Of a stretch of DNA of 62,409 bases, positions 1 through 62,409 are shown piece by piece (the first letter of the stretch is position 1; the number at the start of each line of letters is the position of its first letter). Position numbers and translations under genes: made by a program. The notes beneath the pieces were generated by a model. The model ran no database searches. It had not been told where the DNA came from and was given only the letters and a program-made list of their open reading frames with translations. Origin of the DNA: a virus; the IMG/VR virus record IMGVR_UViG_3300001533_000597, positions 1 to 62,409 of that record, one strand, 5' to 3'.

Positions 1-1002
1 CTTCATAATCTATACCTCTTAAACTATACCCATAAAACCACCGCAGACAATGAGTGGAACGCCGCTACCATTATATGCCGTGGTTTAATTGTGGACAGCC
101 AGTGGAATATTGTGGCCCGCCCCTTCCCTAAGTTTTTTAATGTATCACAACTTTCCTTTCTGCGAAATCGCATACATCACCTTTATCGTACTAAGTATAG
201 CAAATTATGGACCACTCCATTTACAGCCTTTGAGAAATTTGATGGGTCATTAGGTATTATTTATCGTAACCCCAATAATATAAGGTGGGAAATTGCGACC
301 CGTGGTTCCTTTACTAGTGAACAAGCACAAGAAGGCCAAAAAATATTACGCCACAAAACAACATTATATGATTTAAAACCTCACTATACTTATCTAGTCG
401 AGATTATTTATCCTACTAATCGAATTGTTGTGGATTATGGACCTATGAGGGATTTGGTTCTTCTATCCGTAATAGATAATAAGACAGGTGAAGATTGTTG
501 GGAAGAATTTGATAGGTTACGTAATGAAGGATGGACTAGTTCTAATAAAATAGAGGGCCTTCATTATATGGACCAATTAGAGGGTTTGGATTCACAAGAT
601 AATATTGAGGGATATGTTCTAGTATTTCCCAATGGTTTTCGTTTAAAGTATAAGTTTAATGAATATTTACGTCTTCATAAGATATTAACTGGTACAACTG
701 AAAAACGAATTTGGGATTTGTTACGTAATAATCAAGATTTAAGTCAATGGTTATATAATGTACCGGATGAATTTCATAAATGGGTTACAAACCTAGTCGA
801 TGATTTTCAAAAACGATATCAACAGATTGAGGATGAATCTTGGCAAACATTCAATCAATTAAGAAATAAGTCCCGTAAGGATATAGCCCTAAGTATTCAG
901 GATTATCCATATAAAGGCATTATCTTTGCTATGTTAGATGATAAAAATTATGAAGATATAATTTGGAAATTTTTGGAACCAAAATGCCAAGACCATCAAT
1001 AG
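1..1002 (+). CDS. RNA ligase, T4 Rnl1-like (5' end outside window)
   Basis: ATP-dependent RNA ligase that seals RNA nicks, in phages typically to repair tRNAs cut by host defence nucleases. The reading frame is open from base 1, so the start codon lies upstream of the window; the GTG at 91 is internal. Visible Rnl1 features in order: the CRG stretch and ARPFPKFFN before the active site, the nucleotidyl-lysine motif EKFDGSLG (bases about 232-255), TRGSFTSEQA after it, motif III-like YLVEIIYPTNRIVVDYG and motif IV-like EGYVLVFPNGFRLKYKF. The following phosphoesterase starts inside its 3' end. Family assignment is confident; the RNA substrate is inferred from the family. Confidence 0.88.
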   Translation, partial: LHNLYLLNYTHKTTADNEWNAATIICRGLIVDSQWNIVARPFPKFFNVSQLSFLRNRIHHLYRTKYSKLWTTPFTAFEKFDGSLGIIYRNPNNIRWEIATRGSFTSEQAQEGQKILRHKTTLYDLKPHYTYLVEIIYPTNRIVVDYGPMRDLVLLSVIDNKTGEDCWEEFDRLRNEGWTSSNKIEGLHYMDQLEGLDSQDNIEGYVLVFPNGFRLKYKFNEYLRLHKILTGTTEKRIWDLLRNNQDLSQWLYNVPDEFHKWVTNLVDDFQKRYQQIEDESWQTFNQLRNKSRKDIALSIQDYPYKGIIFAMLDDKNYEDIIWKFLEPKCQDHQ

Positions 1003-1490
1003 ATTGGGTGACTGCTGATAGCCACATCAATCATCATAGACTACAACAAATTTTAGATTGGCCTACAAATTGGGTAGATATATGGATTAAAAATTGGAAG
1101 TATTACGTTGCTCCTCAAGATTTTGTATATCATTTGGGAGACGTTATTTTTTATGATTATCCATCTTTAGGTAGTATTATTCGACAACTTCCAGGTACTA
1201 AAATTTTATTGATGGGAAACCATGATAGAAAGAGTCGTAAATGGTACATTAAACAAGGGTTTGCATATGTAGCAGATATGATAGTGTTGGACGATATTGT
1301 GCTATCCCACAAACCATTAATGATATTTCCAGATGGTGTTAAGTATAATATCCATGGACATAGCCACACTAATATTCCTACAGAATCATGGTGGAGTCCT
1401 AAGACACATTTTCTATATTCTCCAGAAAAACAAAAGTGGAATTTCGTAAAACTAGATGTTATTAAATCTCGTTTAAAAGGTAAAAAATGA
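984..1490 (+). CDS. Calcineurin-like metallophosphoesterase
   Basis: Small (168 aa) two-metal phosphoesterase. Metal-ligand motifs appear in the family order: DSHINHH near the N-terminus, HLGDV, GNHDR, a central His in LSHKP and GHSH near the C-terminus. I chose ATG 984 over the upstream TTG 963 because the motif-bearing domain begins directly after it. It overlaps the RNA ligase end by 19 bases and is followed by an ATGA overlap. Proteins of this size and arrangement are common in phages. The substrate is unknown; 2',3'-cyclic phosphate processing next to an RNA ligase is possible but not shown. Confidence 0.85.
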   Translation: MPRPSIDWVTADSHINHHRLQQILDWPTNWVDIWIKNWKYYVAPQDFVYHLGDVIFYDYPSLGSIIRQLPGTKILLMGNHDRKSRKWYIKQGFAYVADMIVLDDIVLSHKPLMIFPDGVKYNIHGHSHTNIPTESWWSPKTHFLYSPEKQKWNFVKLDVIKSRLKGKK

Positions 1491-1834
1491 AAGACATATT
1501 GGTGAAACATTTACGTGACGATTTTCAACGCCCATTCGCAACTATCGTGGCCGTAAAAGTAGATGATAGTATTTCTTTAGGTGTTTCTATTTGTAGTAGT
1601 AAAGACCAATTTAATAAACGCATTGGTCGTCGAGTTGCTATAGGAAGAGCAAAGCGGCTTAGGTCGCCCAATATGCCTAGTCGTATGTATCAGTTAGTTG
1701 ATGATGTATATAAACCAATAAAAGATATTATTGAAGATGCTTTAGACGATATGTGTCAAAAGGTCCAAAAGTATTTTAATATTTCAAAGGAATCCCTATT
1801 AATACCAGTAATTATGAGTGATTATGAGTGGTAA
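1487..1834 (+). CDS. Conserved hypothetical phage protein
   Basis: 115 aa, starting at an ATG that overlaps the previous stop (ATGA). The middle contains SLGVSICSSKDQFNKRIGR followed by a basic AIGRAKRLR stretch, and the C-terminal half looks helical. No enzyme motif is recognised. Coupling to the phosphoesterase suggests co-translation with the RNA-processing pair. Function unknown. Confidence 0.6.
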   Translation: MKDILVKHLRDDFQRPFATIVAVKVDDSISLGVSICSSKDQFNKRIGRRVAIGRAKRLRSPNMPSRMYQLVDDVYKPIKDIIEDALDDMCQKVQKYFNISKESLLIPVIMSDYEW

Positions 1835-1863
1835 ATATAATAATATGGTTAAAGAATTTCGCA

Positions 1864-2217
1864 ATGCTATTAAAACCTATAAATGCTGATGTTACCTGGA
1901 TTTTTCAATGCCCCATCTGTGAGGGTGAGATTTGGGTAAATCAGGATATGACAAAAATTGATGGATATGCTCCGGTATGTTGTGGTAGGGTACATCCTAT
2001 TGAAAAAATTATAGGAGCTGAGGTCAAGCCCAAATATGCTACGCTAGGAGCTACAAACACAATGGAAGATAAGGTGATAGAATCAATGCGACAAATGGGC
2101 ATTACAAAAGTACGGGCTAAAAGATTAATTCGAGAGGCTATAGATAAACATGGTTTTTTCGAGAGAAAAGAAGATTTATTGAAAGCAGCTCTAGCGGAAT
2201 TAGAAACCGATGCATGA
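1864..2217 (+). CDS. Zinc-ribbon protein with RuvA domain III-like C-terminus
   Basis: About 117 aa from ATG 1864; an upstream in-frame GTG at 1828 would add 12 residues. N-terminal half: CPIC and PVCCGRVH, a probable zinc ribbon. C-terminal half (from about residue 70): a three-helix pattern including IESMRQMGITKVRAKRLIRE and ending in LLKAALAEL. It resembles the RuvB-binding domain III of RuvA (paired small helices with a G-hydrophobic turn). A RuvB homologue lies 1.5 kb downstream. The RuvA-like reading is an inference from pattern only. A second ORF (1824-1889) overlaps the N-terminus in another frame, so the true start or an indel is unresolved. Confidence 0.55.
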   Translation: MLLKPINADVTWIFQCPICEGEIWVNQDMTKIDGYAPVCCGRVHPIEKIIGAEVKPKYATLGATNTMEDKVIESMRQMGITKVRAKRLIREAIDKHGFFERKEDLLKAALAELETDA

Positions 2218-3166
2218 TGTAGTTTTTATTACTCCACATTTAAATGGTGGTTGTCCATTTTATCGTTGTACCGTACCAAGTACGGCCCTTAACAATTTAG
2301 GATATGATACATATATTCAAGATTATACTAAAGATTTAGATAAGATTCAATCTAAAGTGGTGGTTATACAAAGGCCACACATAAATGTAGTAAAATTAAT
2401 CAAAACTTTTCAAAATCGCAAAAGTCGCGTTTTTATTGAACTAGATGATGATTTACTTAATTTACCACCTAATCACGTAAGTTATACATTTTGGCAACTA
2501 CGGTTATCTTCAATAATACACTCCATCAAATTGGCTGATGGTATAACCGTTACTACACATACCCTAGCTAATATTGTTAAACAATATAATCAAAATGTAC
2601 ATATTTTACCAAATTGTATTCCTCAAAATTTAATATTATCTCCAAACCCATCCATTAAACAACCCCTTATAGTAGGATATGGGGGAGCCGAAACTCATTA
2701 TGACGATTTACGAATTTTGCAACAACCATTAGAAACTCTAGTACGACAAATTAATATTCAGCTTTTATTTTGTGGTATTAAGAAACTACCATTTAGATTT
2801 TCTAATATATCTCAAGTACAGTATACACCAAATGTTATAAAATATTTAAATAACTTAATTTTTGACATTGGTTTGATTCCATTAATAGACAATCAATTTA
2901 ATCAATCTAAGAGTGATATAAAATTTTTGGAATATTCTGCACGAGGAATACCATCTGTAGTTTCAAACGTATCTACATATCCTACTTGTATTCACGAGAC
3001 TAATGGGTTTCGTGCTACAACTGACGAAGATTGGATACGATATATTAAGCTATTAATTGAAGACTTGGATACTAGAAAACGAATTTTAAATAATGCACAT
3101 ACATTTGCACTAAATCGCACAATTGAAAGGAACATTCATTTATGGATACAAGCATATCAACTTTAA
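2210..3166 (+). CDS. Glycosyltransferase, GT-B fold (GT4-like)
   Basis: 318 aa. The N-terminal Rossmann part begins VVFITPHLNGGCPFYRC and includes VFIELDDDLLNLP, a signature seen in phage and surface-polysaccharide GT4-like enzymes. The C-terminal half has IVGYGGAETHYDDL and the EX7E-like region KFLEYSARGIPSVVSN, where the sugar nucleotide would bind. The start ATG 2210 overlaps the previous gene by 8 bases. It probably belongs functionally with the glycan genes at 24.5-36.5 kb, although it lies outside that island. Donor and acceptor are unknown. Confidence 0.78.
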   Translation: MHDVVFITPHLNGGCPFYRCTVPSTALNNLGYDTYIQDYTKDLDKIQSKVVVIQRPHINVVKLIKTFQNRKSRVFIELDDDLLNLPPNHVSYTFWQLRLSSIIHSIKLADGITVTTHTLANIVKQYNQNVHILPNCIPQNLILSPNPSIKQPLIVGYGGAETHYDDLRILQQPLETLVRQINIQLLFCGIKKLPFRFSNISQVQYTPNVIKYLNNLIFDIGLIPLIDNQFNQSKSDIKFLEYSARGIPSVVSNVSTYPTCIHETNGFRATTDEDWIRYIKLLIEDLDTRKRILNNAHTFALNRTIERNIHLWIQAYQL

Positions 3167-3182
3167 TTATAAATTTAAAACT

Positions 3183-3524
3183 ATGAATACTATTACTATT
3201 AAAGAAACAATTATTAATTTACCTGAAAATATTCAGGATTTTAGAATTGAAGATGGTAAAATTTTGGTTGATAACCAAATTGTAGGTACTGTACCATCCA
3301 CAGAGGTTATTCTGATAGTTAATGGAAAACCTTTTAATATTACTGTTAAGCAAGGAAAGGTATTAAGTAAGCGAGATATAGCCGGCAACGTGTGTGTGGG
3401 CCAGGGGAGCGTTAATGCCCACAATGTAGGTGGTTATATTTCATGTAATGGTAATGTAAATGCCGGTGATGTACAATTAGGAGTGCGGGCCGGTGGTAAT
3501 GTAATAATTAGAAAGGCAACCTAA
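3183..3524 (+). CDS. Hypothetical protein with beta-repeat C-terminus
   Basis: 113 aa from ATG 3183, 16 bases after the glycosyltransferase stop; an in-frame extension upstream to 3123 would overlap that gene and is less likely. The C-terminal third is built of short Gly/Asn/Val repeats (CVGQGSVNAHNVGGYISC, then NVNAGDVQLGVRAGGNVII), like the turns of a beta-solenoid in bactofilin-like or spike proteins. No catalytic motif. Function unknown. Confidence 0.6.
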   Translation: MNTITIKETIINLPENIQDFRIEDGKILVDNQIVGTVPSTEVILIVNGKPFNITVKQGKVLSKRDIAGNVCVGQGSVNAHNVGGYISCNGNVNAGDVQLGVRAGGNVIIRKAT

Positions 3525-3686
3525 ATGGGTATTATATCTTTAATAACGGCCATATGGATGATAACACTAAGTTTACTATTAAGTACTAAGGATATGATAT
3601 CTACCATCATATTTAAGGTTATTCCATTTTTTATTGGGATAGCTAATTTGATAATGGGATTAAAGCTATTAGGGTGGATAAGCTAA
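3525..3686 (+). CDS. Small membrane protein
   Basis: 53 aa, starting directly after the TAA of the previous gene. Two hydrophobic segments (residues about 3-20 and 31-50) separated by a short polar turn STKDM predict a two-span membrane protein. No family recognised. The 63 bases to RuvB contain no further gene. Confidence 0.5.
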   Translation: MGIISLITAIWMITLSLLLSTKDMISTIIFKVIPFFIGIANLIMGLKLLGWIS

Positions 3687-3749
3687 ACCGTTCGCTTCGA
3701 GTAGTCAGCTCTAATTTTCTTACTATCATACCTATAAGAAATAGTATGT

Positions 3750-4631
3750 ATGTTTCGACCACAAAATTTTACGGATATCATTGGCCAAACAAATGCCTTA
3801 CAGCGCCTTCAAATAAGTACGAAGGCCGCTTTAGCCCGTGATGGACCCCTACCACATTGTATTATCAATGGTCCACCAGGAGTTGGGAAAACGAGCATTA
3901 TTTATGCTCTAAAAGAAGAATTAAAAACCGATTTACAAATAGCCAATGGTGGTAATTTACGCACTATCAAAAATGTAGTACCATATATTGCTAGAATTAC
4001 CCATCGTTCGCTACTGTTTATTGATGAAATTCATAGATGTACACCTTTAGTCGAGGAGTTTTTATATCCTGTATTAGAGGATTTTCGTTGTGATGTTGGC
4101 GGCGAATCCGAAATTTCATTCGATGTGCCGCCATTTACTATGTTAGGCGCCACGACTGATTATGGACAATTATCGAAACCGCTTAGAGACCGCTTTCCTA
4201 TTCAACTAACACTAGAATTATACAACGTGGATGAACTAACACAAATTATTCAAAATGGGGCCCGCAAGTTAAGTCTATCCTTGACGGATGGTGCTGCTCG
4301 TCTTATATCTAAAACAAGTCGCGGCACTCCCCGAACAGCCCTAGCCCGCCTACAATGGTTGAGAGATTTTTCTTCTGCTAAAGGTCTTTCTAGTATTACA
4401 GAGGATGTAGTGCGGAAGGCTCTTATTATGGAAGAAGTTGAAGAGAATGGATTAACCAAGTTAGATAAACAATATTTACAGATACTACGAGAAGCTAAGG
4501 GGCCGCTAGGTATTCAAAATCTAGTTGCTATAACTGGTATTAATCGAGAAACTATTGAGAATGTTATTGAGCCGTTTTTATTGAGACTGGGCTTTATTCA
4601 AAAAACTCCTAAAGGACGAATAGTATTATGA
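3750..4631 (+). CDS. ruvB: RuvB-like Holliday junction branch-migration ATPase
   Basis: AAA+ ATPase of 293 aa, somewhat shorter than cellular RuvB. Walker A GPPGVGKTS (residues 41-49), Walker B LLFIDEIHR (88-96), sensor 1 GATTD (133-137), arginine finger region PLRDRF (145-150) and a C-terminal winged-helix part with REAKGPLGIQNLVAITG. N-terminal RPQNFTDIIGQ is the usual RuvB opening. RuvB normally needs RuvA to load on four-way junctions. No canonical RuvA is in the window, but the 1864 protein carries a RuvA domain III-like tail. It probably acts in recombination-dependent replication or packaging. Confidence 0.92.
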   Translation: MFRPQNFTDIIGQTNALQRLQISTKAALARDGPLPHCIINGPPGVGKTSIIYALKEELKTDLQIANGGNLRTIKNVVPYIARITHRSLLFIDEIHRCTPLVEEFLYPVLEDFRCDVGGESEISFDVPPFTMLGATTDYGQLSKPLRDRFPIQLTLELYNVDELTQIIQNGARKLSLSLTDGAARLISKTSRGTPRTALARLQWLRDFSSAKGLSSITEDVVRKALIMEEVEENGLTKLDKQYLQILREAKGPLGIQNLVAITGINRETIENVIEPFLLRLGFIQKTPKGRIVL

Positions 4632-4717
4632 AATGGTTAATTTCTCCGATAAGTATGCCCATATTGATATGTGTGGAATTGTATCGGATGGCAGCGTTTA
4701 GTATGTTTGGAACTTAA
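4628..4717 (+). CDS. Possible 29-aa hydrophobic peptide
   Basis: ATG overlaps the RuvB stop as ATGA, and the stop lies one base before the next ATG. The peptide is hydrophobic in its first half (ISPISMPILICVEL), compatible with one membrane helix. The tight coupling on both sides is the only evidence that it is translated. Confidence 0.35.
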   Translation: MKWLISPISMPILICVELYRMAAFSMFGT

Positions 4718-4718
4718 A

Positions 4719-4958
4719 ATGACGCTTAAGGAACACCTATTACAAATTCAAACCGATATTCGTATTTTGAAACAAAACCGTACATTTGATATGAATACTT
4801 GTAAATTAGATAATGATAGTGGTCCCAATCAAGGAAGACGGGCAGATATAGTAAAGCGAGCTAGAAGTGAAATGGTCAAACAGAATCAAGTGAAAATTTT
4901 GGATTTAGCAGCCTCATGGCTTGAGGAAGAATTACAGGAGATTGGTCTTGAGATATAA
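4719..4958 (+). CDS. Hypothetical helical protein
   Basis: 79 aa from ATG 4719; the longer reading from GTG 4671 would overlap the preceding peptide. Predicted mainly helical, with the basic patch GRRADIVKRARSEMVKQ and an acidic C-terminal helix. The following HNH gene starts inside its last codons. Function unknown. Confidence 0.5.
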   Translation: MTLKEHLLQIQTDIRILKQNRTFDMNTCKLDNDSGPNQGRRADIVKRARSEMVKQNQVKILDLAASWLEEELQEIGLEI

Positions 4959-5211
4959 TATAGGCAAGCGTGAACGTGCTAGACGTATTATAGAGAATAT
5001 CAAGAAAAATGGAAAATGTATTATTTGTGGTGAGGAGGAGCCAGCAAAACTTACTTTTCATCATCGTAATCCTGAAGAAAAGTTAATTGATATAGCTGAC
5101 CTACCAAGGCGTAGGCCAACGCTTACATATGTAATGCGAGAATTAGATAAGTGTGATTTGGTTTGTACAGAATGTCATAGGAGAATTCATAATGAAAGTA
5201 GTATTGAATAA
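4948..5211 (+). CDS. HNH-type zinc-binding nuclease-like protein
   Basis: 87 aa. I chose TTG 4948 because an AGGAG Shine-Dalgarno (4936-4940) lies seven bases upstream; TTG 4921 has none. CIIC near residue 30, then LTFHHRNP and CTECHRRIH give the CxxC...HH...CxxCH layout of small HNH endonucleases. The basic N-terminus (GKRERARR) fits DNA binding. It could nick DNA in packaging or act as a solitary homing-type nuclease; neither is shown. Confidence 0.7.
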   Translation: MRYNIGKRERARRIIENIKKNGKCIICGEEEPAKLTFHHRNPEEKLIDIADLPRRRPTLTYVMRELDKCDLVCTECHRRIHNESSIE

Positions 5212-5527
5212 TTGTTTTGGTGGTTTTAGTATTAGTCGTGAGGCAGCAGAATTCATGGCCGCTCGCGGTAATGAATTGGCAAAAACCGAATTAGATGAAA
5301 GTAGTATTAAATGTAAGTGGTATGGCTATGGATATACTAGTGATTGTTCTGATGGTTATTCAAGAACAGACCCAGATTTGATAGCTGCTGTGGAAATCTT
5401 GGGAGATAAGGCCAATGGTCGTCATGCTAAGTTGAAGGTAGTTGAAATTCCAGATAATATAGAATATGATATTGAGTCGTATGATGGTGCGGAGAGTATA
5501 CACGAAAAACATAAAAGTTGGGTATAA
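5192..5527 (+). CDS. Conserved hypothetical phage protein
   Basis: 111 aa from ATG 5192, preceded by AGGAG at about 5178. It overlaps the end of the HNH gene. N-terminal MKVVLNNCFGGFSIS and REAAEFMAARG, then a Tyr/Ser-rich stretch and DPDLIAAVEILGDKANGRHA. The C-terminal part KLKVVEIPDNIEYDIE is probably beta-rich. This layout is familiar from many phage genomes, but its function is not known. Confidence 0.65.
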   Translation: MKVVLNNCFGGFSISREAAEFMAARGNELAKTELDESSIKCKWYGYGYTSDCSDGYSRTDPDLIAAVEILGDKANGRHAKLKVVEIPDNIEYDIESYDGAESIHEKHKSWV

Positions 5528-5566
5528 GTAGATATAAGCTATTATGGTAAGTTTAGGAAAATTCAA

Positions 5567-5692
5567 ATGAAATTAAAAGAGAATGAAGCCCGTAATGTAG
5601 TGTGGGAAGAAGATAAAAATTGGAAACCTGTTACGAACGAAACTATTGTCGAAAATAGTAGAAGTAAAAACCAAAGTTTGGAAACCGATTAA
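5567..5692 (+). CDS. Hypothetical 41-aa polar protein
   Basis: Highly charged peptide (MKLKENEARNVVWEEDK at the start). Its TAA shares one base with the ATG of the next gene, which supports translation. Function unknown. Confidence 0.4.
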   Translation: MKLKENEARNVVWEEDKNWKPVTNETIVENSRSKNQSLETD

Positions 5693-6090
5693 TGGCTAAG
5701 GGATTTAAAACTTGTAGTAATTGCGGTCGTGAGGTTAAGGGGGTGCGTACTAAAGTATGTCCGTACTGTCAAACCTCATTTGCATTTAAACCTAAAGCTC
5801 TACGACCCATTAAGGGTAAAGATATAAAATGGACGGAACTTCAAGCTGGAGATATCATCAAGATATTACAAGGGAGTGGGCCGTATTGGTTGAATGAGGA
5901 TGGAGAGAAGATTTGTATGGGCTACTATGGTAAATTTAAGGTTAAGCGTATAGTCGACAATGGCATAGAGGCTTATCCGTATAATAATAAAATAGAATCG
6001 GGTTTATGTTATATTTATATGGGGCCAGCGGTAATGAGTAAATATGGTACTCATTTAGAACCTCATACAATCAGAAAGTTAGCAATCTAG
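5692..6090 (+). CDS. Zinc-ribbon protein with SH3-like C-terminal domain
   Basis: 132 aa. N-terminal CSNCG...CPYC zinc ribbon (residues about 8-27), a basic linker, then a compact beta-rich domain containing LQAGDIIKILQGSGPYW and YYGKFKVKRI, which resembles a small barrel. Nucleic-acid or protein binding is likely, but the partner is unknown. Confidence 0.6.
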   Translation: MAKGFKTCSNCGREVKGVRTKVCPYCQTSFAFKPKALRPIKGKDIKWTELQAGDIIKILQGSGPYWLNEDGEKICMGYYGKFKVKRIVDNGIEAYPYNNKIESGLCYIYMGPAVMSKYGTHLEPHTIRKLAI

Positions 6091-6137
6091 GGTAGATTAC
6101 CTAACCTACTCGTTTTCACCATAGTCAGGAGCTTATT

Positions 6138-6332
6138 GTGTCTAATGATACTTTGGATAATTTGAGTAAACAGTGGTACAAAGAACGTGTCCGCGAATTG
6201 GAAGAGCAAGTGGATAGATTACAAATGCAGTTAGAAATGATAGGTGCAGGTTATCGAGAATTAACGGAGAGGATACAGTTATATGAAGCAAATATATCCT
6301 TTGTTGACTTAATTTTGAAAAAAATACATTAG
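6138..6332 (+). CDS. Small coiled-coil protein
   Basis: 64 aa from a GTG at 6138 with AGGAGC eleven bases upstream. Heptad pattern through RVRELEEQVDRLQMQLEMIG. No other motif. Possibly a structural or adaptor peptide; unknown. Confidence 0.5.
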   Translation: MSNDTLDNLSKQWYKERVRELEEQVDRLQMQLEMIGAGYRELTERIQLYEANISFVDLILKKIH

Positions 6333-6381
6333 GGTTTTGGCGTTTTATTATACTTATCGACATACCACGAGGGAGAACATA

Positions 6382-6591
6382 ATGGATAATCAAGGTTTAC
6401 GAGCGTCGTTAGGGTGCTTAGCAGTATGTCTGACCATAATTGGTGTTTTGCCATTGTGGTTTGCCTTATTGCTTGGTATCCTATATCATTTGGATGCACC
6501 AAGTTGGATGTGGGTGTGTTATTTTTGTTATGTACCAGTAACTATTATAAACGCGATACTAATAAAAACAGTTGAATATTTTAGAGACTGA
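6382..6591 (+). CDS. Small two-span membrane protein
   Basis: 69 aa from ATG 6382, preceded by GGGAGA; the upstream in-frame TTG at 6337 has no good ribosome site. Two hydrophobic segments (about residues 10-33 and 40-58). No family recognised. Confidence 0.5.
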   Translation: MDNQGLRASLGCLAVCLTIIGVLPLWFALLLGILYHLDAPSWMWVCYFCYVPVTIINAILIKTVEYFRD

Positions 6592-6592
6592 A

Positions 6593-6658
6593 ATGCCATA
6601 TATTTCACAAGCAGATAGAAAACATATAGAAACAGATGTGGTTTCAAACGAACTATGA
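6593..6658 (+). CDS. Tiny ORF, possible truncated remnant
   Basis: 21 aa starting MPYISQADRKHIE. This opening resembles the N-terminus of a family of small phage proteins that begin MPYI.. followed by an acidic-basic helix, here cut off after 21 codons. Its TGA overlaps the next ATG (ATGA), so even as a remnant it could couple translation. The family resemblance is from memory and weak. Confidence 0.35.
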   Translation: MPYISQADRKHIETDVVSNEL

Positions 6659-7254
6659 TATATAATAGATTACGCTTACAAAAATTCTACTGTTGTGGAC
6701 CAATGGACCACAATCGAGAATTAGGTAAAGTTTGGCGTCAAGATATAGTAAAATGGTTACGTCAACGTGGTGCCTTAGTTTTTAATCCTTATGAAAAACC
6801 TATTAAATATTGTGATGGGGCCGCAGAAGATGATGAAAGTTATCGTCTCATAATGGAGGCTAAGAAGCAAAAAGATTATGATACGGTATCAACATTATCT
6901 AAACAGATACGTTTATATGATTTGCGTGCATGTGATGAAGCTAACGCCCTAATAGTTAATTTAGATTGGGATAGTCAACCATGTGGAACTTTTGAAGAAA
7001 TCTTTGTTAGTAATAGAGCAAAAAAACCCATTATAATTTATTGTCCACAGGGTATACAAAAAATTAGTAATTGGATGTTTGGAGTATTACCATACGAATT
7101 CTTTTTTGAGAATTGGGAAGCACTAAAAGAATATTTGAGGCATATTGATGAAGATGAGAATTTTGATGATTTAGGCCGTTGGCGCTTTTTTGATTTTGAG
7201 GAGCAAATTCAAGAGATACTTAAAGGAGAAAATAATGTTAGATATTCAATGTGA
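6655..7254 (+). CDS. Nucleoside 2-deoxyribosyltransferase-like protein
   Basis: 199 aa. The N-terminal FYCCGPMDHN followed by WRQDIVKWLRQRGALVFNP matches the GPM opening of nucleoside 2-deoxyribosyltransferase-like folds. The C-terminal half has DLRACDEANALIVNLD and GTFEEIFVSNRAKKPIII, the region carrying the catalytic Glu and the nucleoside-binding strand. Members exchange or hydrolyse the base of deoxynucleosides, which fits a phage salvage role. Substrate not determined. Confidence 0.7.
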   Translation: MIYNRLRLQKFYCCGPMDHNRELGKVWRQDIVKWLRQRGALVFNPYEKPIKYCDGAAEDDESYRLIMEAKKQKDYDTVSTLSKQIRLYDLRACDEANALIVNLDWDSQPCGTFEEIFVSNRAKKPIIIYCPQGIQKISNWMFGVLPYEFFFENWEALKEYLRHIDEDENFDDLGRWRFFDFEEQIQEILKGENNVRYSM

Positions 7255-7747
7255 TTGTAAAACACACGGGCTTTATCTTTATTTATGTAAATTGGCTGAT
7301 GAATATGGTTGGGAATGCTTGTCTGTTGGTACGTATACGGAGAAAATGAAGATATTTTGTTTGACAAATAGGAATGGCGAAACTGGATATTTAGGATTGT
7401 ATCATTTATGGTTAAGGTTAACCACCCAACATGTTTCTATAGAAAATATGATTCAATACATAGTGGATGGACCACCAAAGTCAATTACACCTATCCGTCT
7501 ACAATATCTTGTTGGTATGAGCGCATCTGTCAAACAAGAAGGTGGATTTATCTCTAGGGATAATGAATCATTGTCGAGAGGTTACTTTATTAGTATTGAT
7601 AATGGTGAACTAGCTTATTTATATAATGATGGTAAATGGCGCGAAATGGCCGATATAACAAAAAATGCCGATGGTGATGATATAACGGCCTTTTGGCCAA
7701 CTCAAACAGATGCCGAACGATTTTTAGATGAATGGAGTAAGCAATAA
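7235..7747 (+). CDS. Hypothetical protein
   Basis: 170 aa from ATG 7235, with AAGGAG eight bases upstream; the longer frame from 7190 overlaps the previous gene. Begins MLDIQCDCKTHGLYLYL and ends in an acidic helix. No recognised domain. It overlaps the next ATG by one base, so it is part of a translationally coupled series. Confidence 0.55.
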   Translation: MLDIQCDCKTHGLYLYLCKLADEYGWECLSVGTYTEKMKIFCLTNRNGETGYLGLYHLWLRLTTQHVSIENMIQYIVDGPPKSITPIRLQYLVGMSASVKQEGGFISRDNESLSRGYFISIDNGELAYLYNDGKWREMADITKNADGDDITAFWPTQTDAERFLDEWSKQ

Positions 7748-8094
7748 TGCAACTATTTTCTCTAGATGACCAACTTATGGTAATGGCAGCTCATAGATAT
7801 TGTTTAGGTCGCTGCTCATACATTGTTAGTTCATGTATTGATTGGATTCGACTACATTGGGACCAATTTGAACGAAATACAAAACTAGTTCTCATTAGAG
7901 ATACTATTGAAGCCATAGTTGATGATAAGGCTGGTGCTAAATATGATAAAGGAGGGTGGATTTCACTTATAATGGATTTATGGAGTACCATAAGTGTGGA
8001 AGATAGGGAGTGGATTAGACGGGCCGTTAATTTTAAAGGAACAAAGGCCATTACATTGTGTGAGATTCTGGATACACAATCCACGATGGATTAA
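7747..8094 (+). CDS. Conserved hypothetical phage protein
   Basis: 115 aa, helical. AHRYCLGRCSYIVSSCIDWI near the N-terminus is a pattern I associate with a widespread small phage family of unknown function. One-base overlap with the preceding gene. Confidence 0.6.
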   Translation: MQLFSLDDQLMVMAAHRYCLGRCSYIVSSCIDWIRLHWDQFERNTKLVLIRDTIEAIVDDKAGAKYDKGGWISLIMDLWSTISVEDREWIRRAVNFKGTKAITLCEILDTQSTMD

Positions 8095-8141
8095 AACTGA
8101 ACATTATAAATCAATCTCAAAAAATTTTTTAGGATTATAGT

Positions 8142-8426
8142 ATGAATACAAAATTGACTAAACCAGAATTAGTGGATATGGTTTTCAACTTAATCGCTGA
8201 GTTTGAAGACCTTGAACCAGACCATAATTCTATAAGAGATGCTAAACGAAAACTCGGAATACCACAAAATTTTAGTCAAGTAGTTTTGACATGTTCATTT
8301 GAGAATATAGAAGCACGCGACCCTATTGAGATATCAGATTGTAACGCCTATGGACCTGTAAGAATTACGATTGATGGTAAGGAATTCCTGGGAACTGTGG
8401 TAGATGTAGAGGATTTTATTGAATAA
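8142..8426 (+). CDS. Hypothetical protein
   Basis: 94 aa. An N-terminal acidic helical part, then a beta-rich half (QVVLTCSFENIEARD, PVRITIDGKEFLGTVVDV). Stop and next start overlap. Function unknown. Confidence 0.5.
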   Translation: MNTKLTKPELVDMVFNLIAEFEDLEPDHNSIRDAKRKLGIPQNFSQVVLTCSFENIEARDPIEISDCNAYGPVRITIDGKEFLGTVVDVEDFIE

Positions 8427-8920
8427 TGTGTTTTGAAATTTCTTATGATAAAACACGAGAGCTTCGTGAGACTTATCGTGATATAGGTAAGGTTGTATGT
8501 TATAAAGAATTATTTTATAATCATATAAAGGATAAATTAGAGAGCCCTACTACTAAGACCGTTTGGAAACCAGGCTGGAATAAACGTAGCCTATTACATT
8601 TTATATTAGATGGTTGTAAATATAAAATTTATAATCCAGAGAAAGCTGGTCGTTACCGCCCGCCTCATGCTCATTCAGGTATTTATGTATTCACAAATGG
8701 ACATAGACCTAGTATTGGTGCTATAGTTAATGTTACTGGTATCAATGGTGTTTATGCATTTCATTGTGTACCAGTTACGTGTTATCTCAGAGATTTATTG
8801 TATGTAAGTCGGTGTGGGCAAATGGCCACCTTCAAAAAGGTATATGTAGAACCTACTGACTATAGCAATTTCTTAAACAAATATCGTAGAATTTATATAA
8901 ATAGGTGTATGATTACGTAG
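8426..8920 (+). CDS. Hypothetical protein
   Basis: 164 aa, last gene before the RNA genes; its TAG ends at the base before the tRNA. Mixed alpha/beta with many Tyr, Cys and His (for example RYRPPHAHSGIYVF and NGVYAFHCVPVTCYLRDLL). No family recognised. Confidence 0.5.
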   Translation: MCFEISYDKTRELRETYRDIGKVVCYKELFYNHIKDKLESPTTKTVWKPGWNKRSLLHFILDGCKYKIYNPEKAGRYRPPHAHSGIYVFTNGHRPSIGAIVNVTGINGVYAFHCVPVTCYLRDLLYVSRCGQMATFKKVYVEPTDYSNFLNKYRRIYINRCMIT

Positions 8921-8992
8921 TCTCTGGTAGCTCAATGGTAGAGCAGATGACTGTTAATCATCAGGTTGTAGGTTCAAGTCCTACCCAGGGAG
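8921..8992 (+). tRNA. tRNA-Asn (GTT)
   Basis: 72-base cloverleaf. Acceptor TCTCTGG pairs with CCAGGGA, discriminator G. D arm GCTC..GAGC, anticodon stem GATGA/TCATC around loop CTGTTAA (anticodon GTT), T arm GTAGG-TTCAAGT-CCTAC. The 3' CCA is not encoded. It starts directly after a stop codon and is followed after three bases by the tmRNA, so both are probably cut from one transcript. It may top up Asn decoding (AAC/AAT) in this AT-rich genome. Confidence 0.93.
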
Positions 8993-8995
8993 CTT

Positions 8996-9375
8996 GGGGG
9001 CGAATTGGATTCGACCACTAAATGAGATTTATGGTTGCATGTCGCAGTTGATTAGCTGGCTGCGTTATCAAGCTAATCATTAATTTTAACTGCCAATCGT
9101 GTAGTTGGGTTTGCTACCCTAAAAGCAGGGAAATTGGGAATGAGTACCAAAACTAAACCACGTTCCCGAAACGCTGTATGCGGAGTGGTTTCGTTAGCTC
9201 CTATGACCGTAGGAGTATAAACGGTCTGACGTTGATAATTCAACTGACGCCGATAATTCGGCTTGGTGTTTACCCAAGAGTAAGCTAGGTAGTTATAGCC
9301 GAAAAATATGACTAAGCATGTAGAAGCTATAGATGTAGTTTAGCTGGGACGGCGGCTCGATACCGCCCGCCTCCA
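8996..9375 (+). ncRNA. ssrA: Transfer-messenger RNA (tmRNA)
   Basis: The 5' end GGGGGCGAATTGGATTCGAC and the 3' end GGACGGCGGCTCGATACCGC plus CGCCTCC, A form the tRNA-like domain; acceptor GGGGGCG pairs with CGCCTCC. CTAAGCATGTAGAAGCT is the conserved 3' strand. Pseudoknot 1 is visible: CGCAG/CTGCG interleaved with TGATTAGCT/AGCTAATCA. The expected resume codon is GCC at 9092-9094, placed as in E. coli. The tag frame then reads ANRVVGFATLKAG and continues for 42 codons to TAA at 9218, without the usual short Ala-Ala end. CCA is not encoded. tmRNA rescues stalled ribosomes; phage copies are known. Confidence 0.9.
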
Positions 9376-9410
9376 CTTAAATTTATTAACTTTGGAGAAA
9401 TATAAAATAA

Positions 9411-9584
9411 ATGATAAAAAATATAGATAAATCCCTTGATTTAGCATATGAAATAGCTAGAGATATATTCAATAGTCATTGCGAAGATAGATGGGACGAT
9501 ATGGGTGATAAAGAAACTATTCTGTTATCTACTCAGCAAGAATTAGTTAGTTCTATTCACCATATTTTATTAGCAAATTTATAA
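9411..9584 (+). CDS. Hypothetical 57-aa protein
   Basis: ATG 9411 lies 10 bases after a GGAGA ribosome site. Helical and acidic (AYEIARDIFNSH, then DRWDDMGDKE). The stop shares a base with the next ATG. Function unknown. Confidence 0.5.
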   Translation: MIKNIDKSLDLAYEIARDIFNSHCEDRWDDMGDKETILLSTQQELVSSIHHILLANL

Positions 9585-10309
9585 TGAAACCATCACTATT
9601 ATTTCTTTGTGGATGTTCAGTTCGTTGCGGTAGTACCCTTATTCAACGTATATTAAATAGTCATCCCGAAATTTTAATTTACGGAGAAGACAATAACACA
9701 TTAAGTTTGGGCTCCAATATTTTTCATAGTTTTGAAGCCTCCAAGGATATATCCAACGAACAAAATGAGAAATTTAAGCAAGGGGAAGATTGGTGGCAGG
9801 CGAACTTGGCTGTCAACGGTAAGATATTTTTGAGGGCCTACACAAATTATTTAAGCCACCTTATTCTTTCCGAAGAGAGGGCTAAGTTAGTAGGTAAAAG
9901 TGTACAAGATATGTCTTATGTAGGCAACAAGGTTTTATTCGTGTTGCCCCACTCCATTAAGTTTATCAAAGAATTGATTCCTTCTTGCAAAATTATTTAT
10001 GTAGTACGAAACTTTGGTGATGTTTTACGGTCATATACTAGACAATCCTGGAGCACTCGAACTCCTCAACAAATTTTTGATTGGTGGTTTAATTCCGTAA
10101 AATGTTTAGAAGAAGCTAGAGATTATATTGATATCATAGTAGATTATGATAAATTAATACAACAAGATATTTCTGCCTTTATTACTAGTTTAGAATCTAC
10201 TTTACATCTTCAATTTGATATGGATAAAGTATATGATATATTGCATAAGAAAATTGCTTATGCTTCCGATGAATTATTACCAGAGCGGGTGTGGTCTAAA
10301 TACTTTTAG
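9584..10309 (+). CDS. Sulfotransferase family protein
   Basis: 241 aa. The N-terminal P-loop-like PAPS 5'-phosphosulfate motif is CSVRCGSTLIQRIL (residues 11-24). The 3'-phosphate motif is VVRNFGDVLRSYTR in the middle, where Arg and Ser bind PAPS. Family members move sulfate from PAPS to sugars or proteins. It precedes an NAD-sugar epimerase gene and fits the glycan-modification theme of the window. Acceptor unknown. Confidence 0.8.
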   Translation: MKPSLLFLCGCSVRCGSTLIQRILNSHPEILIYGEDNNTLSLGSNIFHSFEASKDISNEQNEKFKQGEDWWQANLAVNGKIFLRAYTNYLSHLILSEERAKLVGKSVQDMSYVGNKVLFVLPHSIKFIKELIPSCKIIYVVRNFGDVLRSYTRQSWSTRTPQQIFDWWFNSVKCLEEARDYIDIIVDYDKLIQQDISAFITSLESTLHLQFDMDKVYDILHKKIAYASDELLPERVWSKYF

Positions 10310-10359
10310 ACTGGACTCTCGCCACAAACGTCTTATAAATCTCTAGAGGAGGATTTTTT

Positions 10360-11373
10360 GTGATTCGAGTTTTAATTACCGGCGGTAATGGCTTTGTTGG
10401 CCACCATATCATTGAGCATTTACTAAAAAATACAAATTGGCGCATTATTACTTTAGACCGTTTATCATATCCTAGCAATAATGGTTATGATAAATTACGG
10501 AATATTGAAGTATATGACAATATAAGGGTAAGTAAATTTCAATGTGATTTACGATATCCAATTAATGATGGAGTAAGATTGGAAATTGGCCATATTGACT
10601 ATATCTTACATGTAGCAGCCGATAGTCATGTTGATGATAGCATTAAGAAACCCGTTACATTTGTACAAAACAATATTAATTCTATTTTAACTATATTAGA
10701 ATATGCACGTAAATTAAAATATTTGAAGAAATTTTTATATTTTTCTACGGACGAAGTTTTTGGAACGGCCCCAGATAAACTTAATTATAAAGAAGGGGAT
10801 AGATTTAATCCTAGTAATCCATATAGTGCAAGCAAGGCAGCGGCCGAATGTATATGTATGGCATATGCAAATACATACAAATTACCAATAGTTATTTCAA
10901 ATAGTATGAATATTTTAGGAGAACGACAACATCCAGATAAGTTTTTACCTAAAATTATAAATAGTATTTTGGACCAAGACATACTATTTATTCATAGTAA
11001 TCAAGATAAGACCGAAGCTGGTCAACGTCACTATATTCATGCCCGCAATGTAGCTGATGCGATATTATTTATTTTAACGAAAACTACTGAGTTATTATCA
11101 GCCAATGATGCTTCTCAAGGTAAATTTAATATAGTTGGTGAAAAAGAATTCGATAATTTAGAATTAGCACAATTTGTAGCAAAGTATATGGAGCTTCCAC
11201 TTTATTACGAAATGGTAGATTTTCATTCTAGTCGTCCGGGCCATGATTTAAGATATGGTCTTGATGGGTCTAAATTAAGAGAATATGGTTGGAAACCTCC
11301 AGTTGATATAGCATCAAGCATTAAACGGATTGTAGACTGGTCACTTGATAATCCCAAATGGTTAGGAAGATAA
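10360..11373 (+). CDS. NAD-dependent sugar epimerase/dehydratase (SDR family)
   Basis: 337 aa starting at GTG 10360, with a strong AGGAGG seven bases upstream. Rossmann NAD motif TGGNGFVGHH at the N-terminus, YFSTDEVFG in the dTDP-glucose 4,6-dehydratase position and catalytic NPYSASKAAAE (YxxxK). The length and TDEVFG favour a dTDP- or NDP-glucose 4,6-dehydratase-like role, making activated deoxysugars for the phage glycosyltransferases. The exact substrate is inferred. Confidence 0.87.
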   Translation: MIRVLITGGNGFVGHHIIEHLLKNTNWRIITLDRLSYPSNNGYDKLRNIEVYDNIRVSKFQCDLRYPINDGVRLEIGHIDYILHVAADSHVDDSIKKPVTFVQNNINSILTILEYARKLKYLKKFLYFSTDEVFGTAPDKLNYKEGDRFNPSNPYSASKAAAECICMAYANTYKLPIVISNSMNILGERQHPDKFLPKIINSILDQDILFIHSNQDKTEAGQRHYIHARNVADAILFILTKTTELLSANDASQGKFNIVGEKEFDNLELAQFVAKYMELPLYYEMVDFHSSRPGHDLRYGLDGSKLREYGWKPPVDIASSIKRIVDWSLDNPKWLGR

Positions 11374-11559
11374 ATGTATTACTTTGCAAGATTGAATCGC
11401 CCAAATACTAAGAGTGTTATAACGATAGAATTACCATTTGGTATGACAAAGGAGTGTGCTCTGGACTGGTTGGAAGATAACTATCCGGGTTGGGTAGTAG
11501 TTATCTTGTCTGTGGATAATCCCGATGACTCTGATGGTGTAATGGCTGGAGTATTATAA
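11374..11559 (+). CDS. Hypothetical 61-aa protein
   Basis: Starts at the base after the epimerase stop. Short alpha/beta protein (YYFARLNRPNTKSVITIEL, then LDWLEDNYPGWVVVIL). Unknown function. Confidence 0.5.
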   Translation: MYYFARLNRPNTKSVITIELPFGMTKECALDWLEDNYPGWVVVILSVDNPDDSDGVMAGVL

Positions 11560-11560
11560 A

Positions 11561-11713
11561 ATGGCTAAATATTATAAAAAGAAACGTCCGTCTTTGACTT
11601 GTAGGCGATGTAATAAAACAAGTTGGGCCACCCGCCTAATTAGTGATTATGGGGCCCTAAAAGTTTGTGCAAATTGTGGACGAATTTTGAAAAGAACAAA
11701 TGTGGAACACTAA
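11561..11713 (+). CDS. Small zinc-ribbon protein
   Basis: 50 aa. Very basic N-terminus (KYYKKKRP), then CRRC and CANC 22 residues apart, a classic four-Cys zinc ribbon. It overlaps the next start by 14 bases. Probable nucleic-acid or transcription-machinery binding; unknown. Confidence 0.55.
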   Translation: MAKYYKKKRPSLTCRRCNKTSWATRLISDYGALKVCANCGRILKRTNVEH

Positions 11714-11921
11714 TTATCATGGTCGTATCAATCGTTTGGCCTTATTTTTAAGACCAATTCTCCTTCCCCTACGTTTTCTTTCCTTTTTAACTATTGGTGT
11801 TGAAATTTGTCCAAATTGTGGATATCTCTTTAATGATGATGTTACAGAACAATCGGGATTTAGAGGTTATTACCAATGTAAAAGATGTAAACATATATAT
11901 TTTCCGTTTAGAATGGAGTAA
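11700..11921 (+). CDS. Zinc-ribbon protein with hydrophobic N-terminus
   Basis: 73 aa. A hydrophobic stretch LALFLRPILLPLRFLSFL precedes CPNC and CKRC. Possibly membrane-associated. Follows another zinc ribbon in overlapping arrangement. Confidence 0.5.
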   Translation: MWNTNYHGRINRLALFLRPILLPLRFLSFLTIGVEICPNCGYLFNDDVTEQSGFRGYYQCKRCKHIYFPFRME

Positions 11922-11924
11922 ATT

Positions 11925-12179
11925 ATGTGGGTGTTAAGGGGTGTCATTGAAGCTCATTATCCTAATGAGGCTGACCATGAAAAATCATTGGCTTTATTTT
12001 CGACAGAACAAAAGGGGCTTCAATATATCAAAGAGTCCAAATTAAATACTTATCAAACCGTATGTCGTCGTGGCCAATGCGGACAACAATTTAAGAAAAA
12101 AAGTCTATTATATGGGTATTGTGGTGGATATATAGAACCCTATCCTTATGATTATTTAATAGTTGACCCAGTATTATGA
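11925..12179 (+). CDS. Hypothetical protein
   Basis: 84 aa. Opens WVLRGVIEAHYPNE; Cys and Gly are frequent in the middle (CRRGQCGQQFKKK), the end is Tyr/Pro-rich. No family recognised. The 62 bases after it contain only a 17-codon ORF that I do not support. Confidence 0.5.
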   Translation: MWVLRGVIEAHYPNEADHEKSLALFSTEQKGLQYIKESKLNTYQTVCRRGQCGQQFKKKSLLYGYCGGYIEPYPYDYLIVDPVL

Positions 12180-12241
12180 ATTATATTATGGTCTGGTTCA
12201 ATAATTGCAAGTTTAGTTTTTTTATCTAGCAGAAAGAAGAT

Positions 12242-12544
12242 ATGAAGATGGTTCAATATTTAAGATTAGTGGACGGTTCAGATGTTATCGCTAAAATAGA
12301 AAAAAAACAAGGTTCGATAAGTCTCATTAAACCAGTCCGACTAGGCTTGATTCCTACTCCACAAGGTATGAATATACTGATGGAGCCGTTAAATCTTTTT
12401 GGTGTTAATACAATGCATCAAATAGATGTACCATATGAACACATTTTATTTATGGACGAACCAAATCTAGATATCTTAAATTCGTACAATCAAAAGTATG
12501 GTTCTGGAATTGTACAGGCCACCAATTTGGAGTTAAATATATGA
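12242..12544 (+). CDS. Sm-like (LSm) fold phage protein
   Basis: 100 aa. The pattern LVDGSDVIAKIEKKQGSISL followed by KPVRLGLIPTPQGM, a second strand pair and PYEHILFMDEPN fits the five-strand Sm barrel found in many phage proteins. Such proteins may bind RNA like Hfq, though this group is uncharacterised. Confidence 0.65.
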   Translation: MKMVQYLRLVDGSDVIAKIEKKQGSISLIKPVRLGLIPTPQGMNILMEPLNLFGVNTMHQIDVPYEHILFMDEPNLDILNSYNQKYGSGIVQATNLELNI

Positions 12545-12756
12545 ACCTAATGGAAAGATTACGTCAGACTATAGTTTCTAATGAATATAAGCTATTAGAA
12601 CGGAGATACCAAAATCTTCTAGAATATACACATAAATTAGAAGAGCAAAATAAACAATTATCTGAAGATTATAGCAAATTACTCGGCGAGTTTATTGAAC
12701 AATATAATACGGCCCAAAAGGCTTTTAAAACATTTTTAGAGAAACATGAATCATAA
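12541..12756 (+). CDS. Small coiled-coil protein
   Basis: 71 aa, almost wholly heptad-like (YQNLLEYTHKLEEQNKQLSE). Overlaps both neighbours by a few bases, so it is translated with the Sm-like gene. Function unknown. Confidence 0.5.
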   Translation: MNLMERLRQTIVSNEYKLLERRYQNLLEYTHKLEEQNKQLSEDYSKLLGEFIEQYNTAQKAFKTFLEKHES

Positions 12757-13000
12757 AACATATATGATAGAATTATATAATAGACTACTTGAAGATTTAG
12801 ATAAGAAGTATTTTGGAGATATACCATTATGTACATCGGTCGAAGAGGTTGTATATATGTTGGCCGGTTGGTGTTATGATAATGGTATAGAGTTTAATGA
12901 GGATGGGTGGAAATTATTAGACGAAATCTATCTACGTTTTGGCTCTTCTATACGCTTGGCGGTTTTACATCATTTATTTCATAGGAATCATGATACATGA
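12746..13000 (+). CDS. Hypothetical protein
   Basis: 84 aa, helical; contains SVEEVVYMLAGWCYDNGIEF. Overlaps both neighbours. Unknown function. Confidence 0.5.
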   Translation: MNHKTYMIELYNRLLEDLDKKYFGDIPLCTSVEEVVYMLAGWCYDNGIEFNEDGWKLLDEIYLRFGSSIRLAVLHHLFHRNHDT

Positions 13001-13137
13001 GTAAAGGCAGTACACCTCGCCCACGGCTGGTTTCATATCAAGAATATAGTCGTAATTGGGACCGGGCTTTTAAGCAAGATAAGAAGAATAAGCAGACAAG
13101 ACTAGTGAAAAACAATGATAATACAAAATCAATATAA
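12997..13137 (+). CDS. Conserved small phage protein (STPRPR opening)
   Basis: 46 aa; the ATG overlaps the previous stop (ATGA). MSKGSTPRPRLVSYQEYSRN followed by WDRAF is a pattern I recognise from short proteins in many unrelated phages, with S-T-P-R-P then a Tyr/Asn/Trp helix. Their role is unknown. Confidence 0.6.
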   Translation: MSKGSTPRPRLVSYQEYSRNWDRAFKQDKKNKQTRLVKNNDNTKSI

Positions 13138-13339
13138 AATTTTACCACATTTACAATTTGACCATAATGCGCTACAATCATGTACTGTTGATGAAAGCGG
13201 CGTTCAACTAAATTGGCAAAATCAGGATTTTATACCGAACAGACTAACTTTTGAACAAGTTCAAGAATTATCAGAATTGTGTGATATCATACTACAGCAT
13301 AGTAATGTTGTTACTCAAACATTGGCGGATAGAGTATGA
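13115..13339 (+). CDS. Hypothetical protein
   Basis: 74 aa; overlaps the preceding gene by 23 bases in another frame. Ends with a helix LTFEQVQELSELCDIILQH. Its stop overlaps the next start. Unknown function. Confidence 0.5.
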   Translation: MIIQNQYKILPHLQFDHNALQSCTVDESGVQLNWQNQDFIPNRLTFEQVQELSELCDIILQHSNVVTQTLADRV

Positions 13340-13821
13340 TTTCTGGAGATATTATTTTAACACGCAATGCCGAGTATATAGGTAATAGTAGCCCTGGTTA
13401 TTGGAATCATGCGGCCATCAGTTGCGGGTCTTATGTTGTTGAGGCCCAAGAAGAACCTAACGCCGTGATAGCCGTCAAGCCCAATTATTTTTTGGCCCGC
13501 TATCCCGAATACGTTATATTACGTTATCCTGATATTCAAGTGGCCTATTATGCCGCCAAGGCCGGCTATAGTCTAGTTGGCACACCCTACCGCAAGATAT
13601 CATCCCTATTTTTCTTTCTGCGTAAATCTCAACGTGGAGAAAATTGTGTGAGCATTGTACGTAAGGCTTGGAAGGTTGCATTAGGACGAGACCCTCGTTG
13701 GCGTATTCCCGATGATATTTATAGGGAGGTGGGATATGGGCGTTTTTATCAAATAGACCATCATAAAGATTATGATAACTGGGTACAACCAAAAGAATGG
13801 TTTGGAGGAAGATTAGCATGA
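13336..13821 (+). CDS. YiiX/NlpC-P60-like cysteine hydrolase
   Basis: 161 aa. GDIILT opens the fold, WNHAAISCG carries the catalytic His, VVEA follows, and ENCVSIV carries the nucleophile Cys: the circularly permuted papain-like (YiiX/YebB) order. Family members cleave peptide or lipid-peptide bonds of the envelope. Here a role in lysis or cell-wall modification is possible. A second member is at 44550. Substrate unknown. Confidence 0.65.
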   Translation: MISGDIILTRNAEYIGNSSPGYWNHAAISCGSYVVEAQEEPNAVIAVKPNYFLARYPEYVILRYPDIQVAYYAAKAGYSLVGTPYRKISSLFFFLRKSQRGENCVSIVRKAWKVALGRDPRWRIPDDIYREVGYGRFYQIDHHKDYDNWVQPKEWFGGRLA

Positions 13822-13943
13822 GTTGGCCTAAATGGAAATATACTAGCAAAATATGTTGTGTAGAATGTCATAGAGTTTATAATATTCTATGTATTGATTT
13901 AGATTGTTATTGTCCAAATTGTTATGAAAATAAAAAAATGTGA
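13818..13943 (+). CDS. Small zinc-ribbon protein
   Basis: 41 aa; the ATG overlaps the hydrolase stop. CVEC and CPNC flank a hydrophobic centre, the four-Cys zinc-ribbon pattern. It overlaps the next gene by 20 bases. Role unknown. Confidence 0.5.
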   Translation: MSWPKWKYTSKICCVECHRVYNILCIDLDCYCPNCYENKKM

Positions 13944-14097
13944 ATGTCGTTTACATTACATACCAATGAGATGGATTAGCACATCAAGATGGTATGTGCC
14001 GTGGACTTGGTTTACGGGATATTGGAAAGATAAATATGGCAATATATTTTGGGCTTCTTACACTACTCCTCAATATAGGAAATTATATGAAAATTAG
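13924..14097 (+). CDS. Hypothetical Trp/Tyr-rich protein
   Basis: 57 aa starting inside the zinc-ribbon gene. Very aromatic (RWYVPWTWFTGYWKDKYG). Its stop overlaps the next gene's start region. Unknown; aromatic composition suggests membrane-surface or nucleic-acid contact. Confidence 0.45.
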   Translation: MKIKKCECRLHYIPMRWISTSRWYVPWTWFTGYWKDKYGNIFWASYTTPQYRKLYEN

Positions 14098-14359
14098 TCA
14101 ACAAATTGTAAATTACTTAAATATGCTGATAGCATATGATAATCAAGCAATTCAAGACTTAATAGATGCTAGAGTCAACTGTAATGTCTTACTAGCCAAT
14201 CATGCAACATGTCAGGTAAGAATTAACCCAAAATATAATGTAGGTATTTTGGGTGTTTTAAATGGATTATGCGAGCATCACGGAGAATGTCGTGGAGCTA
14301 TTATAGCTATGTATGAAGATGGACGGTTGATAGGATTTAAAGTACAAGAAGATAGTTGA
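14087..14359 (+). CDS. Hypothetical protein
   Basis: 90 aa from ATG 14087, with AGGAA six bases before; an upstream ATG at 13994 in frame would run through the preceding gene. Cys and His occur in ANHATCQ and LCEHHGECRGAII, which might bind a metal. No family recognised. Confidence 0.5.
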   Translation: MKISQQIVNYLNMLIAYDNQAIQDLIDARVNCNVLLANHATCQVRINPKYNVGILGVLNGLCEHHGECRGAIIAMYEDGRLIGFKVQEDS

Positions 14360-14364
14360 CAACG

Positions 14365-14721
14365 ATGCCAAAGGGAAAAAAGAAATGTCCGTGTGGACTT
14401 GAATGGGGAGCACGCAAGAAACAATGTACTTGTGGATATGATTTTACAAAACAAAAACAAAATATTCCCGAAGATGAATTAATTGCAGTGGGCGAATGGG
14501 TGTATGATATAGATAAGGGAGCCCACAAAATAAAGAGACCCGGTCCACTACCACCAATGATTGATATAACGTATTTACGAGAGTATATCACGTATTATGG
14601 GCTGGGAGACGCAATATATGCTTTTGTACCTCCAGAAAAACTAAAAGATAAGAAATTGAAGGATTTGTGGACGCGAGCGAGCGAGGCTATGAGGGCAATA
14701 CACAAATATGTCTACGACTAA
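14365..14721 (+). CDS. Zinc-ribbon-like protein
   Basis: 118 aa from ATG 14365. N-terminal CPCGLEWGARKKQCTCG is a closely spaced four-Cys motif. The rest is acidic with a Pro-rich linker (KRPGPLPPM) and a C-terminal helix. It overlaps the next gene. Function unknown. Confidence 0.55.
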   Translation: MPKGKKKCPCGLEWGARKKQCTCGYDFTKQKQNIPEDELIAVGEWVYDIDKGAHKIKRPGPLPPMIDITYLREYITYYGLGDAIYAFVPPEKLKDKKLKDLWTRASEAMRAIHKYVYD

Positions 14722-15208
14722 TACTATTTTAGATGATGAGTTAAAACATCAACGACAATTGGTGCGTCATATACAAAATGTGCAAAATAGTTGTATATTA
14801 TTAGCTGAAAAATTAGCTGAGGATGAGGGGAACAAGAGAATGGCCCGTCATCTAATCGCTAATGCTATGATTCACGATAATAGTAAGTTTTTCGGAATAG
14901 AATGGAAATACTTACGCGAAGAAATAAAAAAGAATGGTAGTTCCCATTTATTTGAGGCCGCTGTTCAATCCCATCAAGAAAATAATATGCATCATCCAGA
15001 ATTTTGGGGTGGTATTCATAATATGCCAGATATTTATTTGGCAGAATTGGTTTGTGATATTAAGGCAAGGTCAGATGAATTTGGAACGGATATACGTAAT
15101 TGGGTAAAAGAAGTAGCATCCAAAAAATATGGATTTTCTTTACAGAGTAAAACATATCGCAAAATTAAGCATTTTTTAGATTTATTACTAGATTCTGCCT
15201 ACTCTTAG
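14708..15208 (+). CDS. HD-like phage protein (DUF5662-type)
   Basis: 166 aa. ANAMIHDNSKFFGIEW and then HQENNMHHPEFWGG supply His/Asp pairs in the layout of a small HD-like helical fold common in phages and annotated as DUF5662. HD proteins often hydrolyse phosphate esters of nucleotides, but activity for this group is not established. Confidence 0.65.
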   Translation: MSTTNTILDDELKHQRQLVRHIQNVQNSCILLAEKLAEDEGNKRMARHLIANAMIHDNSKFFGIEWKYLREEIKKNGSSHLFEAAVQSHQENNMHHPEFWGGIHNMPDIYLAELVCDIKARSDEFGTDIRNWVKEVASKKYGFSLQSKTYRKIKHFLDLLLDSAYS

Positions 15209-15231
15209 TGTCCACTTAAATTCTTTCCAAA

Positions 15232-15251
15232 ACTCATAAAGGGTGTATAAT
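15232..15251 (+). promoter_or_regulatory. Promoter-like motif ACTC-N7-GTGTATAAT
   Basis: ACTC (15232-15235), seven bases, then GTGTATAAT (15243-15251), 44 bases before the ATG of the secreted protease gene. There is no good sigma70 -35 box. The same layout occurs at 37178 and 42841 and in weaker form at 62154, each between genes. Confidence 0.5.
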
Positions 15252-15294
15252 AATATGGGAATAACACACACTATGAGGTGATGAGGCAGATAAT

Positions 15295-17637
15295 ATGTTC
15301 AAAAAGATACTAATCAGTTTAATTTTACTGGTATTTTCTTGTGGTTTGGTAGGTGCATCACCTGTTCCATTAGACATTCCACTAGAGGCTACCTGTAGAA
15401 TTTCCGCCGGCCGCAATATGGGTAGCGGTACAGTTATTCAGTTCAAAGATGGATATTATTATGTTTTGACCAATGCTCATGTTGTTGGTGATACCAAGTC
15501 TGTAAAGTTAGAATTTTTCAAGGATGGTGCTAAAACCCACCCTATACCTGGAAGTGTTGTATGGGCTAGGCGTAGTAATAGGACACCTATAGATTTTGCT
15601 ATCATTACTGTTAAGGATGATTATTTTGGTAACTATCCTCCATCTATTATACCATTAGTACCAGCTAATTATACATTAGGTAAGATGGATTATGTAGTAT
15701 CGAGTGGTTGTCCATCAGGTACGTGGGCTGTAGTTTGGGAGGGGTTTGTAGTAGATAGTTCTAAAGACAAAGTGTTATTTCATCCCCCTCCTGTTGGTGG
15801 ACAAAGTGGCAGTGGGTTATTTTGCCTTTATAAAAACGGAGATAAATTAGAATTTAGAACGGCTGCTGTTGTTACATGGCGTTTAATTAGACCAGACCAT
15901 GCTAAAGATAGTAAGGGTTTTGAGATAGCCAAAGGTGGTGCTATTCCAATACAACAGTTATATCATGCATTAAATGGAAAAGGCTCTTCTACTGAAATAC
16001 CTAGCTATTATGAGGAGATTGCTACTAGAACCCAGTGGGCATTTGCATCAGATGGTAAATGTTATCCAGTTGAATATTTACCTAATGGTATTACAGAATG
16101 TACAGTACCATCTGGAGTATCTATTCTAGATTGGAATGTTGATACTTCTGATTTAGCTGGATTACGTGATAGGTTATTTCCACCTAAAGATGGACCACGA
16201 CAACAACCACCATCACCACAATCACCTAATGAGTTACCAGAACCAACGCCTCCTCCTAATTCTCCATATGATATTCCTAACATACCAGATGCTCCAAAAG
16301 ATACTGAAAAGGAAGATTTAAGAAATCAGATAGAGAATTTAGAACAACAAAAACAAGAATTATTACAAAATATTGAAGCATATCAAAATAATGTGAAGGC
16401 TTTAGAGCAAGAAAAGGAACAACTAAGAGAATTATTACAATCAATACAAAGTAAAGTTGATTTACTACAAGACAAGGTAGAAGAGGCTAATCAGAAGGTC
16501 GAAGCAGCTAAATTAAAATCTACTAATCAATTAAAGCAGACCCAATTTGAAGCCCAAAAACTTAAAGATGAGCTTGACGCTTCACAAACTCAACTTATAA
16601 ACTTAAGAGGGCAGATAGACCAAAAGAGTAGTCAGATAATAGATTTACAGGCAAACCTACATAATAGTCAAACTGAGTTAGAGCAATTGACTACTCAAGA
16701 AATTCAAAACAGCGAAAAAATTAGTAATGTAGAAGAACAACGTAATTGGTTGGGTGGTATAGCATCTATATTGGGATTAGGTGGTCTATCCCTATTGGGA
16801 TATAAACTTTTCAAAAAGGCTCGACCATCTATTAAAAAGGGGATGGATATCATAGAGGATGGTGTACAAGAGGCGGCAACCCCATTATTGGGTGAGGATG
16901 TTGTAGCTAAACTTAGAACCTGGATAGACGATTTAGAAACAACGATTGGTGATGTAATAGAAAAGAAGTTGGGCAATTCTCAAGTGGCTGATGAGACACC
17001 AAAAGAGCCTATAGTAGAGGATAAACCAACTCCTCCTGTGTTGCCACCAATTCAGGATAAGATACCAATAGATATAAGGCCAAATGAAGGTATTACTAGT
17101 AATGATTTACAAAAAATGCTGAATGAACTAGAATCAAAATTAGAACAAAAGATAGACACTAAGATTCCAAAATTACCAGAAATACCAGAAAAAGAAGTAG
17201 AGGTAGCAACACCTAATAAGGATTTGCAACCTAATAAAACATTAGTATCCTATGCACGGGAGTTGTTTACTCTAAAGGCATCTGAAGGTGAAAGTATACA
17301 AGACTGGGCTGCATTTGCTACATTATATAGGGAGGCCACTAAACAATTACGGCAGGGTCAACTATATTTCTCTGATGGTTCGAGCCTTCAGGGGCAAAAG
17401 AAAACAGCCGATGCCATTGATGATTGGGTATCTAGTGAGTTTTTCACTAGAACTTCAAAGCAAGACTTAGTTGGTGATAAATTATATTGTGAGGCAATGA
17501 TTGGATTTCTTTATAAGGAAGCAGTAGAAAATCTGCGAATGGGAAAATTCAATCTATTAGGCGCACAAGCGACGGCCGACGCTATTGATAAATGGGTGCG
17601 CCAAGAATTTTTACGGAGACGGGGTATTAGAGTATAA
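15295..17637 (+). CDS. Secreted trypsin-like serine protease with coiled coil and membrane anchor
   Basis: 780 aa. Signal peptide (residues 1-22, hydrophobic ISLILLVFSCGLVGA; a Cys at 16 could be a lipid site but the lipobox is poor). Trypsin-like domain with LTNAHVV (His62), PIDFAIITV (Asp100) and GGQSGSG (Ser171). Pro-rich linker (about 300-330), long coiled coil (about 335-475), hydrophobic segment near 480-505, a second Pro-rich linker and two similar C-terminal modules (ADAIDDWVSSEFFTR and ADAIDKWVRQEFLRR). Plausibly exported and anchored in the envelope by the later hydrophobic segment. Role unknown: envelope remodelling, superinfection effects or virion maturation are all possible. Confidence 0.75.
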   Translation: MFKKILISLILLVFSCGLVGASPVPLDIPLEATCRISAGRNMGSGTVIQFKDGYYYVLTNAHVVGDTKSVKLEFFKDGAKTHPIPGSVVWARRSNRTPIDFAIITVKDDYFGNYPPSIIPLVPANYTLGKMDYVVSSGCPSGTWAVVWEGFVVDSSKDKVLFHPPPVGGQSGSGLFCLYKNGDKLEFRTAAVVTWRLIRPDHAKDSKGFEIAKGGAIPIQQLYHALNGKGSSTEIPSYYEEIATRTQWAFASDGKCYPVEYLPNGITECTVPSGVSILDWNVDTSDLAGLRDRLFPPKDGPRQQPPSPQSPNELPEPTPPPNSPYDIPNIPDAPKDTEKEDLRNQIENLEQQKQELLQNIEAYQNNVKALEQEKEQLRELLQSIQSKVDLLQDKVEEANQKVEAAKLKSTNQLKQTQFEAQKLKDELDASQTQLINLRGQIDQKSSQIIDLQANLHNSQTELEQLTTQEIQNSEKISNVEEQRNWLGGIASILGLGGLSLLGYKLFKKARPSIKKGMDIIEDGVQEAATPLLGEDVVAKLRTWIDDLETTIGDVIEKKLGNSQVADETPKEPIVEDKPTPPVLPPIQDKIPIDIRPNEGITSNDLQKMLNELESKLEQKIDTKIPKLPEIPEKEVEVATPNKDLQPNKTLVSYARELFTLKASEGESIQDWAAFATLYREATKQLRQGQLYFSDGSSLQGQKKTADAIDDWVSSEFFTRTSKQDLVGDKLYCEAMIGFLYKEAVENLRMGKFNLLGAQATADAIDKWVRQEFLRRRGIRV

Positions 17638-17643
17638 CCCCGT
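17619..17643 (+). promoter_or_regulatory. Stem-loop at gene end
   Basis: ACGGGGT (17619-17625) pairs perfectly with ACCCCGT (17637-17643) around an 11-base loop that includes the stop codon. It is followed by the 12-base palindrome GTAAGTACTTAC (17646-17657). There is no T-run directly after the stem, so it may be an mRNA end stabiliser rather than a terminator. Confidence 0.4.
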
Positions 17644-17676
17644 AGGTAAGTACTTACACGTTTTAGAAAGGTTACA

Positions 17677-18327
17677 ATGTCTAATAACACATTCAAGGGA
17701 GCTAACACAAGTTTTCCTAATACTGGGATTCACTTCTTGTTAGCAGAAATTGTTAAGTTTCGTAAGCAACTAACAGTTCGTAGTGAGTTACGAAGCCAAA
17801 GCGGTTGGGATAATTCCCTCAACAACTATATGGTTGCAGAGCTAGAAAAACTACGTGATACTATTGAAAATATCGCATATAATCCCGATAACATTACTCA
17901 AGAGGAGTTAGAAAGTCAGGCTAGCGATACCACACGTAGTCTCGCCGATGACTATAATGCTCGAGCATTGGCATCAGATAATGTTCTAATGCCCGTCGGT
18001 GTTGTGTATGATGTTGTATGGGATTTAACGGGTGCGAACTCTGACCTTCCCCAAATGACTCCTGACAACTGCCCCAATGACGTTTTCCGCAGCTTTATTA
18101 CGCTGTTAGACCGTCTATTTGTTGAGTCAACTCGTTTAGATAGTCGTTTCCAGGCAACCCATATTACCAAGTATGAGGCCGTAATGTTGGTTAGCTTGAT
18201 AAATCAGCTTTACACTCTATGCCAACGAAAGGGCGGAGAAGCTAATAAGAGCGATACTCCTCAAGGTACGCTTCCTTCTCAAGAACCCCTAACATTTATG
18301 GGTAAAGACGCTAAGAATTCAGAGTAA
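17677..18327 (+). CDS. Hypothetical protein, possible structural component
   Basis: 216 aa preceded by GAAAGG. Largely helical (GIHFLLAEIVKFRKQLTV, YMVAELEKLRDTIENIA). Its codon use is more GC-rich and regular than its neighbours, as is often seen in highly expressed virion genes, and it is followed by a clear terminator. No fold recognised. Confidence 0.5.
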   Translation: MSNNTFKGANTSFPNTGIHFLLAEIVKFRKQLTVRSELRSQSGWDNSLNNYMVAELEKLRDTIENIAYNPDNITQEELESQASDTTRSLADDYNARALASDNVLMPVGVVYDVVWDLTGANSDLPQMTPDNCPNDVFRSFITLLDRLFVESTRLDSRFQATHITKYEAVMLVSLINQLYTLCQRKGGEANKSDTPQGTLPSQEPLTFMGKDAKNSE

Positions 18328-18328
18328 G

Positions 18329-18344
18329 ATTAACCCTCACTAAA
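18329..18344 (+). promoter_or_regulatory. Match to T3 phage RNA polymerase promoter core
   Basis: ATTAACCCTCACTAAA is identical to positions of the T3 phage promoter before its GGGAGA start. Here TATAGGGG follows instead, and the stretch merges with a terminator stem. No T3/T7-type RNA polymerase is visible in the window, so function is doubtful. Confidence 0.2.
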
Positions 18345-18347
18345 TAT

Positions 18348-18388
18348 AGGGGTGGTTCGTTAATAGCGACCACCCCTTATTTATTATT
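18348..18388 (+). terminator. Rho-independent terminator
   Basis: AGGGGTGGT (18348-18356) pairs with ACCACCCCT (18369-18377) around a 12-base loop, followed by TATTTATTATT. It ends the transcript of the 17677 gene and separates it from the homing endonuclease gene. Confidence 0.8.
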
Positions 18389-19750
18389 ATGAATCAAAAA
18401 CATGGTTTAAAAAAACAATATCCTTCTGAGTATAATCTTTGGAGGGATATTAAAAAGCGTGCTTCCGTTAGTGATGATTGGAAAAATAACTTCCCAAATT
18501 TCCTAAATGATATACAGCAATTAGGTTATCAAAAGGGATTAAATTGTATTAGAATTGATGATACATTAGAGTTTAGTAAGGATAATTGTCAATTTGTAAG
18601 TAGGGCAGAACTTAGTCGATTGGTTAAGAATAAATATGGTTCTTCGATATCAGACAAAAGAAAACAAACATGCTTGAAACGCTATGGTTATGAACATCCT
18701 AGCCAATCTCCAACCATTAAACAAAAGGTCAAAAATACGTGCTTAAAAAACTATGGAGTACCATATGGTGTAAATAAGCCAGATTCCTTAAACAAAGCAC
18801 TTAAAGCAAAAGAAGAATTAGGATTAATTACCTTATACGATGGTAAAACCTATGCCCAAATTCATCGAGAAAATCAAACCAATAAAGCATATTCAACTTT
18901 TATTCGACAAAAGAATAAATGGGGCTTAGAATATGCGTTAAGTAAAGCAAAATGGATGAGTAATTTACCGTCAACTGTTACTATATGGTTAGATAATATT
19001 GGCATAGTATATCAAACTGAATTTTGTGTTGGTGATGAGGCGGGCCGCGCAAATAATTATTACGCCGACATATATTGTCCCGACCACAAACTCATTATAG
19101 AATGTGATGGATTATATTGGCATAGTGATGCCATATTAGATAATAAATATCATATCAAAAAACGACAACAATATACCGAATATGGATATACGCCACTATT
19201 TTTTAGAGAAGACGAGCTACAACACAAAATAGAAATAGTCAAGTCAATAATTTTGGCTAGGTGCGGCTTACTCACTAATAAATGTTTCGCCCGCCAAACC
19301 ACGCTAAAAACCGTAGGTAAACAAGAGGCCCGCCAATTTTTTGAGGATAACCATTTAATGGGAGGTGTAGGTCAAGGAGGCCGCTCTATTGGGCTATTTT
19401 ACAATAACAACCTTCTTTCCTGCCTAAGATATAAAAAGAAATATGACGGATGGGAAATAGATAGGTTTTGTAATAGGATAGGCTGGAGTATCGTAGGTGG
19501 TCTATCTCGCCTTATAAAACAATTAGGAGATAAAACAATTACAAGTTTTGTAGACTTAAGATATGGCAATGGCCATTCGTTATCAAAAATAGGATTTGAA
19601 TTAGTAAGTACGTATGCATCTTTTCGATGGTGTGATAGAAAACAAACATTCCATAGATATAAATTTCCACGTAATACAGGATATGATAAGGGACTTTGGA
19701 AAATATGGGACTGCGGACAAGCAAAGTTTATTCGACCACGGCTTAAGTAG
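18389..19750 (+). CDS. Free-standing Vsr-like homing endonuclease
   Basis: 453 aa. N-terminal DNA-binding region with two similar repeats (TCLKRYGYEHPSQS and TCLKNYGVPYGV). Central nuclease core YADIYCPDHKLIIECDGLYWH, then FFREDEL, the layout of the EDxHD/Vsr-related homing endonucleases that occur alone, in introns and beside split inteins. C-terminal domain (FFEDNHLMGGVGQGGRSIG, VGGLSRLIKQLG, FVDLRYGNGHSLSKIGFE) is the GNAT-like module often appended to phage homing enzymes. Inserted just after a terminator, typical of a mobile gene. Target site unknown. Confidence 0.75.
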   Translation: MNQKHGLKKQYPSEYNLWRDIKKRASVSDDWKNNFPNFLNDIQQLGYQKGLNCIRIDDTLEFSKDNCQFVSRAELSRLVKNKYGSSISDKRKQTCLKRYGYEHPSQSPTIKQKVKNTCLKNYGVPYGVNKPDSLNKALKAKEELGLITLYDGKTYAQIHRENQTNKAYSTFIRQKNKWGLEYALSKAKWMSNLPSTVTIWLDNIGIVYQTEFCVGDEAGRANNYYADIYCPDHKLIIECDGLYWHSDAILDNKYHIKKRQQYTEYGYTPLFFREDELQHKIEIVKSIILARCGLLTNKCFARQTTLKTVGKQEARQFFEDNHLMGGVGQGGRSIGLFYNNNLLSCLRYKKKYDGWEIDRFCNRIGWSIVGGLSRLIKQLGDKTITSFVDLRYGNGHSLSKIGFELVSTYASFRWCDRKQTFHRYKFPRNTGYDKGLWKIWDCGQAKFIRPRLK

Positions 19751-19763
19751 GACAAGATATATA

Positions 19764-20153
19764 ATGAATAATACTAATTTACGTATGGGTTGGGATTTTG
19801 ATGGAGAAATTTATCGCATCAAAAGAAACAATGACCCAACAATTCCTCCATATAAAATCAAGATGATACCTACTAAAATCGTAGCTAATGTTGAAGTTGT
19901 AGATACTGGATGGCGCTATAAAAAGCCAAGACTTATTTGGTATAAGTGTATATATAATATGACACTATGGAGATTGTGGAAAATCAAACGTTTTGCTAAA
20001 AAACTTACCGATAAATTACATAAAGATATACGGATATATTTTTCACTATGGAAATGTGCTTGGCAAGATAGAAATGAACCTCGTGAAATTCCAGTCACAT
20101 ATAAGTTATCTATCTTAGATTTTTTACAAGATGATTTGGTTAGAGACTCCTAA
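19764..20153 (+). CDS. Hypothetical basic protein
   Basis: 129 aa from ATG 19764; the frame is open further upstream but runs through the endonuclease gene. Rich in Trp, Lys and Arg (WRLWKIKRFAKKLTDKLHKD). It may bind nucleic acid or membranes. Unknown. Confidence 0.5.
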   Translation: MNNTNLRMGWDFDGEIYRIKRNNDPTIPPYKIKMIPTKIVANVEVVDTGWRYKKPRLIWYKCIYNMTLWRLWKIKRFAKKLTDKLHKDIRIYFSLWKCAWQDRNEPREIPVTYKLSILDFLQDDLVRDS

Positions 20154-20189
20154 TATTCCTTTTCCTATCGAGTGCGAACATAAACTTAT

Positions 20190-20465
20190 ATGATAAGGGC
20201 ACATTTCAATATGCAAAAGACACCACCCACCATCACATGTGGAAATTTTTCTATTAAATACAAACAACTATATGACAATAGATATTTCTTTATTTATTAT
20301 AATAAACAAGAGATAGGAAAAATCCCTACGTCTTTACTAGATAGTATGAACTGGGGTGTTATATTTCCTAAATATTTCAGTGAGTATGTGGAATTAGACA
20401 GAATGGAAGACTTTATCCTACGCGTTCAGGCCCATAATAACTATTTGAATAATCTAGGAGACTAA
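20190..20465 (+). CDS. Hypothetical protein
   Basis: 91 aa from ATG 20190, or 84 from ATG 20211. Small alpha/beta protein with many Tyr (KQLYDNRYFFIYYNKQEIGK). No family recognised. Confidence 0.45.
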   Translation: MIRAHFNMQKTPPTITCGNFSIKYKQLYDNRYFFIYYNKQEIGKIPTSLLDSMNWGVIFPKYFSEYVELDRMEDFILRVQAHNNYLNNLGD

Positions 20466-20467
20466 AG

Positions 20468-20635
20468 ATGAATGAACAACCAAGTCCATACCGCCCTGCG
20501 GCATTGCCTAAGCTGACCACTCCAATGCCACCTTCCTCATTGGCATTGCGGCTGGTAACAAGCCCCTACAGCTTGAGCTCAACGGATAATGTTGTGACAC
20601 ACCCAAAGCGGCAAAGGGAACGAGAGAACAAATAG
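20468..20635 (+). CDS. Doubtful Pro-rich ORF in a GC-rich island
   Basis: 55 codons (MNEQPSPYRPAALPKLTTPM at the start). The DNA is clearly more GC-rich than anything nearby and is full of inverted repeats: CAATGCCA/TGGCATTG, AAGCTG/CAGCTT and the palindrome TTGAGCTCAA. It may be a structured RNA or imported DNA rather than a protein gene. Confidence 0.3.
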   Translation: MNEQPSPYRPAALPKLTTPMPPSSLALRLVTSPYSLSSTDNVVTHPKRQRERENK

Positions 20636-20661
20636 TCAACCAGAAAGTAAAGGAATTAGAA

Positions 20662-20907
20662 ATGTATAAAAATACTCCATCCTTTCACATTAATGATGTT
20701 GTGACACTCCATGATGATGTCCCTTTAATGAATCCAGAGCTATACAAAAGGGCTAGAATTGTAGAAGTGAAAGTAAATATGATTAATCAATGGACATATG
20801 GAGATATATATCACTATGTCATAATACCAGTAGATAAACCATTTGTGAAATTTAAGGCAATAATTGCTGAATCTGATATACTCGGATTAGTCAATGAGCA
20901 AGTTTAG
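20662..20907 (+). CDS. Hypothetical protein
   Basis: 81 aa, beta-rich (FHINDVVTLHDDVPL, then IIPVDKPFVKFKAII). Overlaps the start of the PcfJ-like gene by 14 bases. Unknown function. Confidence 0.5.
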   Translation: MYKNTPSFHINDVVTLHDDVPLMNPELYKRARIVEVKVNMINQWTYGDIYHYVIIPVDKPFVKFKAIIAESDILGLVNEQV

Positions 20908-22111
20908 AATTGAAAAGTTTTACAAAAATGATAAATTGGTTGCATGTGATATATCACTCATTGATAAGGTTCGTCTTGAGGTTATAGGCCCATGCATAAA
21001 AATGAACCAAACATATTGGACATATTATAATCCATATGCTTTTTATCACTTCAGTACTGAAATATTTAAATACATTACTGACGGTTGGGAACCACCAGCT
21101 AGGTTTAAAATAGAGGCCCACCATAAACTTAAACCCTGGTTCAAAAAACGTATATCCAAATTAAATGGCAAGAAATTGTATAATGTCTGGCTAGAATTAT
21201 TAGACGGTATAAATCCATTTCATTTACAGGTGGCCAAAAAATTGTTTGCTGCCAATTGGAGCGAGAGGGCTTTAGCTGGTGTAGACGTACTGACACAAAT
21301 AGATACTTACGATAAATTTATTTTAAATGATATTATTAATTATCGTCCCGCTGCTCAATTAGCACATAATGCACCCTATCGGCTTGATGAAGATTGGATG
21401 GAATATTTTGGCACAGTTAATAGAAGTCTACGAAGAACTCTTGCTAACTATCCACCGACCGTTAGTTGGCATACTACGGCACAATTACATAATTTATCAT
21501 TAACTAAACCACTTTTAACTAAAGCTGAGTTAGTAACAGTATGTGCCAGTACTCGCCGCCAACAATGGATTCCTTTAGCTATGAGGGCTAGTGTAGATAA
21601 AATAAGGGAAGCTGGACAAATTTGGAAGGGGGAGAATATAAATATTAGAAAAACCTCCGAATTACTCGAAGCAGCCTCTTTTATTACTGATTATCCAGAA
21701 ATGTATGGTGGCGACTGGGTAGGACTAGCCAGACGCTCACAAGAATGGCATAACGATTTGTATAGGGGTGGTGAACGATTTATACGTCAATTTGGCAATC
21801 TGAAAGACGAACAAACGACTAGGGAACCACCGATACCGTTGCCAATTAATAGTGAATTAAAGTTTTTAGATACCGTTGGTAGTATTAGAGACGAAGGGCG
21901 TAATATGCATAATTGTGTGGGTGCGTATGCACAGCAGGCATATGATGGAAATTGTTATTTATTTCACGCAGAAAAAGATAATGAGCGGGCGACCATAGAA
22001 GTAAGCTCAACCGGCAAGGTTAGACAATCCTACGGTCCATGTAATTGTACTAATAAATGTAGTGAGTGGGCTTTTAAGGTTTTAGAAAAGTGGGGTAAGA
22101 GTTTTCCATGA
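20894..22111 (+). CDS. PcfJ-domain protein
   Basis: 405 aa. The C-terminal third shows the PcfJ pattern: EGRNMHNCVGAYAQQAYDG, then ATIEVSSTGKVRQSYGPCN, with the MHNCV Cys and the final Asn conserved. PcfJ-like proteins occur on conjugative plasmids and phages and their biochemical role is not known. The N-terminal two thirds are helical and specific to this protein. Stop overlaps the next ATG. Confidence 0.7.
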   Translation: MSKFRIEKFYKNDKLVACDISLIDKVRLEVIGPCIKMNQTYWTYYNPYAFYHFSTEIFKYITDGWEPPARFKIEAHHKLKPWFKKRISKLNGKKLYNVWLELLDGINPFHLQVAKKLFAANWSERALAGVDVLTQIDTYDKFILNDIINYRPAAQLAHNAPYRLDEDWMEYFGTVNRSLRRTLANYPPTVSWHTTAQLHNLSLTKPLLTKAELVTVCASTRRQQWIPLAMRASVDKIREAGQIWKGENINIRKTSELLEAASFITDYPEMYGGDWVGLARRSQEWHNDLYRGGERFIRQFGNLKDEQTTREPPIPLPINSELKFLDTVGSIRDEGRNMHNCVGAYAQQAYDGNCYLFHAEKDNERATIEVSSTGKVRQSYGPCNCTNKCSEWAFKVLEKWGKSFP

Positions 22112-22284
22112 AAAATAGATATATTGTAAAAGAAGATAATCTTTCTAAGTATGATTTGGGTTATCCAAACGCCCGCGTATATCGCCTATATGATAGGATA
22201 CAGCAACGACTATCATTATCGTATTATTTAACATATGAGGCCGCCCAAATAATGGCAGATAACAAGAATGAGCAATCTAATTAA
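22108..22284 (+). CDS. Hypothetical 58-aa protein
   Basis: ATG overlaps the PcfJ-like stop (ATGA). Polar, helical second half (LSLSYYLTYEAAQIMADNKN). Unknown. Confidence 0.45.
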   Translation: MKNRYIVKEDNLSKYDLGYPNARVYRLYDRIQQRLSLSYYLTYEAAQIMADNKNEQSN

Positions 22285-22311
22285 AAGTTATAATAACCCA
22301 ATTAGGAAAAT

Positions 22312-23409
22312 ATGATGAGTAAAGATATGAGGTTTTTGTTTATCGCCGCCCTATTCTTAATCTTCTTTCTGCCTCACCATCTTTATGCTCAATGGCACCA
22401 ATATAAACCAATAAGACAAAGCTCTTACGGTTGGCCTACGAGTGAGGTGGATAGTAGATTACAACCTAATAATATCTATAAGGAAGCAGACCAAAATGGG
22501 TATATCCATGAGGGTATTCATGGTATTAATGGCCATTTGCGAGCGGGTAAGGTTCGTACTAATGCCGCATTTTATTTAGGGCAACAGGGTTTATACGCAT
22601 TATTAAAAGAACCACCAATAACCTTAAGGGATATTTCGCGGGATGTTCCCCAAATATGGAGGGATTCTATATACCAATTATATTTAGTACAACAACGACA
22701 ATATTGGAATAATGAACCACTATATATTTTAGATGAGGCCGTAGCATATTTAGGAGGGGCCATAGGTGAAATACATAATCCTACTAATCAACAACCATAC
22801 CGTATTTCTCACTGTATACAGTTTAATGAGTTTCTAATTATACTTTTGAAATATGTGAATAGCTTATCGGAAAGTCAATATTCTAATGAAGACAAGGCCA
22901 AATTACAACGAGTAATTCACTTTCATATTTATTATACCTATAAGACATTAAAACTTGCACAATCCAAAGGTATATTAATTCAAGACCATATAGATAAATG
23001 GAAGTTAGTGGTCAAAGATTGTGAGGGTTTGTTTAGTAGTCAAGTTAAGGCTAGCCAATTTAATAATTTAGATGAGGCTATTGCGTGGTTACAGAAGCAT
23101 AAGGACTATCATGGACTTTTCGTTTTCCTGACGGCAGGATGGTGCGGGCCATGTCAGCTAATGAAACAACAAACCATACCTTGGATTAAAGAGGAATTAG
23201 GAAAATCAAAAGTGGTGTATTATCAGTTGGATGTAGATAATGAGAGGGAGGCGGTTGCTATGTTAAAGGAACGAGGTTATTTCAGAGGGGGAGTGCCTGC
23301 ATATATTTTAACCTCTCGCAATAGAACTCTTGGTATAGGAGAAGGATATAAAACACCCACACAATTTCGTAAATGGTGGATGAATCAACTGGAGAAAAGA
23401 AATGAATAG
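22312..23409 (+). CDS. Secreted protein with HEXXH zincin-like and thioredoxin domains
   Basis: 365 aa. Signal peptide (RFLFIAALFLIFFLPHHLYA, cleavage near residue 26). The N-terminal domain contains HEGIH (66-70), the HEXXH zinc-protease signature, and LDEAVAYLGGAIGE (from 140), whose Glu142 could be the third ligand of a gluzincin. The C-terminal thioredoxin domain has TAGWCGPC (catalytic Cys278 and Cys281) and the cis-Pro region GGVPAYIL. Exported thioredoxin folds act on disulfides outside the cytoplasm. The protease reading of the first domain is inferred from the motif only. It overlaps the Tat-signal gene by 8 bases. Confidence 0.68.
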   Translation: MMSKDMRFLFIAALFLIFFLPHHLYAQWHQYKPIRQSSYGWPTSEVDSRLQPNNIYKEADQNGYIHEGIHGINGHLRAGKVRTNAAFYLGQQGLYALLKEPPITLRDISRDVPQIWRDSIYQLYLVQQRQYWNNEPLYILDEAVAYLGGAIGEIHNPTNQQPYRISHCIQFNEFLIILLKYVNSLSESQYSNEDKAKLQRVIHFHIYYTYKTLKLAQSKGILIQDHIDKWKLVVKDCEGLFSSQVKASQFNNLDEAIAWLQKHKDYHGLFVFLTAGWCGPCQLMKQQTIPWIKEELGKSKVVYYQLDVDNEREAVAMLKERGYFRGGVPAYILTSRNRTLGIGEGYKTPTQFRKWWMNQLEKRNE

Positions 23410-23797
23410 ACGTGAATTATTAAAAGCTAGTATGTTAATTCCTTTGGGATTTATACCATATATAGATGGAGTTGCCGTAATAGATAGTCCAGAATCAACT
23501 GGTACCATTTGGCATGAAGTGCGCATTTTAAGAGATTATCTTGAGGGCAGGCGTTATGATGTTTACTATCGTGCTATGGGTATATTAAATTTGCAATATG
23601 AGGAGGCTTTATCTGATAAATTTTGGATTGCCTGGGATAAACATTTTACAGATGTGGGCTATAAATCCTCTATTGATTTTTTCTCTTATATGGAAGATAC
23701 TTATGGGTCAGTAAATTATGATGAGATTATAATCGCGTGTATCTATGATATAAGTAAGGTGGAGTTTCGATTTAACATATCGGTTCATATAGCATGA
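23402..23797 (+). CDS. Hypothetical protein with Tat-type signal
   Basis: 131 aa. MNRRELLKASMLIPLGFIP has the twin-arginine layout RRxxLK followed by a weakly hydrophobic stretch, as in Tat-exported proteins. The remaining 110 residues have no recognised domain. Overlaps the secreted zincin-thioredoxin gene and the nitroreductase gene, suggesting a small export-related operon. Confidence 0.55.
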   Translation: MNRRELLKASMLIPLGFIPYIDGVAVIDSPESTGTIWHEVRILRDYLEGRRYDVYYRAMGILNLQYEEALSDKFWIAWDKHFTDVGYKSSIDFFSYMEDTYGSVNYDEIIIACIYDISKVEFRFNISVHIA

Positions 23798-24579
23798 TAG
23801 TATGTTGGTATTTTCTAACCCTTCCGCTTACAACCGAGTCCAACCAAATGATAGAGAGACTTAGACAATTAGTTCATATCCTTGAAAAGTTAGAATCACG
23901 GGACGACAATGTATATAGGATATATGAAGCTAAAGCCCTATATACCCAATTTAAAGATAAATTATCTATATCAGAGGATAACTGGATACAATCGGTCTTG
24001 TTTGATAAGCCTATAGAAACCATTGTAGATAATAGTCAAACCGATATTCTAAGTATTATACAAAACAGGCGTAGCGTCAGGAAGTGGACTAATAAGGAAG
24101 TATCTATAGTTGATATTGCTTTAATGCTATTAGCGGCTCAATATGCGCCAAGCTCATGTAATAGACAGATACCAGAATTTATCGTCATATATGATAAGGA
24201 CGTTATTGACAAATTAGCACAATGTAAAAATCAATCATTCATTAAGAACGCCTCTTGTTGTATTGTTGTAGTAGCCGATTTATCTAAGTATAATAACGGC
24301 GACAAATTATATTTTGCCCATTGTGATAGTGCGGCCGCTATTCAAAATATACTATTAACTATTCACTATTTGGGCCTTGGTGGTTGTTGGGTTAATACCG
24401 CTACCGATGAAACAAAAAACAATATTTATGAGTTACTTCATTTAGATAAATCCTATATTGTAGGTGGGATTATTCCTATAGGTCATTATGATTATACTCC
24501 TAAAATTCCAGGTCGCAAACATACTCAGTGGTATCTAAATTATTATGGTAATCTTCCTAATTCCTCTAAAAAATCCTAA
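23794..24579 (+). CDS. Nitroreductase-family flavoprotein
   Basis: 261 aa from ATG 23794 (ATGA overlap). The catalytic domain starts at about residue 84: ILSIIQNRRSVRKW (FMN phosphate-binding), APSSCNRQ, and near the C-terminus GLGGCWVNTA. These are the FMN-contact motifs of nitroreductases. An N-terminal helical extension of about 80 residues is unusual. Family members reduce nitro groups, quinones or flavins using NAD(P)H. The role in a phage is unknown. Confidence 0.8.
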   Translation: MIVCWYFLTLPLTTESNQMIERLRQLVHILEKLESRDDNVYRIYEAKALYTQFKDKLSISEDNWIQSVLFDKPIETIVDNSQTDILSIIQNRRSVRKWTNKEVSIVDIALMLLAAQYAPSSCNRQIPEFIVIYDKDVIDKLAQCKNQSFIKNASCCIVVVADLSKYNNGDKLYFAHCDSAAAIQNILLTIHYLGLGGCWVNTATDETKNNIYELLHLDKSYIVGGIIPIGHYDYTPKIPGRKHTQWYLNYYGNLPNSSKKS

Positions 24580-25297
24580 AAATTGTGTAGATTATGAAAA
24601 GGTATGGAGACATTTAGATTATACATTGTATAGTTGTACACAACAGACCTCTAATGACTATCATATTTTTGTTGGATGTAATAAGGTTTTACCTTTAGAT
24701 ATATGTAAACGCTTAGATAAGGTTACTTTTGTACAAAGTTTTAGTCGACACTTACCAACCTTTTGTATTGCTCCTAACGATAGATTTACAGCTAATATAT
24801 CATTACATCGGCATCATTATATAGATAAAACAATTAAACGCAAAAGATGTATTAATGCAGCTTACATATGGGCCAATTTTGAAAAAATCCATATATCTGA
24901 TTTTGTGATGATGGATGCTGATGATTTCATTTCTCCACTATTAGTACAATTTATTATAGATAATCCTAATCCAATTTGGATAATTAATAAAGGTATTAGA
25001 ATTTGTAAAAATAGATATGCAAATCTTGATAATATACATGAGATTTGTGGAAGTTCTGTAACCATTGATGCCGATACTTTATTGATGTATCCCAATGAAA
25101 GAGACTGGTTAGGTAATCATTATGTATACCATAAATTTAAAGGTAGACAATTTATTCCATTTCCAGCTACGGCATATGTAATTCACGATGAGAACTACAC
25201 TAAGAATATTTATCGTTATCGTAATGATATGCCACTGGTAGTAGACGAAACCATCATTCAACAATATGGAATTCCAAAGGAATATTTAGATGCATAA
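24545..25297 (+). CDS. Glycosyltransferase, GT-A fold
   Basis: 250 aa, overlapping the nitroreductase by 35 bases. Contains FVMMDADDFISPLLVQF, a DxDD metal- and nucleotide-sugar-binding motif of GT-A enzymes, with WIINKGIRIC and GSSVTIDADTLL downstream. First gene of the glycan island. Donor unknown. Confidence 0.68.
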   Translation: MVIFLIPLKNPKNCVDYEKVWRHLDYTLYSCTQQTSNDYHIFVGCNKVLPLDICKRLDKVTFVQSFSRHLPTFCIAPNDRFTANISLHRHHYIDKTIKRKRCINAAYIWANFEKIHISDFVMMDADDFISPLLVQFIIDNPNPIWIINKGIRICKNRYANLDNIHEICGSSVTIDADTLLMYPNERDWLGNHYVYHKFKGRQFIPFPATAYVIHDENYTKNIYRYRNDMPLVVDETIIQQYGIPKEYLDA

Positions 25298-25499
25298 ACA
25301 TTATCCCAATAGTATAGGGGATGGCTCGTTCTCTAGAGAAGAAATTGAAAAGGGCTATATAGCTCTACATACTGATTATACTTGTGTGTTTTGTGGAAGG
25401 GTCCAATCTGTTGCCCAAATGGGCGGATATGGTGGTAGTTGTATAAAATGTGGAAAAAATTCACGGCAATGTGCTGGTAAAGCGCGTGGGAGTAAATAA
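25290..25499 (+). CDS. Small zinc-ribbon protein
   Basis: 69 aa. CVFC and CIKC separated by a Gly-rich turn (GGYGGS), basic C-terminus (CAGKARGSK). Starts within the end of the glycosyltransferase gene. Unknown function. Confidence 0.5.
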   Translation: MHKHYPNSIGDGSFSREEIEKGYIALHTDYTCVFCGRVQSVAQMGGYGGSCIKCGKNSRQCAGKARGSK

Positions 25500-25781
25500 A
25501 TGCCATTAATTAAGACTAAAAAGGGCTGCTGGAAATGGGGCCAATCTGGGAAAGAATATTGTGGCCCTGGCGCTAAAAAGAAAGCGATTAAACAAGGATA
25601 TACTATAGACAAAAAGCATTTCAAAGAGGAAATGTCTAAATCTAAGTTAGATACATTGGAAGAATATCAAGAGACATTAAGAGAAATACATGAGGTATTA
25701 GCAGAAGCAAAAGTTCCCTTTGCGGACAGGGTGCATATAGGATTAGCAATTCAACATAGTTTTGCAGAAGCTATAGAATGA
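25500..25781 (+). CDS. Hypothetical basic-acidic protein
   Basis: 93 aa. Basic N-terminus (GCWKWGQSGKEYCGPGAKKK) then a long acidic helix (LDTLEEYQETLREIHEVLAE). The opening resembles short phage proteins with a W-G-x-S-G-K pattern. Stop overlaps the next tiny ORF. Confidence 0.5.
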   Translation: MPLIKTKKGCWKWGQSGKEYCGPGAKKKAIKQGYTIDKKHFKEEMSKSKLDTLEEYQETLREIHEVLAEAKVPFADRVHIGLAIQHSFAEAIE

Positions 25782-25858
25782 ATTACTTTCAAACTATTTG
25801 CAGTTTATCAAAATCGCTATGTACTATATCTGCGAAAGGAATAAGAGGTACTAAATGA
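25778..25858 (+). CDS. Tiny coupled ORF, possible remnant
   Basis: 26 aa, with ATGA overlaps at both ends (25778-25781 and 25855-25858). It lies immediately before the duplicated glycosyltransferase start and may be the residue of a gene disrupted by that rearrangement. Confidence 0.3.
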   Translation: MNYFQTICSLSKSLCTISAKGIRGTK

Positions 25859-25970
25859 ATATCGTGCATTATATAATCGGTTTTTATAATCCGCCGCAAG
25901 GTGGAGTTGAAGTAGCTGTGCGAGACATAGCCAAAATGACGCCCGAGCACAATCATATTGTGTTATGTAC
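25855..25970 (+). repeat. Direct repeat, copy 1 (116 bp)
   Basis: 116 bases matching 26324-26439 with two differences. The repeat begins exactly at the ATG of a glycosyltransferase reading frame and ends at TTATGTAC. Points to a recent duplication. Confidence 0.9.
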
Positions 25971-25974
25971 ATAG
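25855..25974 (+). pseudogene. Truncated duplicate of glycosyltransferase N-terminus
   Basis: 39 codons, MNIVHYIIGFYNPPQGGVEV and onward, nearly identical to the start of the 26324 gene, then a TAG at the repeat boundary. Only the first strand-loop of the GT-B fold remains, so it cannot be an enzyme. Confidence 0.8.
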
Positions 25975-26327
25975 GGGCTGATTTAAAAAAGTATGTGGTA
26001 TTACATCAAGTGCGGCATCCTTTAGACAACATAGCTTCATTACATTCCATATATCATTGGCCGAAATATGATAAATGGTGTCATTATATAGATTATCATC
26101 ATGACTCACTATTGATGACATGTATGAAATATTGGTATCATTGGAATAAAAGGTGTGAGGCATTAGCTTTGCATACCTATAAAGTTGAAAATATCAAATC
26201 TTCTCTCCCAAAGAACATTAATACAAGACCCCACCTAACATTAAGCTGGGAACAAATTAAAGAAGAATCGAACGAATATTTTGATAGGATTGTTCAATTG
26301 GGAAACCACTACGGATATAAGATATGA
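25965..26327 (+). pseudogene. C-terminal sulfotransferase fragment
   Basis: About 120 codons. VVLHQVRHPLDNIASLHSIY is the 3'-phosphate (PAPS) motif of sulfotransferases, but the N-terminal P-loop is missing. Upstream sits the duplicated glycosyltransferase start instead. The ATG at 25965 lies inside the repeat. It looks like the surviving 3' part of a sulfotransferase gene whose 5' part was replaced. Translation is possible but activity unlikely. Confidence 0.6.
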
Positions 26328-26439
26328 ATGTCGTGCATTATACAATCGGTTTTTATAATCCGCCGCAAGGTGGAGTTGAAGTAGCTGTGCGAGACATAGC
26401 CAAAATGACGCCCGAGCACAATCATATTGTGTTATGTAC
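26324..26439 (+). repeat. Direct repeat, copy 2 (116 bp)
   Basis: Second copy of the 25855-25970 repeat, forming the intact 5' end of the 26324 glycosyltransferase gene. Any homologous exchange between the copies would delete the sulfotransferase fragment. Confidence 0.9.
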
Positions 26440-27385
26440 GCATGGGTGGTCTACCCATTGTTTTAGTTATCGTAATCAAGCACCATTTGTACCAGAAAAA
26501 AGTACGCATTTTGATAGCTCTACTATCCAGCGTATTAAACAAGAAAAGCCGGATGTTTTGATAATATATGCTGGGGACTGTGGAGCTATGCTAATTCCAC
26601 TTTTGGAACCATTAGGTTGTAAGAAAATAGTACGCGTACAAGAAGGCATGGCAAACTGTGCTCCATTTGAACAAGAAGCGTTAAGTATCTTACGAAATTA
26701 TGCGGATGTAGTGGTAACATTTAAAGATAATGCTTTAAAATATTACCAAACTAATAATATCCAAACCGTATGTATTCCGAAAGCATATGATGACACATAT
26801 TTTAATCTTAATGGGCGTTCTGATTTTATTGGTACTCGATATTTGTATGTGGGGCGTGATAGTCAACTTAAGAACGTAGATAAATTTGTAGAATTATTCA
26901 AGCGATATGCACAACATGATGAAACATTATATATGGTAGGAGGGGCTAATAATAATCCACATTCTTTTGCACGATTTCGCTCACATAATATTTTTACGCA
27001 AAGCTGGGTATCACAAAAAGAATTATCTAATTTTTATAAACAATCAGATTTTGTAATCTTACCGTCTTTTCTAGAAACATTTAGCTCTACAGCATTAGAG
27101 GCTATGGCAAGTGGATGTATTTTAGTCATTAATAATAGAACAATGCCGTGGACCGATGGTTTATGTATAAATGGTGCCTCTTTTGTTTCTCAAGAAAATT
27201 ATCCAGATATTAATTTATCTAATCCACAAGGTCTAAATGAAGCCCTACAATATTGTATAACAACGGGGAAGATGGCCAAATATGTTAATTTAAATTGGCC
27301 AACTATAACCAAGGATATAGCATCTACTGTACACAAACGATATTCATATTCCACTGTACAGTCTTTATGGAAAGACATCTTATGA
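26324..27385 (+). CDS. Glycosyltransferase, GT4-like
   Basis: 353 aa GT-B enzyme. N-terminal HYTIGFYNPPQGGVEVAVRD (acceptor-side Gly-rich loop), mid-domain YLYVGRDSQLKNVDKFVELF and C-terminal LPSFLETFSSTALEAMASG with the EX7E motif that binds the donor nucleotide sugar. Its 5' end is duplicated upstream. The stop overlaps the next ATG. Confidence 0.83.
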   Translation: MNVVHYTIGFYNPPQGGVEVAVRDIAKMTPEHNHIVLCTHGWSTHCFSYRNQAPFVPEKSTHFDSSTIQRIKQEKPDVLIIYAGDCGAMLIPLLEPLGCKKIVRVQEGMANCAPFEQEALSILRNYADVVVTFKDNALKYYQTNNIQTVCIPKAYDDTYFNLNGRSDFIGTRYLYVGRDSQLKNVDKFVELFKRYAQHDETLYMVGGANNNPHSFARFRSHNIFTQSWVSQKELSNFYKQSDFVILPSFLETFSSTALEAMASGCILVINNRTMPWTDGLCINGASFVSQENYPDINLSNPQGLNEALQYCITTGKMAKYVNLNWPTITKDIASTVHKRYSYSTVQSLWKDIL

Positions 27386-28200
27386 ATTTTGTATCTTACT
27401 CACAATTAATTCAAGATACTATAAATTTTGCACATCAACTACCACGATTTGATGCTGTGGCGGGAGTACCTCGTAGTGGTATGCTACCAGCGTCTATCAT
27501 AGCCCAACAATTCCATTTACCTATCTATACTTTCCCATATGGTTGGATATCCAATGAATATGGTACGAGATATCCTATTAATATTTCTGATAATCCAACC
27601 ATCCTATTAATAGAGGATTGTGTAACAACAGCTACCCATCTATTACAGGCTAAGAACAATTTGAAATATAAAAATATTATTACGGCCGCTGTGTATGCCA
27701 CGTCGCCCAGCAGAAACAAACTAGATTATTTTTATACAATATTGGAACACCCCCGTATTTTTGAATGGAATTTATTTCAATCTCATATTGGAACTAAATC
27801 CTTATTTGATTTTGATGGTATTTATTGTAAAGACCCACCACTAGATGATGATGGCCCAAAATATACAAAATATATTAGCAACGTAAGACCCTTGCGATAT
27901 TTACCACAAGTATTGGGTATTGTCACATGTCGCCTTAACAAATATCGAGATATTACAACGCGGTGGTTAAATCAAAACAATATGAATTATACACATCTTC
28001 ATATGATGGAGTATAATACAGCAAGAGAAAGACAACAAGATGGTAAATATGGACAATGGAAAGCTGAAATATACCAGCAATATAAGGATGTACCAGTCTT
28101 TGTAGAAAGTAATATTAATCAAGGAAAAACGATAGCCCGTATTACTCAGCGTCCAGTTATAGTCATAGATGATGTTAATCAAATTAAAACAATACTATAA
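27382..28200 (+). CDS. Phosphoribosyltransferase-HAD phosphatase fusion
   Basis: 272 aa from ATG 27382 (ATGA overlap). Domain 1: a type I phosphoribosyltransferase with AGVPRSGMLPASIIA and the PRPP loop ILLIEDCVTTATHLL. Domain 2: HAD-like, with SLFDFDGIYCKDPP (motif I DxDG) and GIVTCRLNKYRDITTRWL (motif II region). The combination suggests making or trimming a phosphoribosylated intermediate for polysaccharide synthesis. The substrate is not known. Confidence 0.7.
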   Translation: MNFVSYSQLIQDTINFAHQLPRFDAVAGVPRSGMLPASIIAQQFHLPIYTFPYGWISNEYGTRYPINISDNPTILLIEDCVTTATHLLQAKNNLKYKNIITAAVYATSPSRNKLDYFYTILEHPRIFEWNLFQSHIGTKSLFDFDGIYCKDPPLDDDGPKYTKYISNVRPLRYLPQVLGIVTCRLNKYRDITTRWLNQNNMNYTHLHMMEYNTARERQQDGKYGQWKAEIYQQYKDVPVFVESNINQGKTIARITQRPVIVIDDVNQIKTIL

Positions 28201-28214
28201 ATGAAATATATTAA

Positions 28215-28730
28215 ATGAGAATTTTAGAAATAGGACCAGGTAAATCTAGAATTCCTAATGCAGATACTTTAGATATCACTAATGATTGTACATATAGAGC
28301 GGTATGGGGCGTTGATAAATTACCAATCGCAAACAATAGTTATGATTTAATATATACATCTCATGTATTAGAACATGTACCTTGGTTTCAAACTAAGGCT
28401 GCATTAGAAGAAGCATATAGAATACTCAAGAATGGGGGTTGTATTGAAATTTGGGTTCCTAATTTTAAATATATAATAGAATGTTATATACATAATCAAT
28501 ACGGTGACGATTGGATTAAATATAATAATAGAGAGTATCCTATATGTTGGGTAGCAAGTAGAATTTTTAGTTATGGCCCAAATTTTAACTGGCATAAAGC
28601 TATTTTTGATGAAGATTATCTTCGTTTTTGTTTAAATAACACTGGTTTTACCAATATAGCATTATTGGATAAACCACGTACAGATTCGCATGGTCCTATT
28701 AATTTAGGCATTACGGGTACAAAATTATAG
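28215..28730 (+). CDS. SAM-dependent methyltransferase (class I)
   Basis: 171 aa. Motif I LEIGPGKSRIPNAD, then DLIYTSHVLEHVP, AYRILKNGGCIEIWVPN and a C-terminal FTNIALLDKPRTDSHG, as in small Methyltransf_11-type enzymes. Its position among glycosyl- and sulfotransferases suggests O-methylation of a glycan. Acceptor unknown. Confidence 0.75.
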   Translation: MRILEIGPGKSRIPNADTLDITNDCTYRAVWGVDKLPIANNSYDLIYTSHVLEHVPWFQTKAALEEAYRILKNGGCIEIWVPNFKYIIECYIHNQYGDDWIKYNNREYPICWVASRIFSYGPNFNWHKAIFDEDYLRFCLNNTGFTNIALLDKPRTDSHGPINLGITGTKL

Positions 28731-28747
28731 TTAGGATATATTGTTCT

Positions 28748-29371
28748 ATGAATTACGATACATTTCTAAAACTATTAAAAGAATGGACCCCATTTGCCTT
28801 TAGTAGGTGGGGAGATGGTGAATGGTTAAATATACGTGGTACCCAGGGTTATAATTGTGATGGTAACTACTATTTCAATGATTTGGGAAAGCGCCTTAAG
28901 GCCATAGTCAGTAAATCACAATCTTATTATATGGGTGCCCAATGTAATCCCAACTTATTGTCTGATAAGCACCTATATAATCAAAACTGGTTTGATTCTA
29001 CATTTTTAGTCAAGGCCAATATTGATGGTACACTATACAAATTTACAGATATTCTTAAAACAAGACACGTAGTATATGTAGGCAACGAAACTCTAAACAA
29101 ATTATCTTTTATAGATAGTTTTATTAGGATTCCTACGAAAGATGTTTGGATAAGGTATGAAGAATTTTTAGATACCATTAAGCATATAGTTATGTTGAAT
29201 GATGTAGTATTATTTTCGGCCGGTATGTGTGCAAATGTTTTTATTCACGACTTATGGGCATGGAAGGATACCGCCTCATATATTGATGTGGGTGCTATTT
29301 TTGACCCATATGTAGGTAAGTTATCTCGTGGCTATCATAAAAACTTACAGTTGGACCCTAAAATATGTTAA
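28748..29371 (+). CDS. GT-D-like glycosyltransferase
   Basis: 207 aa. FAFSRWGDGEW near residue 16 matches the R-x-GDGE signature of the GT-D (DUF1792-type) transferases. HVVYVGNE and VVLFSAGMCANVFIHDLW look like the remaining Rossmann strands. It lies between a methyltransferase and a sulfotransferase in one coupled run. Confidence 0.6.
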   Translation: MNYDTFLKLLKEWTPFAFSRWGDGEWLNIRGTQGYNCDGNYYFNDLGKRLKAIVSKSQSYYMGAQCNPNLLSDKHLYNQNWFDSTFLVKANIDGTLYKFTDILKTRHVVYVGNETLNKLSFIDSFIRIPTKDVWIRYEEFLDTIKHIVMLNDVVLFSAGMCANVFIHDLWAWKDTASYIDVGAIFDPYVGKLSRGYHKNLQLDPKIC

Positions 29372-29982
29372 AACAATATAAAGCTACATTTTTCCATGTA
29401 GAAAAGTGTGCCGGCTCCAGTATTAAGACTTGGCTAAAACCCTACACTGATATTCTTTACTTTCATACATTAGGAAAAAATGAGAGGGAAGATGGTAATG
29501 TTGGGCCACATTTTTCTCCCAACCATTTTATGCAAATATATGGTGTAGAAGAATGGGCCAAACTAGGTTTTACGTTTGCCTCAATTCGTAATCCGTGGGA
29601 GCGCCTAGTATCTCTCTATCTCTATCTTAAAAGAACCCCTAAACACGCCTGGACACGAGATAGGAATTGGCAAAAAGAAAGTGAGTATGCTAATAATCTT
29701 TCCTTTGCTGAATATATCCAACGCCATCCCCCACCATCAATACAGCAACGCATATGTTTTAATGGTGCCATTATGATGGATTATTTAATTCGCTTTGAAT
29801 GTTTGGCCGGTGACATAGAAATACTACAAGATATACTACAAATGGAGCATGGGCCACTCTTGACATATGAAAAGCGAGCACCACAGTACCATTGGAGAGA
29901 TTTTTATACGGATAGCTTGCAAAAATGGGTTCACGATTATTATTATTTTGATTGTACTCAATTAGGATATACATACGAATGA
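29365..29982 (+). CDS. Sulfotransferase (Sulfotransfer_2-like)
   Basis: 205 aa. N-terminal FFHVEKCAGSSIKTWL is the P-loop-like PAPS motif (compare HVPKTGGTS) and FASIRNPWERLVSLYLYL is the 3'-phosphate motif. Second intact sulfotransferase of the window; the family sulfates carbohydrate hydroxyls. Coupled to both neighbours. Confidence 0.78.
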   Translation: MLKQYKATFFHVEKCAGSSIKTWLKPYTDILYFHTLGKNEREDGNVGPHFSPNHFMQIYGVEEWAKLGFTFASIRNPWERLVSLYLYLKRTPKHAWTRDRNWQKESEYANNLSFAEYIQRHPPPSIQQRICFNGAIMMDYLIRFECLAGDIEILQDILQMEHGPLLTYEKRAPQYHWRDFYTDSLQKWVHDYYYFDCTQLGYTYE

Positions 29983-30827
29983 ACATAGGTATACTTACGC
30001 TACATTATACTTTTAATCCAGGCGCAATCGCACAGGCATATTGTCTATCAAAATTTTTAAACGCCCACATTATAGATTATGTACCAATCACCTTTAAAGA
30101 ATTTGTTGATGCAAGAAAAGAGGCTAACGAGTTTTTTCGGTCCTGTTTTTATTGGGGGCGCGAAAATTTACGACTATCACCATCCTTATCTACTTATGAG
30201 GACTATGTAGATTATGCTAATACATTGGATTTATTAGTAGTCGGGTCAGATGAAGTATTAAATCAGTATCCATTTCAGTGCGACGTGGGCTGTCCATCTG
30301 TATATTATGGGGTGGATATTAAAATACCGAAAATATTATGGGCGGCGTCGTCTAATCCAAACCAAGCTATTTTAGGTCCATCAGAATGTGAGGCTCTTAG
30401 AAATTTTGACGTATTATCTGTACGAGACTGGCATACATTTTATAAATTACCTAGCAAATTAGCCAATACAACTAATATTGTGCCAGACCCCACGTTTGCT
30501 TTAGAAAACTGGTATCCAAAACGCGATAAAATTCTTCAACGTGAAGTTACTACAACTGTTCAATGGTCTATCAACAATAATTGCCATAATCCTTTGGAAT
30601 GGTTTTCTCGCATCTCATCTCTGTATAAAGCTAAGGTCAAATCATTTCATCAGACTGTAGCTTGTATACTAGGTAATGTAGAAATTACACAATGTTTAGA
30701 TAATAGACGTAAGACATTAGAGCTATTAAGTTTAGTCAGAAATTCATCATATGAACACATCATAGACCAATATCAAGACATTTCGAATGCATTTAAGAAT
30801 TATATGTATCATAGGCTACCATTATGA
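29979..30827 (+). CDS. Polysaccharide pyruvyl transferase-like protein
   Basis: 282 aa from ATG 29979 (ATGA). IGILTLHYTFNPGAIAQAY, LLVVGSDEVLNQ, KILWAASSNP and the VRDWHTFYKL strand follow the order of the polysaccharide pyruvyl transferase family. The family adds ketal pyruvate to sugars of surface polymers. Confidence 0.75.
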   Translation: MNIGILTLHYTFNPGAIAQAYCLSKFLNAHIIDYVPITFKEFVDARKEANEFFRSCFYWGRENLRLSPSLSTYEDYVDYANTLDLLVVGSDEVLNQYPFQCDVGCPSVYYGVDIKIPKILWAASSNPNQAILGPSECEALRNFDVLSVRDWHTFYKLPSKLANTTNIVPDPTFALENWYPKRDKILQREVTTTVQWSINNNCHNPLEWFSRISSLYKAKVKSFHQTVACILGNVEITQCLDNRRKTLELLSLVRNSSYEHIIDQYQDISNAFKNYMYHRLPL

Positions 30828-31564
30828 TTAGTTTTATTATTAGCACCAACGGTAAGCACCCCCTACAATTATCGTGTGCCATTAAATCTATTAGATATGC
30901 AGCATCATTTACCGATATTGCATATGAAATTATATTGGTGGGGTATACTAAATCATTTGCTAATATAGATAATAGGTTAATATGTATTGAGTGTGATAAA
31001 GCAAGTCAACAAAACTATTGGGGTTTAGGTAAAAATATAGGGGCGCGATTCTCCCACTTTTCTAATTTAGTTTTTATGTCAGACAAAATCTTATTAGAAC
31101 CAAGTTGGATACAGCGTTTTATACAGTTTAAGGATTGGGATGTTTGTAGTTGTAAAATTTTGACTCCATCAGGTGGTAGATATTTTGATAAAAGTACATC
31201 GTGTCCACATGAACTTGTTGTATATGATTGTCCAGACAACTTACCCCACCTATATTTTACACGAGATTTCTTTATTATTAACAAGGATGTGTGGCAACAA
31301 CATGCCTGGCGTAATTTTATCAAGTCCGAATCCTATATGAAAGGTGATATTAGTTTTAACGAGGACGTAGAATATTGTGAGAGACTAATAGAAAGGGGAT
31401 ATACATTAAGATTTGATAGTGAAAATACGGTTTGGTATTGGGATTATACATACATACAACAGGGTAATAATACAATACGTTTACCATACAATCAGACCAC
31501 ACCAATAGAATATAAAGAATTTACACATACATTACGGGATATTTATTCATGGGACAATATTTAA
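30824..31564 (+). CDS. Glycosyltransferase family 2-like
   Basis: 246 aa GT-A enzyme. SFIISTNGKHPLQLSCAIKS opens the nucleotide-binding domain; LVFMSDKILLEPSWIQRF lies where the metal site should be, although the usual DxD is reduced to a single Asp. FNEDVEYCERLIERGY carries the catalytic-base region (EDVEYC). Overlaps both neighbours. Confidence 0.7.
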   Translation: MISFIISTNGKHPLQLSCAIKSIRYAASFTDIAYEIILVGYTKSFANIDNRLICIECDKASQQNYWGLGKNIGARFSHFSNLVFMSDKILLEPSWIQRFIQFKDWDVCSCKILTPSGGRYFDKSTSCPHELVVYDCPDNLPHLYFTRDFFIINKDVWQQHAWRNFIKSESYMKGDISFNEDVEYCERLIERGYTLRFDSENTVWYWDYTYIQQGNNTIRLPYNQTTPIEYKEFTHTLRDIYSWDNI

Positions 31565-32496
31565 TAGTTGCACAGAAATATAAACCACATATAGGAGGAA
31601 CAGCCAATTTTGTTCAAACTATAGCCGAAGGTTTAGATAGTGCTGGCCATAAGACTATAGTGTTAGCCGACAATGGCGGAGAAGACCACTATTTAAATAA
31701 TGTGCTTGTAACTAGTAACTTTGAATATGTCCTGGCTTCTTATAATGCTATCCTCATTATAGATTCTTGTCTCAAAACGTATACTACTAAATGGTTAGAA
31801 TACACACATAAAATTAGTTCTCCAATATATTATTGGCTACTCGAGAATAGATATACTGTAAACAATTGTCAGTCTATTGGAGAAGCTGATTGTGTAATAT
31901 ATTATAGTGAATTAACGAAACAGATGTTAAATCATTTTCACGTTAAGGGTCATTATGTACCACCAGGTATTAATATTGAAAATTCCATACAAAATAAGGG
32001 GCAGTCTGGAATAACAACCGAATATTATATGTCGGCTAGTGGGTATTGGGCACATAAACGCCATAATGATTTAGCTAGAATTTTTAATTTTCTACAATAT
32101 CCTATTCTCATCAATACGGGGTGTTGCAATGAACCACATATACCTCAAGATTCCGATTTTGTGCGCAACCTAATAATTAATGAGAAAGAACATATGTTAA
32201 AAATATTGGCAGATAGTCAATGTTACATTATGCATAGTTTATTTGAAGGATTTGGCCTAATTCTTTTAGAGGCTATGATTAATAAGGTACCCTGGTATGC
32301 TTATCATACAGGTGGGGCTATAGATTTACAACACTGGGGCTTTACTTATACTCATAACGATGAGTTGATAAAAGCCATTTTAAACAATGAGTGGGAACAT
32401 ATAGATGTGCAGGCCGCCTATGAATACGCGGTAGAGCATCACTCTATATCGAATATGATAAGTGCGTTATGTCATATTTTGCCAGGGGCTGCTTGA
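31549..32496 (+). CDS. Glycosyltransferase, GT4-like
   Basis: 315 aa. N-terminal YKPHIGGTANFVQTIAEGL, SGYWAHKRHNDLARIF in the middle and LFEGFGLILLEAMINKVP (EX7E) near the end, all typical of GT4. Last gene of the coupled glycan series; a sigma70-like promoter overlaps its stop codon. Confidence 0.82.
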   Translation: MGQYLIVAQKYKPHIGGTANFVQTIAEGLDSAGHKTIVLADNGGEDHYLNNVLVTSNFEYVLASYNAILIIDSCLKTYTTKWLEYTHKISSPIYYWLLENRYTVNNCQSIGEADCVIYYSELTKQMLNHFHVKGHYVPPGINIENSIQNKGQSGITTEYYMSASGYWAHKRHNDLARIFNFLQYPILINTGCCNEPHIPQDSDFVRNLIINEKEHMLKILADSQCYIMHSLFEGFGLILLEAMINKVPWYAYHTGGAIDLQHWGFTYTHNDELIKAILNNEWEHIDVQAAYEYAVEHHSISNMISALCHILPGAA

Positions 32497-32520
32497 CACT
32501 TCTCTCGCCGCTCGTATAAA
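32493..32520 (+). promoter_or_regulatory. Sigma70-like promoter
   Basis: TTGACA (32493-32498), 16-base spacer, TATAAA (32515-32520). It starts in the stop codon of the glycosyltransferase and would drive the 64-aa gene, the structured region and the purine genes. Confidence 0.6.
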
Positions 32521-32540
32521 TACTATGAGGCAGCACGACA

Positions 32541-32735
32541 ATGAAAAAATATCTTATTACTACACCAAATTTTACTTGTAAATGTCATGTTACAGAGTTT
32601 GGAATTGTTGAATATGCTGCTCCCATTATTCAATGGTCATTTGGACATAGATTTGATAGATTAAAGGGGTGGTTGACTCATAAATTTGGGTCGTCTTATA
32701 CAATTGAGGAATTGCATCCAGAGGATAAGTACTAA
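32541..32735 (+). CDS. Hypothetical 64-aa protein
   Basis: Preceded by GAGGCAG. Contains FTCKCHVTEFGIVEY and FDRLKGWLTHKFGSSY. No family recognised. First gene after the sigma70-like promoter. Confidence 0.5.
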   Translation: MKKYLITTPNFTCKCHVTEFGIVEYAAPIIQWSFGHRFDRLKGWLTHKFGSSYTIEELHPEDKY

Positions 32736-32740
32736 TTTAG

Positions 32741-32870
32741 TTGGAGGGTTATCTTCTGATAATCTGTAGAGAACTATATGTACTTGGGGAATCCGAAGTT
32801 CTTATACCCCGATAAGAACAGTGATGCAATTTGTGGTCGGTGACTTCGATTCGTCGAAGGGGTTATGGAG
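32741..32870 (+). ncRNA. Candidate structured RNA element
   Basis: A gene-free stretch of about 200 bases carrying three consecutive perfect hairpins: TTATC-TTCT-GATAA (32749-32762), GTTCTTAT-ACCCCG-ATAAGAAC (32798-32819) and CTTCGA-TTCG-TCGAAG (32844-32859). A fourth possible helix ACTT/AAGT lies just before the second. It sits downstream of a sigma70-like promoter and upstream of phosphoribosyltransferase and IMPDH/GMPR genes. It could be a small RNA or a leader regulator; no known riboswitch is recognised. Confidence 0.4.
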
Positions 32871-32938
32871 GTGGGAATTTTTATATTATACGACCAATTA
32901 TTATGAAATATATTATTCATTACTTGGGATAAAAATAA

Positions 32939-33367
32939 ATGAACATTATTTCTTATAATCAATATACCATTGATAATATGATAGATGAATTATATCAACA
33001 AATTCAAGCCTATCCATTTCAATGCGTAGTGGGTATAAAAAATGGTGGTTTAAATATTAGTATACCAATCGCTAAACGATTAGGTCTACCACATTATATT
33101 GTTCATATTTCATTTTATCACAAAATCCCTATTATTAAAAGTGAGGATATATTACCAACGAATATTAAGCAAGAAAAGATTATAGTTATTGATGATTTGA
33201 TAGACGGCGGGCGAACAATAAAAACTTTCCAACGCCTATTTTGTGAGCGGGCTTATATTGGTGTATTATTTTGGAATAAGCAAAGTGATGTTAAACCTGA
33301 TTTTTATGTACAAGAGAAGCCTCCTAATAGCTGGCTAGAATTTCCATGGGAGATTGAAAATGAATAG
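32939..33367 (+). CDS. Phosphoribosyltransferase
   Basis: 142 aa. CVVGIKNGGLNISIPIAKRL and the PRPP-binding loop IIVIDDLIDGGRTIKTFQ identify a type I phosphoribosyltransferase of hypoxanthine/xanthine-like size. Two genes before IMPDH/GMPR, so purine salvage is plausible. The base used is not known. Confidence 0.78.
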   Translation: MNIISYNQYTIDNMIDELYQQIQAYPFQCVVGIKNGGLNISIPIAKRLGLPHYIVHISFYHKIPIIKSEDILPTNIKQEKIIVIDDLIDGGRTIKTFQRLFCERAYIGVLFWNKQSDVKPDFYVQEKPPNSWLEFPWEIENE

Positions 33368-33605
33368 ACGAGAATATCAAGCACTAGTTGAAAAATTACA
33401 AACACAAGTAAACGATTTACAACAAGCACAATATAGGTATGATACCTTAGTGGATGCCATAGATGAATTATATCAGGCTACAGAATGGATACCGACTGGC
33501 GAGTGTGAGGCCGAATCGTTGTGGGCCAACGTATTAGAGGCCGCTGGTTTGGAAGAAAAGGAACGTGAAGTATATATAGGTAATTTTGACGACGAAGAAG
33601 AATGA
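33360..33605 (+). CDS. Hypothetical coiled-coil protein
   Basis: 81 aa from ATG 33360. N-terminal helix YQALVEKLQTQVNDLQQAQY, acidic end (NFDDEEE). Overlaps the phosphoribosyltransferase and the IMPDH/GMPR gene. Unknown. Confidence 0.5.
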   Translation: MNRREYQALVEKLQTQVNDLQQAQYRYDTLVDAIDELYQATEWIPTGECEAESLWANVLEAAGLEEKEREVYIGNFDDEEE

Positions 33606-34585
33606 ATTATAACGATATAGGATTGGTTCCACGACTTATCTCAAATATTGATAGCCGTAGTAAAGTTGATACTAGTATAGAATTTGCTGGTATGAAATTA
33701 TCTATACCTCTTATTGCAAGTCCTATGCCTGATGTTTGTGATGGCAATATGGCGCGGATATTGGCAGAGAATGGGGCCTATGGTTTTATTCATAGATTTA
33801 TGACAATTGAAGAACAAGCGATAGAGTTTTCATTAGCACTAAAACAAGGTTCTACTTGGAATGTGCTACCGACCCTTAGTTGTGGATGTGCAATAGGTAT
33901 TACAGATGATTATTTAGACAGATTTCAAACACTATATCTTGCTGGTTGCCGCTCATTTTGTATTGACGTAGCTAATGGGGCCAACATTTTGACCGCCCGG
34001 GCTATAGAGAATGTTCTTTCTTTGCATAATAATATTTATCTGACGGTTGGCAATGTCGCATCATTACAATGTTTTAATTGGCTAGCGAAATTACCGGGTG
34101 TATATGCGATTCGCTGTGGTATTGCCGGTGGGCAAGTATGTAGTACCAAAATAGAAACCGGTATATGTCGAGGTATGGTAAATGTTATTTACGAATGTGA
34201 TAGGTGGCGACAGAATCAAAACGTACTATTAATAGCAGATAGTGGTATTAAGACGCCTGGAGATATGTGTAAGGCTTTAGCTTTAGGTGCGGATGCTGTT
34301 ATGGTTGGTAGTCTTTTAGCCTCTAGTATAGATAGTCCAGCCAATACACTAAAAATTGATGGGAAAATTATGAAGGTATGTCGTGGGGCTGCATCATTTT
34401 CAGTCCAGCAGAATAATGGCAAAACCCCGCAATATGTAGAGGGCTTAGAAACATTAATTCCTATAGCTACTAATGTTTCAAAAATCTTAAGTAGGTTTAA
34501 GAAAGGCATACAGTCAAGTATGTCCTATATGGACGCTAGCAATTTATCAACCTATCGGGAAAATGTAAGTATATGCAAACTATAA
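33602..34585 (+). CDS. IMP dehydrogenase / GMP reductase family enzyme
   Basis: 327 aa TIM barrel without CBS domains, so close to GMP reductase in size. N-terminal NYNDIGLVPR and PLIASPMPDV, catalytic loop GGQVCSTKIETG with the thiol Cys, phosphate-binding ADSGIKTPGDMCKALALG and DAVMVGSLLA, flap-like RGAASFSVQQNNGK. Either direction of the IMP/GMP step is possible from sequence alone. Neighbouring phosphoribosyltransferase supports guanine-nucleotide supply. Confidence 0.85.
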   Translation: MNYNDIGLVPRLISNIDSRSKVDTSIEFAGMKLSIPLIASPMPDVCDGNMARILAENGAYGFIHRFMTIEEQAIEFSLALKQGSTWNVLPTLSCGCAIGITDDYLDRFQTLYLAGCRSFCIDVANGANILTARAIENVLSLHNNIYLTVGNVASLQCFNWLAKLPGVYAIRCGIAGGQVCSTKIETGICRGMVNVIYECDRWRQNQNVLLIADSGIKTPGDMCKALALGADAVMVGSLLASSIDSPANTLKIDGKIMKVCRGAASFSVQQNNGKTPQYVEGLETLIPIATNVSKILSRFKKGIQSSMSYMDASNLSTYRENVSICKL

Positions 34586-34923
34586 AACCAAAAGAAGGCT
34601 TTACAACTAAAGCTAAGTTACTACGCGTGATAGATGGGGATACTATTGAGGTGGAAGTTACTCGACGTTTCCCATTACGCCTAATACATCCAGAAAAAAG
34701 ATTCAATGCGCCGGAATTATCTACTAAAGAGGGCGTTGAGGCTAAAGAGTTTGTAGAAGGATATTGTTATGGAGCATCTGATATTACTATTTTTATTCCG
34801 GCAGGGTGTTCAGATGTCCTAACTGACATTAATAGTTTTAACAGATTATTGGGAGAAGTCTGGGTAGGAAATAAAAATTTGGTAGATGTTATAATGGAAC
34901 ATGGATATGGAGAATTAAAATGA
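34573..34923 (+). CDS. Thermonuclease (SNase-like)
   Basis: 116 aa. VIDGDTIEVEV, then the NAPELSTKEGVEAKEFVEGY region and FNRLLGEVW follow the staphylococcal nuclease fold order. The first catalytic Arg lies in LRLIHPEKRFNAPE. No signal peptide, so it would act in the cytoplasm. Possible role in host DNA degradation; activity not assured because the core is short. Confidence 0.75.
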   Translation: MQTIKPKEGFTTKAKLLRVIDGDTIEVEVTRRFPLRLIHPEKRFNAPELSTKEGVEAKEFVEGYCYGASDITIFIPAGCSDVLTDINSFNRLLGEVWVGNKNLVDVIMEHGYGELK

Positions 34924-35351
34924 ATAGAACAACCACCATTCTAATGAGTTGTTTAATAGTAGTCAGTTGTATCGCCTCCATTTTGGGATACGAAAAGTAT
35001 GAACAAGTTTATGGTGAAAATCAAATACAACGACTAGAACAACAAGTGAATAGTTTAGAAACACAACTAGAGCAAACACAACGTCAATATACAGTTAGTC
35101 TTACCGCAGCTACCTCTGCATTTTTGGGTGCTGTTCATGTCAATAAGCGTATTTCTAGTTTAATTGAATCGCTTGCTAAGGTATTACCGGCAGGTGCCTA
35201 TATTGTACCTCCTGATGATTTAGAAGAATTTGACCCACGTATATTACTACCCGAGGAAATGCCAGAGTTAGAACATATGCAAACACCTAATTTAGAACCT
35301 ACACCCGAGGAACCAACCCCGGCAACACCACCGCATGAAGTAGAACCATAA
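34920..35351 (+). CDS. Membrane-anchored coiled-coil protein
   Basis: 143 aa. N-terminal hydrophobic anchor (ILMSCLIVVSCIASILG), coiled coil (IQRLEQQVNSLETQLEQTQR), then an acidic Pro-rich tail (PTPEEPTPATPP). The layout would fit an inner-membrane spanin, but nothing else around it is a lysis gene. The 83 bases after it hold no supported gene. Confidence 0.5.
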   Translation: MNRTTTILMSCLIVVSCIASILGYEKYEQVYGENQIQRLEQQVNSLETQLEQTQRQYTVSLTAATSAFLGAVHVNKRISSLIESLAKVLPAGAYIVPPDDLEEFDPRILLPEEMPELEHMQTPNLEPTPEEPTPATPPHEVEP

Positions 35352-35434
35352 AATGTATGGGCAGAAACTTATTATGATTGTCATGGTAATGAATTTATTT
35401 TAAATCCCTCATCCTATATATTTCGTGATAGACT

Positions 35435-36490
35435 ATGGCAAATATCAACCTATACATTTCAACTTCTAATACTGGATATGGTATAGCCTCTAAGTATATT
35501 CTGAATGAACTATACATTGGAGACTTTGACATTTCCTTATTTACACATGGTCCACTTATTACTTCAAACCCGATAGAATATGATTTATTAGCACGCCTTG
35601 TAAATAACAAAGCGGATTGGTCGGCGCCCTGCCTTAATATTTGGCATGAATGGGATTTAGGAACTCGTGTTGGTAATGGCACATATATAGCTTATCCATT
35701 TTTTGAATTAAATAAATTACGAGAACAAGCTAAACACAGTCTCTTAGCCCCTAATCTTATACTTACCGCGTCTAAGTGGTCACAAGAAATTATTAAAAAA
35801 GAAAGTGGTCGCCAATCTACTATAGTACCTTTAGGAGTAGATACCACAATTTTCTTTCCCACCGAAAAAAATAAGGATGGCCCCTATATTTTCTTTAATA
35901 GTGGTAAATTTTCTACCAATAAGGGGCACGACTTTCTAATTCGTTGTTTCGACAAGGCGTTCACTAAACAAGATAATGTGGAACTTTGGATGATGCCCTT
36001 TATTTGTCCTTTTAGTGATAAAAACCTACAATATTGGGTCAATATGTATCAACAATCCAAACTGCACAGTAAACTCCAACTAATTAAGCCCGTCTCCTCT
36101 CATTCTGACGTTGCATCTACAATTCAACAGGTTGATGCCGGTGTTTTTCCCTTTCGAGCGGAGGGGTGGAATATGCCACTATTAGAAACTCTTGCTTGTG
36201 GAAAACCCGTCATTGCCACTAATTATGGTGGCCCAACCGAATACCTTACGTCGAATAATTCCTCTTTGCTTAATATAGATGAAATGGAAAGGGCTCTTGA
36301 TAATGCTTGGTTTGATGGCCATGGGGAATGGGCATATTTAGGCTACGAACAAGAAGAACAGTGCATCGAATATATGCGACATATGTATAGAGAACGTCCT
36401 GATAATCCAGAGGGGGTCGTGACTGCACAAAACTTTACATGGAACCATACGGGGGAGCAAATTTCCCAGATTTTGCTTGACAGCGTGTAG
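35435..36490 (+). CDS. Glycosyltransferase, GT4-like
   Basis: 351 aa. INLYISTSNTGYGIASKYI at the start, FFNSGKFSTNKGHDFLIRCF mid-protein, and FRAEGWNMPLLETLACGKP, the EX7E donor-binding motif. A strong sigma70 promoter overlaps its last codons. Separated from the glycan island by the purine genes. Confidence 0.82.
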   Translation: MANINLYISTSNTGYGIASKYILNELYIGDFDISLFTHGPLITSNPIEYDLLARLVNNKADWSAPCLNIWHEWDLGTRVGNGTYIAYPFFELNKLREQAKHSLLAPNLILTASKWSQEIIKKESGRQSTIVPLGVDTTIFFPTEKNKDGPYIFFNSGKFSTNKGHDFLIRCFDKAFTKQDNVELWMMPFICPFSDKNLQYWVNMYQQSKLHSKLQLIKPVSSHSDVASTIQQVDAGVFPFRAEGWNMPLLETLACGKPVIATNYGGPTEYLTSNNSSLLNIDEMERALDNAWFDGHGEWAYLGYEQEEQCIEYMRHMYRERPDNPEGVVTAQNFTWNHTGEQISQILLDSV

Positions 36491-36505
36491 AAAATTTGGT
36501 ATAAT
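36477..36505 (+). promoter_or_regulatory. Consensus sigma70 promoter
   Basis: TTGACA (36477-36482), 17-base spacer, TATAAT (36500-36505): a perfect match to the bacterial housekeeping consensus, so host RNA polymerase should read it early in infection. Confidence 0.8.
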
Positions 36506-36648
36506 AAAATGACGAGTCGGAGGCACAAATAGTGAGCGAGTTTTTAGTCGCTATTACTTAATTATGATGTACATAATCTTTGCTATATTATTTGTTTCGT
36601 AGTCGCATATATGTTGACTCTAATACTGTTTGACGACTAAACTATCAT
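36506..36648 (+). other. Leader region with tiny ORFs
   Basis: 143 bases between the promoter and the next gene. A GGAGG (36519-36523) lies eight bases before GTG 36532, which opens a nine-codon ORF (MSEFLVAIT). Two other tiny ORFs follow (12 and 9 codons). GCGAGTTTTTAGTCGC forms a weak hairpin. I see no longer gene; it may be a regulatory leader. Confidence 0.3.
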
Positions 36649-37155
36649 ATGAACATTTTCTTTTTAGATAAAGACCCAATATTGGCAGCTAAATATCAGT
36701 GTGATGCACACGTTGTCAAGATGATAGTTGAAACGGCACAAATATTATCAACGGCTCAACATATCCTCACAGACGAACCATTGAAAATTGATGAAGCCTC
36801 CATTTACAGAATAACACACAAACATCAACCAGTTAGTGTTTGGTGTAGGTCTAATTGTGCTAATTATGGATGGACTTGTCGTCACGGATTAGCATTATGT
36901 CAAGAATATACATATAGATATGGGAAAAAACATAAAAGTCAAGACGTTATAGAATATTGTTATACCAATTATCCTATGAAGCTATCTATAGAATCAGAAA
37001 TTTCACCGCCCGCACAAGTTATGCCAGAAATTTATCAAGATGAAAGTACTATTGATGGCGCAGTACGAGCCTACCGTAAATATTATAAAGAGTTTAAATT
37101 GCATACTATGAGATGTAGATGGACCAAAAGGGAAAAACCTGAATGGTTGCTGTGA
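36649..37155 (+). CDS. Conserved phage protein of unknown function
   Basis: 168 aa. MNIFFLDKDPILAAKYQCDA followed by HVVKMIVETAQILSTA is a strongly conserved phage family opening. SVWCRSNCANYGWTCRHGLA, EYTYRYGKKHKSQ and the final MRCRWTKREKPEW also match it. The family is sometimes annotated as a DNA glycosylase, which I do not adopt. First full gene behind the strong sigma70 promoter, so probably early. Confidence 0.65.
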   Translation: MNIFFLDKDPILAAKYQCDAHVVKMIVETAQILSTAQHILTDEPLKIDEASIYRITHKHQPVSVWCRSNCANYGWTCRHGLALCQEYTYRYGKKHKSQDVIEYCYTNYPMKLSIESEISPPAQVMPEIYQDESTIDGAVRAYRKYYKEFKLHTMRCRWTKREKPEWLL

Positions 37156-37177
37156 CCATACTTTAAATTCCCATAAA

Positions 37178-37198
37178 TACTCATAATAAGTGTATAAT
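37178..37198 (+). promoter_or_regulatory. Promoter-like motif TACTC-N7-GTGTATAAT
   Basis: TACTC (37178-37182), seven bases, GTGTATAAT (37190-37198), about 53 bases before the next ATG. Same layout as at 15232 and 42841. Confidence 0.55.
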
Positions 37199-37251
37199 AT
37201 AAGGGGTCTGTAAAGTAATTATCAAATGTCCATTTAAACGAGAGGTAACAA

Positions 37252-37422
37252 ATGTCAACAAAACGAGTATTACTATATTGTGCCAGTGCTCTATTCGGCT
37301 TTGATGCTGGATATTTAGTACGCGGTAATGTAAGTTTTTGGGAATATGTTGTATTAGGATTTCTTTTATTAGTAGGTATATTCTTTCACGTATGGAGTCT
37401 AACATATGTTAAGCGCGATTAA
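37252..37422 (+). CDS. Small membrane protein
   Basis: 56 aa, preceded by GAGAGG. Two hydrophobic stretches (VLLYCASALFGFDAGYLV and YVVLGFLLLVGIFFHVW). Overlaps the next gene by 17 bases. Unknown. Confidence 0.55.
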   Translation: MSTKRVLLYCASALFGFDAGYLVRGNVSFWEYVVLGFLLLVGIFFHVWSLTYVKRD

Positions 37423-37660
37423 AATTATGGCAGCCATTGTTCTACTTCTTCCGGCTTGGCTCATTCTTGTAGTATTAGTAACCCTACTAGGCTTAGTGGG
37501 AATATTAATTAAAGTTTTGCTATCCCCTTGGAGTTGGGCATATCATACCCTACAAGGACAAGAACAACCTACAAGGTGGCGACCATTTTTCTCGGGGTGG
37601 TATGATGTATATGCTGATGTTTATAATGTAGTAGGCGTTAAATTACCATATAAGAATTAA
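37406..37660 (+). CDS. Membrane protein
   Basis: 84 aa from ATG 37406 (an internal ATG at 37427 is an alternative). Strongly hydrophobic first 40 residues (LLLPAWLILVVLVTLLGLVG), then an aromatic cytosolic or periplasmic tail. Possibly a holin-like or envelope protein; no family recognised. Confidence 0.5.
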   Translation: MLSAIKIMAAIVLLLPAWLILVVLVTLLGLVGILIKVLLSPWSWAYHTLQGQEQPTRWRPFFSGWYDVYADVYNVVGVKLPYKN

Positions 37661-37662
37661 AG

Positions 37663-38019
37663 ATGTTATCATCTGACGATTGGAAACAGTATATTGCGGA
37701 TTGTTCGATAGATTATAAATCTCCTGATATTTTGGGTTTTACCGAAATAGAGATTTTACAGTTTTTGTATGGTACCCAAATGGATAACACGGTTATATCC
37801 TGGTGCCATGCTTTTAATCCATCAAGCATTAGAATACATTATGGTTGTATAACTTGTGATGCTAGTATAGGTCGCATCTCTATTGTGTTAAACGAAAACG
37901 ATATAGTAAAAAGTATAGAACAGGAAGTAATTGTTGGAGGTATGGCCGGTTGGGAGTTAGAAAAGATAACAAGGGAAAAATTAGCAAAAGAACTGGATAA
38001 ACCATGGAAAATTATTTAG
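37663..38019 (+). CDS. Hypothetical protein
   Basis: 118 aa, soluble alpha/beta (RIHYGCITCDASIGRISIVL). Lies between two membrane protein genes and overlaps the second. Unknown. Confidence 0.5.
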   Translation: MLSSDDWKQYIADCSIDYKSPDILGFTEIEILQFLYGTQMDNTVISWCHAFNPSSIRIHYGCITCDASIGRISIVLNENDIVKSIEQEVIVGGMAGWELEKITREKLAKELDKPWKII

Positions 38020-38261
38020 GAAGGGCTATACGTGTTATTGTGTGTTGGCCAGTAGCATTTGTGGTTTGTTTGATTTGGTATTTATTATTCGTTTGTTTAT
38101 TTTTCATTGGTTATTTAGTATATATAATATTCTCACCATTTGGTTATACCGAAAAAGAAGCACTTGACGGATATGATAGTGAGATGATTTTAAGAACTGA
38201 AAAAATTCTTAATTGGTTTTGTTTGGAAACGAGAAAGGAAAAAGATGAATCAAAAAATTGA
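38004..38261 (+). CDS. Membrane protein
   Basis: 85 aa with a long hydrophobic core (VIVCWPVAFVVCLIWYLLFV and onward, probably two spans) and a charged C-terminus. Overlaps the DNA ligase N-half start by 17 bases. Confidence 0.5.
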   Translation: MENYLGRAIRVIVCWPVAFVVCLIWYLLFVCLFFIGYLVYIIFSPFGYTEKEALDGYDSEMILRTEKILNWFCLETRKEKDESKN

Positions 38262-38967
38262 GTGGCCAACCCTATTTAAAAGGGACCAGTTGGGGCGTAT
38301 TCGCCAATGGACTATATATTGTACTGATAAAATTGGATACCCACAATATGTAGTATCACATGGACTACAAGATGGCAAGTCTCAAAGTACGGCCGTGGAT
38401 ATAATGGTTGGAAAAAACATTGGGAGGGCCAATGAGACGAGTGCTTGGCAGCAATGTGTCAATGAGGCACAAAGTTTATGGCAAAAACAAAAGGATAGAA
38501 AGGGATATGTAGAAAAACTAAATAATCAACAAGATAAAGAAACTAGATTGGTACCACCTATGTTGGCCAAGTCTTATAATCTAGCAGGAAAAGATATAAA
38601 TAAGTTAAAGGACGGGCGGAAAATTGCGTGGCCGGCATATATACAACCGAAGCTAGACGGATGTGTTTCTGGAGATACTTTAATTAAAACCAAAGAGTAT
38701 GGTTATAAAACCATTAAGTGGCTGGTGGAAAATCATATTAAATGTAAAGTTTTATCTCGAAACAAAAATGGAAGATTAGAATATAAATCCATTAGTTCTT
38801 ATTTTCAAAACAAATTAATCAGAGAGAATACACAATGGTATGAAATTGAATTAGAGCGAGGGGAAAAGTTGACCATTACAGGTAATCATCCTGTTTATTT
38901 ACCAGATTTTGATTGTTGGAGGCGTGTAGACCAGTTAGAAGGAAACGAAAATTTGATGTTAGTATGA
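38245..38967 (+). CDS. ATP-dependent DNA ligase N-terminal half fused to N-intein
   Basis: 240 aa. Residues 1-139: ligase N-extein ending at the adenylation motif PKLDG (Lys136 would carry AMP). Residue 140 is Cys1 of an intein: CVSGDTLI block A; LTITGNHPVYL block B (TxxH). The N-intein is 101 residues (38662-38964) and ends at TGA. The other half is encoded at 39066. Alone this product lacks the KLDGxR arginine and all later ligase motifs, so activity should need protein trans-splicing. Confidence 0.9.
   Translation: MNQKIEWPTLFKRDQLGRIRQWTIYCTDKIGYPQYVVSHGLQDGKSQSTAVDIMVGKNIGRANETSAWQQCVNEAQSLWQKQKDRKGYVEKLNNQQDKETRLVPPMLAKSYNLAGKDINKLKDGRKIAWPAYIQPKLDGCVSGDTLIKTKEYGYKTIKWLVENHIKCKVLSRNKNGRLEYKSISSYFQNKLIRENTQWYEIELERGEKLTITGNHPVYLPDFDCWRRVDQLEGNENLMLV
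38662..38964 (+). other. N-terminal half of a naturally split intein
   Basis: 101 codons coding Cys1 through block B and a short tail ending ENLMLV. Size and break point between blocks B and F match known natural split inteins (about 100 residue N part). Confidence 0.85.
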
Positions 38968-38977
38968 AAAATTTTAG

Positions 38978-39082
38978 ATTTCTCCATCTAATGGTTATAA
39001 GGTATTAGTTATTTGGGAACAAGAATATTATGAAAATATTGAGCAGATTAGGGAGAAAATTTTAAATGCTATCAAAAATTAA
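38978..39082 (+). pseudogene. Remnant of a Vsr-like homing endonuclease
   Basis: 34 codons in a frame without start: GYKVLVIWEQEYYENIEQIR then EKILNAIKN and TAA. This is the usual C-terminal end of Vsr-like or related homing endonucleases (GYKVLVIWE). It fills the gap between the two intein halves and overlaps the first codons of the C-intein gene in another frame. The upstream part of the nuclease is gone. Confidence 0.65.
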
Positions 39083-39176
39083 GTCTATTAAGAAACTAAA
39101 TATAAAAACAACTAGATATAATTTAGAAATACAGGATAATCATAATTATTTTGCCAACAATATTTTAGTACATAAT
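39066..39176 (+). other. C-terminal half of the split intein
   Basis: 37 codons with the terminal His-Asn and following Cys needed for Asn cyclisation and extein joining. About 36-37 residues is the usual C-intein length. Confidence 0.85.
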
Positions 39177-39917
39177 TGTAGATGTTTAACCTTAATTACA
39201 AACGATGAAATCATACCATATTCCCGACAGCTTAAAAAGTGGACCAGTCTTTCTCATATCGTAGACGAAATAGTAAAACTTAATTTGCCTGTTGGAACTA
39301 TTCTAGATGGAGAATTATATATTCATGGTGAGGAATTTCAAAATTTAACTTCCGCCATTAAAAGAGATAGTCCTTCCGATAAAACAAAGAGCATTCAGTA
39401 TCATATTTATGATTGTGTGTCCAATAATGATTTCAAAAATAGATATGAATGGCTACAACAAAATATTAAAGATAGCAACATATTAAAACTAGTTCAGTGC
39501 CAAACAATTAGTACTCAAACAGAGATAGAAGCAAAGTTGCAAAAATATTTAGATGCTGGTTACGAAGGTATGATGTTGCGCAATATAAAGGGACCATATA
39601 AAAGCGGTGGACGCTCGTTTGATTTACAAAAGGTAAAGAAATTTATAGATATGGAATTTCCTATTACCGGAGCATATCAAAATAAAGGAAAGATGAAGAA
39701 CCAATGTACATTTGAATGTGCGACCGATGATGGAACAATATTTGGTGTAAAACCAATGGGCTCAGAACAAATGCGTGAGCAATATTGGGCAAATTGGCAA
39801 GATGGTACTATACAGCCGGGGGATTTATTGACAGTACGATTTTTTGCATGGACTACCTCTCAACATCCAGTACCACGATTTCCAGTTGGTGTAGCCATAA
39901 GAAACTATGAAGGATAA
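39066..39917 (+). CDS. C-intein fused to DNA ligase C-terminal half
   Basis: 283 aa. Residues 1-37 form the C-intein (39066-39176): block F YNLEIQDNHNYFANN and block G ILVHN followed by Cys+1. The C-extein begins CRCLTL, restoring KLDG-CR, and carries ligase motif III ILDGELYIHG, IV GYEGMMLRN and V LQKVKKF, then the OB-like tail DLLTVRFF. Joined to the 38245 product by trans-splicing it would give a T7-type ligase of about 385 aa. Confidence 0.9.
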   Translation: MLSKIKSIKKLNIKTTRYNLEIQDNHNYFANNILVHNCRCLTLITNDEIIPYSRQLKKWTSLSHIVDEIVKLNLPVGTILDGELYIHGEEFQNLTSAIKRDSPSDKTKSIQYHIYDCVSNNDFKNRYEWLQQNIKDSNILKLVQCQTISTQTEIEAKLQKYLDAGYEGMMLRNIKGPYKSGGRSFDLQKVKKFIDMEFPITGAYQNKGKMKNQCTFECATDDGTIFGVKPMGSEQMREQYWANWQDGTIQPGDLLTVRFFAWTTSQHPVPRFPVGVAIRNYEG

Positions 39918-39920
39918 ATA

Positions 39921-40526
39921 ATGTCAACATATATGGATTTAGAACAAGTGGGGAAACGTCGTATAAGTTATCCGGATAAAGACCAACAATATTTTAAGCC
40001 ATCCATACAATATTATTTAAATTTAGCCGAATCTTTGATTAAAAAATATGCTACTAATATGGCATATATTTTTCTTCACAACGAGGATGTTATCTCAAAT
40101 ATTGCAACATCTATGATGATGGCAGACTGGAGATTTGATGGGCGTGGAGATAGGTCGGGATATAGAAAATCATGTGGAAGATTAGCATTATTAGCTTGCA
40201 TTACTAGATATCAAAATAATCGTAAAATACCAACAATATCTATGAATGATGCCGGCCAAGAAAATTATCAATTTTTATTATCTTTAGTTGACAAGAAACA
40301 ATTACAGCCATATCAAATTTTACAAAATAAAGAACAGACTCGTGATTTATATAAATTATTAGATATTCTTACGGAACGACAGAGACAATGCATTATCATG
40401 AATTATTTTGAAGGGTTAAACAATGTCCAAATTGGAACAAAATTAGGTATTACAAGGTCGGCCGTTCAACAAAATATAGCGAATGGTCTCCAAAAATTAC
40501 AGAGGTTAAATGATGGCGTTTGCTAA
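39921..40526 (+). CDS. Sigma-70-like factor
   Basis: 201 aa. Middle: DVISNIATSMMMADWRFDGR and RSGYRKSCGRLALLA resemble region 2. C-terminus: LTERQRQCIIMNYFEGLNNV then GTKLGITRSAVQQNIANGL is the region 4 helix-turn-helix that reads a -35 element. No region 1 or 3. It may redirect host RNA polymerase to phage promoters, perhaps the TACTC/GTGTATAAT sites; this link is inferred. Confidence 0.75.
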   Translation: MSTYMDLEQVGKRRISYPDKDQQYFKPSIQYYLNLAESLIKKYATNMAYIFLHNEDVISNIATSMMMADWRFDGRGDRSGYRKSCGRLALLACITRYQNNRKIPTISMNDAGQENYQFLLSLVDKKQLQPYQILQNKEQTRDLYKLLDILTERQRQCIIMNYFEGLNNVQIGTKLGITRSAVQQNIANGLQKLQRLNDGVC

Positions 40527-41013
40527 AGATAGGGCAATAGGACAAATAGGAGAAGATGCTGCAATATCTGTATTCAATAAATTAGGAATTCATGTTGATA
40601 AAAATACCAATAAAAATAGGTTATCCCACTATGATTTAATTTGTACAGCGCCCTATTTATATACTACAACATTTATGGTTGAGGTAAAAAATGATGTTTA
40701 TTCAGTCATCTCCGGAAATATTGCTATTGAAATCGGCCGAGCCTATGGTAATCAAAAAAGTGGTTTGACTATTACTAAAGCCAATTTGTGGATGCATATT
40801 GTAGGACAAGATATTTATATTACATCTATTAGTAAATTACAACAATATATTAAACAAAATAAACCAAAGCGCATTATTGAAAGTGCTGGAGATGGTAATG
40901 CGCAAATTATGTTATTTGAAATATCTAAAATTATACCTAGTATTTTTACCGCCATAAATGGTACTGACATAGAGAAAGAACAACAACTAATCAAATCATT
41001 ACTGGATAATTAA
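40513..41013 (+). CDS. PD-(D/E)XK nuclease-like protein
   Basis: 166 aa (ATG 40513; ATG 40510 directly before). IGQIGEDAAISVFNKLG, then HYDLICTAPY and FMVEVKND give the E...D...ExK core of Holliday-junction-resolvase-like nucleases. Could act on branched DNA with RuvB and UvsX; not proven. Confidence 0.65.
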   Translation: MAFAKDRAIGQIGEDAAISVFNKLGIHVDKNTNKNRLSHYDLICTAPYLYTTTFMVEVKNDVYSVISGNIAIEIGRAYGNQKSGLTITKANLWMHIVGQDIYITSISKLQQYIKQNKPKRIIESAGDGNAQIMLFEISKIIPSIFTAINGTDIEKEQQLIKSLLDN

Positions 41014-41014
41014 T

Positions 41015-41341
41015 ATGTTTAATGTATATATAGAATTATGGATAATATCCAACGATTTAGAGACCGGCAAAAAATATATTGTATCACTTCAGGAAGAACA
41101 ATTTGAACCGCCCCTTGTCAACTATACAAAAGACGGCCCGGACATTGATGGTATTTTGCATCCATTGTTACATATTGATACCCAATGGATTACATTAAGC
41201 CCCAAAAGAATTTATCATCAGAACGAAGATTTATATATTATTTGTCATGGTCAAATTCCATTTACCGTAATGCCTTCAGATGCCTTTTGGATAGAATTTA
41301 TTCCTGCTAAACACATAAGGATACTAAATGAGTCTACTTAA
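41015..41341 (+). CDS. Hypothetical protein
   Basis: 108 aa, beta-rich (VYIELWIISNDLETGKKYIV, RIYHQNEDLYIICHGQIPF). Overlaps the next gene. No family recognised. Confidence 0.5.
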   Translation: MFNVYIELWIISNDLETGKKYIVSLQEEQFEPPLVNYTKDGPDIDGILHPLLHIDTQWITLSPKRIYHQNEDLYIICHGQIPFTVMPSDAFWIEFIPAKHIRILNEST

Positions 41342-41756
41342 TTATATAAAATCTATGTTTGGTGTAAATCTAGAATTAGCAGATAATGATGAAATAGAAT
41401 TGCAAGAGTCTCAAGAATCTAAAGACCAACAATTGCAACCAATTGGTACCATATTATATATGTTAATGCCGAATGGTGAGATTAATTTATCTTATGAGTG
41501 TGTTGATAATGACATAAAATTAGCACCTATATTTGCTAAATTTTTATATCACATTAACCAAGGAGACCTAGAACCAATACTACAACAATCATTGATTCAA
41601 CATGCTAATACTAATATGATAGTTCGTCCATTTATCGAGGCAGTGTGTAGGGAATGGGTTAAATTACAAGAAGAACATGATGATATACCAGCTGTTGACC
41701 CTAGAGCTATTTTTTCTATGTCGTCTAACCTTGGGAATACGAATGAACAAGAATAA
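41328..41756 (+). CDS. Hypothetical protein
   Basis: 142 aa. Short amphipathic start, acidic Gln/Glu-rich linker (QESQESKDQQLQP), then a helical domain. Overlaps neighbours on both sides. Unknown function. Confidence 0.5.
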   Translation: MSLLNYIKSMFGVNLELADNDEIELQESQESKDQQLQPIGTILYMLMPNGEINLSYECVDNDIKLAPIFAKFLYHINQGDLEPILQQSLIQHANTNMIVRPFIEAVCREWVKLQEEHDDIPAVDPRAIFSMSSNLGNTNEQE

Positions 41757-42171
41757 ACCGACTATATTATGGGAAAAGTATAAAGACCCTTGGAATTTAT
41801 TTAATAATGAGGACGAAGATGGATGGGAAACAGAAGACTATAATAATGTACATAATGTAGCAACTAAATTAGATGACGCTAAGGCCATAGTGACCCCAAT
41901 GGGACCAGTCCCGTTTAGTCCCGCTAATTGTCCATCTAATACATTTAATTTTTGGTTAGGTCATTCTAATTTTCGTATTACCAATAAAATTGCCGAGATG
42001 ATTTCCCAACAAAATGGTATAGAATCTGTAGATATTTTTTCTCCTCATCGCATCCGCATCGGTGTCGGTAAGCTATTTAAACCATGCGATGTTATGACTA
42101 ATATTTGTCAATGTGTCGGAAAATATATATTAGATAGGAACAAGAAAGATGCCGAGTCCAGTGCGTCGTAA
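41743..42171 (+). CDS. Hypothetical protein
   Basis: 142 aa from ATG 41743; the frame is open upstream but overlaps the preceding gene. Acidic Trp-containing N-terminus, then TFNFWLGHSNFRITNKIAEM and VDIFSPHRIRIGVGKLF. Overlaps the ClpP-like gene by 23 bases. Unknown. Confidence 0.5.
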   Translation: MNKNKPTILWEKYKDPWNLFNNEDEDGWETEDYNNVHNVATKLDDAKAIVTPMGPVPFSPANCPSNTFNFWLGHSNFRITNKIAEMISQQNGIESVDIFSPHRIRIGVGKLFKPCDVMTNICQCVGKYILDRNKKDAESSAS

Positions 42172-42850
42172 TATTACTCAACGAAGTGAAATGGTTTATG
42201 ATGCTCACCACTTTGGTATAGTTTTGGATACCCGTGAAATTTTTTTATGTAGTCCTGACGACCCATATGAAGAATCATACATCGACCATAGGACTGCTGG
42301 TAATTTTATACGCAATCTTCATATTCTGAATAATATGGGGCATAACCCCATTCTAGTCCATATGATGACGGTTGGTGGTATCTATGAGTGTGGTATGGCT
42401 ATATATGATGCTATTAAAAATAGTTGCGATGACCCCAAATTATCTAATATTACTGTTTTAGCCTATTCCTATGCTCGCTCTATGTCATCTATAATTCCGC
42501 AGGCCGCTACGTGGCGCGTAATGATGCCTTCGGCCTACTTTCTAATTCATTATGGCACCTATAGTAGTGAGGAAAAAAATTGGCAATCTGTTATTTCTGA
42601 TATAAAGTGGTCAGAAAAAGAAACAGAAAATATGATAGATATTTACGTTAATCGGTGTCAAAATGGGGACTTTTGGAAACGAGAGGGATTATTGGAACCA
42701 AAAGCCATTAAGAGATGGATAAAACGTAACATTGCGACTCGACAAGAATTATATTTAAGTGCGAAAGAAGCTGTAGATAAGGGTTTTATGGATGCTGTAT
42801 TAGGTGATGATGAGTTTGAAACCATAGATAAATTAAGAGATACTCTTTAA
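42149..42850 (+). CDS. ClpP-like serine protease
   Basis: 233 aa. Crotonase/ClpP fold: PILVHMMTVGGIYECGMAIY, nucleophile region YSYARSMSSIIPQAA (Ser) and PSAYFLIHYGTYS (His), then a helical hydrolase arm and AKEAVDKGFMDAVLG (Asp). Phages use such proteins in head maturation or like cellular ClpP. No portal or capsid gene is adjacent, so the role is open. Confidence 0.78.
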   Translation: MPSPVRRNITQRSEMVYDAHHFGIVLDTREIFLCSPDDPYEESYIDHRTAGNFIRNLHILNNMGHNPILVHMMTVGGIYECGMAIYDAIKNSCDDPKLSNITVLAYSYARSMSSIIPQAATWRVMMPSAYFLIHYGTYSSEEKNWQSVISDIKWSEKETENMIDIYVNRCQNGDFWKREGLLEPKAIKRWIKRNIATRQELYLSAKEAVDKGFMDAVLGDDEFETIDKLRDTL

Positions 42851-42862
42851 ACGGTGTATAAT
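42841..42862 (+). promoter_or_regulatory. Promoter-like motif TACTC-N8-GTGTATAAT
   Basis: TACTC (42841-42845) inside the end of the ClpP-like gene, eight bases, GTGTATAAT (42854-42862), 38 bases before the next ATG. Same layout as at 15232 and 37178. Confidence 0.55.
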
Positions 42863-42900
42863 ATATAGGTAGATATATAATACCCATCTCGGAGCATCTC

Positions 42901-43218
42901 ATGAGTTTAGCTACTATTATTTCCATTATAACTATAACTATGGCATTAATGGGTCATGTTGCTTTTGTTTCTTGGAAATTTGGACAATATTCACAAAAAC
43001 AAATATTTGATTCTAACCAAATAGACAGATTATGTAATAGTGAATCGCAAAGAGCCATATTATGTGCTGGTCAATGCCAAGTAGTTAAAAATATAATTAA
43101 GGAGTTGGATAGGTTGGTAATTCAAGTTACCGACAGTAATCATAAGACTGGTATTTTAAATGATAGTCTAACAAAACTATCTACTAAAGTAGAAACATTG
43201 GAAGGACATCATGACTAA
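42901..43218 (+). CDS. Membrane-anchored coiled-coil protein
   Basis: 105 aa preceded by CGGAG. One N-terminal hydrophobic helix (IISIITITMALMGHVAFVSW), then a soluble helical part with three Cys (LCNSESQRAILCAGQC) and a coiled coil. Overlaps the receiver-like gene by 8 bases, suggesting they may act together. Confidence 0.5.
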   Translation: MSLATIISIITITMALMGHVAFVSWKFGQYSQKQIFDSNQIDRLCNSESQRAILCAGQCQVVKNIIKELDRLVIQVTDSNHKTGILNDSLTKLSTKVETLEGHHD

Positions 43219-43597
43219 TATATTGATAGTGGATGATAATACTAAAGATAGACATACCCTATATACAATAGCCAAGCAACTATTACCATCTGCAAATGTT
43301 CTTACCGCTGATAGACTAGGCCGAGCTAGAGATATACTAAATATTAAAAAAATTGATTTACTTATTTCTGAGATTTGTTTTACATATCTTAATGGCTTAT
43401 CAGATGGTTATGAATTAGTAGGATATACGAAAGATAAATATCCTGATTGTATTTGTATACTATTGACAAATTATCTTAATAGTATTTCAACTTCTAGGGC
43501 AAAAAAATATAATGTAGATGCCTTAGTAATTAAAACACACTCACTGTGTGAATATAAAGACATGTTAAAAAGACTGGACACAAATAAGGAACAATAG
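43211..43597 (+). CDS. Receiver-like protein with Glu at the phosphorylation site
   Basis: 128 aa CheY-like fold. ILIVDDN supplies the acidic pair Asp8-Asp9. DLLISEICF has Glu54 where the phospho-accepting Asp should be. LLTNY gives Thr86 and VIKTH gives Lys108, both at canonical spacing. Glu often mimics the phosphorylated state, so this could be a constitutively active regulator or a decoy for host two-component partners. No output domain. Confidence 0.75.
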   Translation: MTNILIVDDNTKDRHTLYTIAKQLLPSANVLTADRLGRARDILNIKKIDLLISEICFTYLNGLSDGYELVGYTKDKYPDCICILLTNYLNSISTSRAKKYNVDALVIKTHSLCEYKDMLKRLDTNKEQ

Positions 43598-43632
43598 GAC
43601 TTATTAGGGAGAATTATATAAGGGTTTAAAAA

Positions 43633-44493
43633 ATGGCAAGTTCTCCTAAAACGATGTATCGTGTTGTAAATCCTGGGGCTGGCAACGATTATTATAATGT
43701 AGCTGGTTCAGCTTATAATGCAAAAGAAGATTTTTCGGATGATTTAAATCCGGCCGCTCAACCAACTTATCTTGGAGGTAATGCTCGTAATTTATATTCC
43801 AATCGTTCATTACTAGATAATGTAGCACATGGATTTGCTAGTACAGTTTTCGCGTCTCAAGTAGTAGGCGGAAATAATATTGGTTATGCCGCTTGGGGTA
43901 CGCAAGTCTCAGCAGATGTTAGTGTGGCAGCAGATAGTGGCTATGCTAAGTATACCAAAAATGAACATGGACTTAGTGTTGGTGCTATAGTTAATGTTAC
44001 TGATACCAACAGCGTTGTAGATGGTCCTCAACGTATCACGGCTGTTACAGCCAATACATTTACGACCACAAAATTATATACTGCTGGTGCTGGTACAGTT
44101 ACCTATTACCCATCTGATGGTACTCATTTTGCCTCTATGACGGCTGAAAAATGGATTATTCGTAGAGTTACAACTGAATTAGCTGGTGGTGTTTCCAAAA
44201 CACTATTACGTTCAGGTGCTTCGGATTATCAAATTAGACGCCCAATCCATCAAATGGAGGCTATGCGTACTACTCGTACCGCTACAGCAATTCGTGCTGG
44301 TTATTGGAACGAGTATAGTGGTAGTTGGAGTACAGACCCAACAACTGCTGATGATATGGCAACGTTTGAGACTAATGGTACTGATGATGCTGCAAACCCG
44401 ACCTATGCTAAGCCGGGTGAGTTGGTATACAAAGAACCCAAACACATTCCCGAAATGGATGATTACAAAGAACGTCATTCGACAACTAGCTAA
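43633..44493 (+). CDS. Probable virion structural protein
   Basis: 286 aa, Gly/Ala/Thr-rich with regular codon use and many short beta strands (HGLSVGAIVNVTDTNSVVDG, FTTTKLYTAGAGTVTYYP). No Cys, no catalytic motif, strong terminator directly after. Composition and expression signals suggest an abundant capsid-decoration, tail or fibre protein. Exact role unknown. Confidence 0.6.
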   Translation: MASSPKTMYRVVNPGAGNDYYNVAGSAYNAKEDFSDDLNPAAQPTYLGGNARNLYSNRSLLDNVAHGFASTVFASQVVGGNNIGYAAWGTQVSADVSVAADSGYAKYTKNEHGLSVGAIVNVTDTNSVVDGPQRITAVTANTFTTTKLYTAGAGTVTYYPSDGTHFASMTAEKWIIRRVTTELAGGVSKTLLRSGASDYQIRRPIHQMEAMRTTRTATAIRAGYWNEYSGSWSTDPTTADDMATFETNGTDDAANPTYAKPGELVYKEPKHIPEMDDYKERHSTTS

Positions 44494-44500
44494 ACTTTTT

Positions 44501-44538
44501 GGTATGAGGGGTTTCATCGCCCCTTATACCCTTTAATT
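44501..44538 (+). terminator. Rho-independent terminator
   Basis: GGTATGAGGGG (44501-44511) pairs with CCCCTTATACC (44520-44530) with one G-T wobble around an 8-base loop, followed by CTTTAATT. Ends the structural gene transcript. Confidence 0.82.
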
Positions 44539-44549
44539 AAGGTGTTGCT

Positions 44550-45164
44550 ATGCTACCACACATATTATTATCAGACTATTATCCATTGATGCAGGAGGGG
44601 GATGTTGCACTATTTAGGGGCCAAAATTTACTAGGTCGCCTAATAGGAAGGGGAAGTGAAACAACCTATAGTCACGTCGGCATATTATCTAGACATAATG
44701 GTTTAATAGAATTAGTAGAGTTTAAAGAGAGAAAGGGCGGGCGCACTGTTAATTTTGATATAATAGTAGAAAAGGCAGCCAGATATATAGATATTTATAG
44801 ACCAATACCCGTATGGTTAAAATGGAAAGTATATAATGGTGAGGTTAAATTAGTACACAAATATTTTGATGGGCGTGCCGTTACAAATACTATGCGACAA
44901 ATGACTGGGTTGCCGTATGGTTGGAAACGTCTTTGGTGGATTATTAAGCACAAAATGTTTGGATTACGACTATTATATAATGTTAATAATTTAATGGTAG
45001 ATACACTTGAAGATATGGTCTATCCCGTATGTTCTACGGCCGTGGCCTATTCATTTAATAAGAATGGTTTTGATATTTTATGTAATCGAGCAGACGCATG
45101 GACGGAGCCTGGTCAAATTGCTATGTCGCCCAGACTTACCGGTTTGTTTACTATTACTACTTGA
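44550..45164 (+). CDS. YiiX/NlpC-P60-like cysteine hydrolase
   Basis: 204 aa. EGDVALFRGQNLLGRLIG, TTYSHVGILSRHNG (His) and YPVCSTAVAYSF (Cys) give the permuted His-then-Cys order also seen in the 13336 protein. Possible peptide hydrolase of the envelope. Its last codon overlaps a sigma70-like promoter. Confidence 0.65.
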   Translation: MLPHILLSDYYPLMQEGDVALFRGQNLLGRLIGRGSETTYSHVGILSRHNGLIELVEFKERKGGRTVNFDIIVEKAARYIDIYRPIPVWLKWKVYNGEVKLVHKYFDGRAVTNTMRQMTGLPYGWKRLWWIIKHKMFGLRLLYNVNNLMVDTLEDMVYPVCSTAVAYSFNKNGFDILCNRADAWTEPGQIAMSPRLTGLFTITT

Positions 45165-45188
45165 CATTTTACTCCCTCCCCCTATATA
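45161..45188 (+). promoter_or_regulatory. Sigma70-like promoter
   Basis: TTGACA (45161-45166), 16-base pyrimidine-rich spacer, TATATA (45183-45188), just before the 45207 gene. Confidence 0.55.
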
Positions 45189-45206
45189 CATATCGGAGAT
45201 TTTACT

Positions 45207-45578
45207 ATGATGGCCGTAAATCACGTTTCACAGTCTATAATTTCTCGTATGCGGGCCGAAAATACAAAACAAGAGGTTTGTGTTGACCCGACCACTCTTC
45301 AAATAATAATATCCACCATAGTAGTGCAAATTATCAAGTTGCTCGCGGAATATTTGAACTATAAAAAACAAGATGGCGAACAAGAGGAAGTGGCGTATAA
45401 TATATTGAAGTCGCCCAACTTTTTACAACGCCGCATACTCAAGAGAACTATCAGAAAAGAAATGGGATTTTGGCAATATTGGGTAAATGGAGGTAAGGTA
45501 TATGACTCCCTCCTGCAAGAAGGACAACAAGCAGATGTGGAAATTGTTAAAGATTTATTTAACGAAGTTATTACGTAA
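45207..45578 (+). CDS. Hypothetical protein with hydrophobic segment
   Basis: 123 aa. A hydrophobic stretch LQIIISTIVVQIIKLLAEYL in the first half may be a membrane helix; the second half is charged and helical. Overlaps the next gene by about 77 bases. Function unknown. Confidence 0.5.
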   Translation: MMAVNHVSQSIISRMRAENTKQEVCVDPTTLQIIISTIVVQIIKLLAEYLNYKKQDGEQEEVAYNILKSPNFLQRRILKRTIRKEMGFWQYWVNGGKVYDSLLQEGQQADVEIVKDLFNEVIT

Positions 45579-46050
45579 TATCACTCGATTAGTAGAGTAT
45601 TTATTGTGGGGTTTTGGTCCACCGATGCCCCCGACAGACCTTAAGTATGAAAGGATTAATGATATGAAACAGGTATCAATTAAATTATTTTGGGAACCAT
45701 CAATATCATCTGACGTTGTAGACCAACAACTAGAAATTTATGTGGGTGGTGAGTTAGTGGTAAGCAAAAGCTTACTACCCGAAATATCAAGTTATGAACC
45801 GCTTGTATTAGATGCTCACGATACAGTCTTGGCTAAGGTACGTGCCTATGATGGTCTCTTTTATAGTCCCTGGGCCGTTCTAGAATTTGTTTTACCAGAT
45901 TTAGATGCTCCGCTACCACCGACACTTTTCGGATGGGATATTGTTGAGGTTATAGATGTTGAGGAACCCGTTGAGGAACCCGCTGAGGAGCCCGCTGAGG
46001 AACCCGCTGAGGAGCCCGCTGAAGAGCCAGTTGAGGAACCAACTGAATAA
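45502..46050 (+). CDS. FN3-like protein with EEPA tandem repeats
   Basis: 182 aa from ATG 45502. A basic hydrophobic N-terminus, then a fibronectin-III-like sandwich (PPTDLKYERINDMKQVSIKL through VRAYDGLFYSPWAVLEFVL), then seven EEPx tetrapeptides. Such domains often sit on virion surfaces. The acidic repeat tail varies easily in copy number. Confidence 0.55.
   Translation: MTPSCKKDNKQMWKLLKIYLTKLLRNITRLVEYLLWGFGPPMPPTDLKYERINDMKQVSIKLFWEPSISSDVVDQQLEIYVGGELVVSKSLLPEISSYEPLVLDAHDTVLAKVRAYDGLFYSPWAVLEFVLPDLDAPLPPTLFGWDIVEVIDVEEPVEEPAEEPAEEPAEEPAEEPVEEPTE
45961..46044 (+). repeat. Seven 12-bp tandem repeats coding EEPA
   Basis: Seven units of GAGGAACCCGCT-type sequence in frame, encoding EEPV, EEPA x4, EEPV, EEPT at the end of the FN3-like protein. 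Confidence 0.9.
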
Positions 46051-46586
46051 TGCCAATCCGAAATAGCATATTAAGTATGTTATCTCAGGGTGCTCGTAAA
46101 AAAATACAACATTGGTCGAGCATTAGGTCGGACGTTAAGCGTGATAATTGGGATGTATTTTTTATGCGTCAAGCTATTAATATGTCCAAACGCAGCCCTG
46201 ATGCTCAGACCAAGGTTGGAGCCGTTTTAGTCAGAGATAAGACCATTATTACCTCTGGCTATAACGGACACATCCGAGAAGCTCGTGACGAATTTATTCC
46301 GAATATTCGTCCTGATAAATATCCATTTATGATGCACGCCGAAGTAAATGCTATCTTTAATGCGGCCCGATTAGGTCTTTCCACCTTAAATAGTACGTGT
46401 TATTGTACTCACCAGCCTTGTGAACAATGTTTACAATTTTTGTGGCAGTCGGGTATCAGAGAAATAGTATATTTAGAAAATAGTTTTGCTCATTCTGCTA
46501 GTAATAATGATGAGTTTTATGAAATTTTTCAATTTTTGACTCGACGTTTAATGACCATTAGGAGTATGAAGATAGATGAAGCTTAA
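46050..46586 (+). CDS. Deoxycytidylate deaminase-like protein
   Basis: 178 aa. Zinc and catalytic motifs MMHAEVNAIFNAA (HAE) and HQPCEQCLQFLW (PCxxC), with SGYNGHIREARDE before them as in dCMP deaminases. Converts dCMP to dUMP for thymidylate synthesis by ThyX (59602). Stop overlaps the next gene. Confidence 0.85.
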   Translation: MPIRNSILSMLSQGARKKIQHWSSIRSDVKRDNWDVFFMRQAINMSKRSPDAQTKVGAVLVRDKTIITSGYNGHIREARDEFIPNIRPDKYPFMMHAEVNAIFNAARLGLSTLNSTCYCTHQPCEQCLQFLWQSGIREIVYLENSFAHSASNNDEFYEIFQFLTRRLMTIRSMKIDEA

Positions 46587-46869
46587 GATTTGTGAAACCA
46601 CTGAAAATAAGATGTTTGAGATAGTCGTGCAGATACGGGATGCGGAGGGCAATCCAACCGGGCGTACTAAATCATATAGCACTGATAACCCAGATAAATT
46701 AGCACAGTTTTGGAATAATATGAGAGGGCGTCCCAAAAGAAAGAAAAAGAAGAAAACCAATCATGATAAATTACCAAAGGGCAAGGATGCAGATAAGTTG
46801 GCACAAACTATTGGAGAAGAAACAGAAAAGAAAAAAGATGGGATTCAGGACATCATTCCTTCATTATAG
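46576..46869 (+). CDS. Hypothetical Lys-rich protein
   Basis: 97 aa. Beta-rich N-terminus (MFEIVVQIRDAEGNPTGRTK) and a very basic centre (RGRPKRKKKKKTNHDK). Possible nucleic-acid binding. Unknown. Confidence 0.5.
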   Translation: MKLKICETTENKMFEIVVQIRDAEGNPTGRTKSYSTDNPDKLAQFWNNMRGRPKRKKKKKTNHDKLPKGKDADKLAQTIGEETEKKKDGIQDIIPSL

Positions 46870-46904
46870 GGAATTCAAGGTTTCATCCCATTAAATATAT
46901 AAAT

Positions 46905-46976
46905 GGTGGGAATGCAGACTGTCATTCCATATAATACGACGTAAGCAAATATGGAATTCACATGCTCATTCCCACC
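46905..46976 (+). promoter_or_regulatory. Nested inverted repeats upstream of nrdJ
   Basis: Outer arms GGTGGGAATG (46905-46914) and CATTCCCACC (46967-46976); inner arms ATTCCATAT (46924-46932) and ATATGGAAT (46949-46957). In RNA this makes a long two-part hairpin ending 21 bases before the NrdJ ATG; in DNA it could be a dimeric operator. Confidence 0.6.
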
Positions 46977-46997
46977 TATCAAAACAAAGGTACAAAT

Positions 46998-49900
46998 ATG
47001 TCGGCAACTCAAGCACTAATGGATTATACTTTTGTATCTAAATATGCTCGTTGGTTGAAAAATGAGAAAAGAAGAGAAACTTGGGAAGAAGCAGTAAATC
47101 GTGTACGAGAAATGATGCACGAGAAATACGAAGATAAAGATGTACATGAGGATATTGATTTTGCCTATGATATGATGCGGCGTAAACGCGTGTTAGGTAG
47201 CCAACGATGCCTCCAATATGGGGGCCAACCGGCCTTACAAAAAAACGCGCGTGTATTCAATTGTACAGCCTCATATTGTGATAGATTAAGAGTATTTCAA
47301 GAAGCCTTTTGGTTATTATTATGTGGATGTGGAGTTGGATTAAGCATACAAAAACATCATATTAATAAGTTACCTAAATTATCAGACAAGCGATTAAAAG
47401 GAAGAAAAAGAAGTAGTCAAAAGTTTGTTGTACCTGATACTATTGAAGGATGGGCAGACTGTGTTGGTGTACTATTAACTTCCTACTATGATATTCCGGT
47501 TGAAGAACGATTTGAAAAATATGTTGATGCAGAAGTAGAGTTTGATTATAGTAAGATACGCCCAGGGGGGTCTTTTTTAAGTAGCGGCGTCGGAAAAGCT
47601 CCGGGGCCAGATGGATTACGCACCGCAGTTAAAAATATACAACAATTGTTGGATGCTCGCATAAATGAAGGTCGTACTAAGCTGGCTCCTATAGATTGTG
47701 GTGATATATTTCTACATACAGGAGAGGCAACTTTATCTGGAGGCGTTCGCAGAAGTTCGGGTATCCTACTATTTTCTGCTGATGATAAGGATATGAGGTT
47801 ATGTAAAACGGGTAACTGGTTACAAAATCATCCACAACGGGCCCGTGCCAATATTTCCGAGGTATTACATCGGGAAACTACCGACTATGATTCTTTTAAG
47901 GATATCATTCAATATACTAAGGAATATGGAGACCCAGGATTTATGTGGGTTGATGATTTAGAAGAATTAAGAAATCCTTGTGTAACTAAAGATACTATGA
48001 TAGTTACAAAGGATGGACTAGATTGTGTAGAACATCTAAATACAAATAAATCTTATTTTACAACTATTGTAGATGGTGAAAAATATAATTCAACATTCTT
48101 TTATCAGACAGGAAATAAACCAGTATATGAAGTACAGTTTAAATCTGGTAGAATATTAAAATTAACTGGGAACCATCGTATAATGAGAAATGATGGGGTT
48201 TGGAAAAAACTAGATGATTTAAATATTGGTGATAAAGTAAAGGTTCATAACCATCGTGAATTACTAAAAAATATTGATAGGAATTCTAAAGAATATGCAC
48301 AAGGATATTGTTTAGGACATATAATAGGTGATGGATATTTATCACATACTGATAAAAGCGCTCACATGTGTTGGTGGGGTAAAGATAGATGGGACCAAAG
48401 AACTAGAGGTTTTGAATTATTAAATCAGGCTCATTTTGACAGTAACTCCCAATATAAAAAAGTTAAACATAATAATGTTAGAGCAAGTATACAGTCTACA
48501 AAATTATATAGCTTTTTAGACAACCAAGGGTGTATAGCTAATAAAGAATTAACAATACAATCTATTTGTGGCAATTGGTCATATTTATCAGGTTTACTAG
48601 CTGGATATTTTGATGCTGATGGGTATGTAGTCAGCAACACCGACAAGGGATGCTGTGTCCGTTTAACCTCTATAAGTTTAAGTAACTTACAATTAGTACA
48701 AAATATATTAAATGCATTTGGAATCAATTCAACTATCTATAAAAATCGTTTACAAGAGGGATATTATAAATTACCAGATGGACATGGTGATTTAAAACAA
48801 TATTGGTGTAATACCCAACATGACCTACATATTTCTAAAGACAATTTAGTAATTTTACGGAATATTATTAAATTTGAGCAACCGCATAAAGAAAGGTTGC
48901 TAAATGACATCATAGATTCTTATATCCGAAAGCCATATAGAGATAAATTTGAAGATACTATAGAGTCCATTTCTTTATTGCCAGAAGAAGATGTGTTTGA
49001 TTGTACAGTATCAGATATAGAAGCCTTTAGTGCTAATGGAGTATATGTACATAATTGTGGTGAAATTGGAATGTGGGCCTATGACATTATAGATGAAGAT
49101 AAATTTAATAAGTTCTTGGAGAATTATGATGGACAAGGTTACAAAAGAAACAATAAAAACATTGGATTGGAGTCAGGATGGCAAATGTGCAATTTGGGAA
49201 CCATTAACGCCCCCACAGTTAGAACTATTGAAGAATATCATGAGTGGGGACGTGCCGCTGCCATTATCACTACGTTGCAATCTGGATTCACAGAGTTTGG
49301 TTATCTTACTCCTGCATCGAAACATATTTGCGAGCGTGAATCGCTTATCGGAGTCTCAATTACAGGAATAATGGAGAATGAAGAATTAATATTAGAATCT
49401 AGTAATCAGCGTAAAGTTGCCAGAACAATTAAACAAGTTAATACAGAAATAGCAAATAAAATTGGTATTAATCCAGCCGCACGGTGTACTACTATTAAAC
49501 CTGAAGGTACTGGTTCTCTCGTTTTGGGTGTATCATCGGGAATACATCCACATCATTCCAAAAGATATTTAAGACGCATACAGGCCAACATTACTGAGAA
49601 TCCCTATCAACATTTTAAAACCACGAACCCCCTAGCTTGTGAAAAATCTGTTTGGGCCGCTAATGATACCGATGAAATAGCTTTATTCCCTATCGAGGTT
49701 AAAGATGGAGCCAAATTAAAAAATCAGTTACCGGCACTAACATTACTGGAAATAGTGAAAAGCCTACAACAGAATTGGATACGTGTAGGTAAAACCGAAG
49801 AATTATGTACACGACCCTGTTTGTCTCATAATGTAAGTAATACTATACAGGTTAAACCTGATGAGTGGGATGAAGTAACCCTATGGATTTATAGAAACCG

Positions 49901-50384
49901 TAATTATATTAGTGGTATTACCTTATTGCCTCAAAGTGGTGATAAAGACTATCCACAAGCACCATTTACGGCCGTATATTTACCACACGAGATAGTCCGA
50001 GAATATGGAGATGCCGCCCTATGGACTTCTGGACTTATTGAAATTGGATTACGCGCTTTTAATAATAATTTATGGTCTGCCTGTGATTTTGTCCTAATAC
50101 CAGAACAACAAGACAATTTGAAACTAGAAAAGAAAAGTTTAAAACTAAATAAGGCTGCACTAAAATTTGAGTTCGTAGAAAAAATGGAAAAGTTTGCCAA
50201 TAAATACTTTGATAATGATGTGCGGCGATTAACATATTGTATGAAGGACGTATTCAATTGGAAATTATATCACGATTTAAAAAAAACATTTAAAGCTGTA
50301 GATTATACTACTATGAGAGAAGACGAAGATAATACTAAACCCGAGGCTGAACCCGCCTGTGCTGGTGGAGCTTGCTTCCTATGA
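46998..50384 (+). CDS. nrdJ: Class II (cobalamin-dependent) ribonucleotide reductase with intein
   Basis: 1128 codons from ATG 46998 (AAAGG upstream; the frame extends to 46962). NrdJ-type: VFNCTASYCDRL, LLLCGCGVGLSIQKHH, LRNP|CGEIGMW with the thiyl-radical Cys in NPCGE, and C-terminal CAGGACFL redox cysteines. It resembles the monomeric triphosphate reductase group. A 359-codon intein sits between NP and CGE. After splicing the enzyme is about 769 aa. Needs adenosylcobalamin and makes deoxynucleotides without oxygen dependence. No NrdB is needed or seen. Confidence 0.88.
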   Translation: MSATQALMDYTFVSKYARWLKNEKRRETWEEAVNRVREMMHEKYEDKDVHEDIDFAYDMMRRKRVLGSQRCLQYGGQPALQKNARVFNCTASYCDRLRVFQEAFWLLLCGCGVGLSIQKHHINKLPKLSDKRLKGRKRSSQKFVVPDTIEGWADCVGVLLTSYYDIPVEERFEKYVDAEVEFDYSKIRPGGSFLSSGVGKAPGPDGLRTAVKNIQQLLDARINEGRTKLAPIDCGDIFLHTGEATLSGGVRRSSGILLFSADDKDMRLCKTGNWLQNHPQRARANISEVLHRETTDYDSFKDIIQYTKEYGDPGFMWVDDLEELRNPCVTKDTMIVTKDGLDCVEHLNTNKSYFTTIVDGEKYNSTFFYQTGNKPVYEVQFKSGRILKLTGNHRIMRNDGVWKKLDDLNIGDKVKVHNHRELLKNIDRNSKEYAQGYCLGHIIGDGYLSHTDKSAHMCWWGKDRWDQRTRGFELLNQAHFDSNSQYKKVKHNNVRASIQSTKLYSFLDNQGCIANKELTIQSICGNWSYLSGLLAGYFDADGYVVSNTDKGCCVRLTSISLSNLQLVQNILNAFGINSTIYKNRLQEGYYKLPDGHGDLKQYWCNTQHDLHISKDNLVILRNIIKFEQPHKERLLNDIIDSYIRKPYRDKFEDTIESISLLPEEDVFDCTVSDIEAFSANGVYVHNCGEIGMWAYDIIDEDKFNKFLENYDGQGYKRNNKNIGLESGWQMCNLGTINAPTVRTIEEYHEWGRAAAIITTLQSGFTEFGYLTPASKHICERESLIGVSITGIMENEELILESSNQRKVARTIKQVNTEIANKIGINPAARCTTIKPEGTGSLVLGVSSGIHPHHSKRYLRRIQANITENPYQHFKTTNPLACEKSVWAANDTDEIALFPIEVKDGAKLKNQLPALTLLEIVKSLQQNWIRVGKTEELCTRPCLSHNVSNTIQVKPDEWDEVTLWIYRNRNYISGITLLPQSGDKDYPQAPFTAVYLPHEIVREYGDAALWTSGLIEIGLRAFNNNLWSACDFVLIPEQQDNLKLEKKSLKLNKAALKFEFVEKMEKFANKYFDNDVRRLTYCMKDVFNWKLYHDLKKTFKAVDYTTMREDEDNTKPEAEPACAGGACFL
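47979..49055 (+). other. Intein with LAGLIDADG homing endonuclease in NrdJ
   Basis: 359 codons. Cys1 (CVTKDTMI), block B LKLTGNHRIM, two LAGLIDADG helices (CLGHIIGDGYL and LAGYFDADGYV), blocks F/G DVFDCTVSDIEAFSANGVYV, HN then Cys+1. Cys+1 is the catalytic Cys of the reductase, so any imprecise loss destroys the enzyme. Both splicing and endonuclease motifs look intact. Confidence 0.88.
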
Positions 50385-50575
50385 TGATATTCTATCTATT
50401 TTACGGCCCGTTTATATCAGTTATTTTAATTCTTTGGATACTCCTATGTAGTCGCCGTCTATCCACAACTACCGATAGCCTTGAATATGCTTGTTTAGGT
50501 GTTACCGCCTGTTATTCGATAGGGATATTAATATTATCACTATTATTTACCAGTATAGGACCATTTATTATTTAG
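50381..50575 (+). CDS. Small membrane protein
   Basis: 64 aa from ATG 50381, overlapping the NrdJ stop. Two hydrophobic spans (FISVILILWILL and YSIGILILSLLF). Unknown. Confidence 0.5.
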   Translation: MMIFYLFYGPFISVILILWILLCSRRLSTTTDSLEYACLGVTACYSIGILILSLLFTSIGPFII

Positions 50576-50583
50576 GTTTAACT

Positions 50584-50952
50584 ATGCCCACTTATATCTT
50601 TTCCTGCGACAATTGCCAACTAGATTTTGAACATCAATGTTCTATGTCGGAAATTACTTCGCTCAAACCGCGTTGTCCTAAATGTAAAAGGCAAAAAGGA
50701 ATTCATAGAAATTATGGTGCCGAAAGTCCATATTGTTTTGAAGGTATTAAAACCGTAGGCTCTTATGCGGATAAAAATACTGACCAAAAAAGCGACGATG
50801 AACAACATAGTATCCGAATAAAACAAACGGAATATTTACGTAAACCATATGATGGTCCACTACCAGAGGGTGTCCAACCTATGCCACGAGATAAAGATGG
50901 ACACATTATACCTAGCACTAAACAAAGAAAAGTCGACCCTCGCAGAAAATAG
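50584..50952 (+). CDS. FmdB-type zinc-ribbon protein
   Basis: 122 aa from ATG 50584. MPTYIFSCDNCQLDFEHQC then CPKCKRQKG is the FmdB-like regulatory zinc ribbon (PTYxFxCxxC...CPxC). The C-terminus is charged. Many phages encode such proteins; role unknown. Confidence 0.7.
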   Translation: MPTYIFSCDNCQLDFEHQCSMSEITSLKPRCPKCKRQKGIHRNYGAESPYCFEGIKTVGSYADKNTDQKSDDEQHSIRIKQTEYLRKPYDGPLPEGVQPMPRDKDGHIIPSTKQRKVDPRRK

Positions 50953-50960
50953 GATATAAT

Positions 50961-51185
50961 ATGAAGGATATACCACATCAATCTATTATTCATATAATTA
51001 TTAATAAAGACATATTTGAAAGCCTTCCTAGCGGGCAAGTTAGTACGAAATCTATTAAAAACGAATCAGAAAAACACACCAAGGTATTTACAGCTATTGG
51101 CAATACATTGGACGAATGTAAACAAAAAACTCAAAAACTTCTAACCAACATTCTAGCCAAACTTCAAGACGACACACTTATTTAG
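50961..51185 (+). CDS. Hypothetical protein
   Basis: 74 aa starting soon after the zinc-ribbon gene. Helical C-terminus (LDECKQKTQKLLTNILAKLQ). Unknown function. Confidence 0.45.
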   Translation: MKDIPHQSIIHIIINKDIFESLPSGQVSTKSIKNESEKHTKVFTAIGNTLDECKQKTQKLLTNILAKLQDDTLI

Positions 51186-51196
51186 AAAGTCCTATT

Positions 51197-51625
51197 ATGT
51201 ATATCAATAAAAAAAACATATCTGACAGTCTGTTCCAGCCTAGAGGAACACAATCATCAAGTTTAGAATCACCTACACATTATATATCCTTGGGTTTTAC
51301 TATTAGTGGACAAGAAGATGAACTATTAAATTTAGCAGGAGAAAGAGATGATAAAGGATATCCAATTATATCTAAGGATAATGAACATTGTTATGCTAAG
51401 ATAGAAGTCACAGAAATGGGATATCCGGTATATTATATCAAACAGGGGCCGACTGGTGGATATTACAATCCATTAGGTATGGACCAGCACTCTCTGTCTA
51501 AACGACGAAACGGGGAAATATTATGGAAATTTAGGAAAGTAAATAAAATATCTTTCGATTATTATATACAATTTTTAAAAACCAAAAAGACAGCATTTTT
51601 AGTACAGGCTGAACGAGAAATATAG
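51197..51625 (+). CDS. Hypothetical protein
   Basis: 142 aa, mixed alpha/beta (THYISLGFTISGQEDELLNL, MGYPVYYIKQGPTGGYYNP). No family recognised. Precedes a GGGAG ribosome site for the next gene. Confidence 0.5.
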   Translation: MYINKKNISDSLFQPRGTQSSSLESPTHYISLGFTISGQEDELLNLAGERDDKGYPIISKDNEHCYAKIEVTEMGYPVYYIKQGPTGGYYNPLGMDQHSLSKRRNGEILWKFRKVNKISFDYYIQFLKTKKTAFLVQAEREI

Positions 51626-51636
51626 GGAGAAATATT

Positions 51637-52191
51637 ATGGCTAAGGGCCGATTAAACCTTACAGAGAAATATGCCATTCAAGGTATGGTGGCTGATAACA
51701 AATCTATAACAGATATTGCGAGCGAGTTAGGTCGTAGTGAGAGCGTTGTTCAAAATTATATTGATAATGAATTAGACAGATTAATAGAAACCATTACAAC
51801 TATTCAAGAACCGACTCTAGATAACAAAATCATCAAGGCAGTATTGGAACAACTGGCTCCTACTGGTCGTAAGGCTGATAAAGAAGACGCAAAAGAAAAA
51901 CTAAACAGACTCATATCAACTATGAAACCACAAGAAATAAATACACTTAATGGATGGCTAGAACAACCTAATGGTATAGATAGGGCAATCAATATTATGG
52001 TTTCGTCAGTTCTAAAATTACAAAATGCCCAAGATTTGATGATAAGACGAACATCAGAGAAACATAAGAGTGGTGTAGCAATTATGACTAAAGAAGCATC
52101 AGAGAGAGGTGACGAAAACCGTAAACAAAAACGGAGTTCACGAAGACTACGAGCTAATATTTTTGAGCCTAAGCGAAATACAATAAAATGA
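51637..52191 (+). CDS. Helix-turn-helix DNA-binding protein
   Basis: 184 aa. N-terminal LTEKYAIQGMVADNKSITDI then ASELGRSESVVQNYI is a helix-turn-helix like those of IS30-type or resolvase proteins. The C-terminus is basic (RKQKRSSRRLR). Could be a regulator or the DNA-binding subunit of a packaging protein. Overlaps the next ATG. Confidence 0.6.
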   Translation: MAKGRLNLTEKYAIQGMVADNKSITDIASELGRSESVVQNYIDNELDRLIETITTIQEPTLDNKIIKAVLEQLAPTGRKADKEDAKEKLNRLISTMKPQEINTLNGWLEQPNGIDRAINIMVSSVLKLQNAQDLMIRRTSEKHKSGVAIMTKEASERGDENRKQKRSSRRLRANIFEPKRNTIK

Positions 52192-52613
52192 AATTTATAT
52201 CTAAATATTCACCTAATAAACAGATAACACCAGCACAATATATTATTGAGTTAATTTGCGAAAGAAAAGCCTCATTAAACAATATAGACCTACCTATTAA
52301 ATTTTGGAATTTACCAGAATGGGCTAATTTTTTTCGCTCTCAATTACGATTATGTCACAACTTGTTGAAACAATACTCGGCATCCGCTATTGTTAAGGCT
52401 TTACGTGATAGAAGGTGCTCCAATATATATTCGCTGGGTGCCCCGTGGTTAAAACCCGTGATTGAGGAATATGAAAAGATTGAACGACTCAAGCAATCTC
52501 AACCTAAACAATATACTGGGACGCCTCAAAATATTAATCTATCTTCCCGTCGAAAATTGCCAAAAATAAAAGCGGGTCTTATTAATAGATTAGAAGAAAT
52601 AGATAATGGCTAA
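52188..52613 (+). CDS. Hypothetical helical protein
   Basis: 141 aa. KFWNLPEWANFFRSQLRLCH and YSASAIVKALRDRRCSNIYS suggest a helical domain; the tail is basic. It overlaps the recombinase gene, which hints at a role in recombination such as loading or mediation, but no motif shows it. Confidence 0.5.
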   Translation: MKFISKYSPNKQITPAQYIIELICERKASLNNIDLPIKFWNLPEWANFFRSQLRLCHNLLKQYSASAIVKALRDRRCSNIYSLGAPWLKPVIEEYEKIERLKQSQPKQYTGTPQNINLSSRRKLPKIKAGLINRLEEIDNG

Positions 52614-53649
52614 AAAGAAAAATAATACCGAATCCACTATGAGTATAGATGATATAGATGCTCATATCATATCAAAGTATGGTGATGTATTTTTAAGTGC
52701 CAATTCTATTATGAATGAGCCCAATGTAGTAATACCATTTAGTCCAGCGGTAGATTTAATTCTAGGCGGTGGTATTATGGAGGGGTCATTTGTAATTATG
52801 TCTGGTAGACCCAAATCTGGCAAAACATCTTCGGCATTAGATTTTGCCGGAACCGCCCAGCGTACTGAATATGTTAATGATTTATGTCCTAATGGACGAC
52901 ATATCTACTTTTTTAATGTTGAAGGACGTATAAAGGGCCGAGATTTAAAAGGTATTACCAATCTGGACAAATCAGATGATAAGTTGACTATCATTAGTTC
53001 TAAGCCGGGTAACATATTAAATGCTGAAGATTTTTTAGAAATATTAGAAAATTATGTACATACTAAGCCTGGTGCTATTTTTATTATAGATTCACTGAGT
53101 CAATTATGTTCGTCCAGCAGACGTGCCGAACCAGTAGGAAATAGATTTCGTGATGATGTACCTCTGATGTTGGCGGGGCTAACCAAAAAATTAAGTGGTA
53201 TATTGCCAATTAATAAGAGTATCTTAATAGGAATTACTCACCTATATAGCAACCAAGACCCTAAATCCAAAGTAAAATGGGTTGAGGCATCCGGCCAAAA
53301 AATTCAGTATGCGGCCGATGTAAAACTTAGGGTGACTCATTTTACGCCGCATATATATAAAGAAAACCAGGTAGGCCAGATTATTCATTGGGTATGTGAG
53401 GTTAGTGGAATTGGAGCACCAGGCGGGAAAAGCGACTCCCTATTAAGGTATGGTCATGGTATAGATAAAGAATGGGAGCTTATGAACTATGGTTCTGGTA
53501 TCGGCCTATTTGATAAGGCCGGCTCGTGGTATACTTTTGGGGATGAGAGAGTACAGGGTCAAGATAACGCCTGTCAATTTCTACGTGATAATCCCGAATT
53601 ATATGATGAGTTATATGTCAAATTTCGTCAGGCTATGGGTCTATGTTAG
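52606..53649 (+). CDS. uvsX: UvsX/RecA-like recombinase
   Basis: 347 aa. Walker A SGRPKSGKTSS (66-76), Walker B GAIFIIDSLSQL, and an L2-like KWVEASGQKIQYAADVKLR stretch. The N-terminal FSPAVDLILGGGIMEG is the usual RecA-core lead-in. Forms filaments for strand exchange in repair and replication restart. Flanked by a nuclease gene overlapping its stop. Confidence 0.88.
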   Translation: MAKKKNNTESTMSIDDIDAHIISKYGDVFLSANSIMNEPNVVIPFSPAVDLILGGGIMEGSFVIMSGRPKSGKTSSALDFAGTAQRTEYVNDLCPNGRHIYFFNVEGRIKGRDLKGITNLDKSDDKLTIISSKPGNILNAEDFLEILENYVHTKPGAIFIIDSLSQLCSSSRRAEPVGNRFRDDVPLMLAGLTKKLSGILPINKSILIGITHLYSNQDPKSKVKWVEASGQKIQYAADVKLRVTHFTPHIYKENQVGQIIHWVCEVSGIGAPGGKSDSLLRYGHGIDKEWELMNYGSGIGLFDKAGSWYTFGDERVQGQDNACQFLRDNPELYDELYVKFRQAMGLC

Positions 53650-54026
53650 TTCAAGATTTAAATGGTCGCCACTATAATCTTACCCTAAGCGGCCATCATC
53701 TTAATTCTCGGAATATTTCAAAATTACATTTAAAGGTACGTAAATTTCTAAAAGATAAATTTCCTACGCAAATAATACTAGAAGAAGTACCTATTGAGAT
53801 TTATTTCCACAAAACCCTATTCTTAGATTTCTTTCTGCCTCATATATATTTAGCCGTTGAGGCCCAGGGTAAACAGCATAAACAATTTAGCTCATATTTT
53901 CATCATAACAAGCTGGGTTTTTGGACAGCCAAGAAAAACGACGAATTGAAAGAACAATGGTGTCAATTAAACGATATTCGATTAGTACAATTATGGGAAG
54001 GGCAAGATGATTGGTGGAGCATCTAA
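53643..54026 (+). CDS. PD-(D/E)XK / Vsr-like endonuclease
   Basis: 127 aa, overlapping the recombinase stop. LFLDFFLPHIYLAVEAQGKQ supplies the D...ExQ core, followed by KKNDELKEQWCQLNDIRLVQ. Related in layout to Vsr-type mismatch nucleases and small recombination endonucleases. Acts probably with the recombinase. Confidence 0.65.
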   Translation: MLVQDLNGRHYNLTLSGHHLNSRNISKLHLKVRKFLKDKFPTQIILEEVPIEIYFHKTLFLDFFLPHIYLAVEAQGKQHKQFSSYFHHNKLGFWTAKKNDELKEQWCQLNDIRLVQLWEGQDDWWSI

Positions 54027-54059
54027 TTCATTCGCTTGTAATTCGATAGAAAGAATATT

Positions 54060-54569
54060 ATGTCTGACAAACCGATAAATAAAACTATAAAAACCCGTAT
54101 GGATGATATAGATAATGCTCTTAATCTATATGAATCACAAATAGGATTGCCAGCTAATACACCCCCAGGCAGTACGGAAGAATTACAATCTTATTTAGAT
54201 ATGTCACGAGAAAGTTTAGATAAACTGGCGGCTACAGATTGTTCTACAATAGCTTATAGACTGACTCGTTTTGCTCTATATTTGCAACGCCTATATAATT
54301 TAGAGGTTGCTCGTAATACATGGGCTAATACTGTCTTGAATCAATTAGCAGCTAATAAACTGTCTGATTATGATAAATTTTATAAACATGAGATGAAGAT
54401 AGCATTAATGGCTAAAGAAGACGAAAGTATTCAAAAATTATTAGATATTATTAGATATGCCACTCAACGAATGAATAGGTTAGAAGAGATAAGTAACAAT
54501 TTAAAATATTTAAGTAATGTATTATTTAACTTACAACGTGCTAAAATTACGGAGTATCAAAATCAATAG
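54060..54569 (+). CDS. Hypothetical helical protein
   Basis: 169 aa, helical throughout (SYLDMSRESLDKLAATDCST, MNRLEEISNNLKYLSNVLF). Sits between recombination genes and the methyltransferase. Unknown. Confidence 0.5.
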   Translation: MSDKPINKTIKTRMDDIDNALNLYESQIGLPANTPPGSTEELQSYLDMSRESLDKLAATDCSTIAYRLTRFALYLQRLYNLEVARNTWANTVLNQLAANKLSDYDKFYKHEMKIALMAKEDESIQKLLDIIRYATQRMNRLEEISNNLKYLSNVLFNLQRAKITEYQNQ

Positions 54570-54586
54570 TGGAGGCAACATTCTTT

Positions 54587-54670
54587 ATGAACAAACAATA
54601 TGAAAAATGTCAAAAAGTAAGGGAAATGTTATTACACCCGATGAAATTCAGTATTATGGAATATAGTTGA
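54587..54670 (+). CDS. Possible 27-aa peptide
   Basis: ATG 54587 has GGAGG (54571-54575) eleven bases upstream, and its TGA overlaps the methyltransferase ATG (TGATG). The coupling suggests translation; no function visible. Confidence 0.4.
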   Translation: MNKQYEKCQKVREMLLHPMKFSIMEYS

Positions 54671-55506
54671 TGCATAAATTAACCAATGTCCTTAGCGTAT
54701 TCGATGGTATATCTTGTGGACAAATCGCATTAGAACGAGCCAATATTTCTTACAACAATTATTATGCAAGCGAAATAGACAAATGGGCTATTCAAATTAC
54801 CCAAAAAAATTATCCGCATACTGTCCAGTTAGGAGATATTAAAAATATTAAGGCGAAAGATTTACCAAAAATAGATTTATTGATGGGGGGTTCTCCGTGT
54901 CAAGGCTTTTCTAATGCAGGTAAAGGATTAAATTTTAAGGACGAACGCTCTGCATTGTTTTTTGAATTTGTTCGACTCCTAAACGAATGTAAGCCTAAAT
55001 ATTGGCTTTTAGAAAATGTCAAGATGAAAAAAGAATGGATAGCGATTATTAATAAATATGTGGGGGTTCAACCTATAGAGATTAATTCTTCACTGGTATC
55101 TGCCCAATCTAGAAAAAGACTTTACTGGACAAATATTCCCAATATAAAGCGACCTATGGATAAGAATATATCTATTAATGATATCTTAGAAACATCAGTA
55201 TCTTCACGGTATTATCTTTCCAAAACGGCAATTAAAACTTTGTCCAAATATAATAGTCAATATAAATGTATAGGTAAAATACCTACGCTTACTACAGAAT
55301 TAGCACATAGTTGGGGATATAATTTATTACCTAAAGTTATTAAAGAAATAGGTCAAAATAGAAGATTAACCCCTGTAGAATGTGAACGCTTACAAACCAT
55401 CCCAGACAATTATACTAAAGGAATATCAGATACTCAACGATATAAAATGTTGGGTAATAGCTGGACGGTAGATGTTATAGCACATATATTAGGATTTATC
55501 ATATGA
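54670..55506 (+). CDS. DNA cytosine-5 methyltransferase
   Basis: 278 aa from ATG 54670. Motif I VLSVFDGISCGQIA, IV GGSPCQGFS with the catalytic Cys, VI WLLENVKM, VIII AQSRKRLYWTNI, IX-X RRLTPVECERLQTIP and MLGNSW. Short target-recognition region. Methylates cytosine in the phage DNA or host; specificity not readable. No partner restriction enzyme adjacent. Confidence 0.9.
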   Translation: MHKLTNVLSVFDGISCGQIALERANISYNNYYASEIDKWAIQITQKNYPHTVQLGDIKNIKAKDLPKIDLLMGGSPCQGFSNAGKGLNFKDERSALFFEFVRLLNECKPKYWLLENVKMKKEWIAIINKYVGVQPIEINSSLVSAQSRKRLYWTNIPNIKRPMDKNISINDILETSVSSRYYLSKTAIKTLSKYNSQYKCIGKIPTLTTELAHSWGYNLLPKVIKEIGQNRRLTPVECERLQTIPDNYTKGISDTQRYKMLGNSWTVDVIAHILGFII

Positions 55507-56063
55507 ATAAGTTAGCAAAACTACAACAAGTTTTACAAGAATTTGGAATTGATGAAGAGGATTTAGAGCAACTTCTAGTTAAAAAGAATAGAGTCACAAA
55601 ACGTAAACAATCTAGAAAAAGTAAGGCACAAAGAGAACCAAAAGAGTATGACGACAGTACGCACCAACGTAAACAGCGTCGTATATCTAAGAAAATTAGA
55701 AATAGCAATCATAACAACGAACAAGCATTTGATAGTAAACAATGGAGAAAAAATCGAAGTTCGCCATCCAAACGAGGTCAAGCGTGTAGAACAGAGAGTA
55801 TGCAGACAGGACAAAGGCCAAATAACTTTGAAAATGATGCGATAAGGTTTAGTGCTAAAAATGATATAGAGAAAGATAAAAAACTATGGGGTAACAATGA
55901 ACCATCACCACGTTTAGCTAGAGCGCCCAAAGAAATTGAAGCCACATGCACTCGATGTGGGAGTGTATGGTTAGTGGACAGTAGATATGTATATAGAGAT
56001 GATAGTGGAATAGTTTTTATATGCGATGAATGTGCCAATGCAGCCAGGAATAATAATGGATAA
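55503..56063 (+). CDS. Basic protein with C-terminal zinc finger
   Basis: 186 aa. A long Arg/Lys-rich disordered centre (KKNRVTKRKQSRKSKAQREP) and a C-terminal CTRCG...CDEC zinc ribbon. Directly before the helicase gene, so it may help load helicase or bind single-stranded DNA; this is only positional inference. Confidence 0.5.
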   Translation: MNKLAKLQQVLQEFGIDEEDLEQLLVKKNRVTKRKQSRKSKAQREPKEYDDSTHQRKQRRISKKIRNSNHNNEQAFDSKQWRKNRSSPSKRGQACRTESMQTGQRPNNFENDAIRFSAKNDIEKDKKLWGNNEPSPRLARAPKEIEATCTRCGSVWLVDSRYVYRDDSGIVFICDECANAARNNNG

Positions 56064-57534
56064 TATAAGTAAAAAATTATATGATGTAGCTTCTGAAAGA
56101 GGTGTATTAGCTGGATTGATTCGATATAAAGACGCATACTATGATATAGCTGATATTTTGCAATCTTCAACATTTACCTTACCACAAAATCAAGTAATAT
56201 TTGATTGCATTAAACATATCAAAGATACCTATGAAAATTTAATAATTGATTTACCGTCTATTTATAGTGCCGCGACTGAATTAGGAGTTTCTCACCTATT
56301 TGAACAAAAACAAAATATTTTACATTTACAAGCAGTTATAGACCTACCAGTAGATGAAAGCAACGTAAGGAAATTTGCGGCTAAAATTAGAAAACTGGAA
56401 GTTGCTAGATTATTACACAACCAACTCGCAGTAGCTCAAAATAAATTAGTAGAATTGGATGGGTCTGAAAGCATTACACAGATACTTGGTATAGCCGAAG
56501 ATTCTATTTTCGATTTTTCCTCCCTATTAAATGATAGGGATAATGAACCAGTAAGCTTAGGTGAAGGACTCCACAACTATCTGCAATATTTAGGAAATAA
56601 TCCCACAAGCACTATCGGTATTAGTACCGGATATAAAGAGTATGATTGGGCAATTGGTGGTGGTTTGCGTAATGGTACCGTAAATATGATAGGAGCCCGA
56701 GCAAAAACTGGTAAAACTATTTTAAGTGATAATATTGGTAATTATATTGCTAGCGAACTAAACATTCCAGTTCTAAATTTAGATACTGAGATGAGTCTTA
56801 CAGACCATCAGATAAGATTAACCGCATTAAGAACCTCCACTCCTATTCATAATATTGAAACGGGCACTGCTAAAAACTTTGATAGGATACTGGAGGAAAG
56901 TAAACTGATTGAAAAAATCCCATACTATCATAAATCAATTGCTGGTTGTCCATTTGAAGAACAGATAGCTATAGCTAGACGTTGGATAGTTAAAACTGTT
57001 GGATTAAACGAAGATGGTACCTCAAAACCATGTGTTATTATATATGACTATTTAAAACTGATGTCATCTGAAGGTTTAAATAAAGACCTAAAAGAATATC
57101 AATTATTAGGTTTTATGATGACATCTCTTCACAATTTCGCCGTTCGTTATCAAATACCTATCCTATCATTTATACAGCTTAACCGAGAAGGCATTAATAA
57201 GGAAGAACAAAATGTCATTAGTGGAAGTGATAGAATCATTTGGTTGTGTAGTAACTTTAGTATACTGAAGGGGAAATCACCGGAGGAAATTGCAGAAGAT
57301 GGTCACCAATATGGCAACCGCAAAATAGTAGTCGTGGCCGCACGTCATGGTGAAGCGATGGACTTAGGTGATTATATAATGTGTAATATGCAAGGTAAAT
57401 ATGCTAAAATAGAAGAGATAGGCAGAAAATTTCAAACTTTACACCAACAAGAACAAAACGGATTTAATTTACAAGATGGATTAGGAGAGGACATCCCCTT
57501 TGACAATGAAACTATCCAAAAAACAGATTCATAA
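56056..57534 (+). CDS. DnaB-like replicative helicase
   Basis: 492 aa from ATG 56056. N-terminal helical domain (GVLAGLIRYKDAYYDIADIL), then a RecA-like motor: GARAKTGKTILS (Walker A), VLNLDTEMS, VIIYDYLKLM (Walker B), ILSFIQLNREG and a C-terminal Arg-rich strand (RKIVVVAARHG). Unwinds DNA at the fork with the adjacent primase. Confidence 0.87.
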   Translation: MDNISKKLYDVASERGVLAGLIRYKDAYYDIADILQSSTFTLPQNQVIFDCIKHIKDTYENLIIDLPSIYSAATELGVSHLFEQKQNILHLQAVIDLPVDESNVRKFAAKIRKLEVARLLHNQLAVAQNKLVELDGSESITQILGIAEDSIFDFSSLLNDRDNEPVSLGEGLHNYLQYLGNNPTSTIGISTGYKEYDWAIGGGLRNGTVNMIGARAKTGKTILSDNIGNYIASELNIPVLNLDTEMSLTDHQIRLTALRTSTPIHNIETGTAKNFDRILEESKLIEKIPYYHKSIAGCPFEEQIAIARRWIVKTVGLNEDGTSKPCVIIYDYLKLMSSEGLNKDLKEYQLLGFMMTSLHNFAVRYQIPILSFIQLNREGINKEEQNVISGSDRIIWLCSNFSILKGKSPEEIAEDGHQYGNRKIVVVAARHGEAMDLGDYIMCNMQGKYAKIEEIGRKFQTLHQQEQNGFNLQDGLGEDIPFDNETIQKTDS

Positions 57535-58642
57535 TCTATCTTTAGAATTGGCAACCCACCTTGATGATATTATCGCGTTCTTTAAATTAAAACTTAAGAA
57601 ACATCGTAAGATGTATGTGGGTAAGTGTCCTATACACTCTAATTCAGATAATGAAACCGCTTTTAACCTATATCATACCGGACATAGCTATATTGGTAAT
57701 TGGGTATGCCGCACCCACGGATGCCACGAAGAATTTTATGGTACACCTATAGGTCTAATAAGAGGATTATTATCAAAACAGCAAGGCTGGCAACATAGGG
57801 GTAATAAAACGGTTGGATTTGATTATACAATCCAATGGGTATTACAATTTTTAAATAAAGAATTTGAGGAATTGTCGCTTGATTTTGAGGTTGGTGATAC
57901 CGAGGCGTTTATTACTTCAGTCCAAGCTTATAATACTAATTTTGCAAGAGAAAGTAATATTACACGGGAAATGGTGCGGCGGGAATTGGATATACCGGCC
58001 GAGTATTACATTAACCGGGGATATTCTATACCGATTCTAGATAGATATGATGTGGGTACTTGTGTTAAGCGTGGTAAAGAAATGACGGGTCGGGCAGTTT
58101 TCCCCATCTATAATGATGAAAATAGATATATTGGATGTACCGGCCGCTCGTTGTATGAGAAATGTATTTTGTGTGGGGCCTATCATAGTCCCAATTCTAA
58201 GTGTCCAGATAAAGACATAAGATATATTTATTCAAAATGGAGGAATTCCAAAGACCTAGAGGCGGATAGAATCCTTTTTAACCTTCCTTCTGCAAGACCA
58301 GCTATTAATACAAACGGCATAGTTATATTAACGGAGGGCCCAGGAGACGTATTGAGACTAGAAGATGCAAACATTCACATTAGTCTTTCAACCTTGGGGG
58401 CTAAACTCAGCCCGAATCAAAAGAGAATTATAGATAAACTAAAGATATTTACCATTCTATGTCTGTACGATTCGGATTCTGCTGGTATATCTAATGTAGA
58501 CGAAATTATGCGACTCTGCCAAAATCAATACCGCGTAATTCCACTATATCTACCAGACGGTAAGGATGTCGGGGATATGGCCCCGCGATATTTACGAGAA
58601 CTCATTAACCCCTTGATAGACAAATATAAGGAAGCAATATAG
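57506..58642 (+). CDS. DnaG-like primase
   Basis: 378 aa from ATG 57506. N-terminal CHC2-type zinc site (CPIHSNS and WVCRTHGC), TOPRIM domain with VILTEGPGDVLRLEDA (catalytic Glu) and LCLYDSDSAG (DxD). Makes RNA primers with the DnaB-like helicase. Its stop overlaps a small coiled-coil ORF. Confidence 0.85.
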   Translation: MKLSKKQIHNLSLELATHLDDIIAFFKLKLKKHRKMYVGKCPIHSNSDNETAFNLYHTGHSYIGNWVCRTHGCHEEFYGTPIGLIRGLLSKQQGWQHRGNKTVGFDYTIQWVLQFLNKEFEELSLDFEVGDTEAFITSVQAYNTNFARESNITREMVRRELDIPAEYYINRGYSIPILDRYDVGTCVKRGKEMTGRAVFPIYNDENRYIGCTGRSLYEKCILCGAYHSPNSKCPDKDIRYIYSKWRNSKDLEADRILFNLPSARPAINTNGIVILTEGPGDVLRLEDANIHISLSTLGAKLSPNQKRIIDKLKIFTILCLYDSDSAGISNVDEIMRLCQNQYRVIPLYLPDGKDVGDMAPRYLRELINPLIDKYKEAI

Positions 58643-58755
58643 TGAAAAAAGATGAGAAGATTAAGCTATTGAGGCAAAAAGTGTATGAACAACAATCATA
58701 TATTGAACAGCTAAAACGCAAAATTAGAATACTGGAGAGACGATTAGATGACTAA
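58642..58755 (+). CDS. Tiny coiled-coil peptide
   Basis: 37 aa from GTG 58642, whose G is the last base of the primase TAG; ends inside the next gene. Heptad pattern LRQKVYEQQSYIEQLKRKI. Possible adaptor peptide. Confidence 0.4.
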   Translation: MKKDEKIKLLRQKVYEQQSYIEQLKRKIRILERRLDD

Positions 58756-59602
58756 GATATTAGGCATTGCCGGTAAGAAAAGCTCCGGTAAAAATACCTC
58801 TATTAATTTCTTAGTGGGTTTACATATGGCGGCCCTTGGTGTTATAAGAGGTAAGTTTTCATTAAATCAAAAGGGCCAACTTTGGATATCAGACCTTTTA
58901 GGTGATAAGCGTTTTGAGGGCGTATTTGATATTCAGCGTCGTAATGAAAGTATGGATAGGTTCAAACAAGACTTTTTAAACCCATATTTACAGGTACATT
59001 CTTTTGCTGACCCATTAAAAGCAATATGTATAGATGTTTTGGGGCTAAACACTGAGATGTGTTATGGTACTAATGATGATAAGGATAGTACGACACATCT
59101 AAGATGGGAAAATATGCCAGGCATTATAGATACATCAGTTGAGTTGATATTACGCAATTGTTTGGATAAAGAAATACATGGGACAAACAGTATACTTAAT
59201 CGTGTTGGACGTGCCCATCAGCCTGGACCTATGACAGTACGTGAGGTGATGCAATATATTGGCGAATTTTTCCGTAAGATGGATGAAAATGTTTGGGTAA
59301 ATGCAGCCATGCGGAGAATAGAAAAAGAAGAAACGAACTTAGTTCTCATTAGTGATGTTCGTTATCCCAACGAAGTACAGATGATTCAACAAGCCGGTGG
59401 TAAAGTATTAAAATTAACCCGTGCCCCTTACAAAGATACGCACTCATCTGAAACTGCATTAGACCCTCAAAACTTTAATCAAGATAAGTTTGACTTTATC
59501 CTAGATAATAAGGATATGTCTATCCCAGAACAGGAAGAATCCTTATATACACTATTACACGATATTAAATGGATACCAGAAATATTACCAAGGGAACAAT
59601 AA
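58748..59602 (+). CDS. Deoxynucleoside monophosphate kinase-like protein
   Basis: 284 aa. P-loop IAGKKSSGKNTS at the N-terminus, HSFADPLKAI and TVREVMQYIGEFFRKM in the T4 gp1-like order, LISDVRYPNE as the Walker B and NMP region. Phosphorylates dNMPs for replication. The 1-base overlap with thyX links the two. Confidence 0.78.
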   Translation: MTKILGIAGKKSSGKNTSINFLVGLHMAALGVIRGKFSLNQKGQLWISDLLGDKRFEGVFDIQRRNESMDRFKQDFLNPYLQVHSFADPLKAICIDVLGLNTEMCYGTNDDKDSTTHLRWENMPGIIDTSVELILRNCLDKEIHGTNSILNRVGRAHQPGPMTVREVMQYIGEFFRKMDENVWVNAAMRRIEKEETNLVLISDVRYPNEVQMIQQAGGKVLKLTRAPYKDTHSSETALDPQNFNQDKFDFILDNKDMSIPEQEESLYTLLHDIKWIPEILPREQ

Positions 59603-60234
59603 TGAAATTAGTTAAGCCATCATTTCATATACTCACAGACATAAACGGTATTCAAATATTAAAGAATATTGAGAGAATAGGTCGTGTTTGCTATAAAAGT
59701 GAAGATAAAATTACTGATGATTCCGCTCAAGAATTTGTACGCCGCATTATTAAACGAGGACATGAAAGTGTTATCGAACATGAAAATGTTAGCGTACATT
59801 TTACTATAGACCGTGGGGTGTCGCATGAGTTAGTTCGCCATAGATTAGCTGCCTATGCTCAAGAGTCAACAAGATATTGTGATTATAAGGGATATGTTGA
59901 ATTTATTATACCCCTATGGTGTACAAATATTGCTAAGGGTATATTAAATATATCCGATTTACCCCAAGATGAGGGACTGTGGCTTTATACTATGCAGCAA
60001 TTAGAACACAGCTACGAACAATTGCGTAATTTAGGTTGGAGCCCACAACAAGCACGTTCTGTATTACCAAATAGCTTGAAAACAGAAATTGTAGTGACTT
60101 GTAATTTAAGAGAATGGAGACATATATTTAAACTTAGAACTTCGCCCGCCGCACATCCACAAATGAGAGAAATAATGGAACCATTACTGTGGGATTTTCA
60201 AAATCAAATTCCCGTAATTTTTGAGGATATTTAG
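59602..60234 (+). CDS. thyX: Flavin-dependent thymidylate synthase
   Basis: 210 aa from ATG 59602, sharing a base with the previous stop. The signature RHRLAAYAQESTRY (79-92) corresponds to the ThyX motif RHRxxS(x)nSxRY; HESVIEHENVSVHF before it is also typical. Makes dTMP from dUMP with FAD and folate, taking dUMP from the dCMP deaminase at 46050. Confidence 0.92.
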   Translation: MKLVKPSFHILTDINGIQILKNIERIGRVCYKSEDKITDDSAQEFVRRIIKRGHESVIEHENVSVHFTIDRGVSHELVRHRLAAYAQESTRYCDYKGYVEFIIPLWCTNIAKGILNISDLPQDEGLWLYTMQQLEHSYEQLRNLGWSPQQARSVLPNSLKTEIVVTCNLREWRHIFKLRTSPAAHPQMREIMEPLLWDFQNQIPVIFEDI

Positions 60235-60507
60235 ATGACATTTACAGGATTAAAACAGGTGTATGGACATATGAGTTTGTTTAATTTTTTCCTACTCTAT
60301 CATACACATGCCGATAATGTTTCTAAAGAAGCAGAGCTTATCATTTCACATGATGATTTTAAAATTGTGCTATATCCTTGTAATACTGGTTTTAGTGTGG
60401 TTCACTATGGTAAATATTCACGTTTGCCAGGAGAAACTCATTATATGTTTGAGGGGCGACATACAGTCAATGATGTGTTAGAAGAGTTGGGTTTATATAA
60501 TGTGTGA
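60235..60507 (+). CDS. Hypothetical protein
   Basis: 90 aa starting at the base after the thyX stop. Mixed alpha/beta (AELIISHDDFKIVLYPC, THYMFEGRHTVNDVLEEL). Overlaps the next gene by 8 bases. Unknown. Confidence 0.5.
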   Translation: MTFTGLKQVYGHMSLFNFFLLYHTHADNVSKEAELIISHDDFKIVLYPCNTGFSVVHYGKYSRLPGETHYMFEGRHTVNDVLEELGLYNV

Positions 60508-61066
60508 TAGTGTAACAAATAAGCTGTTTCCAAATAAAAAGTATAAAATTATATATGCCGACCCTCCTTGGGATTATGGTAATACTAAAAATCACAATGG
60601 TCAATTTTGGGGAATGGCTGATAAACATTATGATGTAATGAAATTCTCGGATATCATTTCTCTTCCTGTTGCTCAAATTACAGATAATGATTGTTATCTG
60701 TTTTTATGGACTACATCGCCCTTTTTAGAAAAAAGTTTTCAAGTAATAAAATGTTGGGGTTTTAAATATGCTACTGTTGGATTTGTATGGATTAAGATGA
60801 AAAATGATATGAGTGAAGTTAGAAAAGACGGGTTGGGTAAATATACTATTTCTAATGCCGAATATTGTTTAATTGCAAGAAAGGGTAAATATAGGAGAGA
60901 ATCAAAATCAGTTCAACAAATTGTTCAAACTCCAAAAATGAAACATTCTAAAAAACCAAACGAAGTAAGAAAAAGAATCGTTGAATTAGTTGGAGATGTT
61001 CCTAGAATTGAGTTATTTGCAAGAGATAAATTTGAAGGATGGGATGTTTGGGGAAATGAAATATGA
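60500..61066 (+). CDS. MT-A70 family adenine methyltransferase
   Basis: 188 aa. IIYADPPWDYGN carries the DPPW catalytic motif; CYLFLWTTSPFLEKSF and YATVGFVWIKM follow as in MT-A70 DNA adenine methyltransferases. The C-terminal RIELFARDKFEGWDVWG is the family ending. N6-adenine methylation of DNA is likely; site unknown. GATC is absent from the window, so it is not obviously a Dam-type GATC enzyme. Confidence 0.87.
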   Translation: MCDSVTNKLFPNKKYKIIYADPPWDYGNTKNHNGQFWGMADKHYDVMKFSDIISLPVAQITDNDCYLFLWTTSPFLEKSFQVIKCWGFKYATVGFVWIKMKNDMSEVRKDGLGKYTISNAEYCLIARKGKYRRESKSVQQIVQTPKMKHSKKPNEVRKRIVELVGDVPRIELFARDKFEGWDVWGNEI

Positions 61067-61104
61067 ATAATATAGCTAAATTAGAAAATTTATTAGACAA
61101 ATAG
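61063..61104 (+). CDS. Doubtful 13-aa peptide
   Basis: MNNIAKLENLLDK; the ATG overlaps the MT-A70 stop as ATGA. Included only because of this coupling pattern. Confidence 0.2.
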   Translation: MNNIAKLENLLDK

Positions 61105-61110
61105 AATAAA

Positions 61111-62160
61111 ATGATACCAATTACATACTTTAGAAGCTCGATGTTAAATACCTATGATTGGTGTCCAATGAAATTCTTTAGTGAATATATATTGGGCTTT
61201 AGTGGACCAAGTGGCCTTGCTGCCAACAAGGGAACTATATGCCATAAAGTATTTGAAACATTGGCTTGTATTAAAAAGGCACAACAAGACGGAGAAGAAT
61301 GCTATCACGATAAAGAAATAGGCTTAAACAATCTAAATATGGATATTGATGTTGATTGGTTGATAGAAAAAGTATATGCATACTATAGCACAGCCTGGAC
61401 ACATATAAAATGGACACATGATAGTTTTAAGGATTGTAGAAATTGGGTATGGCAAGCCTTAAATTTTAATGATGGAGTATATGACCCACGTAATTTAACC
61501 ATAGTCAACGCTGAACCAGCATTTGATATTGAATTGCAAAATGAATGGGCACATTATGAATATAATGTAGCAGGAGAAAGATTAGAAGGGCAGTTGAGAC
61601 TAAAAGGCACAATAGATTTGGTGCATGAGGTGTCTGATGGAGTTATTGAAATCGTGGATTGGAAAACGTCGGCACGGCGATTTAACTGGGCCACTGAGGA
61701 AGAAAAGACATATGAAAAACTACGGGAAGATATGCAATTAAGAATATACCATCTGGCCGCTCATTATTTATATCCACAATATTCAGATGTTTTAGTAACC
61801 ATATACTTTATACGGGCCGGTGGGCCATCTACGGTAAATTTAAGTCGTTTAGACATACCATATACATTGGATAAATTGCGGGAATATTTTGAAAAAATAA
61901 AGAATACGGATGTACCTGAAACTATTTTTAGCTGGAAATGTAATAAATTGTGCCATCAAAGACAATCGACTTTTGAAAATACAAATGTTTTGCCGATAGT
62001 GGAAAAACGTGATGGCAAGATTACACCCAGAGGGAAGGTGATGTCTAAATGCGAGGAACTACGTTATATATTTCAATATAGAGATATGGCAAATGTTATA
62101 GCCAATATGACTAAAGACGGATATAGTGCCTCAAAATACAAAAATCCTGGTTCTGTCTAA
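61111..62160 (+). CDS. RecB/Cas4-like PD-(D/E)XK exonuclease
   Basis: 349 aa. RSSMLNTYDWCPMKFFSEYI opening, GTICHKVFE (His/Glu), LKGTIDLVHE (Asp), EIVDWKTS (ExK) and MQLRIYHLAA (QxxxY): the motif series of RecB-type nucleases. A late Cys pair (CNKLCHQR) might belong to a Cas4-like iron-sulfur site but the set is incomplete. Probably resects DNA in recombination. Confidence 0.82.
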   Translation: MIPITYFRSSMLNTYDWCPMKFFSEYILGFSGPSGLAANKGTICHKVFETLACIKKAQQDGEECYHDKEIGLNNLNMDIDVDWLIEKVYAYYSTAWTHIKWTHDSFKDCRNWVWQALNFNDGVYDPRNLTIVNAEPAFDIELQNEWAHYEYNVAGERLEGQLRLKGTIDLVHEVSDGVIEIVDWKTSARRFNWATEEEKTYEKLREDMQLRIYHLAAHYLYPQYSDVLVTIYFIRAGGPSTVNLSRLDIPYTLDKLREYFEKIKNTDVPETIFSWKCNKLCHQRQSTFENTNVLPIVEKRDGKITPRGKVMSKCEELRYIFQYRDMANVIANMTKDGYSASKYKNPGSV

Positions 62161-62173
62161 AATGGTGTATAGT
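62154..62173 (+). promoter_or_regulatory. Weak promoter-like motif TGTC-N7-GTGTATAGT
   Basis: TGTC (62154-62157), seven bases, GTGTATAGT (62165-62173), overlapping the end of the nuclease gene. A degenerate form of the 15232/37178/42841 motif, about 100 bases before the next ATG. Confidence 0.4.
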
Positions 62174-62179
62174 ATTATG

Positions 62180-62264
62180 GACAATCGCAATAATCCGAAA
62201 ATTTTAAAGGGGTTCTGGGTTTACGTGCGATTGTCTACCTGGGGCCCTTTTATTATTTAAAGGG
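62180..62264 (+). promoter_or_regulatory. Structured leader
   Basis: GACAATCGCA (62180-62189) pairs with TGCGATTGTC (62226-62235), closing a 36-base loop; CCCTTT/AAAGGG (62245-62250 and 62259-62264) forms a second hairpin. Lies between the promoter-like motif and the last gene. Confidence 0.45.
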
Positions 62265-62272
62265 TTCTAATT

Positions 62273-62409
62273 ATGTCAAACTGGACTAAAGAAGAAATTA
62301 AAATACTCAAACATTTAGCACCAAACCATACCGCAATAGAAATTAGTAATAAATTAGATAGAACACCCAAAGCCATTCATCATAAATGTAAAAATCTAAA
62401 AATTAATAT
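62273..62409 (+). CDS. SANT/Myb-like DNA-binding N-terminus (3' end outside window)
   Basis: 45 codons before the window ends. MSNWTKEEIKILKHLAPNHT then IEISNKLDRTPKAIHHKC is a Myb/SANT-like helix-turn-helix, often found at the start of phage homing endonucleases (HNH or Hef type) and small regulators. Which of these it is cannot be told. Confidence 0.6.
   Translation, partial: MSNWTKEEIKILKHLAPNHTAIEISNKLDRTPKAIHHKCKNLKIN

What the first reader, a model, noticed from the sequence alone, without database searches (positions are those of the whole stretch)
38245..39917. DNA ligase split inside its active-site motif by a natural split intein
Two genes separated by 98 bases encode ligase residues up to KLDG plus a 101-residue N-intein, and a 37-residue C-intein plus the rest of the ligase beginning CR. 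Joining them restores KLDGCR and all later ligase motifs. The break point and the lengths of both halves match known trans-splicing inteins. Neither half should seal DNA alone, so replication would depend on protein trans-splicing.
Basis: partly seen in the sequence, partly recalled or inferred. Interest (0 to 1): 0.85.

Follow-up and report, generated by a model that had tools for sequence, protein, structure and literature searches.

The report
Phage DNA ligase split by intein
A virus of bacteria encodes its DNA-sealing enzyme as two separate half-proteins that should be stitched together by a split self-splicing element, and the gap between the halves still holds the fossil tail of the selfish DNA-cutting gene that sits there in related viruses.

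Summary
ORF 38245-38967 holds the first 139 ligase residues, ending PKLDG, plus a 101-residue N-intein. ORF 39066-39917 holds a 37-residue C-intein plus the remaining 246 ligase residues, starting CR. The 98-base gap cannot be closed by a 1-2 base indel.

Joining the exteins gives a full ATP-dependent DNA ligase domain, raising the Pfam score from 71 to 90 bits. A syntenic relative (L002) has the same ligase unbroken. The split is natural: eleven related loci, counting this one, split the ligase between KxDG and C. In eight, an intact free-standing Vsr/DUF7487-type endonuclease gene lies between the halves.

In the window that gene is gone except for its last ~31 codons, readable at 38978-39082. 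Two other loci keep different endonuclease remnants. So this is a 'fractured gene' (Dassa et al. 2009) that has lost its endonuclease, an intermediate towards a clean split intein. A distinct, contiguous LAGLIDADG intein lineage uses the same site in nine other phages.

Trans-splicing is very likely but unshown. That phage replication depends on it is not shown: the record is a fragment and bacterial hosts have their own ligase. It is a new member of a known kind.

The parts
38245..38661 (+). N-extein: ligase residues 1-139, ending with the catalytic-lysine motif K136-L-D-G139
   Evidence: aligned with the unbroken ligase of L002, 46% identical over this part
38662..38964 (+). N-intein, 101 aa: Cys1 (block A CVSGDTLI), block B T-G-N-H; ends ...VDQLEGNENLMLV
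   Evidence: TIGR01445 42.1 bits; PF14890 and PF01079; nearest solved structure Npu DnaE split intein
38965..38967 (+). TGA stop ending the N-half, at the same place as in the other split ligase loci
38978..39082 (+). Remnant of the C-terminal ~31 codons of a Vsr/DUF559/DUF7487-type homing endonuclease (ISPSNGYKVLVIWEQEYYENIEQIREKILNAIKN*), no start codon, catalytic part lost, overlapping the start of the C-half by 17 nt
   Evidence: hmmsearch with six intact endonucleases: third best of 1894 frames, E 3.5e-4, aligned at profile 268-298 of 298; 0 of 2000 gap shuffles reach the score, best 6.2 against 16.6 bits; PF04480 C-terminal end, E 0.016
39066..39176 (+). C-intein, 37 aa: block F (YNLEIQDNHNYFA), block G (ILVHN) with penultimate His and terminal Asn
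   Evidence: TIGR01443 24.2 bits, PF14890 121-155/155, alignment
39177..39917 (+). C-extein: ligase from +1 Cys and motif-I Arg (CR) through motifs III (DGELY), IIIa, IV (EGMMLR), V (LQKVKKF) and the OB domain, with stop
   Evidence: PF01068 71.3 bits; structure model matches ATP-dependent DNA ligases, best 6imk E 3.5e-16

Best explanation
This is a phage ATP-dependent DNA ligase gene broken inside catalytic motif I (KxDG^C-R) by a natural class-1 split intein. Shown from sequence: two separate ORFs, all intein splicing motifs, a complete ligase when the exteins are joined, and a dead endonuclease tail between the halves. Inferred: the two halves are translated separately, the 101-aa IntN and 37-aa IntC associate, and an N-to-S acyl shift at Cys1, transfer to Cys+1, Asn cyclisation and an S-to-N shift release a 385-aa ligase with an intact KLDGCR. 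Inferred history: the element arrived by homing as a 'fractured gene' cassette (N-intein / free-standing Vsr-like endonuclease / C-intein). The endonuclease was then deleted except for its last ~31 codons, which overlap the start of the C-half, leaving a split intein that can no longer move by itself.
For: Intein and ligase profile matches of the halves and of the joined products. Cys1, TxxH, HN and Cys+1 conserved in the alignments of eight split ligases (+1 is Ser in L008). Lengths of 101/37 aa match the 102/36 of Npu DnaE and 101/36 of Cfa tabulated in PMC11766414. N-half model best matches Npu DnaE, C-half model matches DNA ligases. Same split site with an intact endonuclease between the halves in L004, L008, L009, L011, L016, L034, L129, L132. 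Endonuclease remnants in the window, L010 and L131. Unbroken ligase at a syntenic place in L002. Intein and ligase trees disagree: window intein with L034 (95/91), window ligase with intein-free L002 (100/99), as expected of a mobile element.
Against: No splicing, expression or ligase activity was tested. The remnant is short (34 residues, 16.6 bits). No cultured phage with this split ligase was found. The record is an uncultured contig of unknown host.
Confidence: 0.9

Rival explanations
1. The two halves assemble non-covalently into a working ligase, and the intein parts only act as a docking handle; splicing itself is lost.
For: Non-covalent gene-in-pieces enzymes exist: PMC2988022 reports a split nrdA product that keeps function.
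Against: All four splicing positions (Cys1, TxxH, His-Asn, Cys+1) are kept here and in relatives. Unspliced intein sequence would sit next to the adenylation lysine.
Confidence: 0.06
2. Assembly or sequencing error: the phage really has one continuous ligase gene with a mini-intein.
For: The contig comes from a metagenome; no raw reads were available.
Against: No 1-2 base indel joins the frames. The stop falls at the natural split point used by ten other loci, and the gap encodes an endonuclease tail in a third frame.
Confidence: 0.02
3. Decaying pseudogene: the split ligase no longer works and the phage uses another ligase (host or in the missing part of its genome).
For: The endonuclease has decayed. 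The record is an incomplete linear contig.
Against: Both ligase halves are open with all motifs intact. The loss affects only the endonuclease.
Confidence: 0.04

Closest known systems
'Fractured genes' with split inteins and a free-standing Vsr-like endonuclease (Dassa et al. 2009, NAR 37:2560; cited in PMC3229294, PMC11766414; the paper itself is not held, its content is from memory)
   Same: Phage DNA-metabolism gene cut by a split intein at an active-site motif. Relatives at the very same site carry a free-standing endonuclease gene between the halves, related to Vsr/DUF559.
   Different: In the window the endonuclease is lost and only its C-terminal tail remains. Whether DNA ligase was among the eight enzyme types of that paper could not be checked.
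Natural split inteins of DnaE (Npu, Ssp, Cfa)
   Same: N- and C-parts of about 101 and 37 aa, Cys1 and Cys+1, no endonuclease gene between. N-half model matches Npu DnaE first.
   Different: Different host protein, insertion site and genome (phage). The halves are adjacent, 98 bases apart, and a trace of the endonuclease remains.
Split PolB intein of phage MIJ3 with an HNH endonuclease between the halves (PMC6892783)
   Same: Phage replication gene, split intein with an endonuclease gene at the split.
   Different: PolB instead of ligase; HNH instead of Vsr-like; endonuclease present.
Contiguous DNA ligase intein of Halobacteria (PMC4071816)
   Same: Intein in an ATP-dependent DNA ligase.
   Different: Contiguous, archaeal host gene; insertion site not compared here.

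Membership tests
Natural split intein (class 1) | N-fragment with nucleophile at position 1 and block B TxxH | tested here: met
   Cys1 and T-G-N-H conserved; TIGR01445 42.1 bits over cut-off
Natural split intein (class 1) | C-fragment with blocks F and G, His-Asn end, and Cys/Ser/Thr at +1 | tested here: met
   ...NHNYFANNILVHN|C; TIGR01443 24.2 bits over cut-off
Natural split intein (class 1) | Two separate genes whose exteins join into one conserved protein | tested here: met
   Stop and 98-nt gap; joined ligase 89.7 bits over the full PF01068 domain; unbroken relative L002
Natural split intein (class 1) | Protein trans-splicing activity | not testable with these tools
   Needs expression of the two halves
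Fractured gene (split intein plus free-standing endonuclease between halves) | Intact endonuclease gene between the halves | tested here: not met
   Only a C-terminal tail at 38978-39082 is left; intact in eight relatives at the same site
Fractured gene (split intein plus free-standing endonuclease between halves) | Interrupted gene is a conserved DNA-metabolism enzyme, cut at a conserved motif | tested here: met
   DNA ligase motif I KxDG^C in 11 split loci
ATP-dependent DNA ligase | KxDGxR, motifs III, IIIa, IV, V and OB domain in order after joining | tested here: met
   PF01068 1-204/204, alignments, fold match; the OB family PF14743 is found only below its cut-off

The most novel reading that the evidence does not exclude
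The KxDG^C site of phage DNA ligases is a hot spot occupied by two separate intein lineages (split with a Vsr-like free-standing endonuclease, and contiguous with LAGLIDADG). At this one site every step from fractured gene to endonuclease-free split intein is preserved, including at least three separate endonuclease losses (window, L010, L131). In two of these the endonuclease tail is kept, perhaps because it overlaps the start of the downstream half.
Probability: 0.6. Interest if true: 0.6.

Novelty: new member of a known kind. Interest (0 to 1): 0.48.

Why it matters
It gives a series of natural intermediates for how split inteins arise: a mobile endonuclease breaks an intein gene, the element spreads, and the endonuclease then decays while trans-splicing keeps the gene working. 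It also adds a family of about a dozen new natural split inteins, all at the same ligase site, that could be tested as protein-ligation tools. The site separates the adenylation lysine from the rest of the active site, so trans-splicing should act as an on-switch for the ligase, which can be assayed directly.

Tried and rejected
Single-protein searches of viral contigs with the N-half found nothing; the two-row and eight-row alignments were needed. A scan of 84,980 prokaryote genomes with the N-half alignment found no relative. The Ochrobactrum phage OC hit that reached into the C-intein (H10) is an unbroken ligase. The Pseudaeromonas phage KLEP7 intein is in an RNA ligase at a different place. 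L018 looked like a further case, but its reading frame runs into unrelated sequence and its contig has no PF01068 match. Frameshift error tested and rejected. The AlphaFold model of the N-half is weak in the intein part (pLDDT 51-71) and is used only as support. Dassa 2009 could not be read.

Full report
OBSERVATION. The window is one linear IMG/VR virus record of 62,409 bases. At 38245-38967 an ORF of 240 aa ends ...QPKLDG | CVSGDTLIKT...NENLMLV. At 39066-39917 an ORF of 283 aa begins MLSKIKS...NHNYFANNILVHN | CRCLTLI. The gap is 98 bases. The first part of the split carries the intein N-terminal splicing region (TIGR01445, 42.1 bits, cut-off 24.5), the second the intein C-terminal region (TIGR01443, 24.2 bits, cut-off 15.6) and an ATP-dependent DNA ligase domain (PF01068, 71.3 bits). 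Joining the intein parts gives PF14890 at 51.3 bits (cut-off 35.8); joining the exteins gives PF01068 at 89.7 bits over the full 204-position profile. The adenylation lysine (KLDG) is in one half and all later ligase motifs are in the other.

NOT AN ARTEFACT. Removing or adding 1-2 bases anywhere near the gap never joins the frames. The stop codon lies at the same alignment position as in other split ligases (...VDELTENDVLMLE*...VDQLSGDEKLMEY*, here ...VDQLEGNENLMLV*), and the C-half starts at the corresponding place. Structure models are of modest confidence, but the N-half matches Npu DnaE split intein first (E 5e-5) and the C-half matches DNA ligases (E 3.5e-16).

THE GAP. Read in the third frame, the gap encodes ISPSNGYKVLVIWEQEYYENIEQIREKILNAIKN*. 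In L004, a 197-kb phage contig with the same split ligase, the gap holds an intact 304-aa endonuclease gene of the DUF7487/DUF559 (Vsr-like) type that ends ...GFEVIELWEHDIKTNLSIIKEQLYEKI... and overlaps the start of the C-half. A profile of six such intact endonucleases finds the window gap at E 3.5e-4 among 1894 open frames, aligned exactly to the profile's last 31 positions. The only better hits are a full-length relative at 18389-19750 and the gap of L010. None of 2000 dinucleotide shuffles of the gap comes near the score (best 6.2 against 16.6 bits). The remnant has no start codon and none of the catalytic part.

RELATIVES. At the same KxDG^C site I found the following. Split with intact endonuclease: L004, L008, L009, L011, L016, L034 and, in a second ligase subfamily, L129 and L132. 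Split with decayed endonuclease: the window, L010 (C-terminal tail SSLGYNVEVVWDDEITSKRIQEILNKYEN) and L131 (fragment of the N-terminal half with in-frame stops, 53% identity over 40 aa to the L129 endonuclease, E 4e-10). Contiguous inteins of 350-360 aa: L012, L013, L014, L017, L019, L021, L026, L029, L039; the two scanned, L012 and L021, match LAGLIDADG. No intein: L002, L003, L007, L022, L028, L031-L033, L111. L002 is syntenic with the window (glycosyltransferase, ligase, sigma-70-like gene, one further gene) and has an unbroken 380-aa ligase.

HISTORY. In the intein tree the contiguous inteins form one group (100/99) apart from the split ones, and the window's intein pairs with that of L034 (95/91). 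In the ligase tree the window pairs with intein-free L002 (100/99), and the three states need at least eight changes. Disagreement between intein and ligase trees is what horizontal movement (homing) predicts; with 21-26 sequences, many open branches and no root, gains and losses cannot be told apart. Whether the losses in the window, L010 and L131 are independent is inferred from their different remnants and their scattered places in the trees.

MECHANISM. Separate translation of the two halves, association of IntN and IntC, and class-1 trans-splicing to a 385-aa ligase is the best reading; every required residue is present, but splicing is inferred. The record holds no other DNA ligase domain of the ATP or NAD type, but it is a fragment, and bacterial hosts have their own NAD-dependent ligase (general knowledge).

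KNOWN KIND. Fractured genes with split inteins and Vsr-like endonucleases were described by Dassa et al. 2009 (not held; cited in PMC3229294 and PMC11766414; content from memory). A split PolB intein with an HNH endonuclease is described for phage MIJ3 (PMC6892783), and a contiguous ligase intein for one haloarchaeon (PMC4071816). In the papers I could search I found no report of a split intein in a phage DNA ligase, but I cannot exclude that Dassa et al. list one. I file the finding as a new member of a known kind; the endonuclease-stripped state with its remnant is the part most likely to be new.

Noticed in passing
46962-50384: Adenosylcobalamin-dependent ribonucleotide reductase with a contiguous 359-aa LAGLIDADG intein (NP|CVTKD...YVHN|CGE).
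   Followed up: partly
18389-19750: Free-standing 453-aa DUF7487/DUF559 (Vsr-like) endonuclease gene of the same family as those inside the fractured ligases.
   Followed up: partly
1-1002: 5'-truncated T4 Rnl1-like RNA ligase at the contig edge, not interrupted.
   Followed up: no
38245-38520: The N-terminal part of the ligase weakly resembles WGR DNA-binding domains in fold (PARP1 WGR, probability 0.93 but E 0.94); no Pfam match.
   Followed up: no
L006 2680-5489: DinG-like helicase gene split by a split intein, with another gene, possibly an endonuclease, between the halves.
   Followed up: no
L115 3075-6185 (Pectobacterium phage Ymer): Helicase split after DEC (motif II region) by a split intein with a LAGLIDADG endonuclease gene between the halves; annotated as hypothetical protein, homing endonuclease and DNA helicase. 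Four other Pectobacterium phages hit the same N-intein.
   Followed up: partly
L114 2991-5114 (phage KLEP7): Contiguous intein inside an RNA ligase of a cultured phage, at SGEWAG|C rather than KxDG.
   Followed up: partly
L128, L130: Further ligase N-halves with N-intein (KYDG|CLS) near contig edges; no C-half was seen, and the 11.8-kb L128 contig has no PF01068 match.
   Followed up: partly
L040-L049, L071, L078 and others: Many other split C-inteins, on helicase-like, terminase-like and other exteins, without a DUF7487-type endonuclease directly upstream.
   Followed up: no
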